In this document: piece after piece, positions 1-64,000 of the stretch
Layout: the number at the start of each line of letters is the position of its first letter
Position numbering within the stretch: the first letter of the stretch is position 1
Notes under the pieces: generated by a model
Databases searched by the model: none
Told to the model about the DNA's origin: nothing
Seen by the model: the letters and a program-made list of their open reading frames with translations, nothing else
Made by a program: the position numbers and the translations under genes
Source: Turnera subulata
Taxonomy: Eukaryota > Streptophyta > Magnoliopsida > Malpighiales > Passifloraceae
Assembly (NCBI GenBank): GCA_028386065.3
Contig: JAKUCV010006919.1
Span: 1 to 64,000, forward strand
Direction: 5' to 3'
Length of the DNA stretch: 64,000 nt

Positions 1-195
1 GCTAGTCTTGATTTATTATTACAACCCATCCATAATAATAATCGACTAGGGACATTTAAGAATATGAAATATTCTAGGGTTATAAGTATGTGCAAGCGTT
101 TATCTCATAAACGATACTTATTGGAATAACCTTAAAGTGTATGTACATGACTATAAATAAACATCCATGATTGGCTTTTGGGCATATTACTAACA
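1..195 (-). repeat. Copia LTR fragment (family B/C), cut by window edge
   Basis: Reverse complement of the start of the LTR seen complete at 40356-41834 and split at 12520-22043. The right end reads ATTACTAACA, the complement of the TGTTAGT family start. The rest of the LTR lies outside the window, so its status (solo LTR, or 3' LTR of a larger element) cannot be decided. It abuts a Ty3 LTR fragment at 196, which suggests it inserted into that LTR. Confidence 0.75.
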
Positions 196-2445
196 CTATC
201 TACCACCTGCAACCACCTTCCTTCACTGCCTATATAAACACCCCTCCATGCACAACACACAAACCACACAATCACCTTCTTCATCCTCTTCTTCTTCTTC
301 TTCTTTCCCACGCCAACACCATCACCCACGCCTCCCTTCCTTTCATCTTCTTCCCGAGCCACCATGCCTCACCCTTTCTTCCCCTCTCCCTTCCCGTGCC
401 GACCACCATCTACCGCACCCAACCACCACGCCCGAGCACACCTCCATGCCGAGACCACCAACCCAACACACCACCACCTGCCGCCTCTCCTTCCTCCTTC
501 TGCCACCGCATCGACCACCAGCGCGTCACCTCCCGCACGCGCCGTCGTCCTTGGAGCAACGACCCGACGAAGCCGCCGACCTGCAGCTGCACCAACCACC
601 GCGTCGTCCATCACGCCTTCCCTCCCTCGCCACGCCGCCCCTGTTCCCGTGCCACCGTGCTGCCGCCTTGCCGTTGCCCTGCAGTCGTCGTACCGTTGCC
701 TTCATGTCCTCGTCGAGCCGCCTGCGTTGCCACCCAGTCACGTCGTCCGCCCGCGCTTCTTCAAGGTGAGGAAGATGAACAGTGGACGGGTTGTGCTCAT
801 AGGCCTTGTGCTCCTGGGCTTTGGGTTAATAGTTTGGGTGTGGTTTTGGAGTTGGGCCTTGGGTTTAGTTGGGCTTGGGTATAAGGTTTGGGTTATGGTA
901 TAAGTTGGGTTTTGGTTTATGGTTTGGGTTCATGGGTTGGGCATTGGGCTTGGACATGGGCCTGAGCTTGGGCCCAGGTTGGGCCTGGGCTTGACACTGT
1001 GCATGGCCTGGCCCAGCACTGTAGGGCCCAGTCCAAGTTAAAAAAATTAAAATTAAGATAATAATTCTGGAAAAATATGAAATAATTTGGTAAATATAAT
1101 TTTTTGGGAAAAAGGATTTAATTTGGTAAAAAAATTGGAAAAACATAATTATTCTCTAAGGCTATAATTTTTGAAAAGTAAGGATATACCTATGGAAATA
1201 ATTTTTGGAAGGATTTTAACCAAAGGATTAATACCGGAATAATTCCGGGAAAAGTATTTTGATACCTAGAATTAAATGGTAAATGATGATGATAAAGGAA
1301 AAGTAACCGAGACCGAGCCGAGTTAATGTTGATTTACAGTTCTGCATATCAAGTTTATGTGCATCTTATGTGAGTATGCCGATTATCTGCTATATAGGAG
1401 TTGATACTGAACAGTTGCTTGAGGAACTTGTTGTGGAACCCGAAGAAGAATTTCATATCTGATAAACGGCTAAGGTGAGGATGGATAGTCTTAAATATGT
1501 GCCTATTTGCTCTGTTGGATGTGCTTTGTTGTTTGATTGAACCGTTGAGTTGTGCTTGGATTTTCATGGTTCACTGTTAATAAATTGGAATTGTTGATAT
1601 GAATATGAGTTGTGATATTGGACTGTTGATCGATGATAAGAGGAATAATTGAGTTAATGAAGATGATAAGTGTCATGTGATAAGTAGTGGTATGACTGTG
1701 GTTAGAGAACTATTACGTGGTGGCCATGACCTGGTTATTGTGATGGGATGATGATCCCTGGTTAGTTATTGGGTTGTTGACCCCGGGTTTTGGTTTTGGG
1801 GATGTTGATCCCGGATATGGTTTAGGTATGGCACCCGAAATAGGTCGATAACCAGGTACGACTCTAGCTTATCCGTGACAGGGCCCGAAAGATAAAATCG
1901 GTAATTAATTAATTTCTTTTAGCCTTGGCTCAGTCAAGATGTGGATTATTCTTTGTGATACTTGCTATGCATCCTTGAGTATTTAGTGCTGCATGTTTAT
2001 GTTGTCCACGATTGTACATCTGTACCGGTGAGCACTTCGGACTCACCCCTCACCTGTGGGCTTTCATCCCGTAGGGAGAGTTTGCTCGTAGTACAGGTTC
2101 GAGGTACAACCAGCTGCTGCATTCTTCTCCACCAGACCCCGGATCCATCCCCCGTTGCATGTGCATAAGTCTTCCGCTGCTATGTTATATAAATAACGCT
2201 CTGCTTGCCGTTGCTATTTTGGTCGTTGACGCTGATAATATCATGATGCTGCTGTTGATGTATTATAGTCTGCTGCTGTTGGACTGTGGAATAAATGTTG
2301 TGTAGTGGTCCCCGAGATCGGGTGACGATTGTGTATTTGGGATTTCTACTGTTGTATTATACTTTGCTTGTACTGCCACTCTCCAATAAAGAACAGTTCC
2401 GGCACGTGTTTACTAGGACGGGTAAATACGGGTCGGGGCGTTTCA
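196..2445 (+). repeat. 5'-truncated Ty3/gypsy LTR, plus orientation
   Basis: Ends GGTCGGGGCGTTTCA, the complement of the TGAAACGCCCCGACC terminus of the LTRs at 4166 and 9244. It shares with them the block GTGAGCACTTCGGACTCACC (about 2030) and the GGGAT-type hairpins (1745-1812). The order is TATA box, CT-rich leader (260-770), a TTGGG-rich stretch (830-1035), AT-rich DNA, then the hairpin and 'gactcacccctcac' section. The normal TGTAACAG start is missing; the left part was cut off by the Copia LTR at 1-195. Long ORFs in 171-903 are low-complexity shadows of the CT-rich leader, not genes. Confidence 0.75.
231..238 (+). promoter_or_regulatory. TATA box of the Ty3 LTR
   Basis: TATATAAA followed about 30 bp later by a C/A-rich then CT-rich leader, typical of a plant LTR promoter. 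It would drive plus-strand transcription of the truncated LTR. Confidence 0.5.
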
Positions 2446-3407
2446 CTTTTAATTTCCCAGAATTATATATTATTTTTTAAAAAATTATTTTTGGCATTTT
2501 ATTATTTTTGTTTTTTATTACTATATTTTTTACATTTTTATTATTCTTTTCATTGTATTAATTTTTTAATTCCCAAAATTATTATTTTTCCTTTTTATTG
2601 TTTTTTGTGTTTTAAATTTCTAATTATATATATTATTTTTTCTTTTGATTATATTAGTTTCTTTAATTCCCCAAAATTATATATTATTATTCTATTTAAT
2701 CTAAGCGTGATTTTTTTTATATTTTTATATTTTGTTCTTTGTATAGTATGTGTTCTTTTTTCCACATCTATTATATATATATATAAAGCTGATACCCTCA
2801 CCTGGTGTTGACACAAAGGATTTTTTAGGCTTTCATTCACTATCATGTGGAGGGGTTTAGGTGTAGTTTTAATCAATTAGCTTTTGATATATGGCTATGA
2901 TGACAAATATAATTATCCAAAAGTTTAATAAACAAACCTAATTACGACTGTTCTCCTATTAAATTATCCTTTTTCTTCTACTTTTTCATGTTATCCCTTT
3001 AATAAACAAACCTAATTAGGATTATACTCTTTTAAAACTATCCTTATAAGAATTTAACACTTATATAAATTCAATCTTATTCCTATTTTTTTACCTATTT
3101 TCAAGGATATGAATTCTTATGAGACCTATCTTCAAGGATATGAATTCTTACGAGATAATAATCCTTTAACTAAAATATGATGTTATCTTTTATAGTTTTT
3201 TTTCTTCCCTCTTTCATGATTATATTACAATTAAAACTCAAAAGAGAGAATTTAGAAAAAAAAAAGAAAAAACCTAAGTGCGTACCTACAACAGAAAAAA
3301 AATTCCTTTTCCTATTTTTCAACTTATTTTAAAAATTCTTATCAGATAAAAATCTTTTAACTAAAATATGAGACTGATAAGGATTAAACTCTTATCTCTA
3401 AAGCTAA
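2446..3407. other. AT-rich intergenic DNA, no gene seen
   Basis: At 2452-2790 a degenerate unit beginning AATTCCCAAAATTATA recurs about three times amid T-runs. A near-perfect direct repeat of about 29 bp (TCAAGGATATGAATTCTTA core) lies at 3102-3160. No coding potential, no intact element ends. Confidence 0.5.
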
Positions 3408-3650
3408 TCTATATACTATATAAAAGCATCAACTCTAGAAAAGTCGGCAAATTGACCCAATTACGCCCCATTAATTATTATTGACCCAATTATCCTTAAT
3501 TAATTAATTATTATTATTATTGACAAAACTAACCCTCATAAATATATAAATCGAATTGTTATTGTTAATGAGCTTAAATAGGATAAAAAATTACAATTAC
3601 TCATAATCCCTGTTTCCATTCCTAACGAAAATCTATATCTAAACCTGAAT
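3408..3650 (+). mobile_element. Helitron-like 5' end fragment
   Basis: Starts TCTATATACTATATAAAAGC after an A, the usual 5'-TC terminus of small plant Helitrons. The following block (GCATCAACTCTAGAAAA then AATTGACCCAATTA) recurs in reverse complement at about 36405-36490. No 3' hairpin/CTRR end was identified; the fragment gives way to Copia-B DNA near 3652. Confidence 0.5.
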
Positions 3651-3651
3651 A

Positions 3652-4165
3652 TCTCATAGACTTATCTCAACTCTTTGCCTCTAACTTTTCAATCTTATTG
3701 AGATGACTTAGTTAAGTTCAACCCACAACAAGCAATTTGGATATTACAATTATCCCATCGCATCTTGCAAGGATAAACATTGGCACTTTTGCTTTGGCAA
3801 ACCTACCAAGTGTTGATCTAAGCATTGATGAGTGCTTATCAATGGAAGGCAACACATAAGGAACTTAATATTTCGCTTCTTGCTAGGATAAACATTGGCA
3901 CTCTGCTTTGGCAAAACCTATCAAGTGTTGTTCAAAGCATAGATGAGTACTTATCAACAATTGTTTCCATATTATGCATGTGATCATATATCGCATATAC
4001 AATCATTTATAATCAATACGAAGCTATGTGACATGATTATAAAAGGATAAACATGTTAACAAGCAATCAACATATTGTTCATATATCATTAAGATCATAA
4101 GAACATGTTATCTAGCATGCAAAACATCAAACTAGTTGGCATAATTTCAAAACATCGATGCTTAA
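3652..4165 (-). mobile_element. Copia-B internal region, left part
   Basis: Reverse complement of Copia-C DNA at about 42420-43030, including the repeated AGTGCCAATGTTTATCCT blocks. Interrupted at 4165 by the Ty3 insertion and resuming at 11985, with CTTAA duplicated on both sides. No open reading frame of note; it is the untranslated leader between primer site and gag. Confidence 0.75.
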
Positions 4166-6891
4166 TGAAACGCCCCGACCCGTATTTACCGTACACAGTA
4201 AACACAAGCCGGAACTCTGACAACCCAACCAAATTAACCCAAACATACAGTGTGAACAACAATAACTCGGCCCAACGGCCCAAAATAGTAAAACAACATA
4301 AATAACAAAACCGGCCCAATGGCCCTATAATAGCGAAAACATTGCACATCAGAAGACTTAACAAAACTCACATAAACACTGTATGCGACAATGCAAACTA
4401 TGGATCCAAGCCTGTCCAAGGGATAACGCTGCAGCCTGTCTGGAATGCACCAAACCTGTACATGAAACAACTCATCCTACGGGATGAAAGCCCGCAGGTG
4501 AGGGGTGAGTCCGAAGTGCTCACGACAATGGATAGACGATCAATATGGACACTAAGAATTACTCAAGGCAAAAACAAGTAAAAACCGACCCAAAGACTCA
4601 ATCAAAACCAATTATCCAATTTTATCTTTCCGGGCCCCGTCACGGATAAGCTAGGGTCGTACCAGGTTATCAACCTGTTCCTAGTGCCTGATCAAAAAGA
4701 ACCCAGGGATAGACATCCCAAATAACAAACCGGGATAGACATCCCAAGCATAGACATACTTATCAAGTAACCCAGATCATGGCCACCACAAACAGTCTCT
4801 AACCATCCGGTCGTACCTCTACTCACCACGTGATAATTATATCATCATTAAAAACCAAACTCAGGGATCGACATCCCTAACCAAAATACCGAGGATCGAC
4901 ATCCTCATCACAATCCATTATTACCTTATCCAAAGACACAGAAAAACGACACGGGGATAAACATCCCAAAAATACCAACAAGCACCGGGATAGAAATCCC
5001 GAGCCAAAACACAACAAAAGCATCATGCAATAAACCACAAACACAGTACCGAGTAATATAGGCATATATTGAAGGAAATCCATCCTCACCTTGGCCGATT
5101 ACTCAACTCCGGAAACTAATGACCGGTCCGACGCCGGCTCCTCGGGAAACTACCCGATATCCAACCTATACCACAAATCAATATACACTCACATAAATGC
5201 ACATATTCGGTACACTATGATGCCAATACTATGAAATATCCCATCCCGGTTCTTATTCGATATTATTATCCTTTACCGAAAATATTTTACCGAACGTATT
5301 TCCGAATATAATTTCAGTACCATACTTTAATTAAAATTCTTAAAAATATTTTCATAAAATAATTATAATTTCAAAAGTAATAAACCCATAATCTTTCCAG
5401 AAAAATAATAAGCTATTTATAATTTCTAGAAAATATTTATAGTATTTATCTTTTATAAATATATATACAATTTAATTTTCCAACACAAAACATAATTACT
5501 TTTAATTTACAAAATACATATTCATATACATACACCAAAATCATAATTTACCAGACTAAATAATATACATATAAATTTACAGAAATTAATTTCAAGTTAC
5601 ATATATATTTTTTCCAATTTAATAATAGTTTCACAAAACAAAAATTAATTATTTAACCAAGTAAATATATTTATATTTTAACAGAAATACCAGATTTAAA
5701 TTGGCATTAATTTACTCAAAATAACTATATATTTTTTTTCAAAATTGAATATCAGATTATGTTTAAATAAATATATATATAAATATAGTTTTTTAATTAA
5801 CGGACTGGGCCGTGAATAGTGTTGGCCCAGACCCAAGGCAGCAGGCCTGAAGCACAGGCCCGCGCCCAGGACCCGGCCCAACACTATACAGCCCATTCAC
5901 AACAAATCCAACCCACTGACGGCGACCCGTTTCCACAAACGGATCCAAGCGAGATTCCGGGTCTTACCTCCAGGTTGAGCGGCTGAGACGGCGGTGGAAG
6001 GCGCGAGGAAGGACGCGAGCACCACCTCGACATCTGGGCGGCACGAGTGGCGCGGGGGCGGCGGAAAGCTGGCTCTGTAACGCCGGCAGGAAGCGGGAGA
6101 AGCGAGGCAGCTGGATCCGTCGGATCTTCCGGCGGGTCAAAGGCCGTGGGAGGCGCGTCACGCGGCGGGAACGGGCGGAAGTGACGGCTTCGAGGTCGCC
6201 ATGGCCTGGCGACTCCGACGGAGGCGGTGGTGCTGCGAGATGAGGCCGGGAACTCCGTCGCATGTACAGTGGAGGCTCAGCCGGGGTGACAGTGAACAGT
6301 TCACTCCCTCTTTTTTTTTTCTTTTTCTTGTATTTTTCTGTATTTTCTTTCTTTTTCCTAATTCTTCTGATTTTTTTTCTCTGTTTCTATTTTTTTCATT
6401 TCTCTTTTTTTCTATTATTTTTTTTTCTTCTTCCTCTCTCACTGGCTTTTTTTTCTGTTTTCTCTTTTTTTCTATTTTATTTTTTTCTTTTTCTTTTTCT
6501 CTCTTTTTTCTCTCTTTCTCTTTTTTTTTTTCCTTCTGCTCTCCCACCGGCTCTGCTTCCTTAAATAAACTGGAAAACACTATTTGGCATGTGAATTACA
6601 AATAATGTAATTCGTCTGCATTACGGGCGAATCCGATCCGGACCAGAAAATAACCGATACTTCCTTAGTTATTTTCCGGTGCAATTTTCCGAGAAATTCC
6701 GAAACCCGAAAAATACCAACTTAGTTCCGAAAATCAACGGGAAAATCACGAGCGCGGGAAAACCCTCGGTTTCGAAAAGTGACTCCCGATTTACCTTGAA
6801 TTAATTACCCAAGATTAATTCAACAGTAAATCACGGTAAGACAATTTCTACAGTCCCGGTAAAAATAAAAAATTTTACCCGGGCTGTTACA
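4166..6891 (-). repeat. 3' LTR of the Ty3 element
   Basis: Begins TGAAACGCCCCGACCCG and ends GGGCTGTTACA; in element sense it starts TGTAACAGCCCGGG. In plus coordinates it holds a hairpin array (4706-5001), AT-rich DNA (5200-5800), a GC-rich block (5800-6290), then an almost pure CT stretch (6300-6540). ORFs across that CT stretch are low-complexity artefacts. Confidence 0.9.
4706..5001. repeat. Array of six short hairpins in the LTR
   Basis: Perfect inverted repeats around 4-nt loops: GGGAT-AGAC-ATCCC (4706-4719, 4732-4745), GGGAT-CGAC-ATCCC (4864-4877), GAGGAT-CGAC-ATCCTC (4891-4906), GGGAT-AAAC-ATCCC (4954-4967) and CGGGAT-AGAA-ATCCCG (4986-5001). The array is repeated in the other LTR at 9775-10080. 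Confidence 0.8.
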
Positions 6892-6925
6892 TTCTACCCA
6901 CCTTAAAAAGAATTTCGTCCCCAAA
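6892..6925 (-). other. Polypurine-tract region of the Ty3 element
   Basis: The complement reads GGGGACGAAATTCTTTTTAA then GGTGGGTAGAA directly before the LTR. 'GGACGAAATT...' before a G/A run is the usual 3' junction of plant Ty3/gypsy elements. It fixes the orientation as minus. Confidence 0.7.
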
Positions 6926-7035
6926 ATTCCGTCTTATCCGTGGGTCCTACCACGATAAGATTCTGGCACACTCTGCCAGGTATCCAACCTCAACATGAGA
7001 TACCGCTTATACCCTTAAGCGACATCTCATCCGCT

Positions 7036-7043
7036 TATAAATA
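7036..7043 (+). promoter_or_regulatory. TATA box of the 125-residue antisense ORF
   Basis: TATAAATA with 34 bp between it and the ATG at 7078. This is close, leaving a very short 5' leader, but the match is exact. It lies inside the element and is antisense to it, so it is independent of the LTR promoter. Confidence 0.55.
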
Positions 7044-7077
7044 CCAAACCTCATGACTAGAATACTCACACACAGTC

Positions 7078-7455
7078 ATGGATTCTCCACTGAGATCAAG
7101 AACAACTTTCGACTCCGAGAACAACAGCTACATCGGCAACAAAGCTTTACCAACAAGCTCCGATGAAGAGCCTCCGAAGAAACGGTTCAAAACCAACATC
7201 GTCGGTCTGGAGGAGCACATGGTCTTTTCCCCAAAACGACGGAAGAAACGTGCCAGCAAGAAGGCTGAAGACAAGAAAGCGAAGGCGGTAGCTGAGAGCA
7301 GCACTCCGCAACAGAAGCTGACACAACTAAACTTCTCCCTGAAGAAGATCAGCTTGGCGGTGGCGCAAATCGAAATGGCGTGCATGGAGCTCTTCCCGCA
7401 CATGGAAAATGCCAAAAAGAATGTAAAAGATCTAGAGAAGCAAGTACCTCCATAG
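7078..7455 (+). CDS. Antisense accessory ORF 1, basic nuclear-type protein, 125 aa
   Basis: Intact single-exon ORF on the strand opposite to its host retroelement. Residues about 32-36 (PKKRF) and 52-70 (PKRRKKRASKK, then more Lys) form two basic clusters like nuclear localisation signals. The region from about residue 75 to the end is helical in character, with spaced Leu/Ile/Met and a Cys (LNFSLKKISLAVAQIEMACM), and could be a coiled coil. A TATA box lies 34 bp upstream and AATAAA occurs at 7492-7497, about 40 bp after the stop, so it looks like a complete transcription unit. I do not recognise the family and assign no function. It precedes the 227-residue ORF by about 790 bp on the same strand. 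No counterpart was found in the Sirevirus-like element. Inference only: a nuclear accessory factor of the element. Confidence 0.6.
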   Translation: MDSPLRSRTTFDSENNSYIGNKALPTSSDEEPPKKRFKTNIVGLEEHMVFSPKRRKKRASKKAEDKKAKAVAESSTPQQKLTQLNFSLKKISLAVAQIEMACMELFPHMENAKKNVKDLEKQVPP

Positions 7456-8136
7456 AGAGTACTTCTTCTCCTGTTGTAAAACCTTTTCTGAAATAAATAA
7501 AATAATTTCCTTTTAAAATCAAAATCTCTTATGTTACCAGGTCTTATGTTAAATGGAAAAATAAAACATCTCAAAGTAAAACAAAAATCAATAACAAGAA
7601 TGTAAAATCAAATATAAAGAAATTAAAAACAAAACTCGTTTAACAAAATCAAAACGAAAAGAAATTAAAACAAAATATGTTTCATGAACGGTGCTCGTAT
7701 CGGACGAAAACACCCTCGAACCAAGAAACGTAACTCGCACAACGATGATCATGGGAATGTCCTGTGTCACTCGAAAGAATCGCTAACCACTTGGTCATAA
7801 ATTCCGCATGAGCCAAAACGTCTGTCTCGTCTCGTATCTCTCCACGATGTCCGAACAGTTGTAAACTCGTCGTACATGCACTCTACTCGAGGTGTGGTCC
7901 CATCCATCTAGCCACAACGGTTACAAATGCATGTCATAAAAGATGCAAGAAAAATGTAGAAAGACCATAAAAGAAAAGACAAGGTAGCCAGAGCGAAAAA
8001 AATCAAGAGATGGAAAAAGACTGAAAAACTCTGGCATGGGTCCGAAAAAACGCGTAAAGTAATAAATGCAAGCAACGGTACATTCAAAAAGCACGATCTT
8101 GAAAATCAAAAACAATTAACACGCTCCCCACAAGTG

Positions 8137-8144
8137 TATAAAAG
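8137..8144 (+). promoter_or_regulatory. TATA box of antisense ORF 2 (Ty3 copy)
   Basis: TATAAAAG. The start site expected about 30 bp downstream would lie after the in-frame ATG at 8156. This supports the downstream ATG at 8249 as the start, as does the protein alignment with the second copy. Confidence 0.6.
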
Positions 8145-8248
8145 AAGGAGCGGTGATGTGTAAATCATCAAAAGCATTAAAGCAACAAAACGCTAAAGCA
8201 AAAGAAAACACCACGTCCAAAAACAAGACCCCACACGTCCCAATCAAG

Positions 8249-8932
8249 ATGCCTGCTCCATCTTCAGTCTTCTTCGTCGAAGGTGCCAATCTTGGCAGGA
8301 GAAATCGTCTGGCGTACAGTATGGTCAATGAACGTCTAGAGGAGCTACCCAACGAGCTCGGCAGAATGCCTCGATTGGTCTTCGTCGACGAACTCTACTC
8401 GTCACGGTTCTTCATCACTCCCATGGAAGAGACCTTCTTCCTGGAGGATCACGGCACACTGAGGACATCCTACTACGGATCGGCAAACTCCGTGATGTTC
8501 TTCATCTCGGAAAGGCTTCAAGAGTTCAACCTAGAGTCCACTTGCCAATCTGTGGAGCAAGGAGCCTACTATCAACTCGCGATGACGGCTCAAAGCATGC
8601 CCAGAATGACTCGGCTACCTCCAACCTGGCCAAAAGTAAGACTGCTGGTGTGGAACTGTAGAGGCGTCGCAAGGCGTGGTCAAGAGTTCTCACGTACGCT
8701 GAGGGACCTGAAGAACCAATACAAACCAAATATGGTTCTTCTGACGGAGACGCAGTGGCAACCACGGGACGATCACAGTCTGATCCCACTCCGGTTCCCT
8801 CAAGCAAACCGGTTCGAGATTCCTGGCCAGCGTGACAGAGGCGGCATGTGGTTCTCGTGGAGCGACAGAGTCACGGTCAACATCAACAGTGACCCCAACA
8901 GTTTCCGTGTCAACGTCGTTCCGAATCGTTAA
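8249..8932 (+). CDS. Antisense accessory ORF 2: novel domain fused to part of a LINE-type endonuclease domain, 227 aa
   Basis: Intact, intronless, antisense to the Ty3 element. It is collinear without gaps with the ORF at 29916-30599 (150 of 227 residues identical by hand count). Residues 1-124 form a domain I do not recognise, with conserved blocks PRLVFVDE-x-YSSRFFITPMEE (41-61) and LRTSYYG (71-77). Residues about 129-227 resemble the start of the APE-type endonuclease of plant LINEs: VWNCRG at 134-139 (the Asn that contacts metal/phosphate), KPNMVLLTET at 159-168 (the catalytic Glu position) and a GGMWFSWS block at 198-205. The protein stops before the family's later catalytic Asp/Asn and Asp-His motifs, so nuclease activity is unlikely; a nucleic-acid or protein-binding role is possible. 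An in-frame ATG at 8156 would add 31 residues, but the TATA position and the homologue favour 8249. Confidence 0.75.
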   Translation: MPAPSSVFFVEGANLGRRNRLAYSMVNERLEELPNELGRMPRLVFVDELYSSRFFITPMEETFFLEDHGTLRTSYYGSANSVMFFISERLQEFNLESTCQSVEQGAYYQLAMTAQSMPRMTRLPPTWPKVRLLVWNCRGVARRGQEFSRTLRDLKNQYKPNMVLLTETQWQPRDDHSLIPLRFPQANRFEIPGQRDRGGMWFSWSDRVTVNINSDPNSFRVNVVPNR

Positions 8933-9228
8933 ATGTATTTTTATTTATAAAATATCAAAATATCAATGTAATATTTCCCTTTTTATAAAATATAAAATAT
9001 CAATGTAATATTTCTGTTTGTACTCAAAATATCAGTACTATTAATAATATTTGTATTTCCGCTTAATATGGCATCATTACCTCATATGTGTATGTACTGC
9101 GACAGCTGGCGTCCCTTGACTGGATCCATAATGCACTAATAAATGACATAAAATAATAAACAACTGGAGCGAACTATGCAAACAAAGACAACAAACACAC
9201 AAAGACTTCCCAACAAGACCTAACGCCC

Positions 9229-9239
9229 GCTCCGCTACA
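9229..9239 (-). other. Primer-binding site of the Ty3 element
   Basis: The complement reads TGTAGCGGAGC, 4 bp from the right LTR. It resembles the initiator Met-tRNA site TGGTATCAGAGC with changes, and matches the variant shared by the other elements in this window. Confidence 0.5.
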
Positions 9240-9243
9240 AAAA

Positions 9244-11979
9244 TGAAACGCCCCGACCCGTATTTACCGTACACAGTAAACACAAGCCGGAACTGTGACA
9301 ACCCAACCAAATTAACCCAAACATACAGTGTGAACAACAATAACTCGGCCCAACGGCCCAAAATAGTAAAACAACATAAATAACAAAACCGGCCCAATGG
9401 CCCAATAATAACGAAAACATTGCACAGCGGAAGACTTAACAAAACTCACATAAACACTGTATGCGACTATGGATCCAAGCCTGTCCAAGGGATAACGCTG
9501 CAGCCTGTCTGGAATGCACCAAACCTGTACATGAAACAACTCATCCTACGTGATGAAAGCCCGCAGGTGAGGGGTGAGTCCGAAGTGCTCACGACAATGG
9601 ATAGACGATCAATATGGACACTAAAAATTACTCAAGGCAAAAACAAGTAAAAACCGACCCAAAGACTCAATCAAAACCAATTATCCAATTTTATCTTTCT
9701 GGGCCCCGTCACGGATAAGCTAGGGTCGTACCAGGTTATCAACCTGTTCCTGGTGCCAGATCAAAAAGAACCCAGGGATAGACATCCCAAATAACAAACC
9801 GGGATAGACATCCCAAGCATAGACATGCTTATCAAGTAACCCAGATCATGGCCACCACAAACAGTCTCTAACCATCCGGTCGTACCTCTACTTACCACGT
9901 GACAATTATATCATCATTAAAAACCAAACTCAAGGATCGACATCCCTAACAGAATACCGAGGATCGACATCCTCATCACAATTCATTATTAATCCATTAT
10001 TACCTTATCCAAAGACACAGAAAAACGACACGGGGATAAACATCCCAAAAAAACCAACAAGCACCGGGATAGACATCCCGAGTCAAAACACAACAAAAGC
10101 ATCACGCAATAAACCACAAACACAATACCGAGTAATATAGGCACATATTGAAGGAAATCCATCCTCACCTTGGCCGATTACTCAACTCCGGAAACTAATG
10201 ACCGGTCCGACGCCGGCTCCTCGGGAAACTGCCCAATATCCAACCTATACCACAAATCAATATACACTCACATAAATGCACATATTCGGTACACTATGAT
10301 GCCAATACTATGAAATATCCCATCCCGGTTCTTATTCGATATTATTATCCTTTACCGAAAATATTTTACCGAACGTATTTCCGAATATAATTTCGGTACC
10401 ATACTTTAATTAAAATTCTTGAAAATATTTTCATAAAATAATTATAATTTCCAAAATAATAAACCCATAATTTTTCCAGAAAAATAATAAGCTATTTATA
10501 ATTTCTAGAAAATATTTATAGTATTTATCTTTTCTAAATATATATACAATTTAATTTTCCAACACAAAACATAATTACTTTTAATTTACAAAATACATAT
10601 TCATATACGTACACCAAAATCATAATTTTCCAGACTAAATAATATACATATAAATTTACAGAAATTAATTTCAAGTTACATATATATATTTTCCAATTTA
10701 ATAATAGTTTCACAAAACAAAAATTAATTATTTGACCAAGTAAATATATTTATATTTTAACAAAAATACCAGATTTAAATTGGCATTAATTTACGCAAAA
10801 TAACTATATTTTTTTCAAAATTGAATATCAGATTATGTTTAAATAAATATATATATAAATATAGTTTTTTTTAATTAACGGACTGGGCCGTGAATAGTGT
10901 CGGCCCAGACCCAAGGCAGCAGGCCCGAAGCACAGGCCCACGCCCAGGACCCGGCCCAACACTATACAGCCCATTCACAACAAATCCAACCCACTGACGG
11001 CGACCCGTTTCCACAAACGGATCCAAGCGAGATTCCGGGTCTTACCTCCGGGTTGAGCGGCTGAGACGGCGGTGGAAGGCGCGAGGAAGGACGCGAGCAC
11101 CACCTCGACATCTGGGCGGCACGAGCGGCGCGGGGGCGGTGGAAAGCTGGCTCTGTAACGCCGGCAGGAAGCGGGAGACGCGAGGCAGCTGGATCCGTCG
11201 GATTTTCCGGCAGGTCAAAGGCCGTGGGAGGCGCGTCACGCGGCGGGAACGGGCGGAAGCGACGGCTTCGAGGTCGACATGGCCTGGCGACTCCGACGGA
11301 GGTGGTGGTGAGGCGAGATGAGGCCGGGAACTCCGTCGCGTGTACAGTGGAGGCTCGACCGTGGTGACAATGAACAGTTCACTCCCTCTTTTTTTTTCTT
11401 TTTCTTGTATTTTTCTGTATTTTCTTTCTTTTTCCTAATTCTTCTGATTTTCTTTTTTTTTTCTCTGTTTCTATTTTTTTTCATTTCTCTTTTTTTTTCT
11501 ATTATTTTTTTTTCTTCTTCCTCTCTCACTGGCTTTTTTTTCTGTTTTCTCTTTTTTTCTATTTTATTTTTTTTCTTTTTCTTTTTCTCTCTTTTTTCTC
11601 TCTTTCTCTTTTTTTTTTCCTTCTGCTCTCCCACCGGCTCTGCTTCCTTAAATAAACTGGAAAACACTATTTGGCATGTGAATTACAAATAATGTAATTC
11701 GTCTGCATTACGGGCGAATCCGATCCGGACCAGAAAATAACCGATACCTCCTTAGTTATTTTCCGGTGCGATTTTCCGAGAAATTCCGAAACCCGAAAAA
11801 TACCAACTTAGTTCCGAAAAATCAACGGGAAAATCACGAGCGCGGGAAAACCCTCGGTTTCGAAAAACAACTCCCGATTTACCTTGAATTAATTACCCAA
11901 GATTAATTCAACAGTAAATCACGGTAAGACAATTTCTACAGTCCTGGTAAAAATAAAAAATTTTACCCGGGCTGTTACA
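9244..11979 (-). repeat. 5' LTR of the Ty3 element
   Basis: Second copy of the 4166-6891 LTR with the same termini and internal order: hairpin array 9775-10080, CT stretch about 11385-11625. Small substitutions and indels separate the two copies, for example an extra 'TAATCCATTAT' near 9985 and an absent 'AATGCAAAC' near 9466. Confidence 0.9.
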
Positions 11980-11984
11980 CTTAA

Positions 11985-12519
11985 CCTTAGAACATCAATG
12001 TTTGAGAATTCTGGAACTTCACAAGTTGACAGAATCCTCAGAACATCGATGTTTGAAGTTTCAGAATTCCAAAACATCGATGTTTGACACTTAAAATTCT
12101 ATGTTTGAAGTTTCTGGATTACAGAACATCGATGTTTAACACTTAAACATCGATGTTTGAAGTTTCTGGATTCCAAAAATAAGTGGCAGAATGATAGAAC
12201 ATCGATGTTTACATCTTAAACATCGATACCTTTCAATCACCTTTGTCGAACTCATTCGACTTCCTGTCGAAAGTACACTTTGATTGATATCATATACCAA
12301 TAAAGTACTTGCTCTCAAACACCTTTGAACCGACTTCAACATATCACATATATGAGAATCATAATGATCTAGTTTAAACATACATTCAACAGGTGCATAA
12401 TAAACTATGATCAAGTTATGTTGCTTATACAATTATGATCAAGCCACACCACATATAGCATATCATACATATAAAACAACTTATTCGATTTAGTGTTTCA
12501 CAAGAGGCTTCACTACCAC
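11985..12519 (-). mobile_element. Copia-B internal region, right part, with palindrome doublets
   Basis: Joins 3652-4165 once the Ty3 element and one CTTAA are removed. It contains ACATCGATGT-type sites at 11992, 12043, 12074, 12126/12147 and 12199/12220 (doublets 21 bp apart, some decayed). It matches Copia-C 41836-42420 in reverse complement. The primer site lies at 12507-12518. Confidence 0.75.
12507..12518 (-). other. Primer-binding site of Copia-B
   Basis: The complement reads TGGTAGTGAAGC, one base from the LTR end at 12520. Copia-C has TGGTAGCGAAGC at the same place. Confidence 0.55.
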
Positions 12520-12719
12520 TGTAAGTAACCGGGTATGCAAACAAAGGAGACAAGATGTGCAACGGAAAAACCTGGAACTAATGGAGGATCCATGTGAAAC
12601 GGGGTAAACCGAATAACAAGAATTTTGTACCAATTTTGGTTGAGATCTTTCACTCAACTGATGATCCGAATCAGCAAGAACCACACAAAATCTGACTCCT
12701 CTACAGTATCCACACGAAC
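12520..12719 (-). repeat. Copia-B LTR, left piece (split)
   Basis: Matches the 3' end of the Copia-C LTR (41640-41834) in reverse complement. It continues at 20719-22043 after the 8-kb LARD insertion. Confidence 0.8.
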
Positions 12720-15700
12720 TGAAACGCCCGTGTCCCAATTATTAATATAAGTTATAAATTAATTATAGATTGACCAAATTGCCCTTATCATTCCCGGGAC
12801 ACCCGTATCCCAAGCTATCCATTAAAGAATGTATAACATATGAAGAGACCAAAATGCCCTTCTTTCCGGGATACAATATCAACATCATAATCAATAAACA
12901 ATTATACAAAAATTTACACATCAATGAGTATGCAGCGGAAGACTAAATATAAGACAACATGGATGCAGTGAACTCTATGGATCCGACCCGAGGAGAGGAA
13001 AGCACCGCCACCTGCTGATATGCACTTCTGATCAACGATCAGCTAACCTGTATAAAACTGTGAGGGGGTGAGACCAACCACTGTCTCACCGCAGACAAAT
13101 AAACCAATAATATACAAAACAAATCAACTACAAATACACCGGCAATGGCAACAGCAAACACAGAGCACAACAATTCACAAAACATAACACCAGTCATCAC
13201 CAGACTTCAACCATCACTATCATTACTTATATTATCATCTTTGTTATTAAGGTTAAGTATTTTATTTAGGGCCCTCTACTGTGAGTCAAGTCTCGGTAGC
13301 GTATCTGGCCAGAACCGGGTGTGAAACCCAAATGTCGCACCTCAGAAGGGGTAGATTCTGAGGCATAAAAACCACCGATAAACCTCGAGTGGCCGCTAGC
13401 TACCTGAGGGTGCACTCAGACACACCAAACTGGTGCAAGTCTTCCAGGGGTGCACCTACATCCCCTGGGTCATGCTAAACTGCATAATGTGACCCGAAGG
13501 TACCCAAACCTTCCCTCGGGGCTACCGGTCAACTTCACAGTAGAATTAAGTATTTTAATTCTCAGTTATTCTTTAACAATTCCGTGTGCCATACATTATG
13601 TTTTCCAGGGATGTGTAAACCTTGTGTGTTATTCTCATATCTGGGCCTTTGGCCCAATTATTTCTCGTATCCGGGCCTTCGGCCCATAACCACACACTAT
13701 CCCAAAACATGACCTGTTATAATCCATAACAAATACCTCATGCATAATTTAAGCATGCGAAAGCAAACCGGCACACAACTCAATCACGACACAATATTAT
13801 TGTAATACACAGTGTAAACAAAGCAGCAGCACAACAGGCACACATGCAAACAACATTCAGCCAAGCAAAGATTCCACACCAGTTACTATCAATATTATTT
13901 TCCGAGTGTTGTAGGCAGTAAAGCATACAAAGGTTTATAAGTCCTCACCTTGGCCATATTAATTGTCTCGGAACCTGAAGCCAAGTTCCGCCTCAACAAC
14001 CTCATGTCCATAACCTCCTATGAACATATATACCATGTAAGATATTTATTCACGAAAATCAAATCAAATGCATGCCAATGTCATCGTCTTAAGCTTTAAT
14101 TGTACACTAGGCCCGTACTAAGAATTCCAGGTCTAAACCCAAAATTCCAATCCAATTTTATACCTGGGCCTAAGGCCCACATCATAAGAACCCTTTGGGC
14201 CTGAAGCCCATCTTAAATTAATGTCCATTTATTGGGCCTAATGCACATTCCCAAAACCATTGGGCCTAAAACCCATTTAAATTAATTACATTCTGTTGGG
14301 CCTAAANNNNNNNNNNNNNNNNNNNNNNNNNNNNNNNNNNNNNNNNNNNNNNNNNNNNNNNNNNNNNNNNNNNNNNNNNNNNNNNNNNNNNNNNNNNNNN
14401 NNNNNNNNNNNNNNNNNNNNNNNNNNNNNNNNNNNNNNNNNNNNNNNNNNNNNNNNNNNNNNNNNNNNNNNNNNNNNNNNNNNNNNNNNNNNNNNNNNNN
14501 NNNNNNNNNNNNNNNNNNNNNNNNNNNNNNNNNNNNNNNNNNNNNNNNNNNNNNNNNNNNNNNNNNNNNNNNNNNNNNNNNNNNNNNNNNNNNNNNNNNN
14601 NNNNNNNNNNNNNNNNNNNNNNNNNNNNNNNNNNNNNNNNNNNNNNNNNNNNNNNNNNNNNNNNNNNNNNNNNNNNNNNNNNNNNNNNNNNNNNNNNNNN
14701 NNNNNNNNNNNNNNNNNNNNNNNNNNNNNNNNNNNNNNNNNNNNNNNNNNNNNNNNNNNNNNNNNNNNNNNNNNNNNNNNNNNNNNNNNNNNNNNNNNNN
14801 NNNNNNNNNNNNNNNNNNNNNNNNNNNNNNNNNNNNNNNNNNNNNNNNNNNNNNNNNNNNNNNNNNNNNNNNNNNNNNNNNNNNNNNNNNNNNNNNNNNN
14901 NNNNNNNNNNNNNNNNNNNNNNNNNNNNNNNNNNNNNNNNNNNNNNNNNNNNNNNNNNNNNNNNNNNNNNNNNNNNNNNNNNNNNNNNNNNNNNNNNNNN
15001 NNNNNNNNNNNNNNNNNNNNNNNNNNNNNNNNNNNNNNNNNNNNNNNNNNNNNNNNNNNNNNNNNNNNNNNNNNNNNNNNNNNNNNNNNNNNNNNNNNNN
15101 NNNNNNNNNNNNNNNNNNNNNNNNNNNNNNNNNNNNNNNNNNNNNNNNNNNNNNNNNNNNNNNNNNNNNNNNNNNNNNNNNNNNNNNNNNNNNNNNNNNN
15201 NNNNNNNNNNNNNNNNNNNNNNNNNNNNNNNNNNNNNNNNNNNNNNNNNNNNNNNNNNNNNNNNNNNNNNNNNNNNNNNNGCGTGGAGAGGCAAGAAGAC
15301 AACGGCGACAGTCGAGTTGAGGAGGTGTCGTGGAAGAGAGGAGTAACAGAGGGAGAGAAAACGAGAGGGGAAGGAAGAAGGGAGAGGGGAGAGAGAGAGA
15401 GAAAAGAAAAAGAGAGAAGGAAGGTAGGAGGGAGGCGGCGGAAGAGAAGTGAAGAAAAGAAGAAGAGAAGAGAAAAAAAGAAAAAGAAAAAGGGAAGGGA
15501 AAAGGAGGCCGGTTAGGGTTTGACCCACCAAGCCCAAAACGACGTAGTTTCGTTTAGCTTGGTGCGGTCAACCCGCCCCGTTGACCAGCAGCTTTTTTTT
15601 TTTTTTTTTAAACTCCAAAACGACGTAGTTTCGATAGACCTCAAATTAAACTCCGCGTTTCACCCCGATTTCGAATTCGTTTTCCACGGGACCCGAACCA

Positions 15701-15846
15701 TGAACGACACCAACTTAAAATTGACATTTCCAAGGCATAGTAAACAATTTCCTCGACCGAAACTCGAAAATACCTCAAGGGTAAAATTGGAATAAATTTT
15801 TCGAAAATTCCGAAAAAATCAAATTATGAAAATTCGGGGCGTTACA
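12720..15846 (-). repeat. 3' LTR of the LARD, containing an assembly gap
   Basis: Copy of 17426-20713. Bases 14307-15280 are N. The flanks correspond to 19012 and 20145 of the other LTR, so about 1132 bp are missing where 974 N are shown. Reading frames through the N run are meaningless. Confidence 0.9.
14307..15280. other. Assembly gap, 974 N
   Basis: The run of N starts inside the TTGGGCCTAA hairpin-like repeat and ends before the GA-rich segment of the LTR. The intact LTR copy gives the expected content (19013-20144). Confidence 0.98.
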
Positions 15847-17425
15847 GTTCTACCCCACTTAACAAAATTTCGTCCTCGAAATTGCAAGATAAATCAAGCA
15901 ACCAAGTGCTTAGCTGACACAAACAAGTGTCACCCGGTATCAAAATACCGTCGGCCAAACCACCAAGTAGGACCATCATGTCCATCAAATACATTTCCAA
16001 GCAAGAACTCCAAAATACCCAAGTCAATCATCGACTTAATCTAACATGATCAATAGACCATAAGATCAAAGCTCTAAACAAAGAATCTTATCCAATCATA
16101 ATCAACAATATTTATACCAATATTCATAAATCGTTTCATTTATCATCAATCAACCAAAAACATATCCAATCTTTTTAATCCGTTAAGCATATCCTCAGAA
16201 AACGAAACCCAAAATTATCACCTACGTAACAAGATCATCACTCCCAATGTGAATACCTCAAAACCAAAAATCCATAATTTAGACCCCAAAGTACTTACTT
16301 TATGACACACCAATTTAGTCAAAGGTCGTATATACATGAACCCCGGATCATACCTCATACATCAGAACTCAATCATTATCGAAATATTATAAGTATAATT
16401 CCTCAAGACCCAAATATCCTTTCATAACTCATACTCAATACTCATAATCTACTCCTCAAGCCATGCTTAGCACGAACTCCAAAGTTTCTTTGCTAACAAA
16501 CTCAAAACGTCAATGTATCTATCATCACGTAATTTAACAAGCTAGCAACTGAATCACAGTTCCCGAGATCAGCTCAAAATCAAACCCTCAATATGAACAT
16601 ACTACCAGCATCCTCATTTAGCACGTGGATTATAACCCCAACCAAGATCCATGATCAAAACCTTTTTATCATAATCTCCATTAATATCCCCAAACTCATC
16701 AAAGTTATGTACCTCAAGTATCATTAAAAGATTCTTCCCCTAAATACACCATTAGATCAACCTCAAATTCTTTAAACATAATTGACAGATAACTCTCCAA
16801 ATATACCATTAAATCAAACTCAAATTTTATCAACAAATATCAGCTCGAACTCCAAACAAAATTTAACCATATAATAATTCACCAGTAAATTCAAGTCCTT
16901 AAACTCAGATAATCAACCACAAATACCATGATCATCAAGATTACAGGAATCATATCCATAGGCATCATATCAGATCATCTCCTAACAGATGCAACATCCA
17001 ACTTCAAACCGATGGTTCTTACTAGTATTGGCCAGTTCCTTTTCAGGAACTATCAAACATGTTGCCAAGGAATATCCCTTCCAGCGACAACACAGGAAAA
17101 AGCATCAACGGTGTCCTCACACCGACACAAAAGCATAAGTAAAGACTCAAGAGTCTCCACCGACTCCGATTAAGCAGTGGATATTCCACAAAGTAAGCCT
17201 TACAACAGCCTAAGCTGTAAAGCTAAACATCTCATTTCAATGACAATACCGGGTCGCTCCGACCCTCAGCAGGTGCGTGTCCTCCACCGGATCCATAGTA
17301 CGACGCACTATATGAATGCATATGACAATGCAATAAACAATTCAAATAAGAGCAGACACATGCACAGAGGATCACAAAACACCTCAGAACATCCCCAAGG
17401 ATCTAACGCCTGCTCCGCTACCAAC
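15847..17425 (-). mobile_element. LARD internal region, non-coding
   Basis: The PPT at 15847-15880 has complement reading GAGGACGAAATTTTGTTAAG then TGGGGTAGAA next to the LTR. The remainder has no long ORF in either strand. The plus strand is strikingly poor in G from about 16020 to 17080, so the element's sense RNA is C-poor. A short stretch (17170-17410) just before the primer site is more balanced in composition. Confidence 0.75.
17412..17423 (-). other. Primer-binding site of the LARD
   Basis: The complement reads TGGTAGCGGAGC, two bases from the LTR start. It differs from the initiator Met-tRNA complement TGGTATCAGAGC at two positions. Confidence 0.6.
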
Positions 17426-20400
17426 TGAAACGCCCGTGTCCCAATTATTAATATAAGTTATAAATTAATTATAGATTGACCAAATTGCCCTTATCATTCC
17501 CGGGACACCCGTATCCCAAGCTATCCATTAAAGAATGTATAACATATGAAGAGACCAAAATGCCCTTCTTTCCGGGATACAATATCAACATCATAATCAA
17601 TAAACAATTATACAAAAATTTACACATCAATGAGTATGCAGCGGAAGACTAAATATAAGACAACATGGATGCAGTGAACTCTATGGATCCGACCCGAGGA
17701 GAGGAAAGCACCGCCACCTGCTGATATGCACTTCTGATCAACGATCAGCTAACCTGTATAAAACTGTGAGGGGGTGAGACCAACCACTGTCTCACCGCAG
17801 ACAAATAAACCAATAATATACAAAACAAATCAACTACAAATACACCGGCAATGGCAACAGCAAACACAGAGCACAACAATTCACAAAACATAACACCAGT
17901 CATCACCAGACTTCAACCATCACTATCATTACTTATATTATCATCTTTGTTATTAAGGTTAAGTATTTTATTTAGGGCCCTCTACTGTGAGTCAAGTCTC
18001 GGTAGCGTATCTGGCCAGAACCGGGTGTGAAACCCAAATGTCGCACCTCAGAAGGGGTAGATTCTGAGGCATAAAAACCACCGATAAACCTCGAGTGGCC
18101 GCTAGCTACCTGAGGGTGCACTCAGACACACCAAACTGGTGCAAGTCTTCCAGGGGTGCACCTACATCCCCTGGGTCATGCTAAACTGCATAATGTGACC
18201 CGAAGGTACCCAAACCTTCCCTCGGGGCTACCGGTCAACTTCACAGTAGAATTAAGTATTTTAATTCTCAGTTATTCTTTAACAATTCCGTGTGCCATAC
18301 ATTATGTTTTCCAGGGATGTGTAAACCTTGTGTGTTATTCTCATATCCGGGCCTTTGGCCCAATTATTTCTCGTATCCGGGCCTTCGGCCCATAACCACA
18401 CACTATCCCAAAACATGACCTGTTATAATCCATAACAAATACCTCATGCATAATTTAAGCATGCGAAAGCAAACCGGCACACAACTCAATCACGACACAA
18501 TATTATTGTAATACACAGTGTAAACAAAGCAGCAGCACAACAGGCACACATGCAAACAGCATTCAGCCAAGCAAAGATTCCACACCAGTTACTATCAATA
18601 TTATTTTCCGAGTGTTGTAGGCAGTAAAGCATACAAAGGTTTATAAGTCCTCACCTTGGCCATATTAATTGTCTCGGAACCTGAAGCCAAGTTCCGCCTC
18701 AACAACCTCATGTCCATAACCTCCTATGAACATATATACCATGTAAGATATTTATTCACGAAAATCAAATCAAATGCATGCCAATGTCATCGTCTTAAGC
18801 TTTAATCGTACACTAGGCCCGTACTAAGAATTCCAGGTCTAAACCCAAAATTCCAATCCAATTTTATACCTGGGCCTAAGGCCCACATCATAAGAACCCT
18901 TTGGGCCTGAAGCCCATCTTAAATTAATGTCCATTTATTGGGCCTAATGCACATTCCCAAAACCATTGGGCCTAAAACCCATTTAAATTAATTACATTCT
19001 GTTGGGCCTAAATCCCATCTCAATTACAAGCCATTGGGCCTAAAGCCCACTTCATTAGTTGTTGGGCCCTAAAGTCCATATAGAATTAATATGACGCTAA
19101 TTGGGCCTAAGCCCGACCCATCCTCAAAATCACTTAGTGAACCCGAGCCCAGCCTTTCCGGCCTAACAATCTAAGCCCAATGACAATTTCCCGAGCCTAT
19201 GGCCCACTCATTATGTTGTTTATGAATTCCCGGCCTAAGGTTCTACCCGTGTCGGTATTTACCGGCCTAAGGTTCTACCCGTCTCGGTTTCCACTAAACA
19301 CGATTAATTACATAACCCAATTCCGAATTATTATTACATGCCATAATTGTATGCAAATTATACAACCAAGCAATACCGTTAAGTGCCGAAATAACGACCG
19401 AGTCTTTGCCGGAAGAATTCCCGAGCCTTCGCCGGATTCCGGTGAACTCGCCGGAAAATACACCAAGGCCGAGAAAACACACCACAATCGTTCTGCTACA
19501 GCCCCAGAAACATCCAAAAACAATGTTCAATTCAACAATCCAGTTCACGCAAAGGAACTCAATGAACAAAAAAGAAGATTGGTCTCGGATTCTTACCGGA
19601 AATCGGAATCTGTCCTGACCGGATCTAAAACCCCAGAGTCCGAATCCAACCTGAGTCTCGGATCCGCCACTGGAAGCCCGTAACTGCCATTGACCAGAAA
19701 CCCGAGCCTTGCACCATACTGCCCGGAGGGAGCCCGCACCAGCAGCTCAACCCTCAACTGCAGTCACGCACCCGTCGCCGTGAACCACCAAGCACCAGCC
19801 GTCGACGGCGATGGCGGCCCCAGACATCATCCCCGGCTCGCACCAGTTCCCATCCCCCGTTCACAGCCGCAACCCGAACACCTCAGCTCGCACACCCCCG
19901 TCAACGAACACCACAGTCGACAGACGTACCCAATGCCATCCTCAAACCACCACACAAAACCCGTTAGTTTCTAAACGGTTAACCCACAACACAGCACCAA
20001 TCGAACAAACCCAAAGGAAGAGAAAGAGGGAAGACGGAGGAGAAGGGCAAGGAACTCACCCGTGCCAGAAGCTACTCCCCGCACTGACTGCAACGGCGGC
20101 GGCGACGTATTCCGGCCGCGACAAGAGACCGAAGGGCGAGGAGCTGCGTGGAGAGGCAAGAAGACAACGGCGACAGTCGAGTTGAGGAGGTGTCGTGGAA
20201 GAGAGGAGTAACAGAGGGAGAGAAAACGAGAGGGGAAGGAAGAAGGGAGAGGGGAGAGAGAGAGAGAAAAGAAAAAGAGAGAAGGAAGGTAGGAGGGAGG
20301 CGGCGGAAGAGAAGTGAAGAAAAGAAGAAGAGAAGAGAAAAAAAAAGAAAAAGAAAAAGGGAAGGGAAAAGGAGGTCGGTTAGGGTTTGACCCACCAAGC

Positions 20401-20713
20401 CCAAAACGACGTAGTTTCGTTTAGCTTGGTGCGGTCAACCCGCCCCGTTGACCAGCAGCTTTTTTTTTTTTTTTTTAAACTCCAAAACGACGTAGTTTCG
20501 ATAGACCTCAAATTAAACTCCGCGTTTCACCCCGATTTCGAATCCGTTTTCCACGGGACCCGAACCATGAACGACACCAACTTAAAATTGACATTTCCAA
20601 GGCATAGTAAACAATTTCCTCGACCGAAACTCGAAAATACCTCAAGGGTAAAATTGGAATAAATTTTTCGAAAATTCCGAAAAAATCAAATTATGAAAAT
20701 TCGGGGCGTTACA
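17426..20713 (-). repeat. 5' LTR of the LARD, complete
   Basis: 3288 bp. It contains eight short hairpins (18023-18391), a TTGGGCCTAA repeat series (18871-19115), a GA-rich tract (20200-20365) and two copies of AAAACGACGTAGTTTCG (from 20403 and 20484). ORFs at 19180-20404 are not conserved as proteins and follow LTR composition. Confidence 0.9.
18023..18391. repeat. Cluster of eight short hairpins in the LARD LTR
   Basis: Perfect stems include GGGT/ACCC (18023-18035), CCTCAGAA/TTCTGAGG (18046-18069), CTGAG/CTCAG (18110-18125), CCAGGGG/CCCCTGG (18150-18174), GGGTCA/TGACCC (18173-18201), GAAGGT/ACCTTC (18202-18219), GGGCC-TTT-GGCCC (18349-18361) and GGGCC-TTC-GGCCC (18379-18391). The same cluster is in the other LTR at about 13317-13688. 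Confidence 0.75.
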
Positions 20714-20718
20714 CGAAC

Positions 20719-22043
20719 CGTCGATAACCGCTAGCAACCACTTCACGATCACTAACCCGAGCACTCCCGAACTGCAGTGCTAGCTGCAGAATTTCCGAGA
20801 GCTAGAGATTTGAGAGTGTTTGATGTGTTTTCTCTCAAATGAAGTGTGTGTGCTTTGCTTGGTCAGAAATTTGATCAAACCCTTACACTCTTATACATAC
20901 TTGTAATGCATAGTTAATTAGATAATGGCCAACATAATGACCAATATAATCATCCATTATCTTTCATGATTATGTTTCCATTATGATAAAGTCTCCACTG
21001 TCTATTAATCATATATTTCTGAATATATAGGATTACACATCATATGACATTAATTCTGGTTCAATAATTCTGGTAATTAGTGAACCAAATCAACCCAAAA
21101 TGACCCGGTCTAACCATGGTCCAACCATGGTCTAACCACTAGCTCAAATCAAGGTCCAACCATGGTCTAACCATTAGCTCGAATCAACAGTTCTAAGTGT
21201 GTGACCCTGTAGGCACTTGTGATGTTTGGCAATAATTGTAAACTCTCATTTACAATTATAAACAATGAGCAGTGTCTAGCAACACATCATTGCTACCCAA
21301 ACGACAAGATCTGTGCTGATTCATTATGCCTCGAAAAAAGCCATTATCATTTCATCCCATTATATCAAGATCAAACATGAGACATGGAATATGTCATTCT
21401 CGTATATGTTTAATCTAAATTTTCTTGATCCCCGAGTTAACTGTGTGATACAGATACAAATGATATCCCCATATCACTTAATCCGAGTATGGCCATGCAT
21501 TTACAGTTCAACTCTATCAAGAGGCCCAACTGATAATATACTCGTTATATGGGTTGGACGAATTCCATCTTGATCAATCAAAACCCACTACACATTATAT
21601 CATGTACCCAATAATTACTCTCTGGTCTACTCATTTACGAATGACCAAGAGTAATATCAAAGTATATGACTCACGTGTTGGGAACCTTGATGATCTCAGG
21701 TCTAAGGATAGTACATATAAGAATCACTAATGACAACATGAGTCCATGCAGTGTTCTTATGTCGAGTCAATCCAGTCCACAAGTTCTCTAACTTGTACCT
21801 GTATGCAGAATTCATATCTCATATAATTCTCAACATACGCTAGTCTTAATTTATTATTACAACCCATCCATAATAATAATCGACTAGGGACATTTCAAGA
21901 ATATAAAATATTCTTAGGTTATAAATATGTTCAAGCAAAATTAACAAATATATTTATTGGAATACAGCCTTAATCAAAATACATGACTTAAATATAATAT
22001 AATCATCCAATGATTTGATTGGCTTTTGGGCATTACACTAACA
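20719..22043 (-). repeat. Copia-B LTR, right piece
   Basis: Continuation of 12520-12719. It ends CATTACACTAACA (complement TGTTAGTGTAATG, the LTR start). It aligns with Copia-C 40356-41640 and, at its right end, with 1-195. The neighbouring host sequence starts at 22044. Confidence 0.85.
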
Positions 22044-22636
22044 AGCTCCTCCCTTTGCAACCCATCTCAGTTTAGCATTTCAAATTTGCCTTGGATTGGA
22101 CCGTCTAGACCCATAATGAATCAGTATGTCCTAAACATGGCCATGCCTTCCTTATCAAGCAAAGGCAATAACACCCAAAACCTTAGCCATCAAACTATTC
22201 AAGAAAATCTGCTTGGCGGCTGTCCACAGGTTCCAAACCAGTTCCAAAATTTTCTCCAAAGCCAATTTCAACGAATCACTGAGTTAGAAAGTGGTCATTT
22301 TGGGAATGAAACAGAGTTCAACCAAACCAACTTTGGGCATTTAATTACGACGGAGCAGCCAATTTTGGCTGTAGAGAGTCTTTTCAATATTCATGGCAAG
22401 CGGAGCAAACCGTCGCCAACAGATCATCATTTGACAATATGACAAGTTCAAATTTTAGCTCAGCTCTATGTACACCACCATCCTGTAGCACAACTCCTTT
22501 GCATTCTTCATCAACGACTAATTATCTCAATGGGAGCAATGAAGATGAGAGGGATAGCTACTGCACTAACTTGTTGATGATTGATTTCCCAAATGGCTTG
22601 GATGGCAAAGTATATTCATCTAGGATTCCGACATAA
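22044..22636 (+). pseudogene. MYB-like transcription factor C-terminal remnant
   Basis: Two overlapping frames (to 22442, and 22439-22636) carry a Ser/Asn/Gln-rich sequence. Motifs such as LPWIGPSRPIMNQYVLNMA, NFGHL, SALCTPP and NGSNEDERDSYC are the kind found in the non-repeat tail of plant R2R3-MYB factors. The frame breaks at about 22440, so it is not translatable as one product. No MYB DNA-binding repeats are present; the upstream part was lost or displaced where the Copia-B LTR ends (22043). Family assignment is by impression of the motifs and could be wrong. Confidence 0.35.
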
Positions 22637-25557
22637 GTGAGACTTTGTAGTTCTGCATATACTATTGATGTTTAGACATAAAAGTCTTTTGATGCCAATT
22701 TTCCTTTGCTTTCTTTTTTTTTTCTTTTGGAGAAATTAATATCATTTTTTTTTTATGATACGATAAGCGATCATGGGTTTTAAGTAATTAAGAAATTAGG
22801 AAAAATCTATGGAGTTGCAATCAAGAAAAGAGTAAAATTTAGGCAGTGAATCCCGACTTTGCGCGTAAGAATTGAATCAAAATGGAATTAATTGAAAACC
22901 CGGTCAAATAAAGGAAGGAACAGGAATAGTAACCCGGACCCGATGGTTTTGTCGCAATGACCGCCAGACTACGGCGGTCAAGCTGAGATGACTGCCAGGC
23001 CTGGGCGGTCATGTATACCTAATTGGGAAATATTTTCTTATTTTTCTTTTTTTTTTTAGCTTAGCTCCTAACCATCAGATTTAGGGTTTAAATCTCGACC
23101 CAAGGATTAAAGTGACCACCCCTAAGACCCTGAAAAATATAAATAGAACCCTATATTCTCACTTTTGGGGAGGAGGAAGCACTTTTAGTTTGGGAAAACT
23201 CTACCCAATTTTCTTCTCAATTTCTTCTACCTTTATCTATCAGATCTTATGTGGGGTTTGCTATTAGTTTTGTATTTTTCCTGAAGTTCCAGAGAGAAAC
23301 AAAGTGGAGCTAAGGAATAGAAAGAGAGTAGAGACAATCTACAAGCCAAAAGCACCAAGAACAACGAAGCACACACCCTATGAGGTAAATAGACTCTACC
23401 CCTTTGATCTTGATCCTTGATCCACTAATTTCTCTGTGATGATATCCTGATACTGATATGTTTCCTTGAGTGTTGATCTAATTCAAGGATTACATGGGCT
23501 TTCAACCCGACTGAGGTACGTAGGATGCATCTAGTGGCGGAGGCACAAGCCAATTTATTTTTTCCCCTTCTCTTTTGCTCTTTAATTTGTTATTTATGCA
23601 TGATGTTTTGGTTCGGATGCCCTTAATCAGTCTGGTCATCGGTCAGACCGAATTTCTGTGGAGAGTGTTCGAACGAACGTTCGAACCCAAATTGACTGAA
23701 GACCGATTTGACTAAAATATTTCGGTCCGGTCAACGGTCAACCTGAGTTGTCCGAATAACACAATTCAAAGATAAAAAATCAGAAAATTGAAAATTCCAC
23801 TTCAAATTTAAATTACAATGAGTTCCAAATGTGAAGCATGAAGCCTTGCTAGTGTTCCATAAAGTGAAGGTTAACTGATCTGTAACAAACAACAACAAGA
23901 TCCCAAAGTGAAAAAAGTTGCTACTCACAGTTCTTTGTTCAGGGACAATTTGCGTGATAAAATCTTACAAAGAATACCCGTGGAGCAGACTAACAGAGAA
24001 GCCGTCGGGGTCGTTTTGCCTGGGTTCGTAAAAGACACCCTATACGAGACGCTGGAAGCCTAGAAGATTACTAAGCTCAGCTAACAAACAAACATGAAAC
24101 AACAACATGCCCAGAAACAAAATAAATCAATAAAAGAAGTGGGTTTTATTCCAAAAAAGAAAACAAGAGAGAAAGTAGCACGGTTCTTACTCTGAGTTCT
24201 GACGAGATCGACGCCTCAGTCGGCTGCTTCCCATCGTTGACAAGCAGAGAAGCAACGTCGGGGTCACTGCTCACTGAGTCACCGTCATAGACTCGCAGTC
24301 AAGCACTGAAGCTGATGCCGTCGTTGATGCCTGCTTGGGTGCGATTCAATGTTAGAGTTAGGGGAGAGAGATAGTTCGATGGGGATGGGAATTGGAAATT
24401 TCAATGTTAGACTAGGGTTAGGGGAGAGAGAGATCGATGGGGATGGGGATTAGGATGGGGAATTGGGGATTTCTTCTGTGTTAGGGTTAGGGGAGAGAGA
24501 AGAGAGAGAGTTTCGATTGATTTGTGTGAACTCCTCCCTTCTTTTTCTTTCTTTTCTAGTTCTTTTATCTTTTTTCCACTCAAAACGAACATTTTATTTA
24601 CTATTAGTTGGGTTGGGGTTGGCCGGCTAGTAATACTAAGGGTTGCTTTGGGTTGGATTGGGGGTTGTTTTAAATACACATGAAGATCGATTGGTTTTTC
24701 AGTCAGACCGGAATTCACCCAGCCTGTTTAAACAAAACCCAAATTCTTATCCGATCCTATTCGAACCAAACTAAAATTCTTAATTTGGTTCGGTCATTGT
24801 TTGAACCAAACATAATCCGATTCGAACACCGGTCTTTTTGGTCTGTCTAAGTCAGCTGCTCACCCCTAGTTAGTGCAAGTGACGCAAATTTGTTTGGAGG
24901 TGGTTAATTGAATTAAATTGGGATTAGAAGTGGTCGATTGATAAAAAAAAAATTCAGGTGGTGAGTTTAACGTGGACTAAAATTCAGGGGTCAAAATGTA
25001 ATTAATTTGATTAAGACACGTGTCCATCCATATGTGCTGTGGGTTTTCCACCATCCATGAGTGGAGATTCCGAAGCTTGATACTGTTCCAGACTCCGACG
25101 AGGGGTTTGCGGTGGATGTCATTTGAGAGGAGGCCGGGAGCTGTTTTCGCTGGGTTCGAGCTACAGCGAGGGGGAGTGGCAGGCTACGACAGAAACCAAG
25201 TCTCGAGAATGGATTTGCAATGGACGAATCAAGCCTTGAGCGATTCGTGACTTAACAGTGAAACTTGTTTTTCTTTTTTGATTCGCTGGAATATTTGTTG
25301 TTCGAGGTGGTTTATTAATGACGTATTGGGTTGTTTCGCCTCGAGGGTTATCGGTGTTGAAGGATTCGGTTTTATGGAGTTTGGATGTGCGTGATAGTAG
25401 ATTTGGATGGCTTGGAGAGGACTGAAGTGGGCAGAACTGGAATGGGTGGAAACCACGTCGGGTTCAGCAAAACAGTGGCTCTAGGCTCCGGTTATGGCGT
25501 GAAACGGTGAGGACCATACACTTTGGTTCTGTTTTGATAGTTTTTGAGTGGGAAAAC
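22637..25557. other. Intergenic DNA with an LTR relic and low-complexity repeats
   Basis: At about 22900-23560 there is an LTR-like segment: two adjacent 23-bp hairpins (22958-23011), TATAAATA at 23138-23145, and a downstream GAGGTACGTAGGATGCAT (about 23513), a motif I associate with plant Ty3 Tat/Athila-type LTRs. At about 24350-24510 a G-rich unit (TTAGGGGAGAGAGA... GATGGGGATGGG) recurs about three times. Otherwise only short ORFs without recognisable similarity (for example 25020-25250). Confidence 0.4.
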
Positions 25558-27086
25558 TGTTAGTGCAGAATCCCTTCGCTAGAGGGGGGGTGAATAGCGA
25601 TAATCGAATTAAAACGAAATAAGCAGGAATTAAATTGCGGAATTTAAAGATTGAAGGACACAAAGATTTTTATACTGGTTCACACACAACTAACTTGTGG
25701 CTAATCCAGTCCTTCAAGTCTCACTTGAAGATTTCACTAGTGTTAAGCTTACGGGTGCTTAACAAACCGTTACAACCTAGGAATTCTAGTCACAAGAATC
25801 CTAAACCTGAAAGTTCAAGTCACATGAACCTCAGCACTCTTGCTTGAAGATACCTTACTTCAAGTCTTCTCACACAAGAAGATATACACCTCTTCTTATG
25901 AATCTAACCAAGGGAACTAACCTCCCTTAAGGTGTGTAAAAAAGAAAAAAAAAAACACAATCACTCAAACAAGGGTCTCTCTCAAAGAGCAGGTATAAGT
26001 ATACAAATGAAGCCTCTCAATCCTCAAAGGATATTGGCTCAATTTTGATTTTTATGAATGTATGCAATGAATGCTTGAAAGTGTAGAGTTGATTAGTTTT
26101 TAAAATAGAGACCTACATGCTTTATTTATAAGGTTGAAAACATGTATTACCATTGGAAAATCAATTCAAGACATCTTTAAACAAAGTAACATGGAAAGGT
26201 GAAAAGTGTATCTGCTCATGTTGGCTGAACATCGATGTTGCAAATCAGGACATCGATGTTCTAGCCTTTGAATATGCAATATTGGTCCAACGGTCATAAG
26301 GACATCGATGTTTCCAAATTGGACATCGATGCCCTGGCCAGTAAATATGAATTATTGAGCTAACGGTCACTAGAACATCGATGTTCTCCATATGGACATC
26401 GATGTTCCACAAAACGTTGTCCAAGACCCGAGACCAAATAACCAAATAACATCGATGTTGAGATTGTGAACATCGATGTTTCCAGGCCACTGCCAAAGAA
26501 TGTTGGAAACTTATTTGAAGAACATCGATGTTGTAAATTTGGACATCGATGTTCTGACCTTAGAAAAAAATTTTTGTTCAAAACCCTAGCCAAAATAACA
26601 TCGATGTTCCTTAGTTGAACATCGATGTTTTGGACATTCTCAAAACGTTTTTGAAGCCTGATATAATAGGACATTGATGTCATAACATAAGACATCGATG
26701 TTCAGACTCTTCAAGACAATTTTTAAGCATAACGGTCATGAGGACATCGATGTTCAGTAATGGGACATCGATGTTCAAGGCTCGGAAAACAAAAATGTGA
26801 ATGAAACAAAATCAAATTGATGCATGAGTAAAGGTGATTTTGTTTGAGCCAATATCTTAGAGACATTGAATGTTTAACCTTGTATACAATTGAGTTCCTA
26901 ACTCTTCTTGTGCTTCTTGTTTGATCATGTCACATCCATTCTTGAACTTTTGATGTTATAATGGCTTTGCTTTTGATTATTTCTTTTTGCTTGAGCCTTC
27001 AATTCAATTCATGCCAAGATTTTGTTTCTTGCATAGTTTGTCAATATCAAAACCTGTATGAAACACAAAGGCAAAGGCATCCAACA
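25558..27086 (-). repeat. 3' LTR of the Sirevirus-like element
   Basis: 1529 bp, starting TGTTAGTGCAGAATCCC and ending GGCATCCAACA. It carries the phased palindrome array at 26229-26774. It differs from the other LTR (32922-34434) at scattered positions. Confidence 0.85.
26229..26774. repeat. Phased ACATCGATGT palindrome array (LTR copy 1)
   Basis: Sixteen sites in eight doublets, with starts at 26229/26250, 26302/26323, 26375/26396, 26449/26470, 26522/26543, 26598/26619, 26671/26692 and 26744/26765. Spacing within every doublet is 21 bp. Doublet-to-doublet spacing is 73, 73, 74, 73, 76, 73 and 73 bp. Only 26323 (ends GC) and 26671 (ACATTGATGT) depart from the 10-bp palindrome. The DNA between sites is poorly conserved. 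Confidence 0.95.
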
Positions 27087-27262
27087 ATTTCCCCCTTTTT
27101 GATAATGACAAACAATGAAAGTATATGCCGAGATTTATAAATTTCAAAGTGGGATGAATTCCCCCTCACTTGATGCGTAGTTATTTTTTAATTCCCCCTT
27201 AGTGAGTGCATATCCTTAGTGAGTGCATATACTTTCTGTGATTTTTCCCCCTTTTGGCATTA
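27087..27262 (-). other. Multiple polypurine-tract-like sites
   Basis: Plus-strand CCCCCT or CCCCTT tracts lie at about 27089, 27164, 27195 and 27248, i.e. G-rich purine runs in element sense. The first directly abuts the LTR (complement AAAAAGGGGGAAAT). Repeated PPT-like tracts at this position are a feature I associate with Sireviruses. Confidence 0.65.
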
Positions 27263-27367
27263 GCAAAAAGAAATGGCAAAGGCAAAGTATATTATTGAAT
27301 TTGAAAGACAAGGCATAAAACATAAACATGAAACATAAGCATTAGTGAAAAATTAAAAGCTATGATC

Positions 27368-28618
27368 CTAGTTCCCATCATCGTTGTCATCCTCATCATC
27401 TTCAGCCTCTTCCTTATCTTCTTCTTCATTTTCCGCGTCCATGTCCATAGGATCACCGGCCACAGTAGGATTACATGGCTCATCCTCATCATCTTCTTCA
27501 GCTCCGAAATCATAGCCCTGAAAAGTTGTATGATAGGGTGGAGGTTGATAGTGCACCCTATCAAAGTAGGACCGAAGAGCATGCCCTTGACGTTGAACTT
27601 CGAGGTCAATGCGATCAATGGACCGTCCCATGCTAGTAACACTCGCTTGGAGGTGTGTAAGAGATGCTGCAATCGATTCAAGAGTTACAGCAGGAGCATG
27701 AGGAGCGGGTTCGGGACGAGGTGGTGCTGCGGAACTCTCACCCGGTGTAAGGTTGGGTTCGTGCTCGGGTTTACCGGATCGGAAGGTGTCATCGCAAATT
27801 GCCCACGTTTTTGTATGAGAGACTTGGGGACCTTCCCTAGCATCAATGCCAACCTGCAGAAGAATGTCCAGCACCAAGGTAGGATAGGGCAAGGAATGAC
27901 GGGTGGATTGAGGCGGATAGTCGGTCATGTGCATAAGCACAAAACGTGCCCAATTAATTGGAGCATGATGGAGAATGGCATGGAGTATCTTCACATCTTG
28001 AATAGAGAGGATGGTATGATTTCCGGGTCGTGGCTTTATGACACGGGTGATGAGATAGAATAGAACACGATACTCCGGATGGATGGAATGAATTGTGGGT
28101 CGCTTGGAGTGGGTGGTACGGACGACCTCCGTGAAACCGATCTGTTGCAGAAGAGGGGCTTCCTGTGTCGTGATGAAATGAGGACCACCATAAGATGCAA
28201 TATCCTCACCCTGAAATGGTAAGCTGGAAACTACCCCGAATTGCTCAAGATTTAAGGAGATATCGATTCCATTCACCTGAGCAGTTAACACGTCACCGTC
28301 GTGATTGAGGGTGGAGTAGAATGCTCGGGTGAAGTCGGCACTAAATTGATGACTTCGGTTGGTGACGAATTCCCACAATCCAGATGCTCGAAGATGCTCT
28401 TCAAGACGAGTATAGTTCTTTTCCCTCGGATAAGAAACCGGAAGATACCGGGGAGGGAAAATTGAACGATTGTGGAAGAAGGATTGATAGAGATTGAGTT
28501 GTTGACGAGAGGGAAACCAAGCAGCAGATTGGTCATGTAGAGGGAATTTAGGAGAAGAGGAAGAAGTACCGCCTCTTTTGGTTGGTTGTCTCACGGGTGT
28601 TTTGCCGTGTCGGCCCAT
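27368..28618 (-). CDS. Env-like ORF of the Sirevirus-like element, 416 aa
   Basis: Intact ORF between the lost pol region and the PPTs, the position of the env-like gene in Sireviruses. Residues about 1-20 are basic (RQPTKRGG). The middle section (about 60-260) has the pattern of the 'putative plant transposon protein' domain: FTRAFYSTL, then VNGIDISLNLEQFG, then RVLFYLITRVIKP. Residues about 290-330 are Pro/Ala-rich, and 330-360 could be a short coiled coil (ASLTHLQASVTSMGRSIDRI). The C-terminus is a long Glu/Asp tail. I see no signal peptide or clear transmembrane segment, so a membrane envelope function is not supported; the name is positional. The opposite-strand ORF at 27362-28063 is a shadow. 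Confidence 0.7.
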   Translation of the reverse strand: MGRHGKTPVRQPTKRGGTSSSSPKFPLHDQSAAWFPSRQQLNLYQSFFHNRSIFPPRYLPVSYPREKNYTRLEEHLRASGLWEFVTNRSHQFSADFTRAFYSTLNHDGDVLTAQVNGIDISLNLEQFGVVSSLPFQGEDIASYGGPHFITTQEAPLLQQIGFTEVVRTTHSKRPTIHSIHPEYRVLFYLITRVIKPRPGNHTILSIQDVKILHAILHHAPINWARFVLMHMTDYPPQSTRHSLPYPTLVLDILLQVGIDAREGPQVSHTKTWAICDDTFRSGKPEHEPNLTPGESSAAPPRPEPAPHAPAVTLESIAASLTHLQASVTSMGRSIDRIDLEVQRQGHALRSYFDRVHYQPPPYHTTFQGYDFGAEEDDEDEPCNPTVAGDPMDMDAENEEEDKEEAEDDEDDNDDGN

Positions 28619-28867
28619 GGATTGCGTGAGAAATTAAGGAATAAAGAGTTGAAGAAATGAAGGATATGGAGTAGAGAATGACTTGGTGAGATTGTGGAGA
28701 AGAGTAAAGATGTAAGGCATTGGATTTTATGTAAGAGGCAGCAAAGAAAATAGTTGTTGGGGGGCTGATAACAGCTAGTAACGGCTATAAACGGCTAGTT
28801 GGTTTAAGAAGACAACGGCCAAATTGGCTCTCAACGGCTATATTTTTTTTTGAAAATCTGCAGTTGA

Positions 28868-29361
28868 ACATCGATGTCCATGAAGGTAACATCGATGTTC
28901 TGTTCAGTTGCGTTGATTGTGTGAATGACTAACGGCTATATTTTTTAAAGTCTACAGCTGAACATCGATGTTATGTGCTCTCGAGTCCGAGTTAAGAGAT
29001 AGGTTAGTCAGTTGAGCATCGATGTCCATAATGGGAACATCGATGTTATATGCTCTCGGGTCCGAGTTATGAAATAATTAAAGAAATCAGAACATCGATG
29101 TTCGTAATGAGAACATCGATGTTGCATGCTCTCTGGTTGAAATTCGAAAGAGCAAAAGAATGAACATCGATGTCTTGGGTTTGAACATCGATGTTCCGAT
29201 ACAAAACATCAATGTTGTATGAGTGTTATATATTTAATACATATTGGTGTTAGAAAACTTACCTGAACATCGATGTTGTGATACGCAACATCGATGTTTT
29301 TACCATTCTGCCTCTTATTCAATGCATTCAACATCGATGTTTGTCAGAACGACATCGATGT
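28868..29361. repeat. Palindrome doublets downstream of antisense ORF 2 in element sense (internal cluster 1)
   Basis: ACATCGATGT or one-mismatch sites at 28868/28889, 28962, 29016/29037, 29092/29113, 29164/29185/29206, 29267/29288 and 29331/29352. Spacing within groups is 21 bp throughout. Several groups are 72-76 bp apart, though spacing is less regular than in the LTR. The run 29164-29206 is a triplet. No protein-coding ORF is supported here; AACATCGATGTT-derived 'NIDV/HRC' peptides are artefacts. Confidence 0.9.
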
Positions 29362-29821
29362 TTCTCTGTTTGCCTTGTAAGGTCCTTTCTTGTGCAACCT
29401 TGCTTGTCGTCCGAATCGAGCTGTCCCTACAAAACAGATTTAGTAGAGCCTTGGATGCTCAAATTAGCAATGGATAACACACGAGTTTTATGGAATGAAA
29501 CATGTGTGACAATTTCAAGAGGTGGTAAGTGTCCCTCTTCCCCTAAGAGACATTTTCTTCTTGTCGTCAGTGCACTGGGCTCGAGAAATTGTCTTGTCAG
29601 TTGGACTTTGGTTGCTTCCGATGCCCAACTAATCAGATAGTAAATCCCGTGTCGGATCAATAATGCAACTTATGCTAGATTTTTCAACAAAGCAAATTTT
29701 TGATTAGTTGAGAAATTGGCGGTTAGTAATAATGAAATTGGCGTTTCCATTTGTCGAGGTATTTCTTAAGCTCTGGCAAATGTGGTAGGGGTCTGCCCTT
29801 GGAACATTGCAGCTTTGGTTC

Positions 29822-29828
29822 TATAAAA
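29822..29828 (+). promoter_or_regulatory. TATA box of antisense ORF 2 (Sirevirus-like copy)
   Basis: TATAAAA, 87 bp before the ATG at 29916, leaving an A-rich leader of about 60 nt. It is placed like the TATA box in the Ty3 copy, which lies 104 bp before its ATG. Confidence 0.65.
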
Positions 29829-29915
29829 GGCAGAGATTAAGATCATTAGACAGAAAATTATAAGCCAACTTCAGAAAGAGAGATTAGAAAAATCAAAAGC
29901 AAAAAGGAAAAAAAA

Positions 29916-30599
29916 ATGCCTTCCCCTTCCACCGTCTTTTTCGTTGAAGGTGCAGCCGTAGGTAGAAGAAATCGGTTGTCCTTCAGTATCGCAAATGAGC
30001 AACAAGGGCCATTTCCAGAGGAACTAACAAGAATTCCTCGTCTTGTCTTTGTAGACGAAATCTATTCGTCCCGATTCTTTATCACCCCTATGGAAGAAGT
30101 CATATTCCTGGATCATCAACAAACCCTGCGAACTTCCTACTATGGTACGGCTAATTCAACGACGTTTTTTATTTCTGACCGGTTTCAGGATCTTCGGTTG
30201 GAACCAACCTGCCAGACTCTGAATGAGGGCAGTCACTACCAGATTACAATGACCGCTCAGAGCATTCCGCGAGTGGCTGGAGTAGCGCCGACTTGGCCAA
30301 AGGTTCGCCTTTTGGTGTGGAACTGCAGGGGTATCACGGCACGTTCCCAAGATTTTGTTCGAACTCTACGAGACTTGAAGAACCAATATAAACCAAATAT
30401 GGTTCTGCTCACCGAGACTCAATGGCAGCAAACCGGAGATCATGGAAATATTCCTCTTCGCTTTCCACCAACACATCGGTTCGAGCTTCCTGGTCAGAAC
30501 AACTCGGGTGGAATGTGGTTTGCTTGGAGTCATTGTATTAGGGTTAATATAGTTCATACTCCTAATGGCTTTTCTGTAACAGCTGAACCAAATCGTTAG
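29916..30599 (+). CDS. Antisense accessory ORF 2, second copy, 227 aa
   Basis: Intact single-exon ORF opposite to the host element. It has the same length as 8249-8932 and aligns without gaps; many codon differences are synonymous, as expected under purifying selection. Invariant blocks: SSRFFITPMEE (51-61), LRTSYYG (71-77), PTWPKVRLLVWNCRG (125-139) and LRDLKNQYKPNMVLLTETQW (151-170). The last 100 residues look like the front part of a LINE APE-type endonuclease, including WNCRG, a Glu in LTETQ and an SGGMWFAWS block. The C-terminal catalytic half is absent. TATA box at 29822, polyadenylation signal AATAAA at 30758-30763. The ORF sits between two clusters of palindrome doublets. No family known to me covers residues 1-124. 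Confidence 0.8.
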   Translation: MPSPSTVFFVEGAAVGRRNRLSFSIANEQQGPFPEELTRIPRLVFVDEIYSSRFFITPMEEVIFLDHQQTLRTSYYGTANSTTFFISDRFQDLRLEPTCQTLNEGSHYQITMTAQSIPRVAGVAPTWPKVRLLVWNCRGITARSQDFVRTLRDLKNQYKPNMVLLTETQWQQTGDHGNIPLRFPPTHRFELPGQNNSGGMWFAWSHCIRVNIVHTPNGFSVTAEPNR

Positions 30600-31011
30600 G
30601 AGCACAATGTAACAAGCCTGTTTACTTTTCAGCATATGAGATAGCATGAGTGTGTAATATGTTTTGTGCAAGTGTGTCTTTGTAAAATATGTGATCAAGT
30701 ATGATTGTAACATAGAGTGTATGTAAGAGTTATTGTATCATGTGATTGTAAGATATCAATAAAATGTTTATGTTTTCAGCATGTGTGTAAGATTCTTCCA
30801 TATGAGTGTTCATCAATCAAGCTTGTGTTTCTCAATTTGATCAATTGTGCACTAACTACTAGCTTATCTTAAATTAAAAAAAAAATAAATGATCTTCCTG
30901 AGGTATTTAGTCATGAATATCCTGCCAAAATTTCTTAACTTAAGTAAAAAAAAAGTTAACTCACTTCTAAGTTGTGAAAATGCAACAATGTCACAACATC
31001 TCATAGTCGTA

Positions 31012-31268
31012 ACATCGATGTGTGCTTAGCCAACATTGATGTTTAGTGCTCTCTGGACATAAATTTAATTTTATCTAATGAATGAACATCGATGTTGTCT
31101 TGTGTACACATCGATGTTTAAGAAATGAAGAGAACACTTACTCAACATCGATGTTTTGATACGAAACATCGATGTTATTTCATATCGGTTCTTGGCGGGC
31201 TTTGCTGCTTGCTGGAACATCGATGTTGTGCTTCAAAACATCGAAGTTTGTGGTAACGACATCGATGT
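31012..31268. repeat. Palindrome doublets (internal cluster 2)
   Basis: Sites at 31012/31033, 31086/31108, 31145/31166 and 31217/31238/31259. Within-group spacing is 21 bp (22 in one case). Group starts are 74, 59 and 72 bp apart. The last group is a triplet whose middle site is mutated (ACATCGAAGT). Confidence 0.9.
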
Positions 31269-31299
31269 TTGTTTGATCCAGCAGATGTTGTTCCCCCTG

Positions 31300-31443
31300 T
31301 CTTTTTGCCTTAATAACAAGTGCCTGCAAAACAACATTCATTCTTGCATTTCTGCAAGAAATAGTAAAAGACTTGGATGCTTCTTTGATCATATGCTTGG
31401 AGCATCCGCAATCAAGGTACCAAAGTACACTTGATGCCTTCAA
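31300..31443 (-). pseudogene. Protease fragment of the Sirevirus-like element
   Basis: The frame contains WYLDCGCSKHM, the Copia aspartic-protease start (normally WYLDSGCSRHM), with Ser of the DSG active-site triad replaced by Cys. Similarity ends within about 15 residues. The sequence then runs into a G-rich tract (plus-strand TTCCCCCTG at about 31290) and the palindrome cluster. This marks the left limit of a deletion that removed integrase, RT and RNase H. Confidence 0.6.
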
Positions 31444-31461
31444 GCATATCTACAAAACAAA

Positions 31462-32865
31462 TCAAAGGGATTTTGGTACCCAAATCTTTTTGGGTCCTTG
31501 AGTGTTAGAGACATAATGATAATGAGCTTCTTTTTGCACCCATTGCCTATGCCTAGTGAAACAAACAGGAGCAATGTGTCCTATTCTATTGCAATAATGA
31601 CAGATAACATTAGGATTATGCATTCTCCTAGGTTGATAGTAGTCATTGTTTTGTCTATGTTTGTAATCTCTACTTAACCTGTCTTGCCTTGGTACAATTT
31701 TATTTTCCCAAAATTGAGTCATATGTTTCCTAGGCTTAGTATAATGGTAACCTTCTTTTTTAACGCTATGTACGTGTGGTCTTGCAACATTAACATTTGT
31801 TCTAACATTATAGGCATAGAATTTAGCATAGTGAACTCTTCCCCTACTTGCATTTGGATTGGAATTTTGAGCATGTGACTTTCTATGATGAATGTGTAAT
31901 CTAGTGTTGTGTACATGTGATCTAGCATTATGTGCATGTGGTTTAGCATTTTTATGTGATGTAGTATGATGAGTAGAAGATGAAGCACCATGTTTATGTG
32001 TCTTAGCATTAAACACAACAGGTTTGACATCATTCAACACATTTGATGCACCTAATCCTTCTTTTTGTGTTGGACTTCTTTGTTGCCCTAGAAGAAGATT
32101 AAGGCCATCTCTACCATTTGTGAACCTTTCTAATGTATTCTTCAAATCATCAATTTGAGACTTAAGATCCTCATTCTCTTTTCCCAATACCACACAAGCA
32201 CATACATCAGAGGATATTTTTTCATTAAGTTCATTATAAGACACATTAAGAGCATGCTTTTCTTTCTCAAGCTTATCAATTTTGCTTAACAATTCATCCT
32301 TATCATTTGATAATAACTCTACATTATTTTCTAGGATCTTGTTCTGTTTCTTTAGGTTCTTGTTAACATTTGAGACAGAAATGAATTTACTATACAATTC
32401 ACTAAATGCATCTTGCAGCTCTTCAAATGTATAATCATCACTCGAATAGGAAGTACTTACCTCTTCCGGAGATTCTTCCTTTGCCATGAAACAAAGGTTG
32501 ACAGATTCATCTTGCTTGCTGTCAGTTTCCTCATAGAAGATTCCCAGCATTTCCCACATCTCCTTGGCTGTTGCGCAGTGCGAGATTATTTGATAGTCAT
32601 CTGGATTGACCGCACTCTGAAGCATGTTTATCGCCTTGGAGTTGTTTTTGATTCTTTGGATGTCATCTACGTTGTACTCCACTTCCGTCTTTGGTGGGAT
32701 TTGAATGCCATTCTTTATCACCAGCCAGGCTGCGAAATTGTTGGCTTGGATGAAAATCCTCATCCTTTCCTTCCAAAATGCATAATTTGTTCCGTCAAAG
32801 AACGGTGCACGGGTAGTGGATTGTCCTTCAGCAATTCCTGAAGGCAAATAACTTGAACAAGCCAT
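31462..32865 (-). CDS. Gag of the Sirevirus-like element, internally shortened, 467 aa
   Basis: N-terminal Copia gag features: APFFDGTNYAFWKERMRIFI (residues about 21-40) and KAINMLQSAV, then AKEMWEMLG near residue 105. Directly after, the sequence jumps to SVNLCFMAKEE, which normally follows a much longer UBN2-type region, so an in-frame internal deletion of the gag core is likely. A long coiled coil follows (about 145-260, with LYSKFISVSNVNKNLKKQNK and LLSKIDKLEKEKHALN). A His/Asn/Lys-rich stretch (about 290-400) comes next, then one CCHC zinc knuckle, CHYCNRIGHIAPVC (about 425-438). The frame is open to the stop, and the ATG lies 57 bp from the LTR. Because most of the UBN2 core is missing, particle assembly is doubtful. 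Confidence 0.75.
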   Translation of the reverse strand: MACSSYLPSGIAEGQSTTRAPFFDGTNYAFWKERMRIFIQANNFAAWLVIKNGIQIPPKTEVEYNVDDIQRIKNNSKAINMLQSAVNPDDYQIISHCATAKEMWEMLGIFYEETDSKQDESVNLCFMAKEESPEEVSTSYSSDDYTFEELQDAFSELYSKFISVSNVNKNLKKQNKILENNVELLSNDKDELLSKIDKLEKEKHALNVSYNELNEKISSDVCACVVLGKENEDLKSQIDDLKNTLERFTNGRDGLNLLLGQQRSPTQKEGLGASNVLNDVKPVVFNAKTHKHGASSSTHHTTSHKNAKPHAHNARSHVHNTRLHIHHRKSHAQNSNPNASRGRVHYAKFYAYNVRTNVNVARPHVHSVKKEGYHYTKPRKHMTQFWENKIVPRQDRLSRDYKHRQNNDYYQPRRMHNPNVICHYCNRIGHIAPVCFTRHRQWVQKEAHYHYVSNTQGPKKIWVPKSL

Positions 32866-32907
32866 GGAAATTTACCTCTCAAACGATTAAGTCTTTCAGA
32901 GAGTTTG

Positions 32908-32919
32908 GCTCCGCTACCA
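32908..32919 (-). other. Primer-binding site of the Sirevirus-like element
   Basis: The complement reads TGGTAGCGGAGC, two bases inside the LTR end at 32922. Confidence 0.6.
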
Positions 32920-32921
32920 AT

Positions 32922-34434
32922 TGTTAGAACAATATCCCTTCGCTAGAGGGGGGGTGAATAGCGATAATCGAATTAAAACGAAATAAGCAGGAATTAAATT
33001 GCGGAATTTAAAGAATGAAGGGCACAAAGATTTTTATACTGGTTCACACACAACTAACTTGTGGCTAATCCAGTCCTTCAAGTCTCACTTGAATATTTCA
33101 CTAGTGTTAAGCTTACGGGTGCTTAACAAACCGTTACAACCTATGAATTCTAGTCACAAGAATCCTAAACCTAAAGCTCAAGTCACATGAACTTTGGCTC
33201 TCTTGCTTGAAGATACCTCACTTCAAGACTTCTCACACAAGAAGATATACTCCTCTTCCTATGAATCTCAACAAGGGAACTAACCTCCCTTAAGGTGTAT
33301 AACAACACAATCACTCAAACAAGAACTCTCAAAAGAGTGGATATGAGTATACAAATGAAGCTCTAAAAGGCAACTCTCAATCCTCAAAGGATATTGGCTC
33401 AATTTTGATTTTGATGAATGCATGCAATTAACACTTGAATGTAGAGAGTTCATTTTGAAAACAGAGACCTACATGCTCTATTTATTAGGTTAAAAACATG
33501 TAATACCGTTGGAGAATCATTTCAAAACAACTTTAAACAAAGTATCATGGAAAGGTGAAAAGTGTATCTGCTCATATCGGCTGAACATCGATGTTCCAAA
33601 TCAGGATATCGATGTTCTATCCTTTGAATATCCAATATTGGTCCAACGGTCATAAGGACATCGATGTTTCCAAATTGGACATCGATGTCCTGGCCTGTAA
33701 ATATGAATTATTGAGCTAACGGTCACTAGAACATCGATGTTCTCCATATGGACATCGATGTTCCACAAAACATTGTCCAAGACCCGAGACCAAATAACAT
33801 CGATGTTGGAATTATGAACATCGATGTTTCCAGGCCACTGCCAAAGAATGTTGGAAACTTATTTGAAGGACATCGATGTTGTAAATTTGGACATCGATGT
33901 TCTGACCTTAGAAAAATTTCTTTGTTCAAAACCCGAGCCAAAATAACATCGATGTTCCTTAGTTGAACATCGATGTTTTGGACATTCTCAAAACGTTTTT
34001 GAAGCCTGATACAATAGGACATCGATGTCATAACATAAGACATCGATGTTCAGACTCTTCAAGACAATTTTTAAGCATAACGGTCATGAGGACATCGATG
34101 TTCAGTAATAGAACATCGATGTTCAAGGCTCGGAAAACAAAAATGTGAATGAAACAAAATCAAATTGATGCATGAGTAAGGGTGATTTTATTTGAGCCAA
34201 TATCTTAGAGACATTGAATGTTTAACCTTGTATACAATTGAGTTCCTAACTCTTCTTGTGCTTCTTGTTTGATCTTGTCACATCCATTCTTGAACTTTTG
34301 ATGTTATAATGGCTTTGCTTTTGATTATTTCTTTTTGCTTGAGCCTTCAATTCAATTCATGCCAAGATTTTGCTTCCTGCATAGTTTGTCAATATCAAAA
34401 CCTGTATGAAACACAAAGGCAAAGGCATCCAACA
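32922..34434 (-). repeat. 5' LTR of the Sirevirus-like element
   Basis: 1513 bp copy of 25558-27086. It starts TGTTAGAACAATATCCC here; the first 15 bases differ from the other LTR. Confidence 0.85.
33585..34122. repeat. Phased ACATCGATGT palindrome array (LTR copy 2)
   Basis: Eight doublets at 33585/33606, 33658/33679, 33731/33752, 33797/33818, 33870/33891, 33946/33967, 34019/34040 and 34092/34113, all with 21-bp internal spacing. Periods are 73, 73, 66, 73, 76, 73 and 73 bp; the 66 reflects a 7-8-bp deletion relative to the other LTR. The site at 33606 is mutated (ATATCGATGT), while 33679 and 34019 are intact where the other LTR is mutated. Confidence 0.95.
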
Positions 34435-35085
34435 TCAACCTCCCCCTCTCACCATCACCACTCAACTCCTTCATCTCCCATATCAACTGCCAACAGAACC
34501 ACCGTTGATCGCCGCCTCAAGCACTCATCATATCGTGTTGCCTGCTAATCGACTTGTCCGTGATAGTGACGAGGAGGAGCAACTAGTCCAACGCCGTCGC
34601 ACTGGGAGGAACGCCGCCACCGCCTTAATCCTCCTCCTTGTATGCCACTACCCGCAGCAGCTCGTCGCTGCCACTCCCTTATTCCTTCTTCCCTCCATCT
34701 CTTTCCTTTACAAACCAACGCAGTGCAGCGCTGCCTACTTGAACTGTTGCGGCCTCAATCTGTTCTTCACTTTCAACCCGTAGTTTCCCGCACGTGGTCA
34801 CTGCCACATCGAACCTCCTTTCTACCTCTCTTCGTTTGATTTCTGTACCCCCCTCCTTTTTAATTGTTTTGTGGCCAAATGAGTTGCTTGATAATGGGGG
34901 TTTGGACTCAGCTGGCAGTGATGGCGTCTGTGGTGTTCCATGGTTCTGTTGTGTTTTTTTAATTGCAAGACTTTGTGTTTTTGAATTCCACTTCATTATG
35001 TCACTTGACGAACCTTATCAGCAAAATTAAATGGAAACCGTCATGAAGACTTGATTACTACTTAAATTAACGGGATAGGACTCAA
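34435..35085. other. Unassigned DNA
   Basis: CT-rich then mixed sequence with short ORFs (for example 34406-34783) that I cannot relate to any family. It might be a further LTR leader. Nothing firm seen. Confidence 0.3.
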
Positions 35086-35829
35086 TTAAGGGATTTTTAA
35101 GTAACTAGGTCTGATGTAGCCCTTTTCTAACAACTCATCCAACTGTTTCTTCAACTCTTGGAGTTCTGTCGGTGCCATCTGATACGGTGCTATCGAGATA
35201 GGTGTCACTCCTGGCACTAGATCGATGGTGTATTCAACCTCTCTCTCAGGTGGCAATCCTGGTAGATCTTCTGGAAAAATATTTGGAAACTCTCTTACCA
35301 CTGCTATCTCCTCCAAAACATGAGTCTAAACTTCTTTGCCTGTGACATGAGTCAACAAAGCATCTGGACCATACGGGCTTCATTCCGAAGTCTTGATTAG
35401 CAGAGATACTACATATAGTAGCAGCCCTACCAATACCTGCCAACAAAACCTGTCGACCACCATCGGAAGTTAGCAACACCTCCTTTGTCCGAAAGTTAAC
35501 CATCGCACTGTGTCTCGATGACCAATCCATCCTTAAGATGATGTCGAAACCTCCCATATTCATCACAATCAACTGAGCAAGGAAAACCAGATCGCAGTAT
35601 AAAAGAGAAACGTTTCTGCATACGTGTGTTAACCTAACCACTATCCCTGCGGGTAGCCTAACCCTCAACGGATGTGTTAAACTCTCTTCCGTAAGGTTAT
35701 GTTGTATTGCAAAACTTTGTGCGATAAAAAAATGCGTAGCACCAGGGTCTATCAAAGTATATGCAATACTATCAAAAGCTGTAAATGTACCTGCGATGAC
35801 ATCGGTGTTCTCTTGATCTTCCTCAGCTG
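35086..35829 (-). pseudogene. Ty3/gypsy pol fragment (protease to start of RT)
   Basis: In minus sense: a retropepsin-like segment with IDPGATHFF (active-site D in DPGAT) and FDIILRMDW, followed by the RT entry region with [20 protein letters not shown] and [20 protein letters not shown], then GYIRPS. The two parts lie in different frames (overlap about 35250-35320), so there is at least one frameshift. The fragment ends before the RT catalytic motifs and has no LTRs. The pattern is that of a chromovirus/Tekay-like pol; lineage is uncertain. Confidence 0.75.
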
Positions 35830-35839
35830 TAAATTTTAA

Positions 35840-37501
35840 TTATTAAATTATATTAATATTTTTCACTATTATTCCTTTTCATAGTGTTTGTTATTATTGG
35901 TAGTTTTTGTTGATTATTCTACTATTTTTGATTTTTTTTTTTTGTCATAGTTCTTGTTGTTATAAAACTACAAACAAATCAGTCATGAATTTTTTTTAAT
36001 TATTCTTTTCATTTTTTATTTTTTTTTACAGTCATTGCTCTTGTTCTTAGTTTTTATTGATTATTCAACTGTTTTTTGATTTTTTTCATCATAATTCTTA
36101 TTGAAAATAAGTTACAAACACATTGAGTTCTCATTACAACTACATCTATCATGAGTTCTTAGTTCTTGTGATTATTTCTTCTGCATCTATATGTCCTTTA
36201 TTGTTGTTGTGTAACATGTTGTTTCAACAAAATATGAATAAAATATTAATTAATTGATGAAGGATAATTTTTTTATTATTAATATTAATACTTAATTGGT
36301 ATTTTTTTCTACACATGCTTGATTATAATAAGAAACTACAAGTCATTCATTGTCATGTGACATGTTGTTTCAATAAAGTAAGAATAAACTATTAATTAAT
36401 TAATAAAGGGTAAGGGTAATTGGGTTAATAATAATTAATGAGGGGTAACTGGGTCAATTTATCAGTTTTTCTAGAGTTGATGCTTTATAAGAATTGTATT
36501 ATAATTGCTTGTTAGTCGGCATCAGTACTTCTATTCCTAATAGAATTGGTCATAAAAAAACAAATATTTATAAGTAGGGGTATATAATCAAGGGGTATTT
36601 TAATAATTTCACCCTACGAAACGCATTTTAGTGTGTTCGTTCTTTTATATATAGTATAGATTACATATAAATTATACTTCGCGAGAATTTTTTTTCGTTG
36701 TATTATGTTAATTTTTTTATTAGAAATCAATATTTTTTAGTTAATAGGAAATAAATTTTAGAATATTTTGATCCTCTAGTTCTTCTCTTCCAATTTTTAT
36801 ATATTACATGTAAAATATACTTATTTTTTATTAATTAAAATATTGTAATATTATATTATAGTGAGATTATATTATGTCACCTCTTATCCGATACTTCTTC
36901 TTTTCATGTATTCCTTTTATATTTTTATATAATTAACTTTGTAATCTCTTGTCATTACGCTGTTGATAATAAGTATCTTTATGATTATTCTTCGTTCTTC
37001 GAATATTCTAATTTTTTCTTCATATTTCTCTCTTTTAATGTTCTTCTTTATAAATACTTATATTAATTATTTAGATAATTTTGCACGGTTTTAAAGGTTT
37101 ATTATGATGAAATTTTATACAAAAATAATTATTATTTGAGACTACATATCATTCATTGGTGTATGACACGTCATTCATTATTTGTTATATTAATATTAAA
37201 TAAAGATATTTTTGTCTTTCAATTTTGGTGTCCTTTAATTAGATAAGTTCGTGCTTTTATAGATAGTATAGATATAGATATAGATATAGATATAGATTAC
37301 TTATATTAATTATTTAGATAATTTTGCAATATTTTAAAGATATATTATGATGAAATTCTATACAAAAATAATTATTATTTGAGACTACATATCATTCATT
37401 ATTTGTTATATTAATATTAAATAAAGGTATTTTGCATTTTAATTTTGGGGCCGTTTAATTAGATGAATTCGTGCTTTTATATATAGTATAGATAGTATAG
37501 A
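35840..37501 (-). mobile_element. Helitron-derived AT-rich block with several 5' ends
   Basis: Complements of the plant Helitron 5' terminus (TCTATACTATATATAAAAG) end at about 36660 and 37501, with a variant in a (TATAGA) repeat at about 37258-37297 and a second family at about 36405-36490. A block of about 200 bp (37052-37258) is duplicated at 37297-37480, including the text leading to CGTGCTTTTATA. No Rep/helicase coding sequence and no clear 3' end. Confidence 0.55.
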
Positions 37502-37576
37502 TAAGACTCAATTGCAGTTCAACATAGAGTTATAGGACTCGGAGAGTCGTTATCCCGTTTTTGAGTTATTGCTGGG

Positions 37577-37942
37577 ATGATTTGTGGTCGTTGGGTTAGA
37601 ATTGGTGTTATGCTGAGTTCTTTGACTGATATGGTTTTGGGTATGGCTATGGTTGCTCGGGATTTGAATGTTTCAGGTAATTACTTGGCAGAGAATTCGT
37701 GTCTAGATGATGGGCGTTGTAGATTCAATTGGGTCGATGGTGATTTCGGCGAGGGAATGGGAAGTACCGGTGACCATGTCCAGGACACGGTGATAGCTTG
37801 TGCTTGGGTAAATCCTCTGACTTGCTGGATTGGATTTGTAAGCAAAGGCCCAGTACCTTCTGCTGAATATATTCTAGATTTAATGTCATGCATCGGGTTT
37901 AATTGTTGGGCCGGTAACTATTGTACAGTAGAAAAATCGTAA
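37577..37942 (+). other. Unrecognised 121-aa ORF
   Basis: Open frame rich in Cys, Trp and Gly in its second half (for example CIGFNCWAGNYC), starting 76 bp after the Helitron end. An internal GTAATTACTTGGCAG resembles splice signals but would be too short an intron. No recognised domain and no homologue in the window. It may be part of an exon or chance coding. Confidence 0.2.
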
Positions 37943-38578
37943 AAGAATAATTTATTAGCTCTTTTTTGTAACTGTGTCTATCCTTATTAAGATGTCATGC
38001 AATTGTGCAACTATCCACACTTTTGAACTCCAATATTTGGAATAATATTGGTGAATTGGGCAGCGAGAAATTCATTAGTTATAGAAAGTAGAAAGCTTCA
38101 ATTTGATGGGGATGGTGTTGAATCTCATGCTAATTTTGTTTCAAGTCACAAATACAATCTTTTAAGCATGCATGCAACTTAAACTGCCTGCTCATACCCT
38201 TTCTGCAGCCACGAGAAATGCACCATCACATTGAATATCTATCCATCTCCAAAGAAAACACTTATTTTTTATCTTGGCTGGGGAAAAAAAAAATTGGTTG
38301 GCATATCTCTAAAAAATTTCTGCACTAATTTAAGCAATCAACGGTGAAATTTTCAATTTTTATGCATACTTTAAACAGGAATTTGATTTGATATGGCTGT
38401 CTTAATTACGCTATAGGATTAGTTTTTCCTACAATGAATTCCTTTTAGCTATCATATTCATTTTATTTGTCGAATAGCAATCATATTCATATGCAATGAT
38501 GAATTCGATGTTCTAATTAATTAAATTTGGTAATGTTATTGTGGGGTTGGAATTAATTAATTTGTTTGTCGGCAGATC

Positions 38579-39094
38579 ATGAAGCTCGAGGTGGTTGTTG
38601 ATCATGATGATGGTACCTCGTTCCGTGTTTGGGTCCCAAATGGTGCAACCGTCGGTGAGCTCGTTGAAAACATTAAGGATATTGCGCCTGCTCACCTTCG
38701 AGAGAAGCTGCGACGTGCAAAGTTCTTGTTTGAGGATGTTGAACTGCGGAAGAACAGCAGCATACGTCTACAAGCCCTTGCTATTGTTGATTATGATGTC
38801 ATTGATGCTATTTCGGATAATAGTGCGGCACTGCCACATTATAACATCAAACTTATCATGGTTCCAGATCTGGATAATGTTGCGGAGGTGGATAGTTTTA
38901 AGCTTAAGGTGCACGGACGCATGACAGTGCGTCAAGTTTTGGGGCTGTTTGAGGAAGTTTATTCTGTCTCCACTGAAAACATGGAAATGCGCCGCTGGCC
39001 CATATCTGGTGGTGATTATTTCGCTCAAGAATCTACTCTGGAAGATATTGGTATTGTGGCTGAGAGTCGTGCTGAGATATTTTACACTAATTGA
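38579..39094 (+). CDS. Protein with two ubiquitin-like halves, 171 aa
   Basis: Intact ORF with host-like codon use. Residues 1-78 and about 88-171 each follow the ubiquitin fold pattern: a beta strand (MKLEVVVD; YNIKLIMV), a second strand (SFRVWVPNGATVGELV; SFKLKVHGRMTVRQVL) leading into a helix, and a closing segment ending, in the second half, with LEDIGIVAESRAEIFY, which mirrors the 'L.DYGI...S.I' end of ubiquitin-like domains. There is no C-terminal Gly-Gly, so it cannot be conjugated like ubiquitin. TGTTTGTCGGCAG just upstream resembles a 3' splice site, so a non-coding or unseen 5' exon is possible. It lies between Helitron DNA and a Ty3 LTR fragment. Family assignment is inferred from fold-like pattern only; it could be a domesticated or captured gene fragment. 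Confidence 0.5.
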   Translation: MKLEVVVDHDDGTSFRVWVPNGATVGELVENIKDIAPAHLREKLRRAKFLFEDVELRKNSSIRLQALAIVDYDVIDAISDNSAALPHYNIKLIMVPDLDNVAEVDSFKLKVHGRMTVRQVLGLFEEVYSVSTENMEMRRWPISGGDYFAQESTLEDIGIVAESRAEIFYTN

Positions 39095-40020
39095 ATAAGA
39101 TAGGGTATGAAATTTATAGCCGGAATAAGATGTAATGATATTTGTTTAATATTTAAAAAATAATAAACAAATGATCTAGATAAAAATAATTAAATTAATT
39201 TATGAATAAATGGAGTAAGAATGAATAATAATGGTTTTTTTTCAAAGTTTCACTTATTTATTATTTTTTAAATTTTATATAAAATTTGTTTATTAACATT
39301 CTTTATGGTTTAACTTATAATTTTAATTATTTCTTGAATAAGAATAAAAATATTACTATTTTTATGAGACATAATCGATTTTTAAAATTAATATTATTTG
39401 TTTCTTTTATTCTCTCTTCCTCCTCTACTCTACACACTTTTAAGTTCGTTTACCACTTATGTCATCATTAAAAACTTTGTGCACAGTTGTTAATATCCTA
39501 CTAAGTTGCTTTTCAATATTTCTATTCTCTATACAAAATATTATTTTTTTACAATTATTTGCTTGCGTGAATATTGAATTTATTTCCTTCACCTACCTCC
39601 ATAAAGATTTTGTACCAAAAAAAATTTCACTATCTTTTACAAAAATAATTATTTTATTTACAATTCAACTTAATTATAAAATTTTTCACTTTTTATTTTT
39701 ATTTTTACGTATAATTTTTTCTTATTTTAAAACATAGTTTAGTCAAAATTTTTAATTAAATTTAATTATTTTTGGAAAAAAATACTCCATATAATTATTT
39801 TGACGCACGAATCCTTCAAAAAAAAATTTTATCATTTTTTAATATTTTTCTATAATACAGTTGTCATTAATACAAGTAAGTTTAACTAATAATATTTTCT
39901 TTCTTTTTGTAGTGCTTATCTTAATCCACCTTTCTTAATTTTTTATAAGACATGATTGTAGGCCCAAACTAGTTAAGAAGCAAAAGGGGAGGAGGTTGAA
40001 TTAGCTAACTAGAGAAGAAC
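39095..40020. other. AT-rich DNA, no gene seen
   Basis: Short T-rich ORFs only (for example 39459-39737). Contains AATAAA-like sites after the 38579 ORF. No element ends identified before 40021. Confidence 0.5.
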
Positions 40021-40355
40021 TTTAACGATCCGGGCAAAATTTTTTTGTAAATTTTACCGAGTTGTTTGACCTTTACAGTGGATAATAAAGTTTTACCGTG
40101 GTTAAACAAGAATAATCCGAGAATTTTACCGAGTATGATCGAACCTCAAATCCGATCTTTAGTGCTATGTGATGTTCTGGAGTATTCTCTTGGAATTTAA
40201 TTCCAAAGGATATTTCGAATTATCAGAAATTTTATACAGCTTACCAAGCCTCGATTTGCAATACTAGGACTTGTACGACGTCCAGAAGAATTAATTGGAT
40301 TTACCGAGCCTAAGTTATATTTTTGAAACCGGGACGAATTTCGGAAAGACGAAAA
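40021..40355 (+). repeat. Ty3 LTR 5' fragment cut by Copia-C
   Basis: Starts TTTAACGATCCGGGCAAAAT, related to TGTAACAGCCCGGGTAAAAA at 58546. It aligns with 58546-58920 through GAAACCGGGACGAATTTCGG (40326-40345) and stops at 40355, where Copia-C begins. Confidence 0.65.
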
Positions 40356-41834
40356 TGTTAGTGTAATGCCCAAACGCCAATCATTGGATGATTATATTTT
40401 AAGTCATGTATTTTTTATTAAGGTTTTATTCCAATAAATATATTTATCTATGATAAATACTTGCGCATATTTATAATCTAAGAATATTTTATATTCTTGA
40501 AATGTCCCTAATCGATTATTATTATGGATGGGTTATAATAATAAATTAAGACTAGCGTATGTTGAGAATTATATGAGATATGAATTCTACATACGGGTAC
40601 AAGTTTGAGAACTTGTGGACTGGACTGTCCCGACATAAGAACACTGCATGGACTCATGTTGTCATTAGTGATTCTTATACGTACTATCCTTAGACCTGAG
40701 ATCATCAAGGTTCCCAACACGTGAGTCATATACTTTGATATTACTATTGGTTATTCGTAACTGAGTAGACCTAAGAGTAATCATTGGGTATATGATATAA
40801 TGTGTAGTGGGTTTTGTATGATCAAGATGGAATTCGTCCAACCCGTATAACGGGAATATTATCAGTTGGGTCCCTTGATAGAGTTGAACTGTAAATGCAT
40901 GGCCATGCTCGGATTAAGTGATATGGAGATATCATTTGCATCTGCTTTACACAGTTAACTCAGGGATCAAGAAATCTTAGATTAAACATATACAAGAATG
41001 ACATATTCCATGTCTCGTGTTTGATCTTGATAATGGGACGAAAGGATAATGACATCTTTCTGAGGCATAATGAATCAGTACTGATCTTGTCGTTTGGGTA
41101 GCAATGATGTGTTGCTAGACACCGCTTATTGTTTATAATTGTAAATAAGAGTTTACAATTATTGTCCAACATCACAAGTGCCTACAGGGTCACACATTTA
41201 AAACTGTTGATTCGAGCTAGTGGTTAGACCATGGTTGGACCGAGTCGTTTTGGGTTGATTTAGTTCACTAATTACCAGAATTATTGAACCAGAATTAATG
41301 CCATATGATGTGTAATCCTATATATATGATAATATATATAATTAATGCTTAATGGAGCATTATGGCATAGTAGAGACATGATTAGAGATAAGGCATAATC
41401 ATGATGGTTAATGCATGATGATGTTGACCATTGTCTCATTAAACTATGCATTACAAGTGTGTATAAAAGGGAGAAGGATTGATCAAATTTTTCAGACTTA
41501 ACACACTCACTTCATACTTGAAAGAAACACATCAAGCACTCTAGTCTCTAGCTCTCGGAAATTCTGCAACTAGCACTGCGGTTTGGGAGTGCTCGGGTTA
41601 GTAATCGTGTGACGGTTGCTAGCGGTCATCGACGGTTCCTGTGGATACCGTACAGGAGTCGGATTCTTGTCCGGTTCTTGATGATTCGGCTCAATAGTTA
41701 AGTGAAAGGACTCGACCAAACTAGGTACGAAATTCTTGTTATTCGGTTTATCCCGTTTCACATGGATCCTCCATTAGTTTCGAGTTTTCTGCTACGCATC
41801 TTGTCTCTTTTGTTTGCATACCCGGTTACTTACA
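40356..41834 (+). repeat. Copia-C 5' LTR, complete
   Basis: 1479 bp, TGTTAGTGTAATGCCC to GGTTACTTACA, directly followed by a primer site. It contains an AT-rich leader and TATA-like sites, and ends with the section matching 12520-12719 (reverse). Confidence 0.85.
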
Positions 41835-41835
41835 G

Positions 41836-41847
41836 TGGTAGCGAAGC
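41836..41847 (+). other. Primer-binding site of Copia-C
   Basis: TGGTAGCGAAGC one base after the LTR end. It defines plus orientation and the LTR boundary. Confidence 0.6.
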
Positions 41848-43191
41848 CTCTTGTGAAACACTAAATCGAATTAGTTGCTTATATGAATGATATGCTATAT
41901 GTGATGTGGCTTGATCATGATTGTATAGGCAACATAACTTGATCATAGTTTATTATGCATCTGTTGAATGTATGTTTAAACTAAATCATTATGATTCTCA
42001 AATATATGTGATATGTTGAAGTCGGTTCCATCAAAGGTGTTTGACATTAAGTACTAGAATGGTATATGATAGAAATCAAAGTGTACTTTCGGCAGAAAGT
42101 CGAATGAGTTCGACAAGGGTGATTGAGAGGTATTTGATACCAAAACATCGATGTTTTATGTTTAAACATCGATGTTCTGTTTGGCCGAATGTCAGCCGAG
42201 GGGCCAAAACATCGATGTTTAAGTGTAAACATCGATGTTCTTAAGTACTGCCAACTTCAAACATCGATTTTTAAGGTCAAACATCGATGTTCTGAGGTTC
42301 TGCAAAATTCAAACATCGATGTTTAGGATCAAACATCGATGTTATGAGATTCTGCCAACTTTTTAAAGTTTGAAAATTCTCAAACATCTATGTTCAAGTT
42401 CAAAACATCAATGTTTAAATTTTGGTTTCTTCTCACATATGTCTTGTATAGTGCGAAAATTTGGTTTGAGTTGAAGTACAAAATTTTTCTGAAGGTTCTA
42501 CAAATTAGTTTGATGTTTTGCATACTAGATAACATGTTCTTGTGATCTTAATGATATATGAACAATATGTTGATTGCTTGTTAACATATTTATCCTTTTA
42601 TAATCATGTCACTTAGCTTGGTATTGATTATAAATGATGCATGCTTATTGTATATGCGATATATAATTTGTTAATTACATGCATGTGATGTATAAAAACA
42701 ATTGTTGATAAGTACTCACCTATGCTTAGATCAACACTTGGTAGGTTTGCCAAAGCAAAGTGCCAATGTTTATCCTAGCAAGATGCAAAATATTAAGTTC
42801 TTATGTGTTGCCTTCCATTGATGAGCACTCATCTATGCTTAGATCAACACTTGGTAGGTTTGCCAAAGGAAAGTGCCAATGTTTATCCTAGCAAGATGCG
42901 ATGGGATAATTGTAATATCCAAATTGCATGTTGTGGGTTGAACTTAACTAAGTCATCTCAATAGGATTGGGACATAGAGGCAAAGAGTTGAGATAAGTCT
43001 ATGAGATAGACAAGAACAAGAGTTGTTCACTTAACTATCCAAGAGTTACATGAGATGTAATTGACAAAGAGTTGTCTACCTAAATAACTATGATATAAGC
43101 GATTAGCCAAAGCTAACTTATAGTGAAATATGGATCTTGGCCCACTTATTACCATTTGATTTATATAGTGGGAGTATTATTTAATAAAATT
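41848..43191 (+). mobile_element. Copia-C leader with palindrome doublets
   Basis: Palindrome sites at 42145/42166, 42209/42229, 42261/42281, 42313/42333 and 42384/42405 (20-21 bp apart within doublets; the last pair is mutated). A duplicated block (TAGATCAACACTTGGTAGGT) lies at about 42728 and 42840. No ORF before gag. Confidence 0.8.
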
Positions 43192-43808
43192 GTATGTCCT
43201 TGAAGGGCCTGTTCCTAATGAACCGGCACCTAATGCTCCTAGGACGGAAAGAGATGCTTACAAGAAGCATGTTGATGAACATTAGATGTTGCTTGCCTTA
43301 TACTTATCACCATGGATCTGAGCTTCAGAAGCAACATGAGAACTTAGGTGCTTTCGATATGATCGAACACCTAAAAATGCTCTTTGAAGAGCAAGCTAGG
43401 CATGAGAGGTATGAGACCTCAAAGGCATTATTCCAATGCAAGATGACTGAGTCATCACCTATCAGACCTCATGTGCTCAAAATGATTGGATACATTGAGA
43501 GCCTTGAGGGGCTGGGTTTTCCTTTGCAAAGAGAGTTAGCCGTTGATCTTGTCCTGCAATCGTTGCCTGATAGTTATAGCCAATTTGTCATGAATTTTGA
43601 TATGAATTATCTTGACAAATCCTTGTCTGAGTTGCTTAACATGTTGGGAACAGTTGAGCAACATATGAAGGCAAATAAATCCAACAACATTTTGATGGTT
43701 GGAAATGGCGAAGGAAAGGGTAAAGCCAAGTTTAACAAGAAGAAAAAATCTGCCAAAAAGTTTGGTTCATGTGCATCTTCTTGTTCACATATGCTGAAAC
43801 CCAAAGGT
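43192..43808 (+). pseudogene. Copia-C gag, first part, disabled
   Basis: UBN2-type Copia gag: NEPAPNAPRTERDAYKKH in one frame, ended by an in-frame TAG at 43283-43285. After a frame change come SELQKQHEN, HLKMLFEEQARHERYE, GYIESLEGLGFPLQRELA and LVLQSLPDSYSQFVMNF, then a Lys-rich stretch. At 43809 the frame is cut by a Ty3 element; it resumes at 50176. Together the stop, frameshift and insertion make it a clear pseudogene. The sequence is of the Tork/TAR-like gag style rather than Sirevirus. Confidence 0.75.
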
Positions 43809-46194
43809 TGTGATACCCCGGGTACACTTAGGTACCTAGGGGGAATACTTATTTGATGAGAGCCGGGTGTTACTTGTCCTTCGAGGACATTTTACTTAGT
43901 TGGATCGTGTATTCGGTATCTTGTGTGTGATGCTCACATTTCATGTGTACATGATACTATGGGTTTTGGATCAGTAACACGTGCTAGTAGTGGATTGAGA
44001 ATATTGGTGCACATAGGCTGGGCCTAGTGTGCGCAAACGGGTTCATGGTGGCCCGAAGGCACGGATGATCTATTTAGCGGATACCGAGTGCTCGACTTGA
44101 TTAATCAGTCAATAAGTGATGGATTATGCTGGTAACATATTAATTAGGTGCAATCAGTGCATTGGAGGCACAATTGAACAAGGGAAATACCCGTTGGCTC
44201 GAGTTTGCACGAAATGGTGCACAACGGGGGCACCGGGGTGTCCGTCGGTGTACAATTGGACCTGATGATGTGTAAACTCGTGATTGGCCAAACCGACCAA
44301 TCAGAATGAGACGTGTGGCTCGGGAATAAGCTGGTGGTGGTTTTGGTGTGCAAGCTAGTAGGTTGAGTGTCATGGTTCAATTGGTAGGAAAACAAGCACG
44401 AGGTGGCACGTGCTTGTGCAAGTGGCAGCACTTAGGCAAGAGGTGGCAAGTGGGAGCTTACTCACCTACTTGCCTATGCTTTAAGGGGGTGAAGCAGGCA
44501 CCTCTTACTCATTTGTTCCAGATGCAATTCGTGTAGAGAGAGAGGGCAAAGAGAGGAAAAGGAGAGAGGTAGAGAGGTGAGGCTATGGTGGTTCTGCTCT
44601 CAGGCAGAATGACCCTTGCCCACGAAAAATAGGATTCCGGCCAAAATACCGGTTGGAATTGAGTGAAACCAAAGCCTATGATTAGCTAACATCTGTAGAT
44701 TTCATATGGCACCGGTTATGTAGGTTTTGGAGTAGAAATGAGAGAGTTATGGACTCTCCAAATTGACTGTGCTGCGACTGTCCAGTAGCAGTCATGCTGC
44801 TTGACCCAGTGTTGGTATTAAAGGCATATCTGAGGCTACAGAGCTCGGATTAGGTTGTTCTTTGGTGTTCTGGAAAGCTGAGACATAGGGATACAACTCT
44901 TATGTTGAGGACTGAACCTGGTTCAGCCGTTATGGGCTCTAGATTGCGGGTTGAAGTTCCTGCTGGTGCAGAACAGCTTCTGCCCGAATTGTGAAAGATA
45001 AGTGTTGTGGCTTTGGATTGTGATTTCTATGCTATGGCTGCTTTGATTGTGTTATAATGTGTATTTATATGTGTGTGACAGAGACTTATGACCCCAGGAT
45101 GCCCAAGGGCTCCAAAGGGCAGGAATGCTTAGCATTTGGTGCCTAAGTGCTAGGTAAGTAGGTGATGCGTACTTGTGACAGTTGCCATCGTGTGCTTGTT
45201 GGGCAGATAGCCCAATTGCTTGGTTGGAATGGTATTGGCACTTATGGTGCATGTGTTATTTACTATTGACTAATGGTTGGTATGCTGGTTTTGCCCAAGG
45301 GGCTGTGCATCATTTGCATTTGCATCATTGCATTCATGGAGATCGCTGGCCAATGGATCATGTGGGTAGTGCAAGCGGGGCTTGTACGTACCGTGAGATG
45401 GGTGGGCACTTGCGATGTGCGCCACATGACAGGTTATGGAACCTTGCGGAGGATATTTCCCGCTTGGTATGTTGATAGGTTGGGTCATTGCGGTGTGGGA
45501 TCCGCTTGGCCAAAGGGTGGTGCTACGAAGGGCGGTGTGTGTGCCTCGGTAGCAAGCCATATGCACATTGTTGGCTATTAGGTTATGCCTCGTACGTGGG
45601 GCTGTGGGATTCGGTTGTGCATGATGTGCAGGGCTGCCAAGACATGCAAGTAGGCCCGGAGTACATCACTTGGCTTACCCGTGGGCCTGATCACGGAGGA
45701 CCGAAAACCTTGCTGATTGGTGGCATTTGCTATGCATTGCATGCTTTGGGTGGTTATTGCTTGTGTGCACATTTGCTTACTGAGTTTTATACTCACCCCC
45801 CTATCCTCCTCCCCTTGTCTTGCAGGTGCGAGAAAGAGTGTACGGGTAGTAGGTCGATGGGTATAGCCGGGATGGTCATTTAATTGGTTGTTAAACTGTA
45901 ATAGTTTGCTAAAGAGGCTATAACTTGGATTATAAGTGGTAGTGCCCCTTGTAGCAAGAATTTTATAAAATTAGTGATTATGGCTTAGTAAATGAGTTTA
46001 TATAATTAATATCTTCTGTTGCCTTTGTGTATGTTGTTTTGCTTCCGTTTATGCTGCGCTTGAGTTTTGGTTAGTAACCCGCTAGGCAAAGGCGACTAGC
46101 TTCGATGTGTTCGGGTATAGGCCTTGGGGTGCCTTGTGGCACGATGTGGGTGCACATGGTGCCTGGCCGGTCATGCTTAGGTGGGGGCGTGACA
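43809..46194 (+). repeat. 5' LTR of the 43809 element
   Basis: 2386 bp. It contains a GA-rich stretch (44530-44590), a conserved block around GCAAGCGGGGCTTGTACGTA (45372-45391) and the TACTGAGTT...ACTCACCCCC segment (about 45778). Overlapping ORFs of about 100 aa on both strands at 45270-45883 recur in the second LTR only because the DNA is duplicated. Confidence 0.85.
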
Positions 46195-47785
46195 GTTGTG
46201 GTAGCGGGGCATAGTTGTAAAATTTTGCTAAGGGCATAGGCTGTTGAGTCTTGGCTAATACCCATCGAGTTAGAGGTTGGGGGTTTGGTGAGAGACTTGC
46301 GTCTTATATGGGTTGTTGTATTTTATATGTTGTTGTATTTTTGTGTTTGCTTGATATGTAGATCGGCAATTCGTGGACATGCTATGATGGCATGGAGAGG
46401 TTGGGAATAAGGTACTACTGGATGAAAAAAAATTATTTTGATGGAATTAAAGTTGTGTAGAGGGTGGTGGAGAAAATTTAACAGTGGATCGGGATGATTT
46501 AAGCTGAAGTAGGATTTGAGGTAGCCTCGGGTATTCTTCTTGAAATGGGATGACTTAAATGTAAAGGAGTCGTTCGCATATTAAGAACTATAGCTCGATG
46601 GTAGCTAGTAAAGGACAACGGAGTTAGTATGCGGAGTATTATGTTTTGAAGAAGTATGGTAATGGAATTGGGGATGAATATGAAGTATTATACCTTTTGT
46701 GAGGTATAAGCGGAGTGGCACTGCGGAAGCGTGATTCGCTTATTTGGGATGCTATTGGCTTGCAGCAGTGCTGTTGGTGCGCAATTGGCATGCTATAGTG
46801 CTGTTGATGCACAGTTGGCACGCTGCAGCGCTGTTGATGCCCAATTGGTGCGCTGCTAAGGCAATTGGTGCGCCAATTAGAGCAATTGGTGTTCATATGG
46901 CCATAGCCAATCAAGATTTGCCAAGTACAAGGGGAATTCTGGCCCAGTTAGGGCAATAGACTCGCTTGGCCGACTAGAGCTCGATTATGCGTACTAGTAT
47001 ACGAGTAGAGCATTTTGAGGTTTGGCTGGGACAGTTGGCCTTGTTGGTCGATTGGTGTAGCAGCGTGCGGGTAGCAGATTTTGTGGCCAGAAGGGATAAT
47101 TGGCCTTGACGGCCAATTGGCATGGTTGAGTGCAGATAGTGCACCATTATGGGGTGAACAAGAGAAAGGAGGTATTAGTGATGAGAGAATGAGCATATGG
47201 ATTATGGTAGCTTAATGAGCTATATATCGTGTTGAAGAGTTATGGGAGGAGCTTGTACGATCAGATTTGGAAGGTTAGCAGTACATTGCACTATTTTATT
47301 TGTTTTTACTATGTGGCCACAATTTACAATGTTTTCATAATGTTTTGAAAGAAATATGCAAGTACTGCTTAACCTAACCATTTGTACCGTGGTAAGGGGT
47401 GATAGATAGTTGATAGAATTAGAATCTATAAGATTCCGATTGAGTCGTTAAGGTATGTGAAACGGGTTAATGTGAGTTATGTTCATAAGGATATATGAGG
47501 ATTGTACATTTGGATTGTCCATTGTAAGTATCAAATGTGAGAGACATTAAGGAGTTGAGGTTGAAGTCGAGAGTGAAATTCGAGGCAAATGGATAGGAGA
47601 TACATTGGACTGAGTTATGAGCTGAGTAGCACAGTTGAGATATATTAGAAGTAATGAGGTATAATGGGATAGCATATGAGCATATTTAGGAAGATGATTG
47701 AGAGTTACATTAACGGGTTGATGTTATCTGTAAGAATACAGTAACATCTGAATTTTGCGGACGAAATTCTTGAAGGAGGGGATGA
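46195..47785 (+). mobile_element. Interior of the 43809 element, non-coding
   Basis: No ORF of note. A 30-bp unit (core CTGTTGATGC...TTGGCACGCTGC) is tandemly repeated three times at 46768-46857. CAATTGGTGCGCC-type motifs follow (46840-46890), which also occur at 62220-62290. The sense strand is G/T/A-rich and C-poor. It begins GGGGCATAGTTGTAAAATTT, similar to the post-primer leader at 63672. Confidence 0.75.
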
Positions 47786-50170
47786 TGTGATACCCCGGGT
47801 ACACTTAGGTACCTAGGGGGAATACTTATTTGATGAGAGCCGGGTGTTACTTGTCCTTCGAGGACATTCTACTTAGTTGGATCGTGTATTCGGTATCTTG
47901 TGTGTGATGCTCACATTTCATGTGTACATGATACTATGGGTTTTGGATCAGTAACACGTGCTAGTAGTGGATTGAGAATATTGGTGCACATAGGCTGGGC
48001 CTAGTGTACGCAAACGGGTTCATGGTGGCCCGAAGGCACGGATGATCTATTTAGCGGATACCGAGTGCTCGACTTGATTAATCAGTCAATAAGTGATGGA
48101 TTATGCTGGTAACATATTAATTAGGTGCAATCAGTGCATTGGAGGCACAATTGAACAAGGGAAATACCCGTTGGCTCGAGTTGGCACGAAATGGTGCACA
48201 ACGGGGGCACTGGGGTGTCCGTCGGTGTACAATTGGACCTGATGATGTGTAAACTCATGATTGGCCAAACCAACCAATCAGAATGAGACGTGTGGCTCGG
48301 GAATAAGCTGGTGGTGGTTTTGGTGTGCAAGCTAGTAGGTTGAGTGTCATGGTTCAATTGGTAGGAAAACAAGCACGAGGTGGCACGTGCTTGTGCAAGT
48401 GGCAACACTTAGGCAAGAGGTGGCAAGTGGGAGCTTACTCACCTACTTGCCTATGCTTTAAGGGGGTGAAGCAGGCACCTCTTACTCATTTGTTCCAGAT
48501 GCAATTCGTGTAGAGAGAGAGGGGAAAGAGAGGAAAAGGAGAGAGGTAGAGAGGTGAGGCTATGGTGGTTCTGCTCTCAGGTAGAATGACCCTTGCCCAC
48601 GAAAAATAGGATTCCGGCCAAAATACCGGTTGGAATTGAGTGAAACCAAAGCCTATGATTAGCTAACATCTGTAGATTTCATATGGCACCGGTTATGTAG
48701 GTTTTGGAGTAGAAATGAGAGAGTTATGGACTCTCCAAATTGACTGTGCTGCGACTGTCCAGTAGCAGTCATGCTGCTTGACCCAGTGTTGGTATTAAAG
48801 GCATATCTGAGGCTACAGAGCTCGGATTAGGTTGTTCTTTGGTGTTCTGGAAAGCTGAGACATAGGGATACAACTCTTATGCTGAGGCCTGAACCTGGTT
48901 CAGCCGTTATGGGCTCTAGATTGCGGGTTGAAGTTCCTACTGGTGCAGGGCAGCTTCTGCCCGAATTGTGAAAGATAAGTGTTGTGGCTTTGGATTGTGA
49001 TTTCTATGCTATGGCTGCTTTGATTGTGTTATAATGTGTATTTATATGTGTGTGACAGAGACTTATGACCCCAGGATGCCCAAGGGCTCCAAAGGGCAGG
49101 AATGCTTAGCATTTGGTGCCTAAGTGCTAGGTAAGTAGGTGCTGCGTACTTGCGACAGTTGCCATCGTCTGCTTGCTGGGCAGATAGCCCAATTGCTTGG
49201 TTGGAATGGTATTGCACTTATGGTGCATGTGTTATTGATTATTGACTAATGGTTGGTATGCTGGTTTTGCCCAAGGGGCTGTGCATCATTTGCATTTGCA
49301 TCATTGCATTCATGGAGATCGCTGGCCAATGGATCATGTGGGTAGTGCAAGCGGGGCTTGTACGTACCGTGAGATGGGTTGGCACTTGCGATGTGCGCCA
49401 CATGACAGGTTATGGAACCTTGCGGAGGATATTTCCCGCTTGGTATGTTGATAGGTTGGGTCATTGCGGTGTGGGATCCGCTTGGCCAAAGGGTGGTGCT
49501 ACAAAGGGCGGTGTGTGTGCCTCGGTAGCAAGCCATATGCACATTGTTGGCTATTAGGTTATGCCTCGTACGTGGGGCTGTAGGATTCGGTTGTGCATGA
49601 TGTGCAGGGCTGCCAAGACATGCAAGTAGGCTCGGAGTACATCACTTGGCTTACCCGTGGGCCTGATCACGGAGGACCGAAAACCTTGCTGATTGGTGGC
49701 ATTTGCTATGCATTGCATGCTTTGGGTGGTTATTGCTTGTGTGCACATTTGCTTACTGAGTTTTATACTCACCCCCCTATCCTCCTCCCCTTGTCTTGCA
49801 GGTGCGAGAAAGAGTGTACGGGCAGTAGGTCGATGGGTATAGCCGGGATGGTCATTTAATTGGTTGTTAAACTGTAATAGTTTGCTAAAGAGGCTATAAC
49901 TTGGATTATAAGTGGTAGTGCCCCTTGTAGCAAGAATTTTATAACATTAGTGATTATGGCTTAGTAAATGAGTTTATATAATTAATATCTTATGTTGCCT
50001 TTGTGTATGTTGTTTTGCTTCCTTTTATGCTGCGCTTGAGTTTTGGTTAGTAACCCGCTAGGCAAAGGCGACTAGCTTCGATGTGTTCGGGTATAGGCCT
50101 TGGGGTGCCTTGTGGCACGATGTGGGTGCACATGGTGCCTGGCCGGTCATGCTTAGGCGGGGGCGTGACA
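47786..50170 (+). repeat. 3' LTR of the 43809 element
   Basis: 2385 bp second copy with the same ends and blocks. It is preceded by the polypurine region at 47759-47785. Confidence 0.85.
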
Positions 50171-50175
50171 AAGGT

Positions 50176-50268
50176 GGTATTGTAAAGGAAGGACAATGAT
50201 TCTATTGCAAGAAACCTAGCCATTGGAAACGTAGCTGCCCTATTTACCTAGAGGAGGTGAAGAAATAG
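50176..50268 (+). pseudogene. Copia-C gag, second part: zinc knuckle with stop
   Basis: Continues the gag frame after the 6.4-kb insertion. The CCHC knuckle reads FYCKKPSHWKRSC, with the first Cys position replaced by TGA (50197-50199). YLEEVKK follows and the frame ends at TAG 50266-50268. No protease, integrase or RT follows, and no 3' LTR is in the window. Confidence 0.75.
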
Positions 50269-53100
50269 AAGGGAAGTAAGACTTCCACTTTAGGTATTCC
50301 AAAGAGAATTTCTTTGTGGTGTCAAAAGTCACATCTTTTAAAAAACATTTTGAAACAAGAGTACAATAAATACTTTCCTGTCACCAAATCTGTGAAATGT
50401 AGCAAAGATGGCAGAAACATTTTAAGTAAAAGAAAAGGCAACACCAAGCACAAATAGCATATGTCCATAGGATTTCTCCCCCTTTTTGGCATCATCAAAG
50501 AAAGGCATGAACCAAGTAATGACGTACACAACCAACATAACCTCAAAGTAGGCATCCAAAAACACAAGCAACATAAAGAGTTACGAAAGTTGGCCACCAA
50601 AGGCAAAAGAAATCAGCAGCAAAAGTAGTTGACAAATGGGATTCAACATGCCGAGTAGTTAGGCTATGCATATGAGAAAAACATAGCAACCCCAAAGAAG
50701 CAACCAGAGTAAATCAGGTAAAGCCAAACGTAATAGCTGCATGCTACAATCATCAGGATGAGGCAGCAATCAGCATTCAAGTAAACATGCATATTGCCAA
50801 CAACAAAATGAAAGAAACAATCACCAAGGCAATATATATATGTTTGGAATAAACATACTGAAACACAGTGCAGAAAAACAAAGAAAGATAAGTGGTGCAA
50901 GATGCAATAACGTGTAGATCATAGACAAACAACACAACGCATCAGCAAAGTCAACGTAAAGAAAGCAAATAACTCCCCCTGTTTATGGCAGCAGAAAAAG
51001 AAAAAAGATATAAACCAAGGGCGAAACGAATATTTAAGGATAGTACAAGAAACAAATAGAAGCAGGAAGAAATTAGGACAACTCTCCCCGGGAGTATGAA
51101 AAAACAAATATACCAGGAATATGACCATTGAAAGATTTAACCAACAAATCCCTATGCCAAAACTCAGTGACTAGAAATAGTTAAAAAAAATGCATGAAGA
51201 GCATGCAAATACCAGAGAGCTGCAGCAACGGTAAAGGGCAGCATATGCGCCACCTACCTAATCAAAGATCAATGGTAAAGAAAAAGAACTAATTCCCCCT
51301 GGATATAAAATATGCATGCCAACAATTGAACCAAATAGCAACAGGCCAGCAAAGCATGGCATGCTAAAGACTAGTACCACAGACAAAAAAAAAAAAAAAG
51401 CAATAAGCATCACAATGCCAGCAAAAGGAATGATGCAAAAATTACAAAAAGCTGCAACAAATATCACTGCAGAAAAGCTCCCCCTATACAAATATGCAAA
51501 GCACAAAGAAACTATTGATTTTCTTCTTCTCTAAAACAAACAGAAACCATATAGGAATAAAACGCTACGCAACAAGAACAATTATACATGGAGTACAATA
51601 ACTCCTCCATTCAAAACAAAATGTATATGCAAAAAACTGGTCAAGCAAAGAGTATTGGTGATATATAGGAAATACAAAACTGCATCAGTATCTACTGAAA
51701 AAAAAAAAAACTGCAGAAAAAGAAAAACAACCCCTTTCAAAAAGCCCGCATGCCATTCATTTTGTCAAAACAATTGGACAGACAGAGATATGCATGCATA
51801 AGCTGAAATGCACAAAAGAATGAATATCTAGAATGTTCATCATTTTCTATCCCCTTTGCCGACAACCAATAAGGGATAAAACCACAATCTCAGGGAATGG
51901 CAATAGAAAAAGGATGCTACAGAGGTGGACCAATTTTAAAAACTTTTTAACCATTTAATAGGCAATAGGATGCAGATCCTCAGCATAACAAATGTAGCAA
52001 CAAACAAAAGCAACAAGAAGGAAGTAATGGCCATAGAACATCGCATAAAAGTGATTATAAAACTGACTGCAGTAACGAGAAAAGCAATAGCACTAATTGA
52101 AAGCGTAAAACAACATAAGATGCAGGAGGTGAATGATAGACATACCCCTAGTCTGCAAAAACAAAGGAACAGGAAAAAAAGCAGAGGCTAATATTACTGT
52201 TAGCATCAGAAATCCAATAAATGTCACAAGGGGCCGCGTAGATTAGAACATCAATATATCTGAATTTTATCCCCCTCGTTTGCCACAACCACAAAGAGAA
52301 CCAAAGCCAAATAAAGAGAGCAGTACTCTAAGTATCTAAAAACACATAGTCTAGCAGCAGACAATAGAAAACAACTACGACACAAACAAACAAATCATGC
52401 ACCACAGCAACGACCCCTGCAAGTAGAGATGGAATAATCCACTAGACATATGTCACTACTAAAGACCTTAGGTGACTATCTCAACAATGCCTGCCAAGTG
52501 CCAAGTCTTTACTTTTACTAAAATCCAAAGTAAATATCACACTTCAGACAAAGGTAGCGCGCTTAAATTTCTGAACATATAATGGTGAGCCTTATTGATG
52601 CAATCACACCATCAGAGGACAATTATATGAACTACGAAGTTTGAAATACTCTAAGATGAACCGAATCTATGGGTCCTCCACTCAAGCTACTGCCTGCCTA
52701 ACACAGTCGGAGGAGAGGAGACCTTTGCATGCCTCCTTTGAACATTTCTACGTACATTAGTGATCAACAGCCAGCAAAGAAAAGGAAAGAGAAAGCCTAA
52801 GGAAGAAGAGCTACTAAAAAGAATAGAACTAGACAGCTATATTCCACAAAACAAGCGTTTAAAGGATAGGCAACACCATTGAAAGAGCAATATGCACTGT
52901 AAATGTGCAATAAAAATCAGAAAACATAGGAAACACTTCGATTCAGGAGCACACAAAAGCAAATTCACGATAAAGCGTACTTTATCACTGTATTCAAGTG
53001 CCACACATTTATCCTAATTATCACTATAAACTTTGAAGGAACTACTTGTTCTTGCTCATTATCCTACGGGAACAGGGATGATGGAGTGGTATGAGCCTGG
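50269..53100. other. A-rich DNA with repeated minus-strand PPT-like tracts
   Basis: No supported ORF. Plus-strand C-tracts of the form TCCCCCT occur at about 50477, 50974, 51294, 51478 and 52269, with weaker ones at 51083 and 51850, i.e. GGGGGA in minus sense. The first is followed by TTTTTGGCATCATCAAAG, like the Sirevirus PPT surroundings at 27087-27260. It may be a decayed minus-oriented Sirevirus non-coding region next to the 3' side of the host gene at 53112. Confidence 0.35.
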
Positions 53101-53111
53101 ACCAAACTGAA

Positions 53112-55324
53112 CTACTCTCTGTTCAATAGCTCAACAGCAGCACTCTCCAAGGAAGAAGCCAATGATTCGCACAAACCCTAAAAACAAACATACCAAATCA
53201 CTTGTAAAGAATGAAAAGCAATCTACATGGACAATTCATTTCAACTAATATCCATCAATCGCAATTAAATACCTGATTGAATCTCGGAAGTGTACCACAA
53301 AATTCTAACAATTCATCCAGGGTCTCACGGTCTCCAGGAGATAAAAAAGCATATGCAGCATAAACAGCACTTGCTGCTGTTATGGAAGGCCGATGGCAAT
53401 AGGGTTGAGAAGCATCCCCCAAGACTGGAAAAGAAATGTTAAGACAACTTAGATGACCAGAAACAGAAATATGAAATGAAATGTAGGACAAGATAGGATA
53501 AATAGAATTCAAAAGGGAAAAGGAAAAAGAGAAACTCACATTTTGCAGACCTGAAAATCAACTCCTCCACCATCCTTCTTGTACTTGCTTCCGTCTCATG
53601 TATTTTCAAATGAATGCTCAGCACCTTTATCATGTAATGCGCCAACCCAACTGTAGGATTCGGGATATGATGGAAAAAGCGATCTTTCAATATGAAAAAG
53701 CAGAACCCATCACGAGCATTAGTCTCACCAAGTGTTGCTTTATAATTATCCTGAAAGCATAAGGGAAATTACTATATAGCACATAACTCAGATATTCATA
53801 GCACTCATTAACAAAAACTCGATATTCAATCAATATTAAATGCAAGCAAGAAAGAAAAAATAGTATTATACCGACCCAGAAATGGTCAAAAGGGAAACGT
53901 GAAGGTTCCAAACGATTCCATGCCATCATCAAAGTAGCCAGTGCTTCATTCCCTCGTGCCAGAATCTTCTCCCTCCGATCGACCCAAACCTGATCCAGAA
54001 GATAACCATATTACAGAAATTATGGAGGAGAAGAAAACTAGTAAAACAGAAAGCAGTGAAAAATATAATGATAGAAAGAATATTACCAAAAACAGAAACA
54101 AGAACTAGAAAAACATATTGAAATGAAAAAAAAAAATCCTACCTGATTTCTGCCAAAAAAATTCCTGGTGAAGATACTGATGGCATTGAAAATGATATGC
54201 AATTTGCGGTGTTCGTCATATTCCAACAGCTTCATCAACTGTCAGACAATATCAAATTAAACACTGGAATCAAAAAAGTGTAAAGAGCAAGCTCAATACT
54301 ACAATACAATAAAAAGGAGTGGAGTAATCAGAGCGCAGCAAAGAAAAGCAAAGAAGAGATCAAAGAAAGTAAGACTCAGTGTTAAGCAACAATCAAAAAC
54401 ACCCTTTGGGTTTTGCAAGTATATTAGAATGGAGGATGCAAAAAAAAACAAAAACACGCAACTGAGGGACATAGGTAACCCTATGGCTATCGCTCAATAT
54501 TAAAAAGAAATGAAGAATAAGAAGCACATAAAATAAAAAAAGACCGACATCAGAGATCAAAAAAAGTAACTGTCATTGGTGTGTCATTCAATATTGTACT
54601 AAATGTTGTTTTGTTATAAGGAATATCTCCATTTCCTCCCCCTCTTCTTCTTCTTCGGTTTCTCGTTCTCTCGGATCCCTACATCTCTCCCATTTTCACT
54701 CCATTCCAGAAACTGAAACTGTAATTTGCAACCATAAAACAACCCAGTAAAAATTATTTGAGCAGGGTAAGGGAGGAACAAATAAAAAGATTTTGGGTTT
54801 TGCAAGTATAGTAGAAACGGGAATGCAAAAGACACACAAAAGGGACATAGGTGAAAAGAAGAAAGAACACACCGTGTTCATTTCCAAAAGTGCCTCAGAG
54901 CGATCGGTAATTGCATCGTTTGACAGCGATGATACAGCATACTTCCGTTCGTTCCTGAGGAGAGCCCTGAGCTCTTCAGGATGATGATCAGGTTTGTCTG
55001 GATTGCAAGGGATTTGTTGTTCTTCGTCTTCTTGGGGTGGGCGATTTGTCTTGCAATAACCCTAGAATGGAGAATGCAAAAGACAAACAATTGAAGGAGC
55101 ACTATAGGCGAAAAACAGAATTGAAGAGGGAAAAAAAGAATACACACCAAAGGAGCATGTTGGTGTTCTTCTTGGTCTATTTCTGGATTGTTAGGGGCTT
55201 GGTGTTCTTCTTGTTGTACGGGATCTGCTTCAAGTCTCCTCTGTTTGTCAGGGGGTTGGTGTTCTTCTTGTTGTACGGGATCTGCTTCAGGTCTCCTCTG
55301 TCCAAACTTCCTCTTGATTCTCAT
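53112..55324 (-). CDS. Seven-exon host gene, 334-aa protein with possible cyclin-like C-terminal part
   Basis: Exons (minus): 55324-55148, 55061-54873, 54238-54143, 53989-53876, 53750-53540, 53424-53273 and 53177-53112. All introns are GT-AG and the frame is open throughout (1005 bp with stop). The weakest junction is the donor after 53876 (GTCGGT). Exon 1 encodes a Gln/Glu-rich start with an internal repeat (EADPVQQEEHQ twice, then IDQEEHQ). Exon 2 ends with a helical segment (HHPEELRALLRNERKYAVSS). Exons 3-5 encode HRKLHIIFNAISIFTRNFFG, MMAWNRLEPSRFPFDHFW and IPNPTVGLAHYMIKVLSIHL. Exon 6 has HRPSITAASAVYAAYAFLSP, which resembles the 'PS..AASA.Y.A' helix of cyclin C-terminal folds; this is a weak pattern match only. 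A TATA box lies at 55436-55442. I do not recognise the family with confidence. No damage is seen, so it is probably functional. Confidence 0.65.
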
Positions 55325-55435
55325 TGAGGGCAGGAGAATTGTTATCCGGAGGGGAATGAGTGTACGTATCTTTCTTTTTCCGGTAATGAAGAAGAAAGGA
55401 AAAAGAATGCACGGGGGGAAGGTGTTTGTTTTGTG

Positions 55436-55442
55436 CTTTATA
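55436..55442 (-). promoter_or_regulatory. TATA box of the seven-exon gene
   Basis: The complement reads TATAAAG, 111 bp before the ATG at 55324. That leaves a leader of about 80 nt, CT-rich like many plant 5' UTRs. Confidence 0.5.
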
Positions 55443-55449
55443 CAGGTGG

Positions 55450-56880
55450 GCTAATTCCCTTCCCCTGCAAACATCCCAATCACTATCCACCCAAACAGGC
55501 AAGCACAAAGACATACACATCGCCTCCAACGCCGTCCGTCCCATGCGACTAGTCAACGTTAGCCTTTCAACTAAGTTGGAGTTTGGAATCCACTCAAACG
55601 CCCATCCTCTCCGCTTCACTGGTAACATTCGAAGCTTGAATCGCCTCTAACGCCTCCACCAGTCCACCTTCCGGGAAATATATTAGGGGAATGAAGGGTT
55701 CGAGAAATTGAAGATTTACCCGTATTAATTCCAAATGGAAATGTATTCAATTTATATATATTATTAATTTAGAGACCTAAATGCGGTGAAGACAAACGGT
55801 TTTCTAATAATTGACACGTGAAAACTAATTTTGTCAAAAAGATAATTAATATATTATTTAGTAAATTTAATAAAAAAATTTTAATATTCTATATTTAATT
55901 ATAAATTAATTGTTTGTGTGTGAATCGCAGAAGGCAACGAAAGGACAATGGGAAGGAATAATTGAGCTTAAAAAAATTAAATAAAGGAAATTAAGAGTTT
56001 CATGCATCCATACATCAAATTATGAAATGCTTTTTGAAAACCAAAGGTCTCATGTATTTAATGTTATAATTTAATGTTACAATTAATTTTTGTTGTATAA
56101 AATGAGGAAAACCACATCCTATGGCAATCATATTATTAAGGGAATCTCACTTTCTTTCACAATTAAAAAAATAATGCTTCATGTTTTAGAGAATTGGTTT
56201 ACTTATGCATAATTAAACTTCTGAATTTTCAGGGCAAAATAAAAAAATTGTGCTTCATTCACAATCAAAAAATAAAACCCAAGACATACAACATAACCAT
56301 CAAGGGGATTCAAGATAAGTTTTCAAATCTTCTCAATATAGTTGTTTTGTTACTATTTTAGTATTCATATTTTAGAGCAAGAAATACCTTTTTAATTGCT
56401 TTTGTCTCCTTCGGTAAGATTAACTAAATATCCGTGTGTAATACGATATAAATCAATCGGCACACAAACACGTATGTAACTCGTGTAGTTGCCTAGTTCC
56501 CATGGATAGTTTGGTCCATGTATACATATTTATAATTTTGTCATAACATTCATTTTGATCTTATAACTACTAATATGAAATATACTTAAATTTATTCTCC
56601 ATCTAAAATTGATACCAAATATCTTGGAAATTTGGCTGATAAAAATCTCCGACATTTATAACCTACAGCAATAGGTGTTTGAGAAATTTTGTAGGGATTT
56701 GAAGTTTTTTCTTTTGGGATATTTTGCCTACTAAGAATCCCAACATTTATAACTGCCTACGGCAAACTCCAGCGTCTCATGATTTCATCTCTTTTTTGGT
56801 TTCCACTTTTTTTTTTTTTCCTTTGGGGGAAATTCTATGGTACTTTTGTCAACGTTTGGGATACCAAAACCCAAGCTGGC
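55450..56880. other. Upstream intergenic DNA, AT-rich
   Basis: No gene or element end recognised. Short ORFs only. Confidence 0.4.
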
Positions 56881-56899
56881 ATGAAGCAATAGAAAATTT

Positions 56900-58325
56900 T
56901 TTATATAAATTATTATTTTTATAATTTTATAGAATAGTTTTTAAATTTTTAATAATTATTAAATTACCTATTATTTTTAATAATTTCAATAAAGATTAAT
57001 ATTGTGAAATTTCTATTTTAGTGCGTGGATTATGCTGAAATTTTTTAATTTTTTAAAAAATTTCATAATTCATAATTTGATAAATATTTCTATATTATAT
57101 TGAAAAGTTTGAAAATTTAAAATTTTACAGAATAAATCATTCCATATCTAGATGAATATTTTTAGAATTTAGTTGAAAATTTTAAATATTTAATAAGCTG
57201 TAGAATAATTCATACCAATATTTTCACTATTTTATTAAAACTTTAAAAAATTATAAGAGCAACGAAATAATTTATTCAAATATTTTATAACTACTCTAAA
57301 TATTTCATTTAAAATCTAAATAATTATAGAATAATTAATTCCATACTCTTATAAATATTGTTTTTGGTTTCTCATCCGGTATCCGGAGCATCGCCCCGAC
57401 TAATCCGGACTCAACCAGGATTGCGCACCTAGTTCTTATCAATATTGTTAGTATTTCATTGGGAAAATTTTAAAATTTTAAAAGTTATAGAATAATCCAT
57501 TTTAACATTTTTTAAATATTTTTATTATTTTTAAAAAATTAAAAAAACTATATAATAATTCTTTCTATCCTTCTATAATTTCACTTAGAAATGTCAAATG
57601 TTATAAAATAATCCTTTCCAATGTTCAATTAATATTTTAAGTATGTTTATTGAAATTTTTAAAAGCTATTGAATAATCCATTGCAATATTCTATAAATAT
57701 TTTATAAATACTTTTTAAAAATTTTTAAAGTCATTTTTTATAATGCATCAACAACTACACACATATGAGCTCGGATTAAACCCAGGCTGCCTTGGGTACA
57801 ACCAAAACTCGATGCCACAATGCTACTGAGGCGCTGGTTTAAAATGCTATTGAATAATCCAATTGAATAAAATTTTAGTAATTTAAAAATTTATAGAATA
57901 ATCTGTTCTAACGTTTTATAATATTTTTATTTAAAAAATTTAAAAAGCAGCAAAATCATTAATTATTTTATTAAAAAGTAATTAATTCTAATATTCTTTG
58001 AAAATTTTAGTACTATAGTGAAGCATTTTAAACTTTTAAAATTTATTCAATACTTAATTCAAATAATTTATAAAATATTTAAGTATTTAAAAGAGTTTTA
58101 AAATAAAAAAATTATAAAATAATTCATTCTATAATTATCTAAATGTTTTCATTATTTCATTGAAAATTTCTAAGAGTTTTAAAAATTACAAGATAATTCA
58201 TTCCAATAATTTACAAATATTTTTAGTGTTTTAGTTTAATACCAAATTTTTTTAAAGTTATAAAATATTCCATTCCAATACCATATAAATATTTTAGTAC
58301 TTTTATTTTGAAACTAAAAGAAATT
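56900..58325. repeat. Degenerate AT-rich tandem array
   Basis: A unit of about 60-100 bp with core TAGAATAATTCATTCCAATA followed by 'ttttataaatatttttagta' and 'aaaattttaaaa' recurs about 14 times (for example near 57130, 57203, 57322, 57488, 57604, 57669, 57895, 58114, 58189 and 58257). Two short GC-richer inserts break it (57370-57440, 57740-57840). Confidence 0.6.
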
Positions 58326-58338
58326 AAATCTAAAAAAT

Positions 58339-58545
58339 TGAAACGCCCATAACCGTATTTACCGTTATACACAGTAATCACGTGGGCCCACTCACTACTA
58401 CAGAAAATATGGTAGATAAATAGCACAAGCCAATAGTATGATACAACATCAACCCTTGCCACCGACACACGGAGACATTATTACAACAAGCCAACAAAGT
58501 CAGAGTGACAAATACATGCAGCGGAAGTCTTCAATACAACACAAT
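58339..58545 (-). repeat. Ty3 LTR fragment, left piece
   Basis: Starts TGAAACGCCCATAACCG, related to the LTRs at 4166 and 9244. Interrupted at 58545 by a solo LTR; continues at 61780. Confidence 0.65.
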
Positions 58546-61500
58546 TGTAACAGCCCGGGTAAAAATTTAGATTTTTACCGGGACTCTCAAAGTCGTTATA
58601 CAGTGATTACCGAATGAATTAATCTTGGGTAATTAATTCGAGGTAAATCGGTCGTTTTTCGAAACCGAGAGTTTTCCCGCGCTCGGGAGCATCTTCCTAA
58701 CTAACCGATCCTCAGTAATACGAACGCCCTAAAGTATTCTCCATCGACAACCGAGCCTCGGAAATTAATTCCAAGGATTATCTCGGGTTACCGGGAATTC
58801 TATACAGCTATCCGAACCTCGGTTTTCAATTCCGAGACTTGGGCAACGCTCGGGAGAGTTAATTGAATTTTCCGAGCCTAAGTTGTAATTTTGAAACCGG
58901 GACGAATTTCGGAAAGACGATTATACCCCTGGGATAATTTGGAATCCAAGAGAACCTACAAGGGCATAAAAGTCCTTTTGCTGGTTCAGATATTTCCTGC
59001 CCAATCATGCTAAAATAGAGTGTTAACTCAATAATCCTAAATATTTTATTCTTCCCTTCTTCCGATTTTTCTTCCACTTTCTATTGTCTCCTTCCCCGAT
59101 TTTTTTTCTTCACCGCCCTTGTCATCTCATCTTCTTCCTTGTCCCTTCTTCCTTTCTTCCTCTTTAATTTTCCCCCTTCACTGGTCTCCTCCTGAGTTCT
59201 CTCTCCCTCTCGCTTTCCTTTTGCCTCCCTGCCCTTGCCGTCTCTGCCTCCTCCACACACACACATGCCTCCTCCATAATTTCTTTCTTTCCCCTTTGCC
59301 TCTGGTTCATACCCTCTAGTCACCACCACAGCAAGCGTGGTCGCCGCCGACGCACCACCCTCATCCTCCTCCTTCCTCACTTCCTTCTTCATGCACTGCC
59401 GACCCGTGACCACAACCCACCAACCCGGCCGCCATCAGCCCACCTCCGATCTGCCACACCCGAGACCACCATCCACGAGCTCGAGTCACCACCAGTCGCC
59501 GCCGTCGCCGTCCTCATGGCTGTGTGGGTAAGACGTGAGGTCGACCCTTCTATCTCCCTTTCCTACCGTTTTCTTCCTTAACCCGTTTGCTAATCGGGTC
59601 TTGGATATCTTGTGTTTTGGTTTGGTTGTTTTGTGTTTTTTATTGAGGCTCTTGTTGACGAATCGGGTCTTGATTTGTGTTTATGGGTTGTTGTGGGTTC
59701 TGAGTTGTGCCGCGGATGGTGGGTGGAGTTGGCCGGAACTGGGTTACTCGGGTGGGTGTTGCTGGGTGACGAGCAGCAAACGGTGGACATGGAGGTGTGG
59801 GTCGAATTGCTGCTGGATGGATTCAGTTACTGTTCCGGTGTGAACAGAGTTTCTGGTCGGAATCCGGCGAGGTTCCGACAGCATTGGGAATTTTCCGGCG
59901 AGCCCAGAAGTGGACTTTGGGTAAACCCGAGCCTTGGACCAACCTTATGCATACTTAACGAACCCGAACGATATTAACGGACAGGACATTTAAATAACGT
60001 TAAATAAACAATTAATTAACCTAATTAATATTAATATACGATTTGATTCATGACTACATTATGTCTTATAATGGTATAACTTTACTAAAAACTAAATCAC
60101 ATTATATTAATTTTAGTATGTTGTTAGCAAGTTATAATTTTTGGCATATATGAAATTATAAGTATCATTTTTGCAACTTTACGTTATAAACATTTTATAC
60201 CATATGTTTGGCTAAGCTAACTTATTATTAATAGTACTATTTTAATTTAAGTACATTATTCATGTATTTAAGTATCTTCACTATTTTATAAACTTCGAAT
60301 ACTAAATGCATATACATTCATTATTACCTTATTGAGAATAATTACTTTAAGAAATATTATTTACTTTATATTGTATTTCGATTGTGATTATTCTATGAAT
60401 TATAAATACCCTACAGCCGTAAAAGCAATGTTTGATGGGAACCAATTGTGATGACAACAATAGACTGGTGCAGAACTAGCCAATTAATAATTATTACGCA
60501 TATCATTTTTGTTATGCACTATAAATAATTATGCTGTGACAATTATAGGAACGAGAATGACGATGTGACATCTTACACCAGTTTCTAAGGAATATCATGT
60601 GAGGATATAAACTTATAAACTTCGGTATGCTGCCCGTGATACCCCGGTTGTTTGTTTGAACGTTATTTATATGTTATCTTGCCGTGCTTATCATGTTATT
60701 GTTGGTCACTGTTGTGATTATTGTTATGTGTTTGTTGACTACTGTGATTGATTATTGAACCTTGTGATGTTGATGTGAATATTGTGATGTTCATACGAGA
60801 TACGAGATATTTGAGTTAATAGTGACAGTGACCCGAAATTGTATTATTGTGATTGAATTCCCAGAGGAGCTGTGAGGCCGAGAGCCTGCTCGGGAAAGTG
60901 AGTATGATGAGTTACTGTTGGGCAAGTGGAATAAGAAATATTAATAAACGGTGGTAATAACATCTAGACATCTAGGTTGTCACGTGACAGGTATTGGTAC
61001 GGCCAGATGGTAGTCGCCTTGTGATTGATAGGGAGGACTGCGGGACTCCCGGCTGAGGACTGCGGGACTCCCGGCTGAGGACTGCGGGACTCAGTTGATT
61101 TGTTATAGGAAGGACTGCGGGACTTCCGCCGAGGACTGCGGGACTCGGTTATTGTGATACTTTGTGAATTGTGATATTTATGGATTAACGGGGAGCACCC
61201 TGGGGTTAGCTAACCTGGCTACCAGGCACGGCCAATACTTATTACGTGACAGGGCCCAAATAATAAAATTAGTAAGTCTACCGTCAAGTGTCGGTGAGTT
61301 TATGAGACTAGCTTAACCATGAGAAGTTTAACATTTAGGGAGTTCAGGTAAGTTGATACCGGTACCATGTTTGTGCTTGCTGTACTTCTATTGTTTTTTT
61401 GTGTTGGCTTGGGTGTATTTGCGATTGTATGTATACTGTGGTTTATTTGTTTATCGGTGAGACAGTGGTTGGTCTCACCCCTCACACAGTTCCTGCAGGT

Positions 61501-61774
61501 TGGGTTTGCATACCGGCGGCTGTGGCGTCAGCTCGGACAAGACTCGGATCCAATAACATGCATGGTGTCTTGCATATAAATTGTTACTGAATATCTAGAA
61601 ATTGCTTCCGCTGTGCAAATGTTGATGTTCCCATAAGGTGACGAGATTGTGATTTTGATTATTTATATATCCTTTTATTAATATGTGCTCTTGCTTTTAT
61701 GATGTGTTGGCCACGTGGTGGTATTGTTTGCTATAATTACTATTAGTTGGGTGAATTTAGGTCAGGGTGTTTCA
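58546..61774 (+). repeat. Solo Ty3 LTR
   Basis: 3229 bp, TGTAACAGCCCGGG to GTCAGGGTGTTTCA, flanked by ACAAT (58541-58545) and ACAAC (61775-61779), a TSD with one mismatch. Relative of the 4166 LTR in the opposite orientation. The order is a start block shared with 40021-40355, a CT-rich leader (59050-59520), a donor-like GTAAGA at about 59528, AT-rich DNA, the hairpin array (61031-61148) and the segment with 'GGTCTCACCCCTCAC' (61472). No second LTR or interior, so it is the product of LTR-LTR recombination. Confidence 0.8.
61031..61148. repeat. Hairpin array with constant loop GACTGCGGGA
   Basis: The loop occurs five times, flanked by complementary stems: GGGAG/CTCCC (61031-61050), GAG/CTC (61055-61070), CTGAG/CTCAG (61075-61094), GGAAG/CTTCC (61108-61127) and CCGAG/CTCGG (61129-61148). 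Confidence 0.9.
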
Positions 61775-61779
61775 ACAAC

Positions 61780-62116
61780 AGAAAGCAATAATAGATATGA
61801 TGCATCGCAGGATGGATCCGGCAAGGCAGAGGGTACGCCACAGCTTGCCTCGAACGTACCTGAACTAAGCACAAATCAATCTATGTGACCGAGTCACGTA
61901 GGCGAGGGGTGAGTCCGAAGTGCTCACCGGGTAAAATCCATAAGTAAATATAAATATACAGGCAACCAATAACAACCAAGTCACAAGGAAATACCCAACT
62001 CAAAACAACCAGCAGAAGGATTCCCACAAAACCCCAGATCGTACTCTGTGTTAACCTAGACATTCTAAACCAATTTTATTAGCAGGGCCCCTATCACTAG
62101 TTAAATTGTAGTAACC
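61780..62116 (-). repeat. Ty3 LTR fragment, right piece
   Basis: Continuation of 58339-58545. It includes the conserved GGTGAGTCCGAAGTGCTCAC (about 61908). It is cut at 62116 by the next element. Confidence 0.6.
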
Positions 62117-63658
62117 TGTGTACCGGGGCTTGCACAATTTACCTGATGAAAAAGGAAGTAGGAGAATTGGTTTGTAAGAATGTGGGTTGGTTGCTGGTGC
62201 TAATTATATGAAATGGGTGCGCAAATGGCGCGCTGCTGTGCCAATTGGTGCGCCAATTGGTGCAGTGGTGCCTATGTGAGCGCAGCCAATTGGGGGTTGC
62301 CAGATGTTAACGTAATTCACCAAGGGTAGGTGCTGGTGAATGGTGAAAATTAGTGATGGCTGGTTAAAAGGATGTAAGCATGTGGTGGCAAGGGGAGCAT
62401 GAGGTGCTGCCACCAGAGCTGCTGAGCATGCAAGTGGCTGCTTAGTCACCTGCTTGCTCATGCAGCAAAAGTGAAGCAAGCACCTCACCCTCACAGCTGC
62501 CATTTTCGTGCTAATCAGAAGGAATTGGAGGGTGACTGAGAGCTCTGAGGGTTAAGAGGAACAAGAGCAGGAAAGGAGATAACAAGGAGAACCAAAGGGA
62601 AGAAAGGCCTAAAGAGGCATAACTTCTAAGTAAGTTAGGGGAATGTATTTGATGTGTTGGTTATGTGTTCTGTGTTAGGGTAGAAGGCCCATAGCTACCT
62701 TGTTGTGCACCAGTGGTGCTTGGTTGTGTGTTAAAGTGTGCCAAAGGAATTGTGTAGGCTTGATCTGTTGCCCACGAATTGGGGCTATGCATTGCATTTG
62801 CACACATATGCATCATGGAAATCATTGGCCAATTGATTGTGTGGGTAGCGCAAGCGGGGCTTGTACGTACCACTGAAAGATTGGGCACTGGTTTCACCCT
62901 TGTGCGCCAATTAACAGGTAGTGGAGCCTTGCGGAGGGCATTACCCGCATGGTTCAAAAGCAGGTATGGACAATGGCTACTAGGGGCTGTGTGGTTGGGC
63001 AGTGAGTCATGTGCACTTCCCATGACCAGGAATGCCTCGTATTGGGGGCTGTTGGCTAAAAATCGGTATAAACACTACTGCTCAATTGCATAGTCGCCAT
63101 AGGGCATTGTTCCTCTACGGATGGAGCATTGGTATCAAAGGGAGCCTATGGAATTTACTTGATGATGCACATGTCCAGCATAGCATGCATTGCTAGCATT
63201 TCATGCATGTTTTCCTATCTTACTGAGTTGTGAACTCACCCCCTTTCCTTAACCTTATTTTCAGGTCAGGGTGAGGGAGTTAAGCCAGTGTGGGAGAATC
63301 CGGACAAGAGGGTTCCATAGAGATGGGTATCCAGCAAACCTTGGCTAGGTTCTATCATTGTATATATTTAGGCCAAACTGATGTAGGCTTATGATCTAGT
63401 GCCCTTGCTGTACGGTTTTGTAACAAGTGATGGTTGTGCTTATGTGTTGCTTAGAAACCATAACGAGTATTTTTGTATGATATTGTTGTGAATATAACTC
63501 GTGTGTTTGTAAAGGCACTGTGGTTGGTATTACCTGAGTAAATTTTTAGGCTGTGGCCTTAAACTTCTATCGGGTAGTTTGCTTAGGCCTGAGGGTGCCC
63601 AATTGGCGCTTCTAGTCGCTCTAGGCACCTGGCCGGTTGCGCTAGTAGGGGCGTGACA
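62117..63658 (+). repeat. 5' LTR of a Ty3 element leaving the window
   Basis: 1542 bp, TGTGTACCGGGGCTTGC to GGGGCGTGACA. It shares GCAAGCGGGGCTTGTACGTA and the TACTGAGTT...ACTCACCCCC segment with the 43809 element, and CCAATTGGTGCGCC motifs with that element's interior. Confidence 0.75.
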
Positions 63659-63661
63659 GCT

Positions 63662-63673
63662 TGGTAGCGGAGC
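63662..63673 (+). other. Primer-binding site
   Basis: TGGTAGCGGAGC three bases after the LTR end, followed by a leader (ATGGTTATAAAATCG) similar to 46205 onward. Confidence 0.6.
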
Positions 63674-63765
63674 ATGGTTATAAAATCGTGCAAAGGGCAT
63701 AGGGTTAAACATATTGTTGAGCTGATACCCATCAACTTAAGACTCGAGGGATTGGTGAGTGCTAA

Positions 63766-64000
63766 TTCCTATGTGTTGTTTGCTTGCTTGCTGTGTGCGC
63801 AGGTAAACTAGGGAAGAGGCAAACTGGGAAGGATGTTATTGGACAGGACACTGCTCAAGATGAGCAATCTGTCCGTGTGGCTCGGCAAAAGGTGGACAAG
63901 GGAAAGGCTCGTGTTGTCCCGGAGGAAGAGGTCGTGGCTGAGAGTGAGTTCACTGACCCAGTCCAAGGGGGTGACACAACGGTTGAAGTCTTGAAAGCCG
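63766..64000 (+). CDS. Possible gag start, runs off the window
   Basis: An open frame reads through to the window edge with charged sequence such as KLGKRQTGKDVIGQDTAQDE, KVDKGKARVVPEEEVVAESE and VQGGDTTVEVLKA. There is no in-frame ATG before the upstream stop at about 63763. The position (after LTR and primer site) suggests the N-terminal part of gag, but no gag domain is visible yet. Confidence 0.35.

Follow-up and report, generated by a model that had tools for sequence, protein, structure and literature searches.

Two of the systems closest to the arrays described here are the VANDALs, which are not retrotransposons, and Tnt1, whose BII boxes are repeated in U3. In Arabidopsis, the VANDAL transposons carry the short VANC motifs in tandem arrays in their non-coding parts (PMC5735166, PMC10398659), and the VANC6 motif is also described from an unrelated transposable element, AT9TSD1 (PMC5735166). 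Words beginning with "spac" or "palindrom" are absent from the text of PMC5735166, which therefore does not treat helical phasing under either term. The BII boxes are protein-binding boxes in the promoter part of a tobacco Copia LTR and bind defence-induced factors (PMC3316501). In Spm/En and other CACTA transposons, many copies of a short motif are recognised by an element-encoded regulatory protein, TnpA, and a soybean CACTA relative is described with 24 right-border repeats able to form palindromes (PMC2613891). Finally, tandem arrays are common in Retand LTR retrotransposons, where they precede the 3' LTR and are accompanied by antisense ORFs (PMC11963269, PMC7264820); the origin and function of these arrays are stated to be unknown, and a DNA-binding accessory protein has been proposed (PMC11963269).

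We analysed a window of Turnera subulata DNA (the whole stretch of 64,000 nucleotides) in which a 10-bp palindrome, ACATCGATGT, is arrayed in a retrotransposon, element A, and in a second family, element B. As in the VANDALs, a short motif is tandemly repeated in non-coding regions of the element, but the motifs given for VANC (YAGTATTAY, AGTTGTCC and AGTTGTAC) differ from this word. Furthermore, VANC is described as carrying DUF1985/DUF287, which was found neither in the sense accessory ORF of element A, ORF2 (PF20167 is the only match in a domain search up to E 10), nor in its antisense accessory ORF. Repeats in U3 upstream of a TATA box, as in Tnt1, are present in element A only, the array of element B being located in the leader. 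In contrast to the BII boxes as described, one palindrome with putative binding is phased here over hundreds of base pairs, and it is also found inside the element and in another family. The likeness to the TnpA repeats lies in the many copies of a short motif, the binder here being putative, whereas those are described as subterminal repeats of DNA transposons acting in excision and have a different word and architecture. An antisense accessory ORF and tandem arrays in the same region are shared with Retand. However, Retand are Gypsy elements while the gag of both A and B is PF14223, of copia type. Nearly all of them are described with a TRP28 (PF04195) ORF, whereas in element A the sense ORF2 has PF20167 and PF04195 is absent from the antisense ORF (Exo_endo_phos is the only match of the latter up to E 0.01), and their repeats are described as family-specific, whereas one word is common to several families here. 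For the VANC and Retand families, a defining feature that was tested is absent from our elements. In our best reading, the arrays would work like VANC target arrays, TnpA target repeats and Tnt1 BII boxes.

In titles and abstract openings, we found no description of this palindrome or of helical phasing in such arrays. Among the matches listed for the word ACATCGATGT there is no title on transposons, titles and abstract openings for ATCGATGT combined with retrotransposon and LTR contain nothing on such arrays, and literature searches on helical phasing in transposable elements gave unrelated work only. No known factor for ACATCGATGT could be named.

The array that was reported first is located in the U3 of the 3' LTR of element A (26229..26774, minus strand). 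This LTR (25558..27086, minus strand, TG...CA ends assigned by eye) pairs with a 5' LTR (32922..34434, minus strand, ends by eye), and in a self-BLAST 25555-27096 matches 32919-34447 at 92%, confirming the position of the array within an LTR. It consists of 16 palindromic sites forming eight doublets, all eight with an internal spacing of 21 bp, and the doublets start 73, 73, 74, 73, 76, 73 and 73 bp apart, so both the spacing and the periods given in the initial annotation are reproduced from the sequence. Its count of sixteen ACATCGATGT sites is slightly overstated: there are sixteen sites in register, but only 14 are exact and two have one mismatch (26323, ACATCGATGC; 26671, ACATTGATGT). 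Tandem Repeats Finder reports a 73-bp repeat that covers the array in part (26227-26407). The array in the U3 of the 5' LTR (33585..34122, minus strand) also has 16 sites, 15 of them exact, and one of its periods is 66 instead of 74, an 8-bp indel. Over the complete window, the palindrome has 73 matches with at most one mismatch, against 1.65 expected and a maximum of 6 in 100 shuffles. Sixty sites are exact, and no other palindromic 10-mer occurs more than six times, N runs aside. A base-frequency table made from 263 sites with at most one mismatch, the A 3' LTR array left out, gives RACATCGATGTY as the extended site, with R at -1 and Y at +1 in 259 of the 263 sites each.

Element A is a Copia-type LTR retrotransposon on the minus strand, having an LTR pair, a putative primer-binding site, a putative polypurine tract and a copia-type gag. 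In the 5' to 3' direction it contains the 5' LTR with its array, a sequence resembling a primer-binding site and adjoining this LTR (32907..32921, minus strand), gag (PF14223, 31462..32871, minus strand, E 3.3e-6), internal array 2 (nine sites, 31012..31268), the antisense accessory ORF (29916..30599, plus strand; stop-to-stop 29850-30599, Met at 29916 by eye), internal array 1 (14 sites, 28868..29361), ORF2 (27368..28618, minus strand, Met by eye), a purine tract (27087..27106, minus strand) and the 3' LTR with the array reported first. Both the primer-binding site and the polypurine tract are assigned from their sequence and position. ORF2 matches PF20167 (Transposase_32, putative plant transposon protein) with E 1.3e-11. 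Internal array 2 lies between gag and the antisense ORF. Each LTR has a TATA-like sequence downstream of its array; that of the 3' LTR, a putative TATA box TATAAATA (26123..26130, minus strand), follows the nearest site, read along the minus strand, at a distance of about 98 bp. A pol domain was not found in the ORFs scanned, so element A is probably non-autonomous, and by eye no perfect target-site duplication was seen.

The motif AACGG[CT][CT]A, which we take to resemble a mitosis-specific MYB site, occurs 16 times in the window. Eleven of these are in or beside the arrays of element A, at 26289, 26362, 26731, 28780-28931, 33645, 33718 and 34079.

Element B has one LTR (40356..41834, plus strand, ends placed by eye) with TATAAAAG at 41462; no second LTR was seen within the 64-kb window. 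Its array (42145..42414, plus strand) has ten sites in doublets of 20-21 bp and lies in the leader, between a sequence resembling a primer-binding site (41835) and gag (PF14223, 43188..43856, plus strand, E 1.9e-12). Unlike the U3 arrays of element A, it is thereby downstream of the TATA box. By eye, elements A and B have in common the word GGTAGCGRAGCC, resembling a primer-binding site (32907-32921 and 41835-41848). A second B-type copy in the opposite orientation has an array at 11992..12229 (minus strand) with eight sites in register, one of them with three mismatches and one with two. Next to it, at 4164-11986, is an element with LTR-like repeats of about 2.7 kb (4164-6898 and 9242-11986, 96% identical) in which the antisense-type ORF is found again. 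This element seems to interrupt a B-type array by insertion, with flanking sites at 4152 and 11992.

To describe the conservation, the eight units of the 5' LTR array were aligned with gaps. The sites are identical in 553 of 560 pair-columns (about 99%), and the inner and outer spacers in 134 of 308 and 481 of 1055 (44-46%), i.e. the spacers have diverged and the palindromes stayed intact, as was first proposed. In a gap-free alignment of the units, the site columns rank first among the 73 circular shifts. Of 59 pairs of genome copies that were compared, 53 have sites less diverged than their spacers (p<0.001 in 41), these pairs not being independent. The 59 pairs are from 84 possible within groups; the other 25 had a masked score below 80 bits, mostly in groups 0 and 3, and were left out. 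An equal divergence of sites and spacers, named in the initial annotation as the outcome that would speak against it, is therefore not seen across the copies examined. The array of the 3' LTR and its relative at L034, for instance, differ at 3 of 160 site positions, 131 of 372 spacer positions and 129 of 554 flank positions. In six of the 59 pairs the sites have diverged as much as the spacers or more, including nearly identical and badly aligned pairs.

The two LTRs of element A in the window differ at 3 of 160 site positions and 16 of 378 spacer positions (p=0.21), while the comparison of sites with the remaining LTR, 3 of 160 versus 62 of 962, gives p=0.017. A non-significant deficit in the sites is what is expected of copies that are dead after insertion. 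As the copy pairs are constrained and this LTR pair is not clearly so, the constraint acted during the evolution of the families and is not clear in the short time since this insertion. Between B1 and B2, 11 of 88 site positions, 52 of 158 spacer positions and 56 of 498 positions elsewhere in the element differ; the divergence of the sites resembles that of the rest of the element, though it is below that of the spacers. CpGs in the element A LTR are kept at 15 of 16 positions in sites versus 13 of 17 elsewhere (p=0.34). Of 36 changes in the 263 sites, 15 are C-to-T or G-to-A at the central CpG, which may hint at germline methylation.

The spacers inside one array remain related (A z 7.2, internal array 1 z 4.1, B2 z 9.1), and we therefore conclude that the arrays grew by duplication. 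No relatedness was detectable among the spacers of internal array 2 (z 0.5, three pairs). Internal arrays 1 and 2 are weakly related to each other (z 3.5), and between the A LTR, A internal and B arrays there is no clear relatedness of the spacers (z -0.9 to 2.3).

The assembly that contains the window (518.7 Mb, 7,125 contigs) was searched for the doublet. The exact 21-bp doublet occurs 26,222 times, compared with 19 for a reversed-pattern control. The six spacings from 23 to 28 bp occur together 115 times and the seven spacings from 34 to 40 bp 1,214 times; many of the places listed for the latter are 39-40 bp with a third site in between, and some come from 18-bp doublets. Arrays, defined as at least three sites with at most one mismatch each, were collected from the window and from 13 stretches around the first listed doublet places (L026-L029 not included). 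By the similarity of masked spacers and flanks, the 27 arrays form four groups: the U3 of A-type LTRs, the A internal arrays, the B leader and one further group, with a distant gag match near the array in three of its four loci. Between the four groups the spacers are unrelated, and the only shared features are the site and its phase.

The 252 gaps between adjacent sites in these 27 arrays cluster near two, three, four and five helical turns. There are 137 gaps of 18-22 bp, none of 23-29, 11 of 30-33, one of 34-41, 19 of 42-45, none of 46-49, 80 of 50-55, two of 56-62 and two of 63-80 bp. In total, 238 of the 252 are at most 2 bp from a multiple of 10.5 bp, for which about 46% of the integers from 18 to 76 qualify. 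Since the 21-bp doublet served to retrieve the arrays, a test of the phase has to rest on the 115 gaps above 22 bp. Counting each value once per group (37 values), these gaps give a best period of 10.50 bp (R=0.62) in a scan between 7 and 20 bp, and none of 100,000 random sets was as phased. Adding the 18-22 bp class shifts the best period to 10.7-10.8 bp. Seven further arrays were picked at places listed for the 34-40 bp spacings and are thus biased against the phase. They fell into three of the four groups without forming a new one, and 108 of their 115 gaps are at most 2 bp off the 10.5-bp multiples. The window alone shows a weaker phasing (R 0.545, p about 0.004). Gaps of 18, 35, 37, 40, 58 and 61 bp are off-phase, and in some arrays, e.g. 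G000:C23:17020-17089, 18-bp doublets are found between the 21-bp ones as an off-phase exception.

The helical phasing that was proposed for a single array thus extends to many others. That all sites face one side is too strong a statement, with 238 gaps in phase but 14 of the 252 more than 2 bp off, and with the 18-bp doublets. A special role of 73 bp is not supported, as other arrays use 31, 43, 52, 53 and 54 bp; the common unit across arrays is about 10.5 bp and not 73 bp. The reading of 73 bp as half a nucleosome wrap was dropped, this not being the general period.

Rows of a palindrome that lie mostly on the same face of the helix suggest a docking strip for a putative DNA-binding protein. 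We consider it probable that the arrays are cis-regulatory, phased on one DNA face for a putative dimeric DNA-binding protein and acting on the transcription of the element. Each ACATCGATGT, or its extended form, would be the putative site of a sequence-specific dimeric protein. Retrotransposon families would have assembled this site into arrays within non-coding control regions, i.e. in the U3 upstream of the TATA box, upstream of accessory genes and in the leader before gag, and selection would have kept the sites near whole helical turns (two, three, four or five). Dimers on one DNA face could contact each other or a shared partner, and the array may act as an enhancer or as an anti-silencing platform for the element's own transcription. 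The conservation of the sites, the helical quantisation in the fetched arrays, the four contexts with unrelated spacers and the genome-wide abundance of the doublet are observed; from these we infer protein binding, cooperativity and an effect on transcription or methylation. The same word is used by unrelated families, so a host factor could equally be the binder, and a host factor is slightly favoured over an element-encoded one.

Alternatively, element A itself could encode the binder, as ORF2 or as the antisense ORF product. Such an accessory protein would bind the arrays as an anti-silencing factor or activator that keeps elements unmethylated and expressed, with other families exploiting the site. 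This would be a special case of the explanation above, comparable to VANC or TnpA, and we regard it as possible but unlikely. Both accessory ORFs look constrained from their codon changes. Compared with relatives, ORF2 has dN/dS values of 0.15, 0.32 and 0.18, and the antisense ORF has 0.18, 0.10 and 0.11, one further pair being saturated at silent sites (codons with gaps, N or stops were left out). Copies of the antisense ORF are found at 29850-30599 (plus strand), at 8120-8932 (plus strand, inside another element), at L035:1882-1202 and at L041:8332-7658; in two other A-type elements it has the same place and orientation, with 89% and 70% amino-acid identity. The idea that the antisense ORF at 29850-30599 is a random insertion splitting one array was dropped, its place being conserved in these two elements. 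The internal array sits between the two accessory ORFs in three of the four A-type elements for which an LTR pair was seen, namely that of the window, L034/L035 and L041/L042. Internal array 1 looks like a shared two-way promoter region, because it lies between the divergent ORF2 (minus strand) and antisense ORF (plus strand) and beside AACGG-type repeats, and in the relative at L042 also has a clear TATA box by eye. An array outside the family that encodes the binder would have a parallel in VANC, whose target motifs are tandem in non-coding regions and, as described, also present in the unrelated AT9TSD1 (PMC5735166).

Against the accessory proteins of element A, several loci have arrays and no match to them. 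In the fourth A-type element, L038/L039, gag is matched and both accessory ORFs are without a match. The 10 kb fetched at L030, where an A-type array is present, contain no match to gag or to either accessory ORF, and neither accessory ORF is present in the stretches fetched for the group-0 and B-leader loci. Stops are present in the copies of some relatives. In the domain searches, ORF2 matches PF20167 only and the antisense ORF Exo_endo_phos only, and no recognised DNA-binding domain was found in either. The Exo_endo_phos match is a weak likeness of the C-terminal part to the first half of the domain, with E 4e-4 and below the curated cut-off. None of 170 candidates was a homologue of the antisense ORF at E<=0.001. 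A protein search with ORF2, scoring only the 8,000 candidates with most shared words, gave only two named matches, both from a plant, Turnera subulata (Passifloraceae, Malpighiales), P0001 (57% over 56% of the query) and P0002 (84% over 39%). The structure models of ORF2 and the antisense ORF are unusable, with a mean pLDDT of 40.3 and 37.4, respectively. The wider idea, in which a retrotransposon-encoded trans-regulator and phased palindrome arrays form a self-recognition system for anti-silencing or activation, shared or parasitised by several Copia-type families with tens of thousands of target sites, is similarly tentative and seems slightly less likely still.

By eye, another small antisense ORF, containing a basic stretch, was noticed at L041 (about 9405-9023, minus strand), next to the internal array of this other A-type element.

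A function in RNA is improbable. Each doublet would then be a hairpin of 10-12 bp in the element RNA that serves packaging, dimerisation or processing. Such a fold is available to most of 26 doublets, with a mean of -14.3 kcal/mol (two degenerate ones -1.4 and -4.8), the arrays are in parts expected to be transcribed (the B leader and the U3 at the 3' end of A), and a G-U pair is kept at the altered position in three of the eight doublets that have a changed site. However, any pair of palindromes folds likewise, a two-sided compensatory change is found in none of the eight, and a hairpin would need neither a fixed word nor gaps of three, four and five turns between doublets.

Even less probable is a neutral tandem repeat, where the palindrome is merely part of a 73-bp or 21-bp unit expanded by slippage. 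The 73-bp repeat found by Tandem Repeats Finder at 26227-26407 and the relatedness of spacers within one array, strongest in A and B2, are what slippage would give, but the sites are 98.8% identical and the spacers 44-46%, and 53 of the 59 pairs show unequal decay. Moreover, the four groups have in common only the site and the phase. Slippage of a 21-bp unit gives 21, 42 and 63 bp, so the 31- and 52-bp gap classes, odd multiples of half that unit, do not come from it. With sites and spacers decaying unequally, a neutral repeat does fit worse than an ordered array, in agreement with the initial annotation. A coding repeat, with one heptad of seven codons per 21-bp step, may apply to bacterial arrays (25 bacterial loci have the same doublet, 24 of them with an open frame across the short stretch printed), but is hardly credible here, where the common gaps of 20, 31, 43, 52 and 53 bp are not multiples of three, the arrays are located in U3, leader and intergenic stretches, and the stop-to-stop frames of 104 and 113 codons that overlap the array reported first end inside it.

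Since slippage, RNA and coding all fit poorly, a constraint on rotational position remains, as the binding of dimers on one helix face would impose. The cis-regulatory reading makes a sharp prediction for this type of array, namely a dimeric binder of one word with an activity that depends on the 10.5-bp phase. If it is true, thousands of dispersed copies would be under one regulatory code, and a single protein, from the host or from an element, could switch much of the mobile DNA of the genome or be titrated by it.

Among viral contigs, the doublet had no matches at a spacing of 21 bp or of 30-31 bp. At least three sites are present in 17 of the 25 bacterial stretches (L001-L025), mostly at multiples of 21 bp and with variable spacers, and by eye some of the bacterial genomes have a leader sequence in common.
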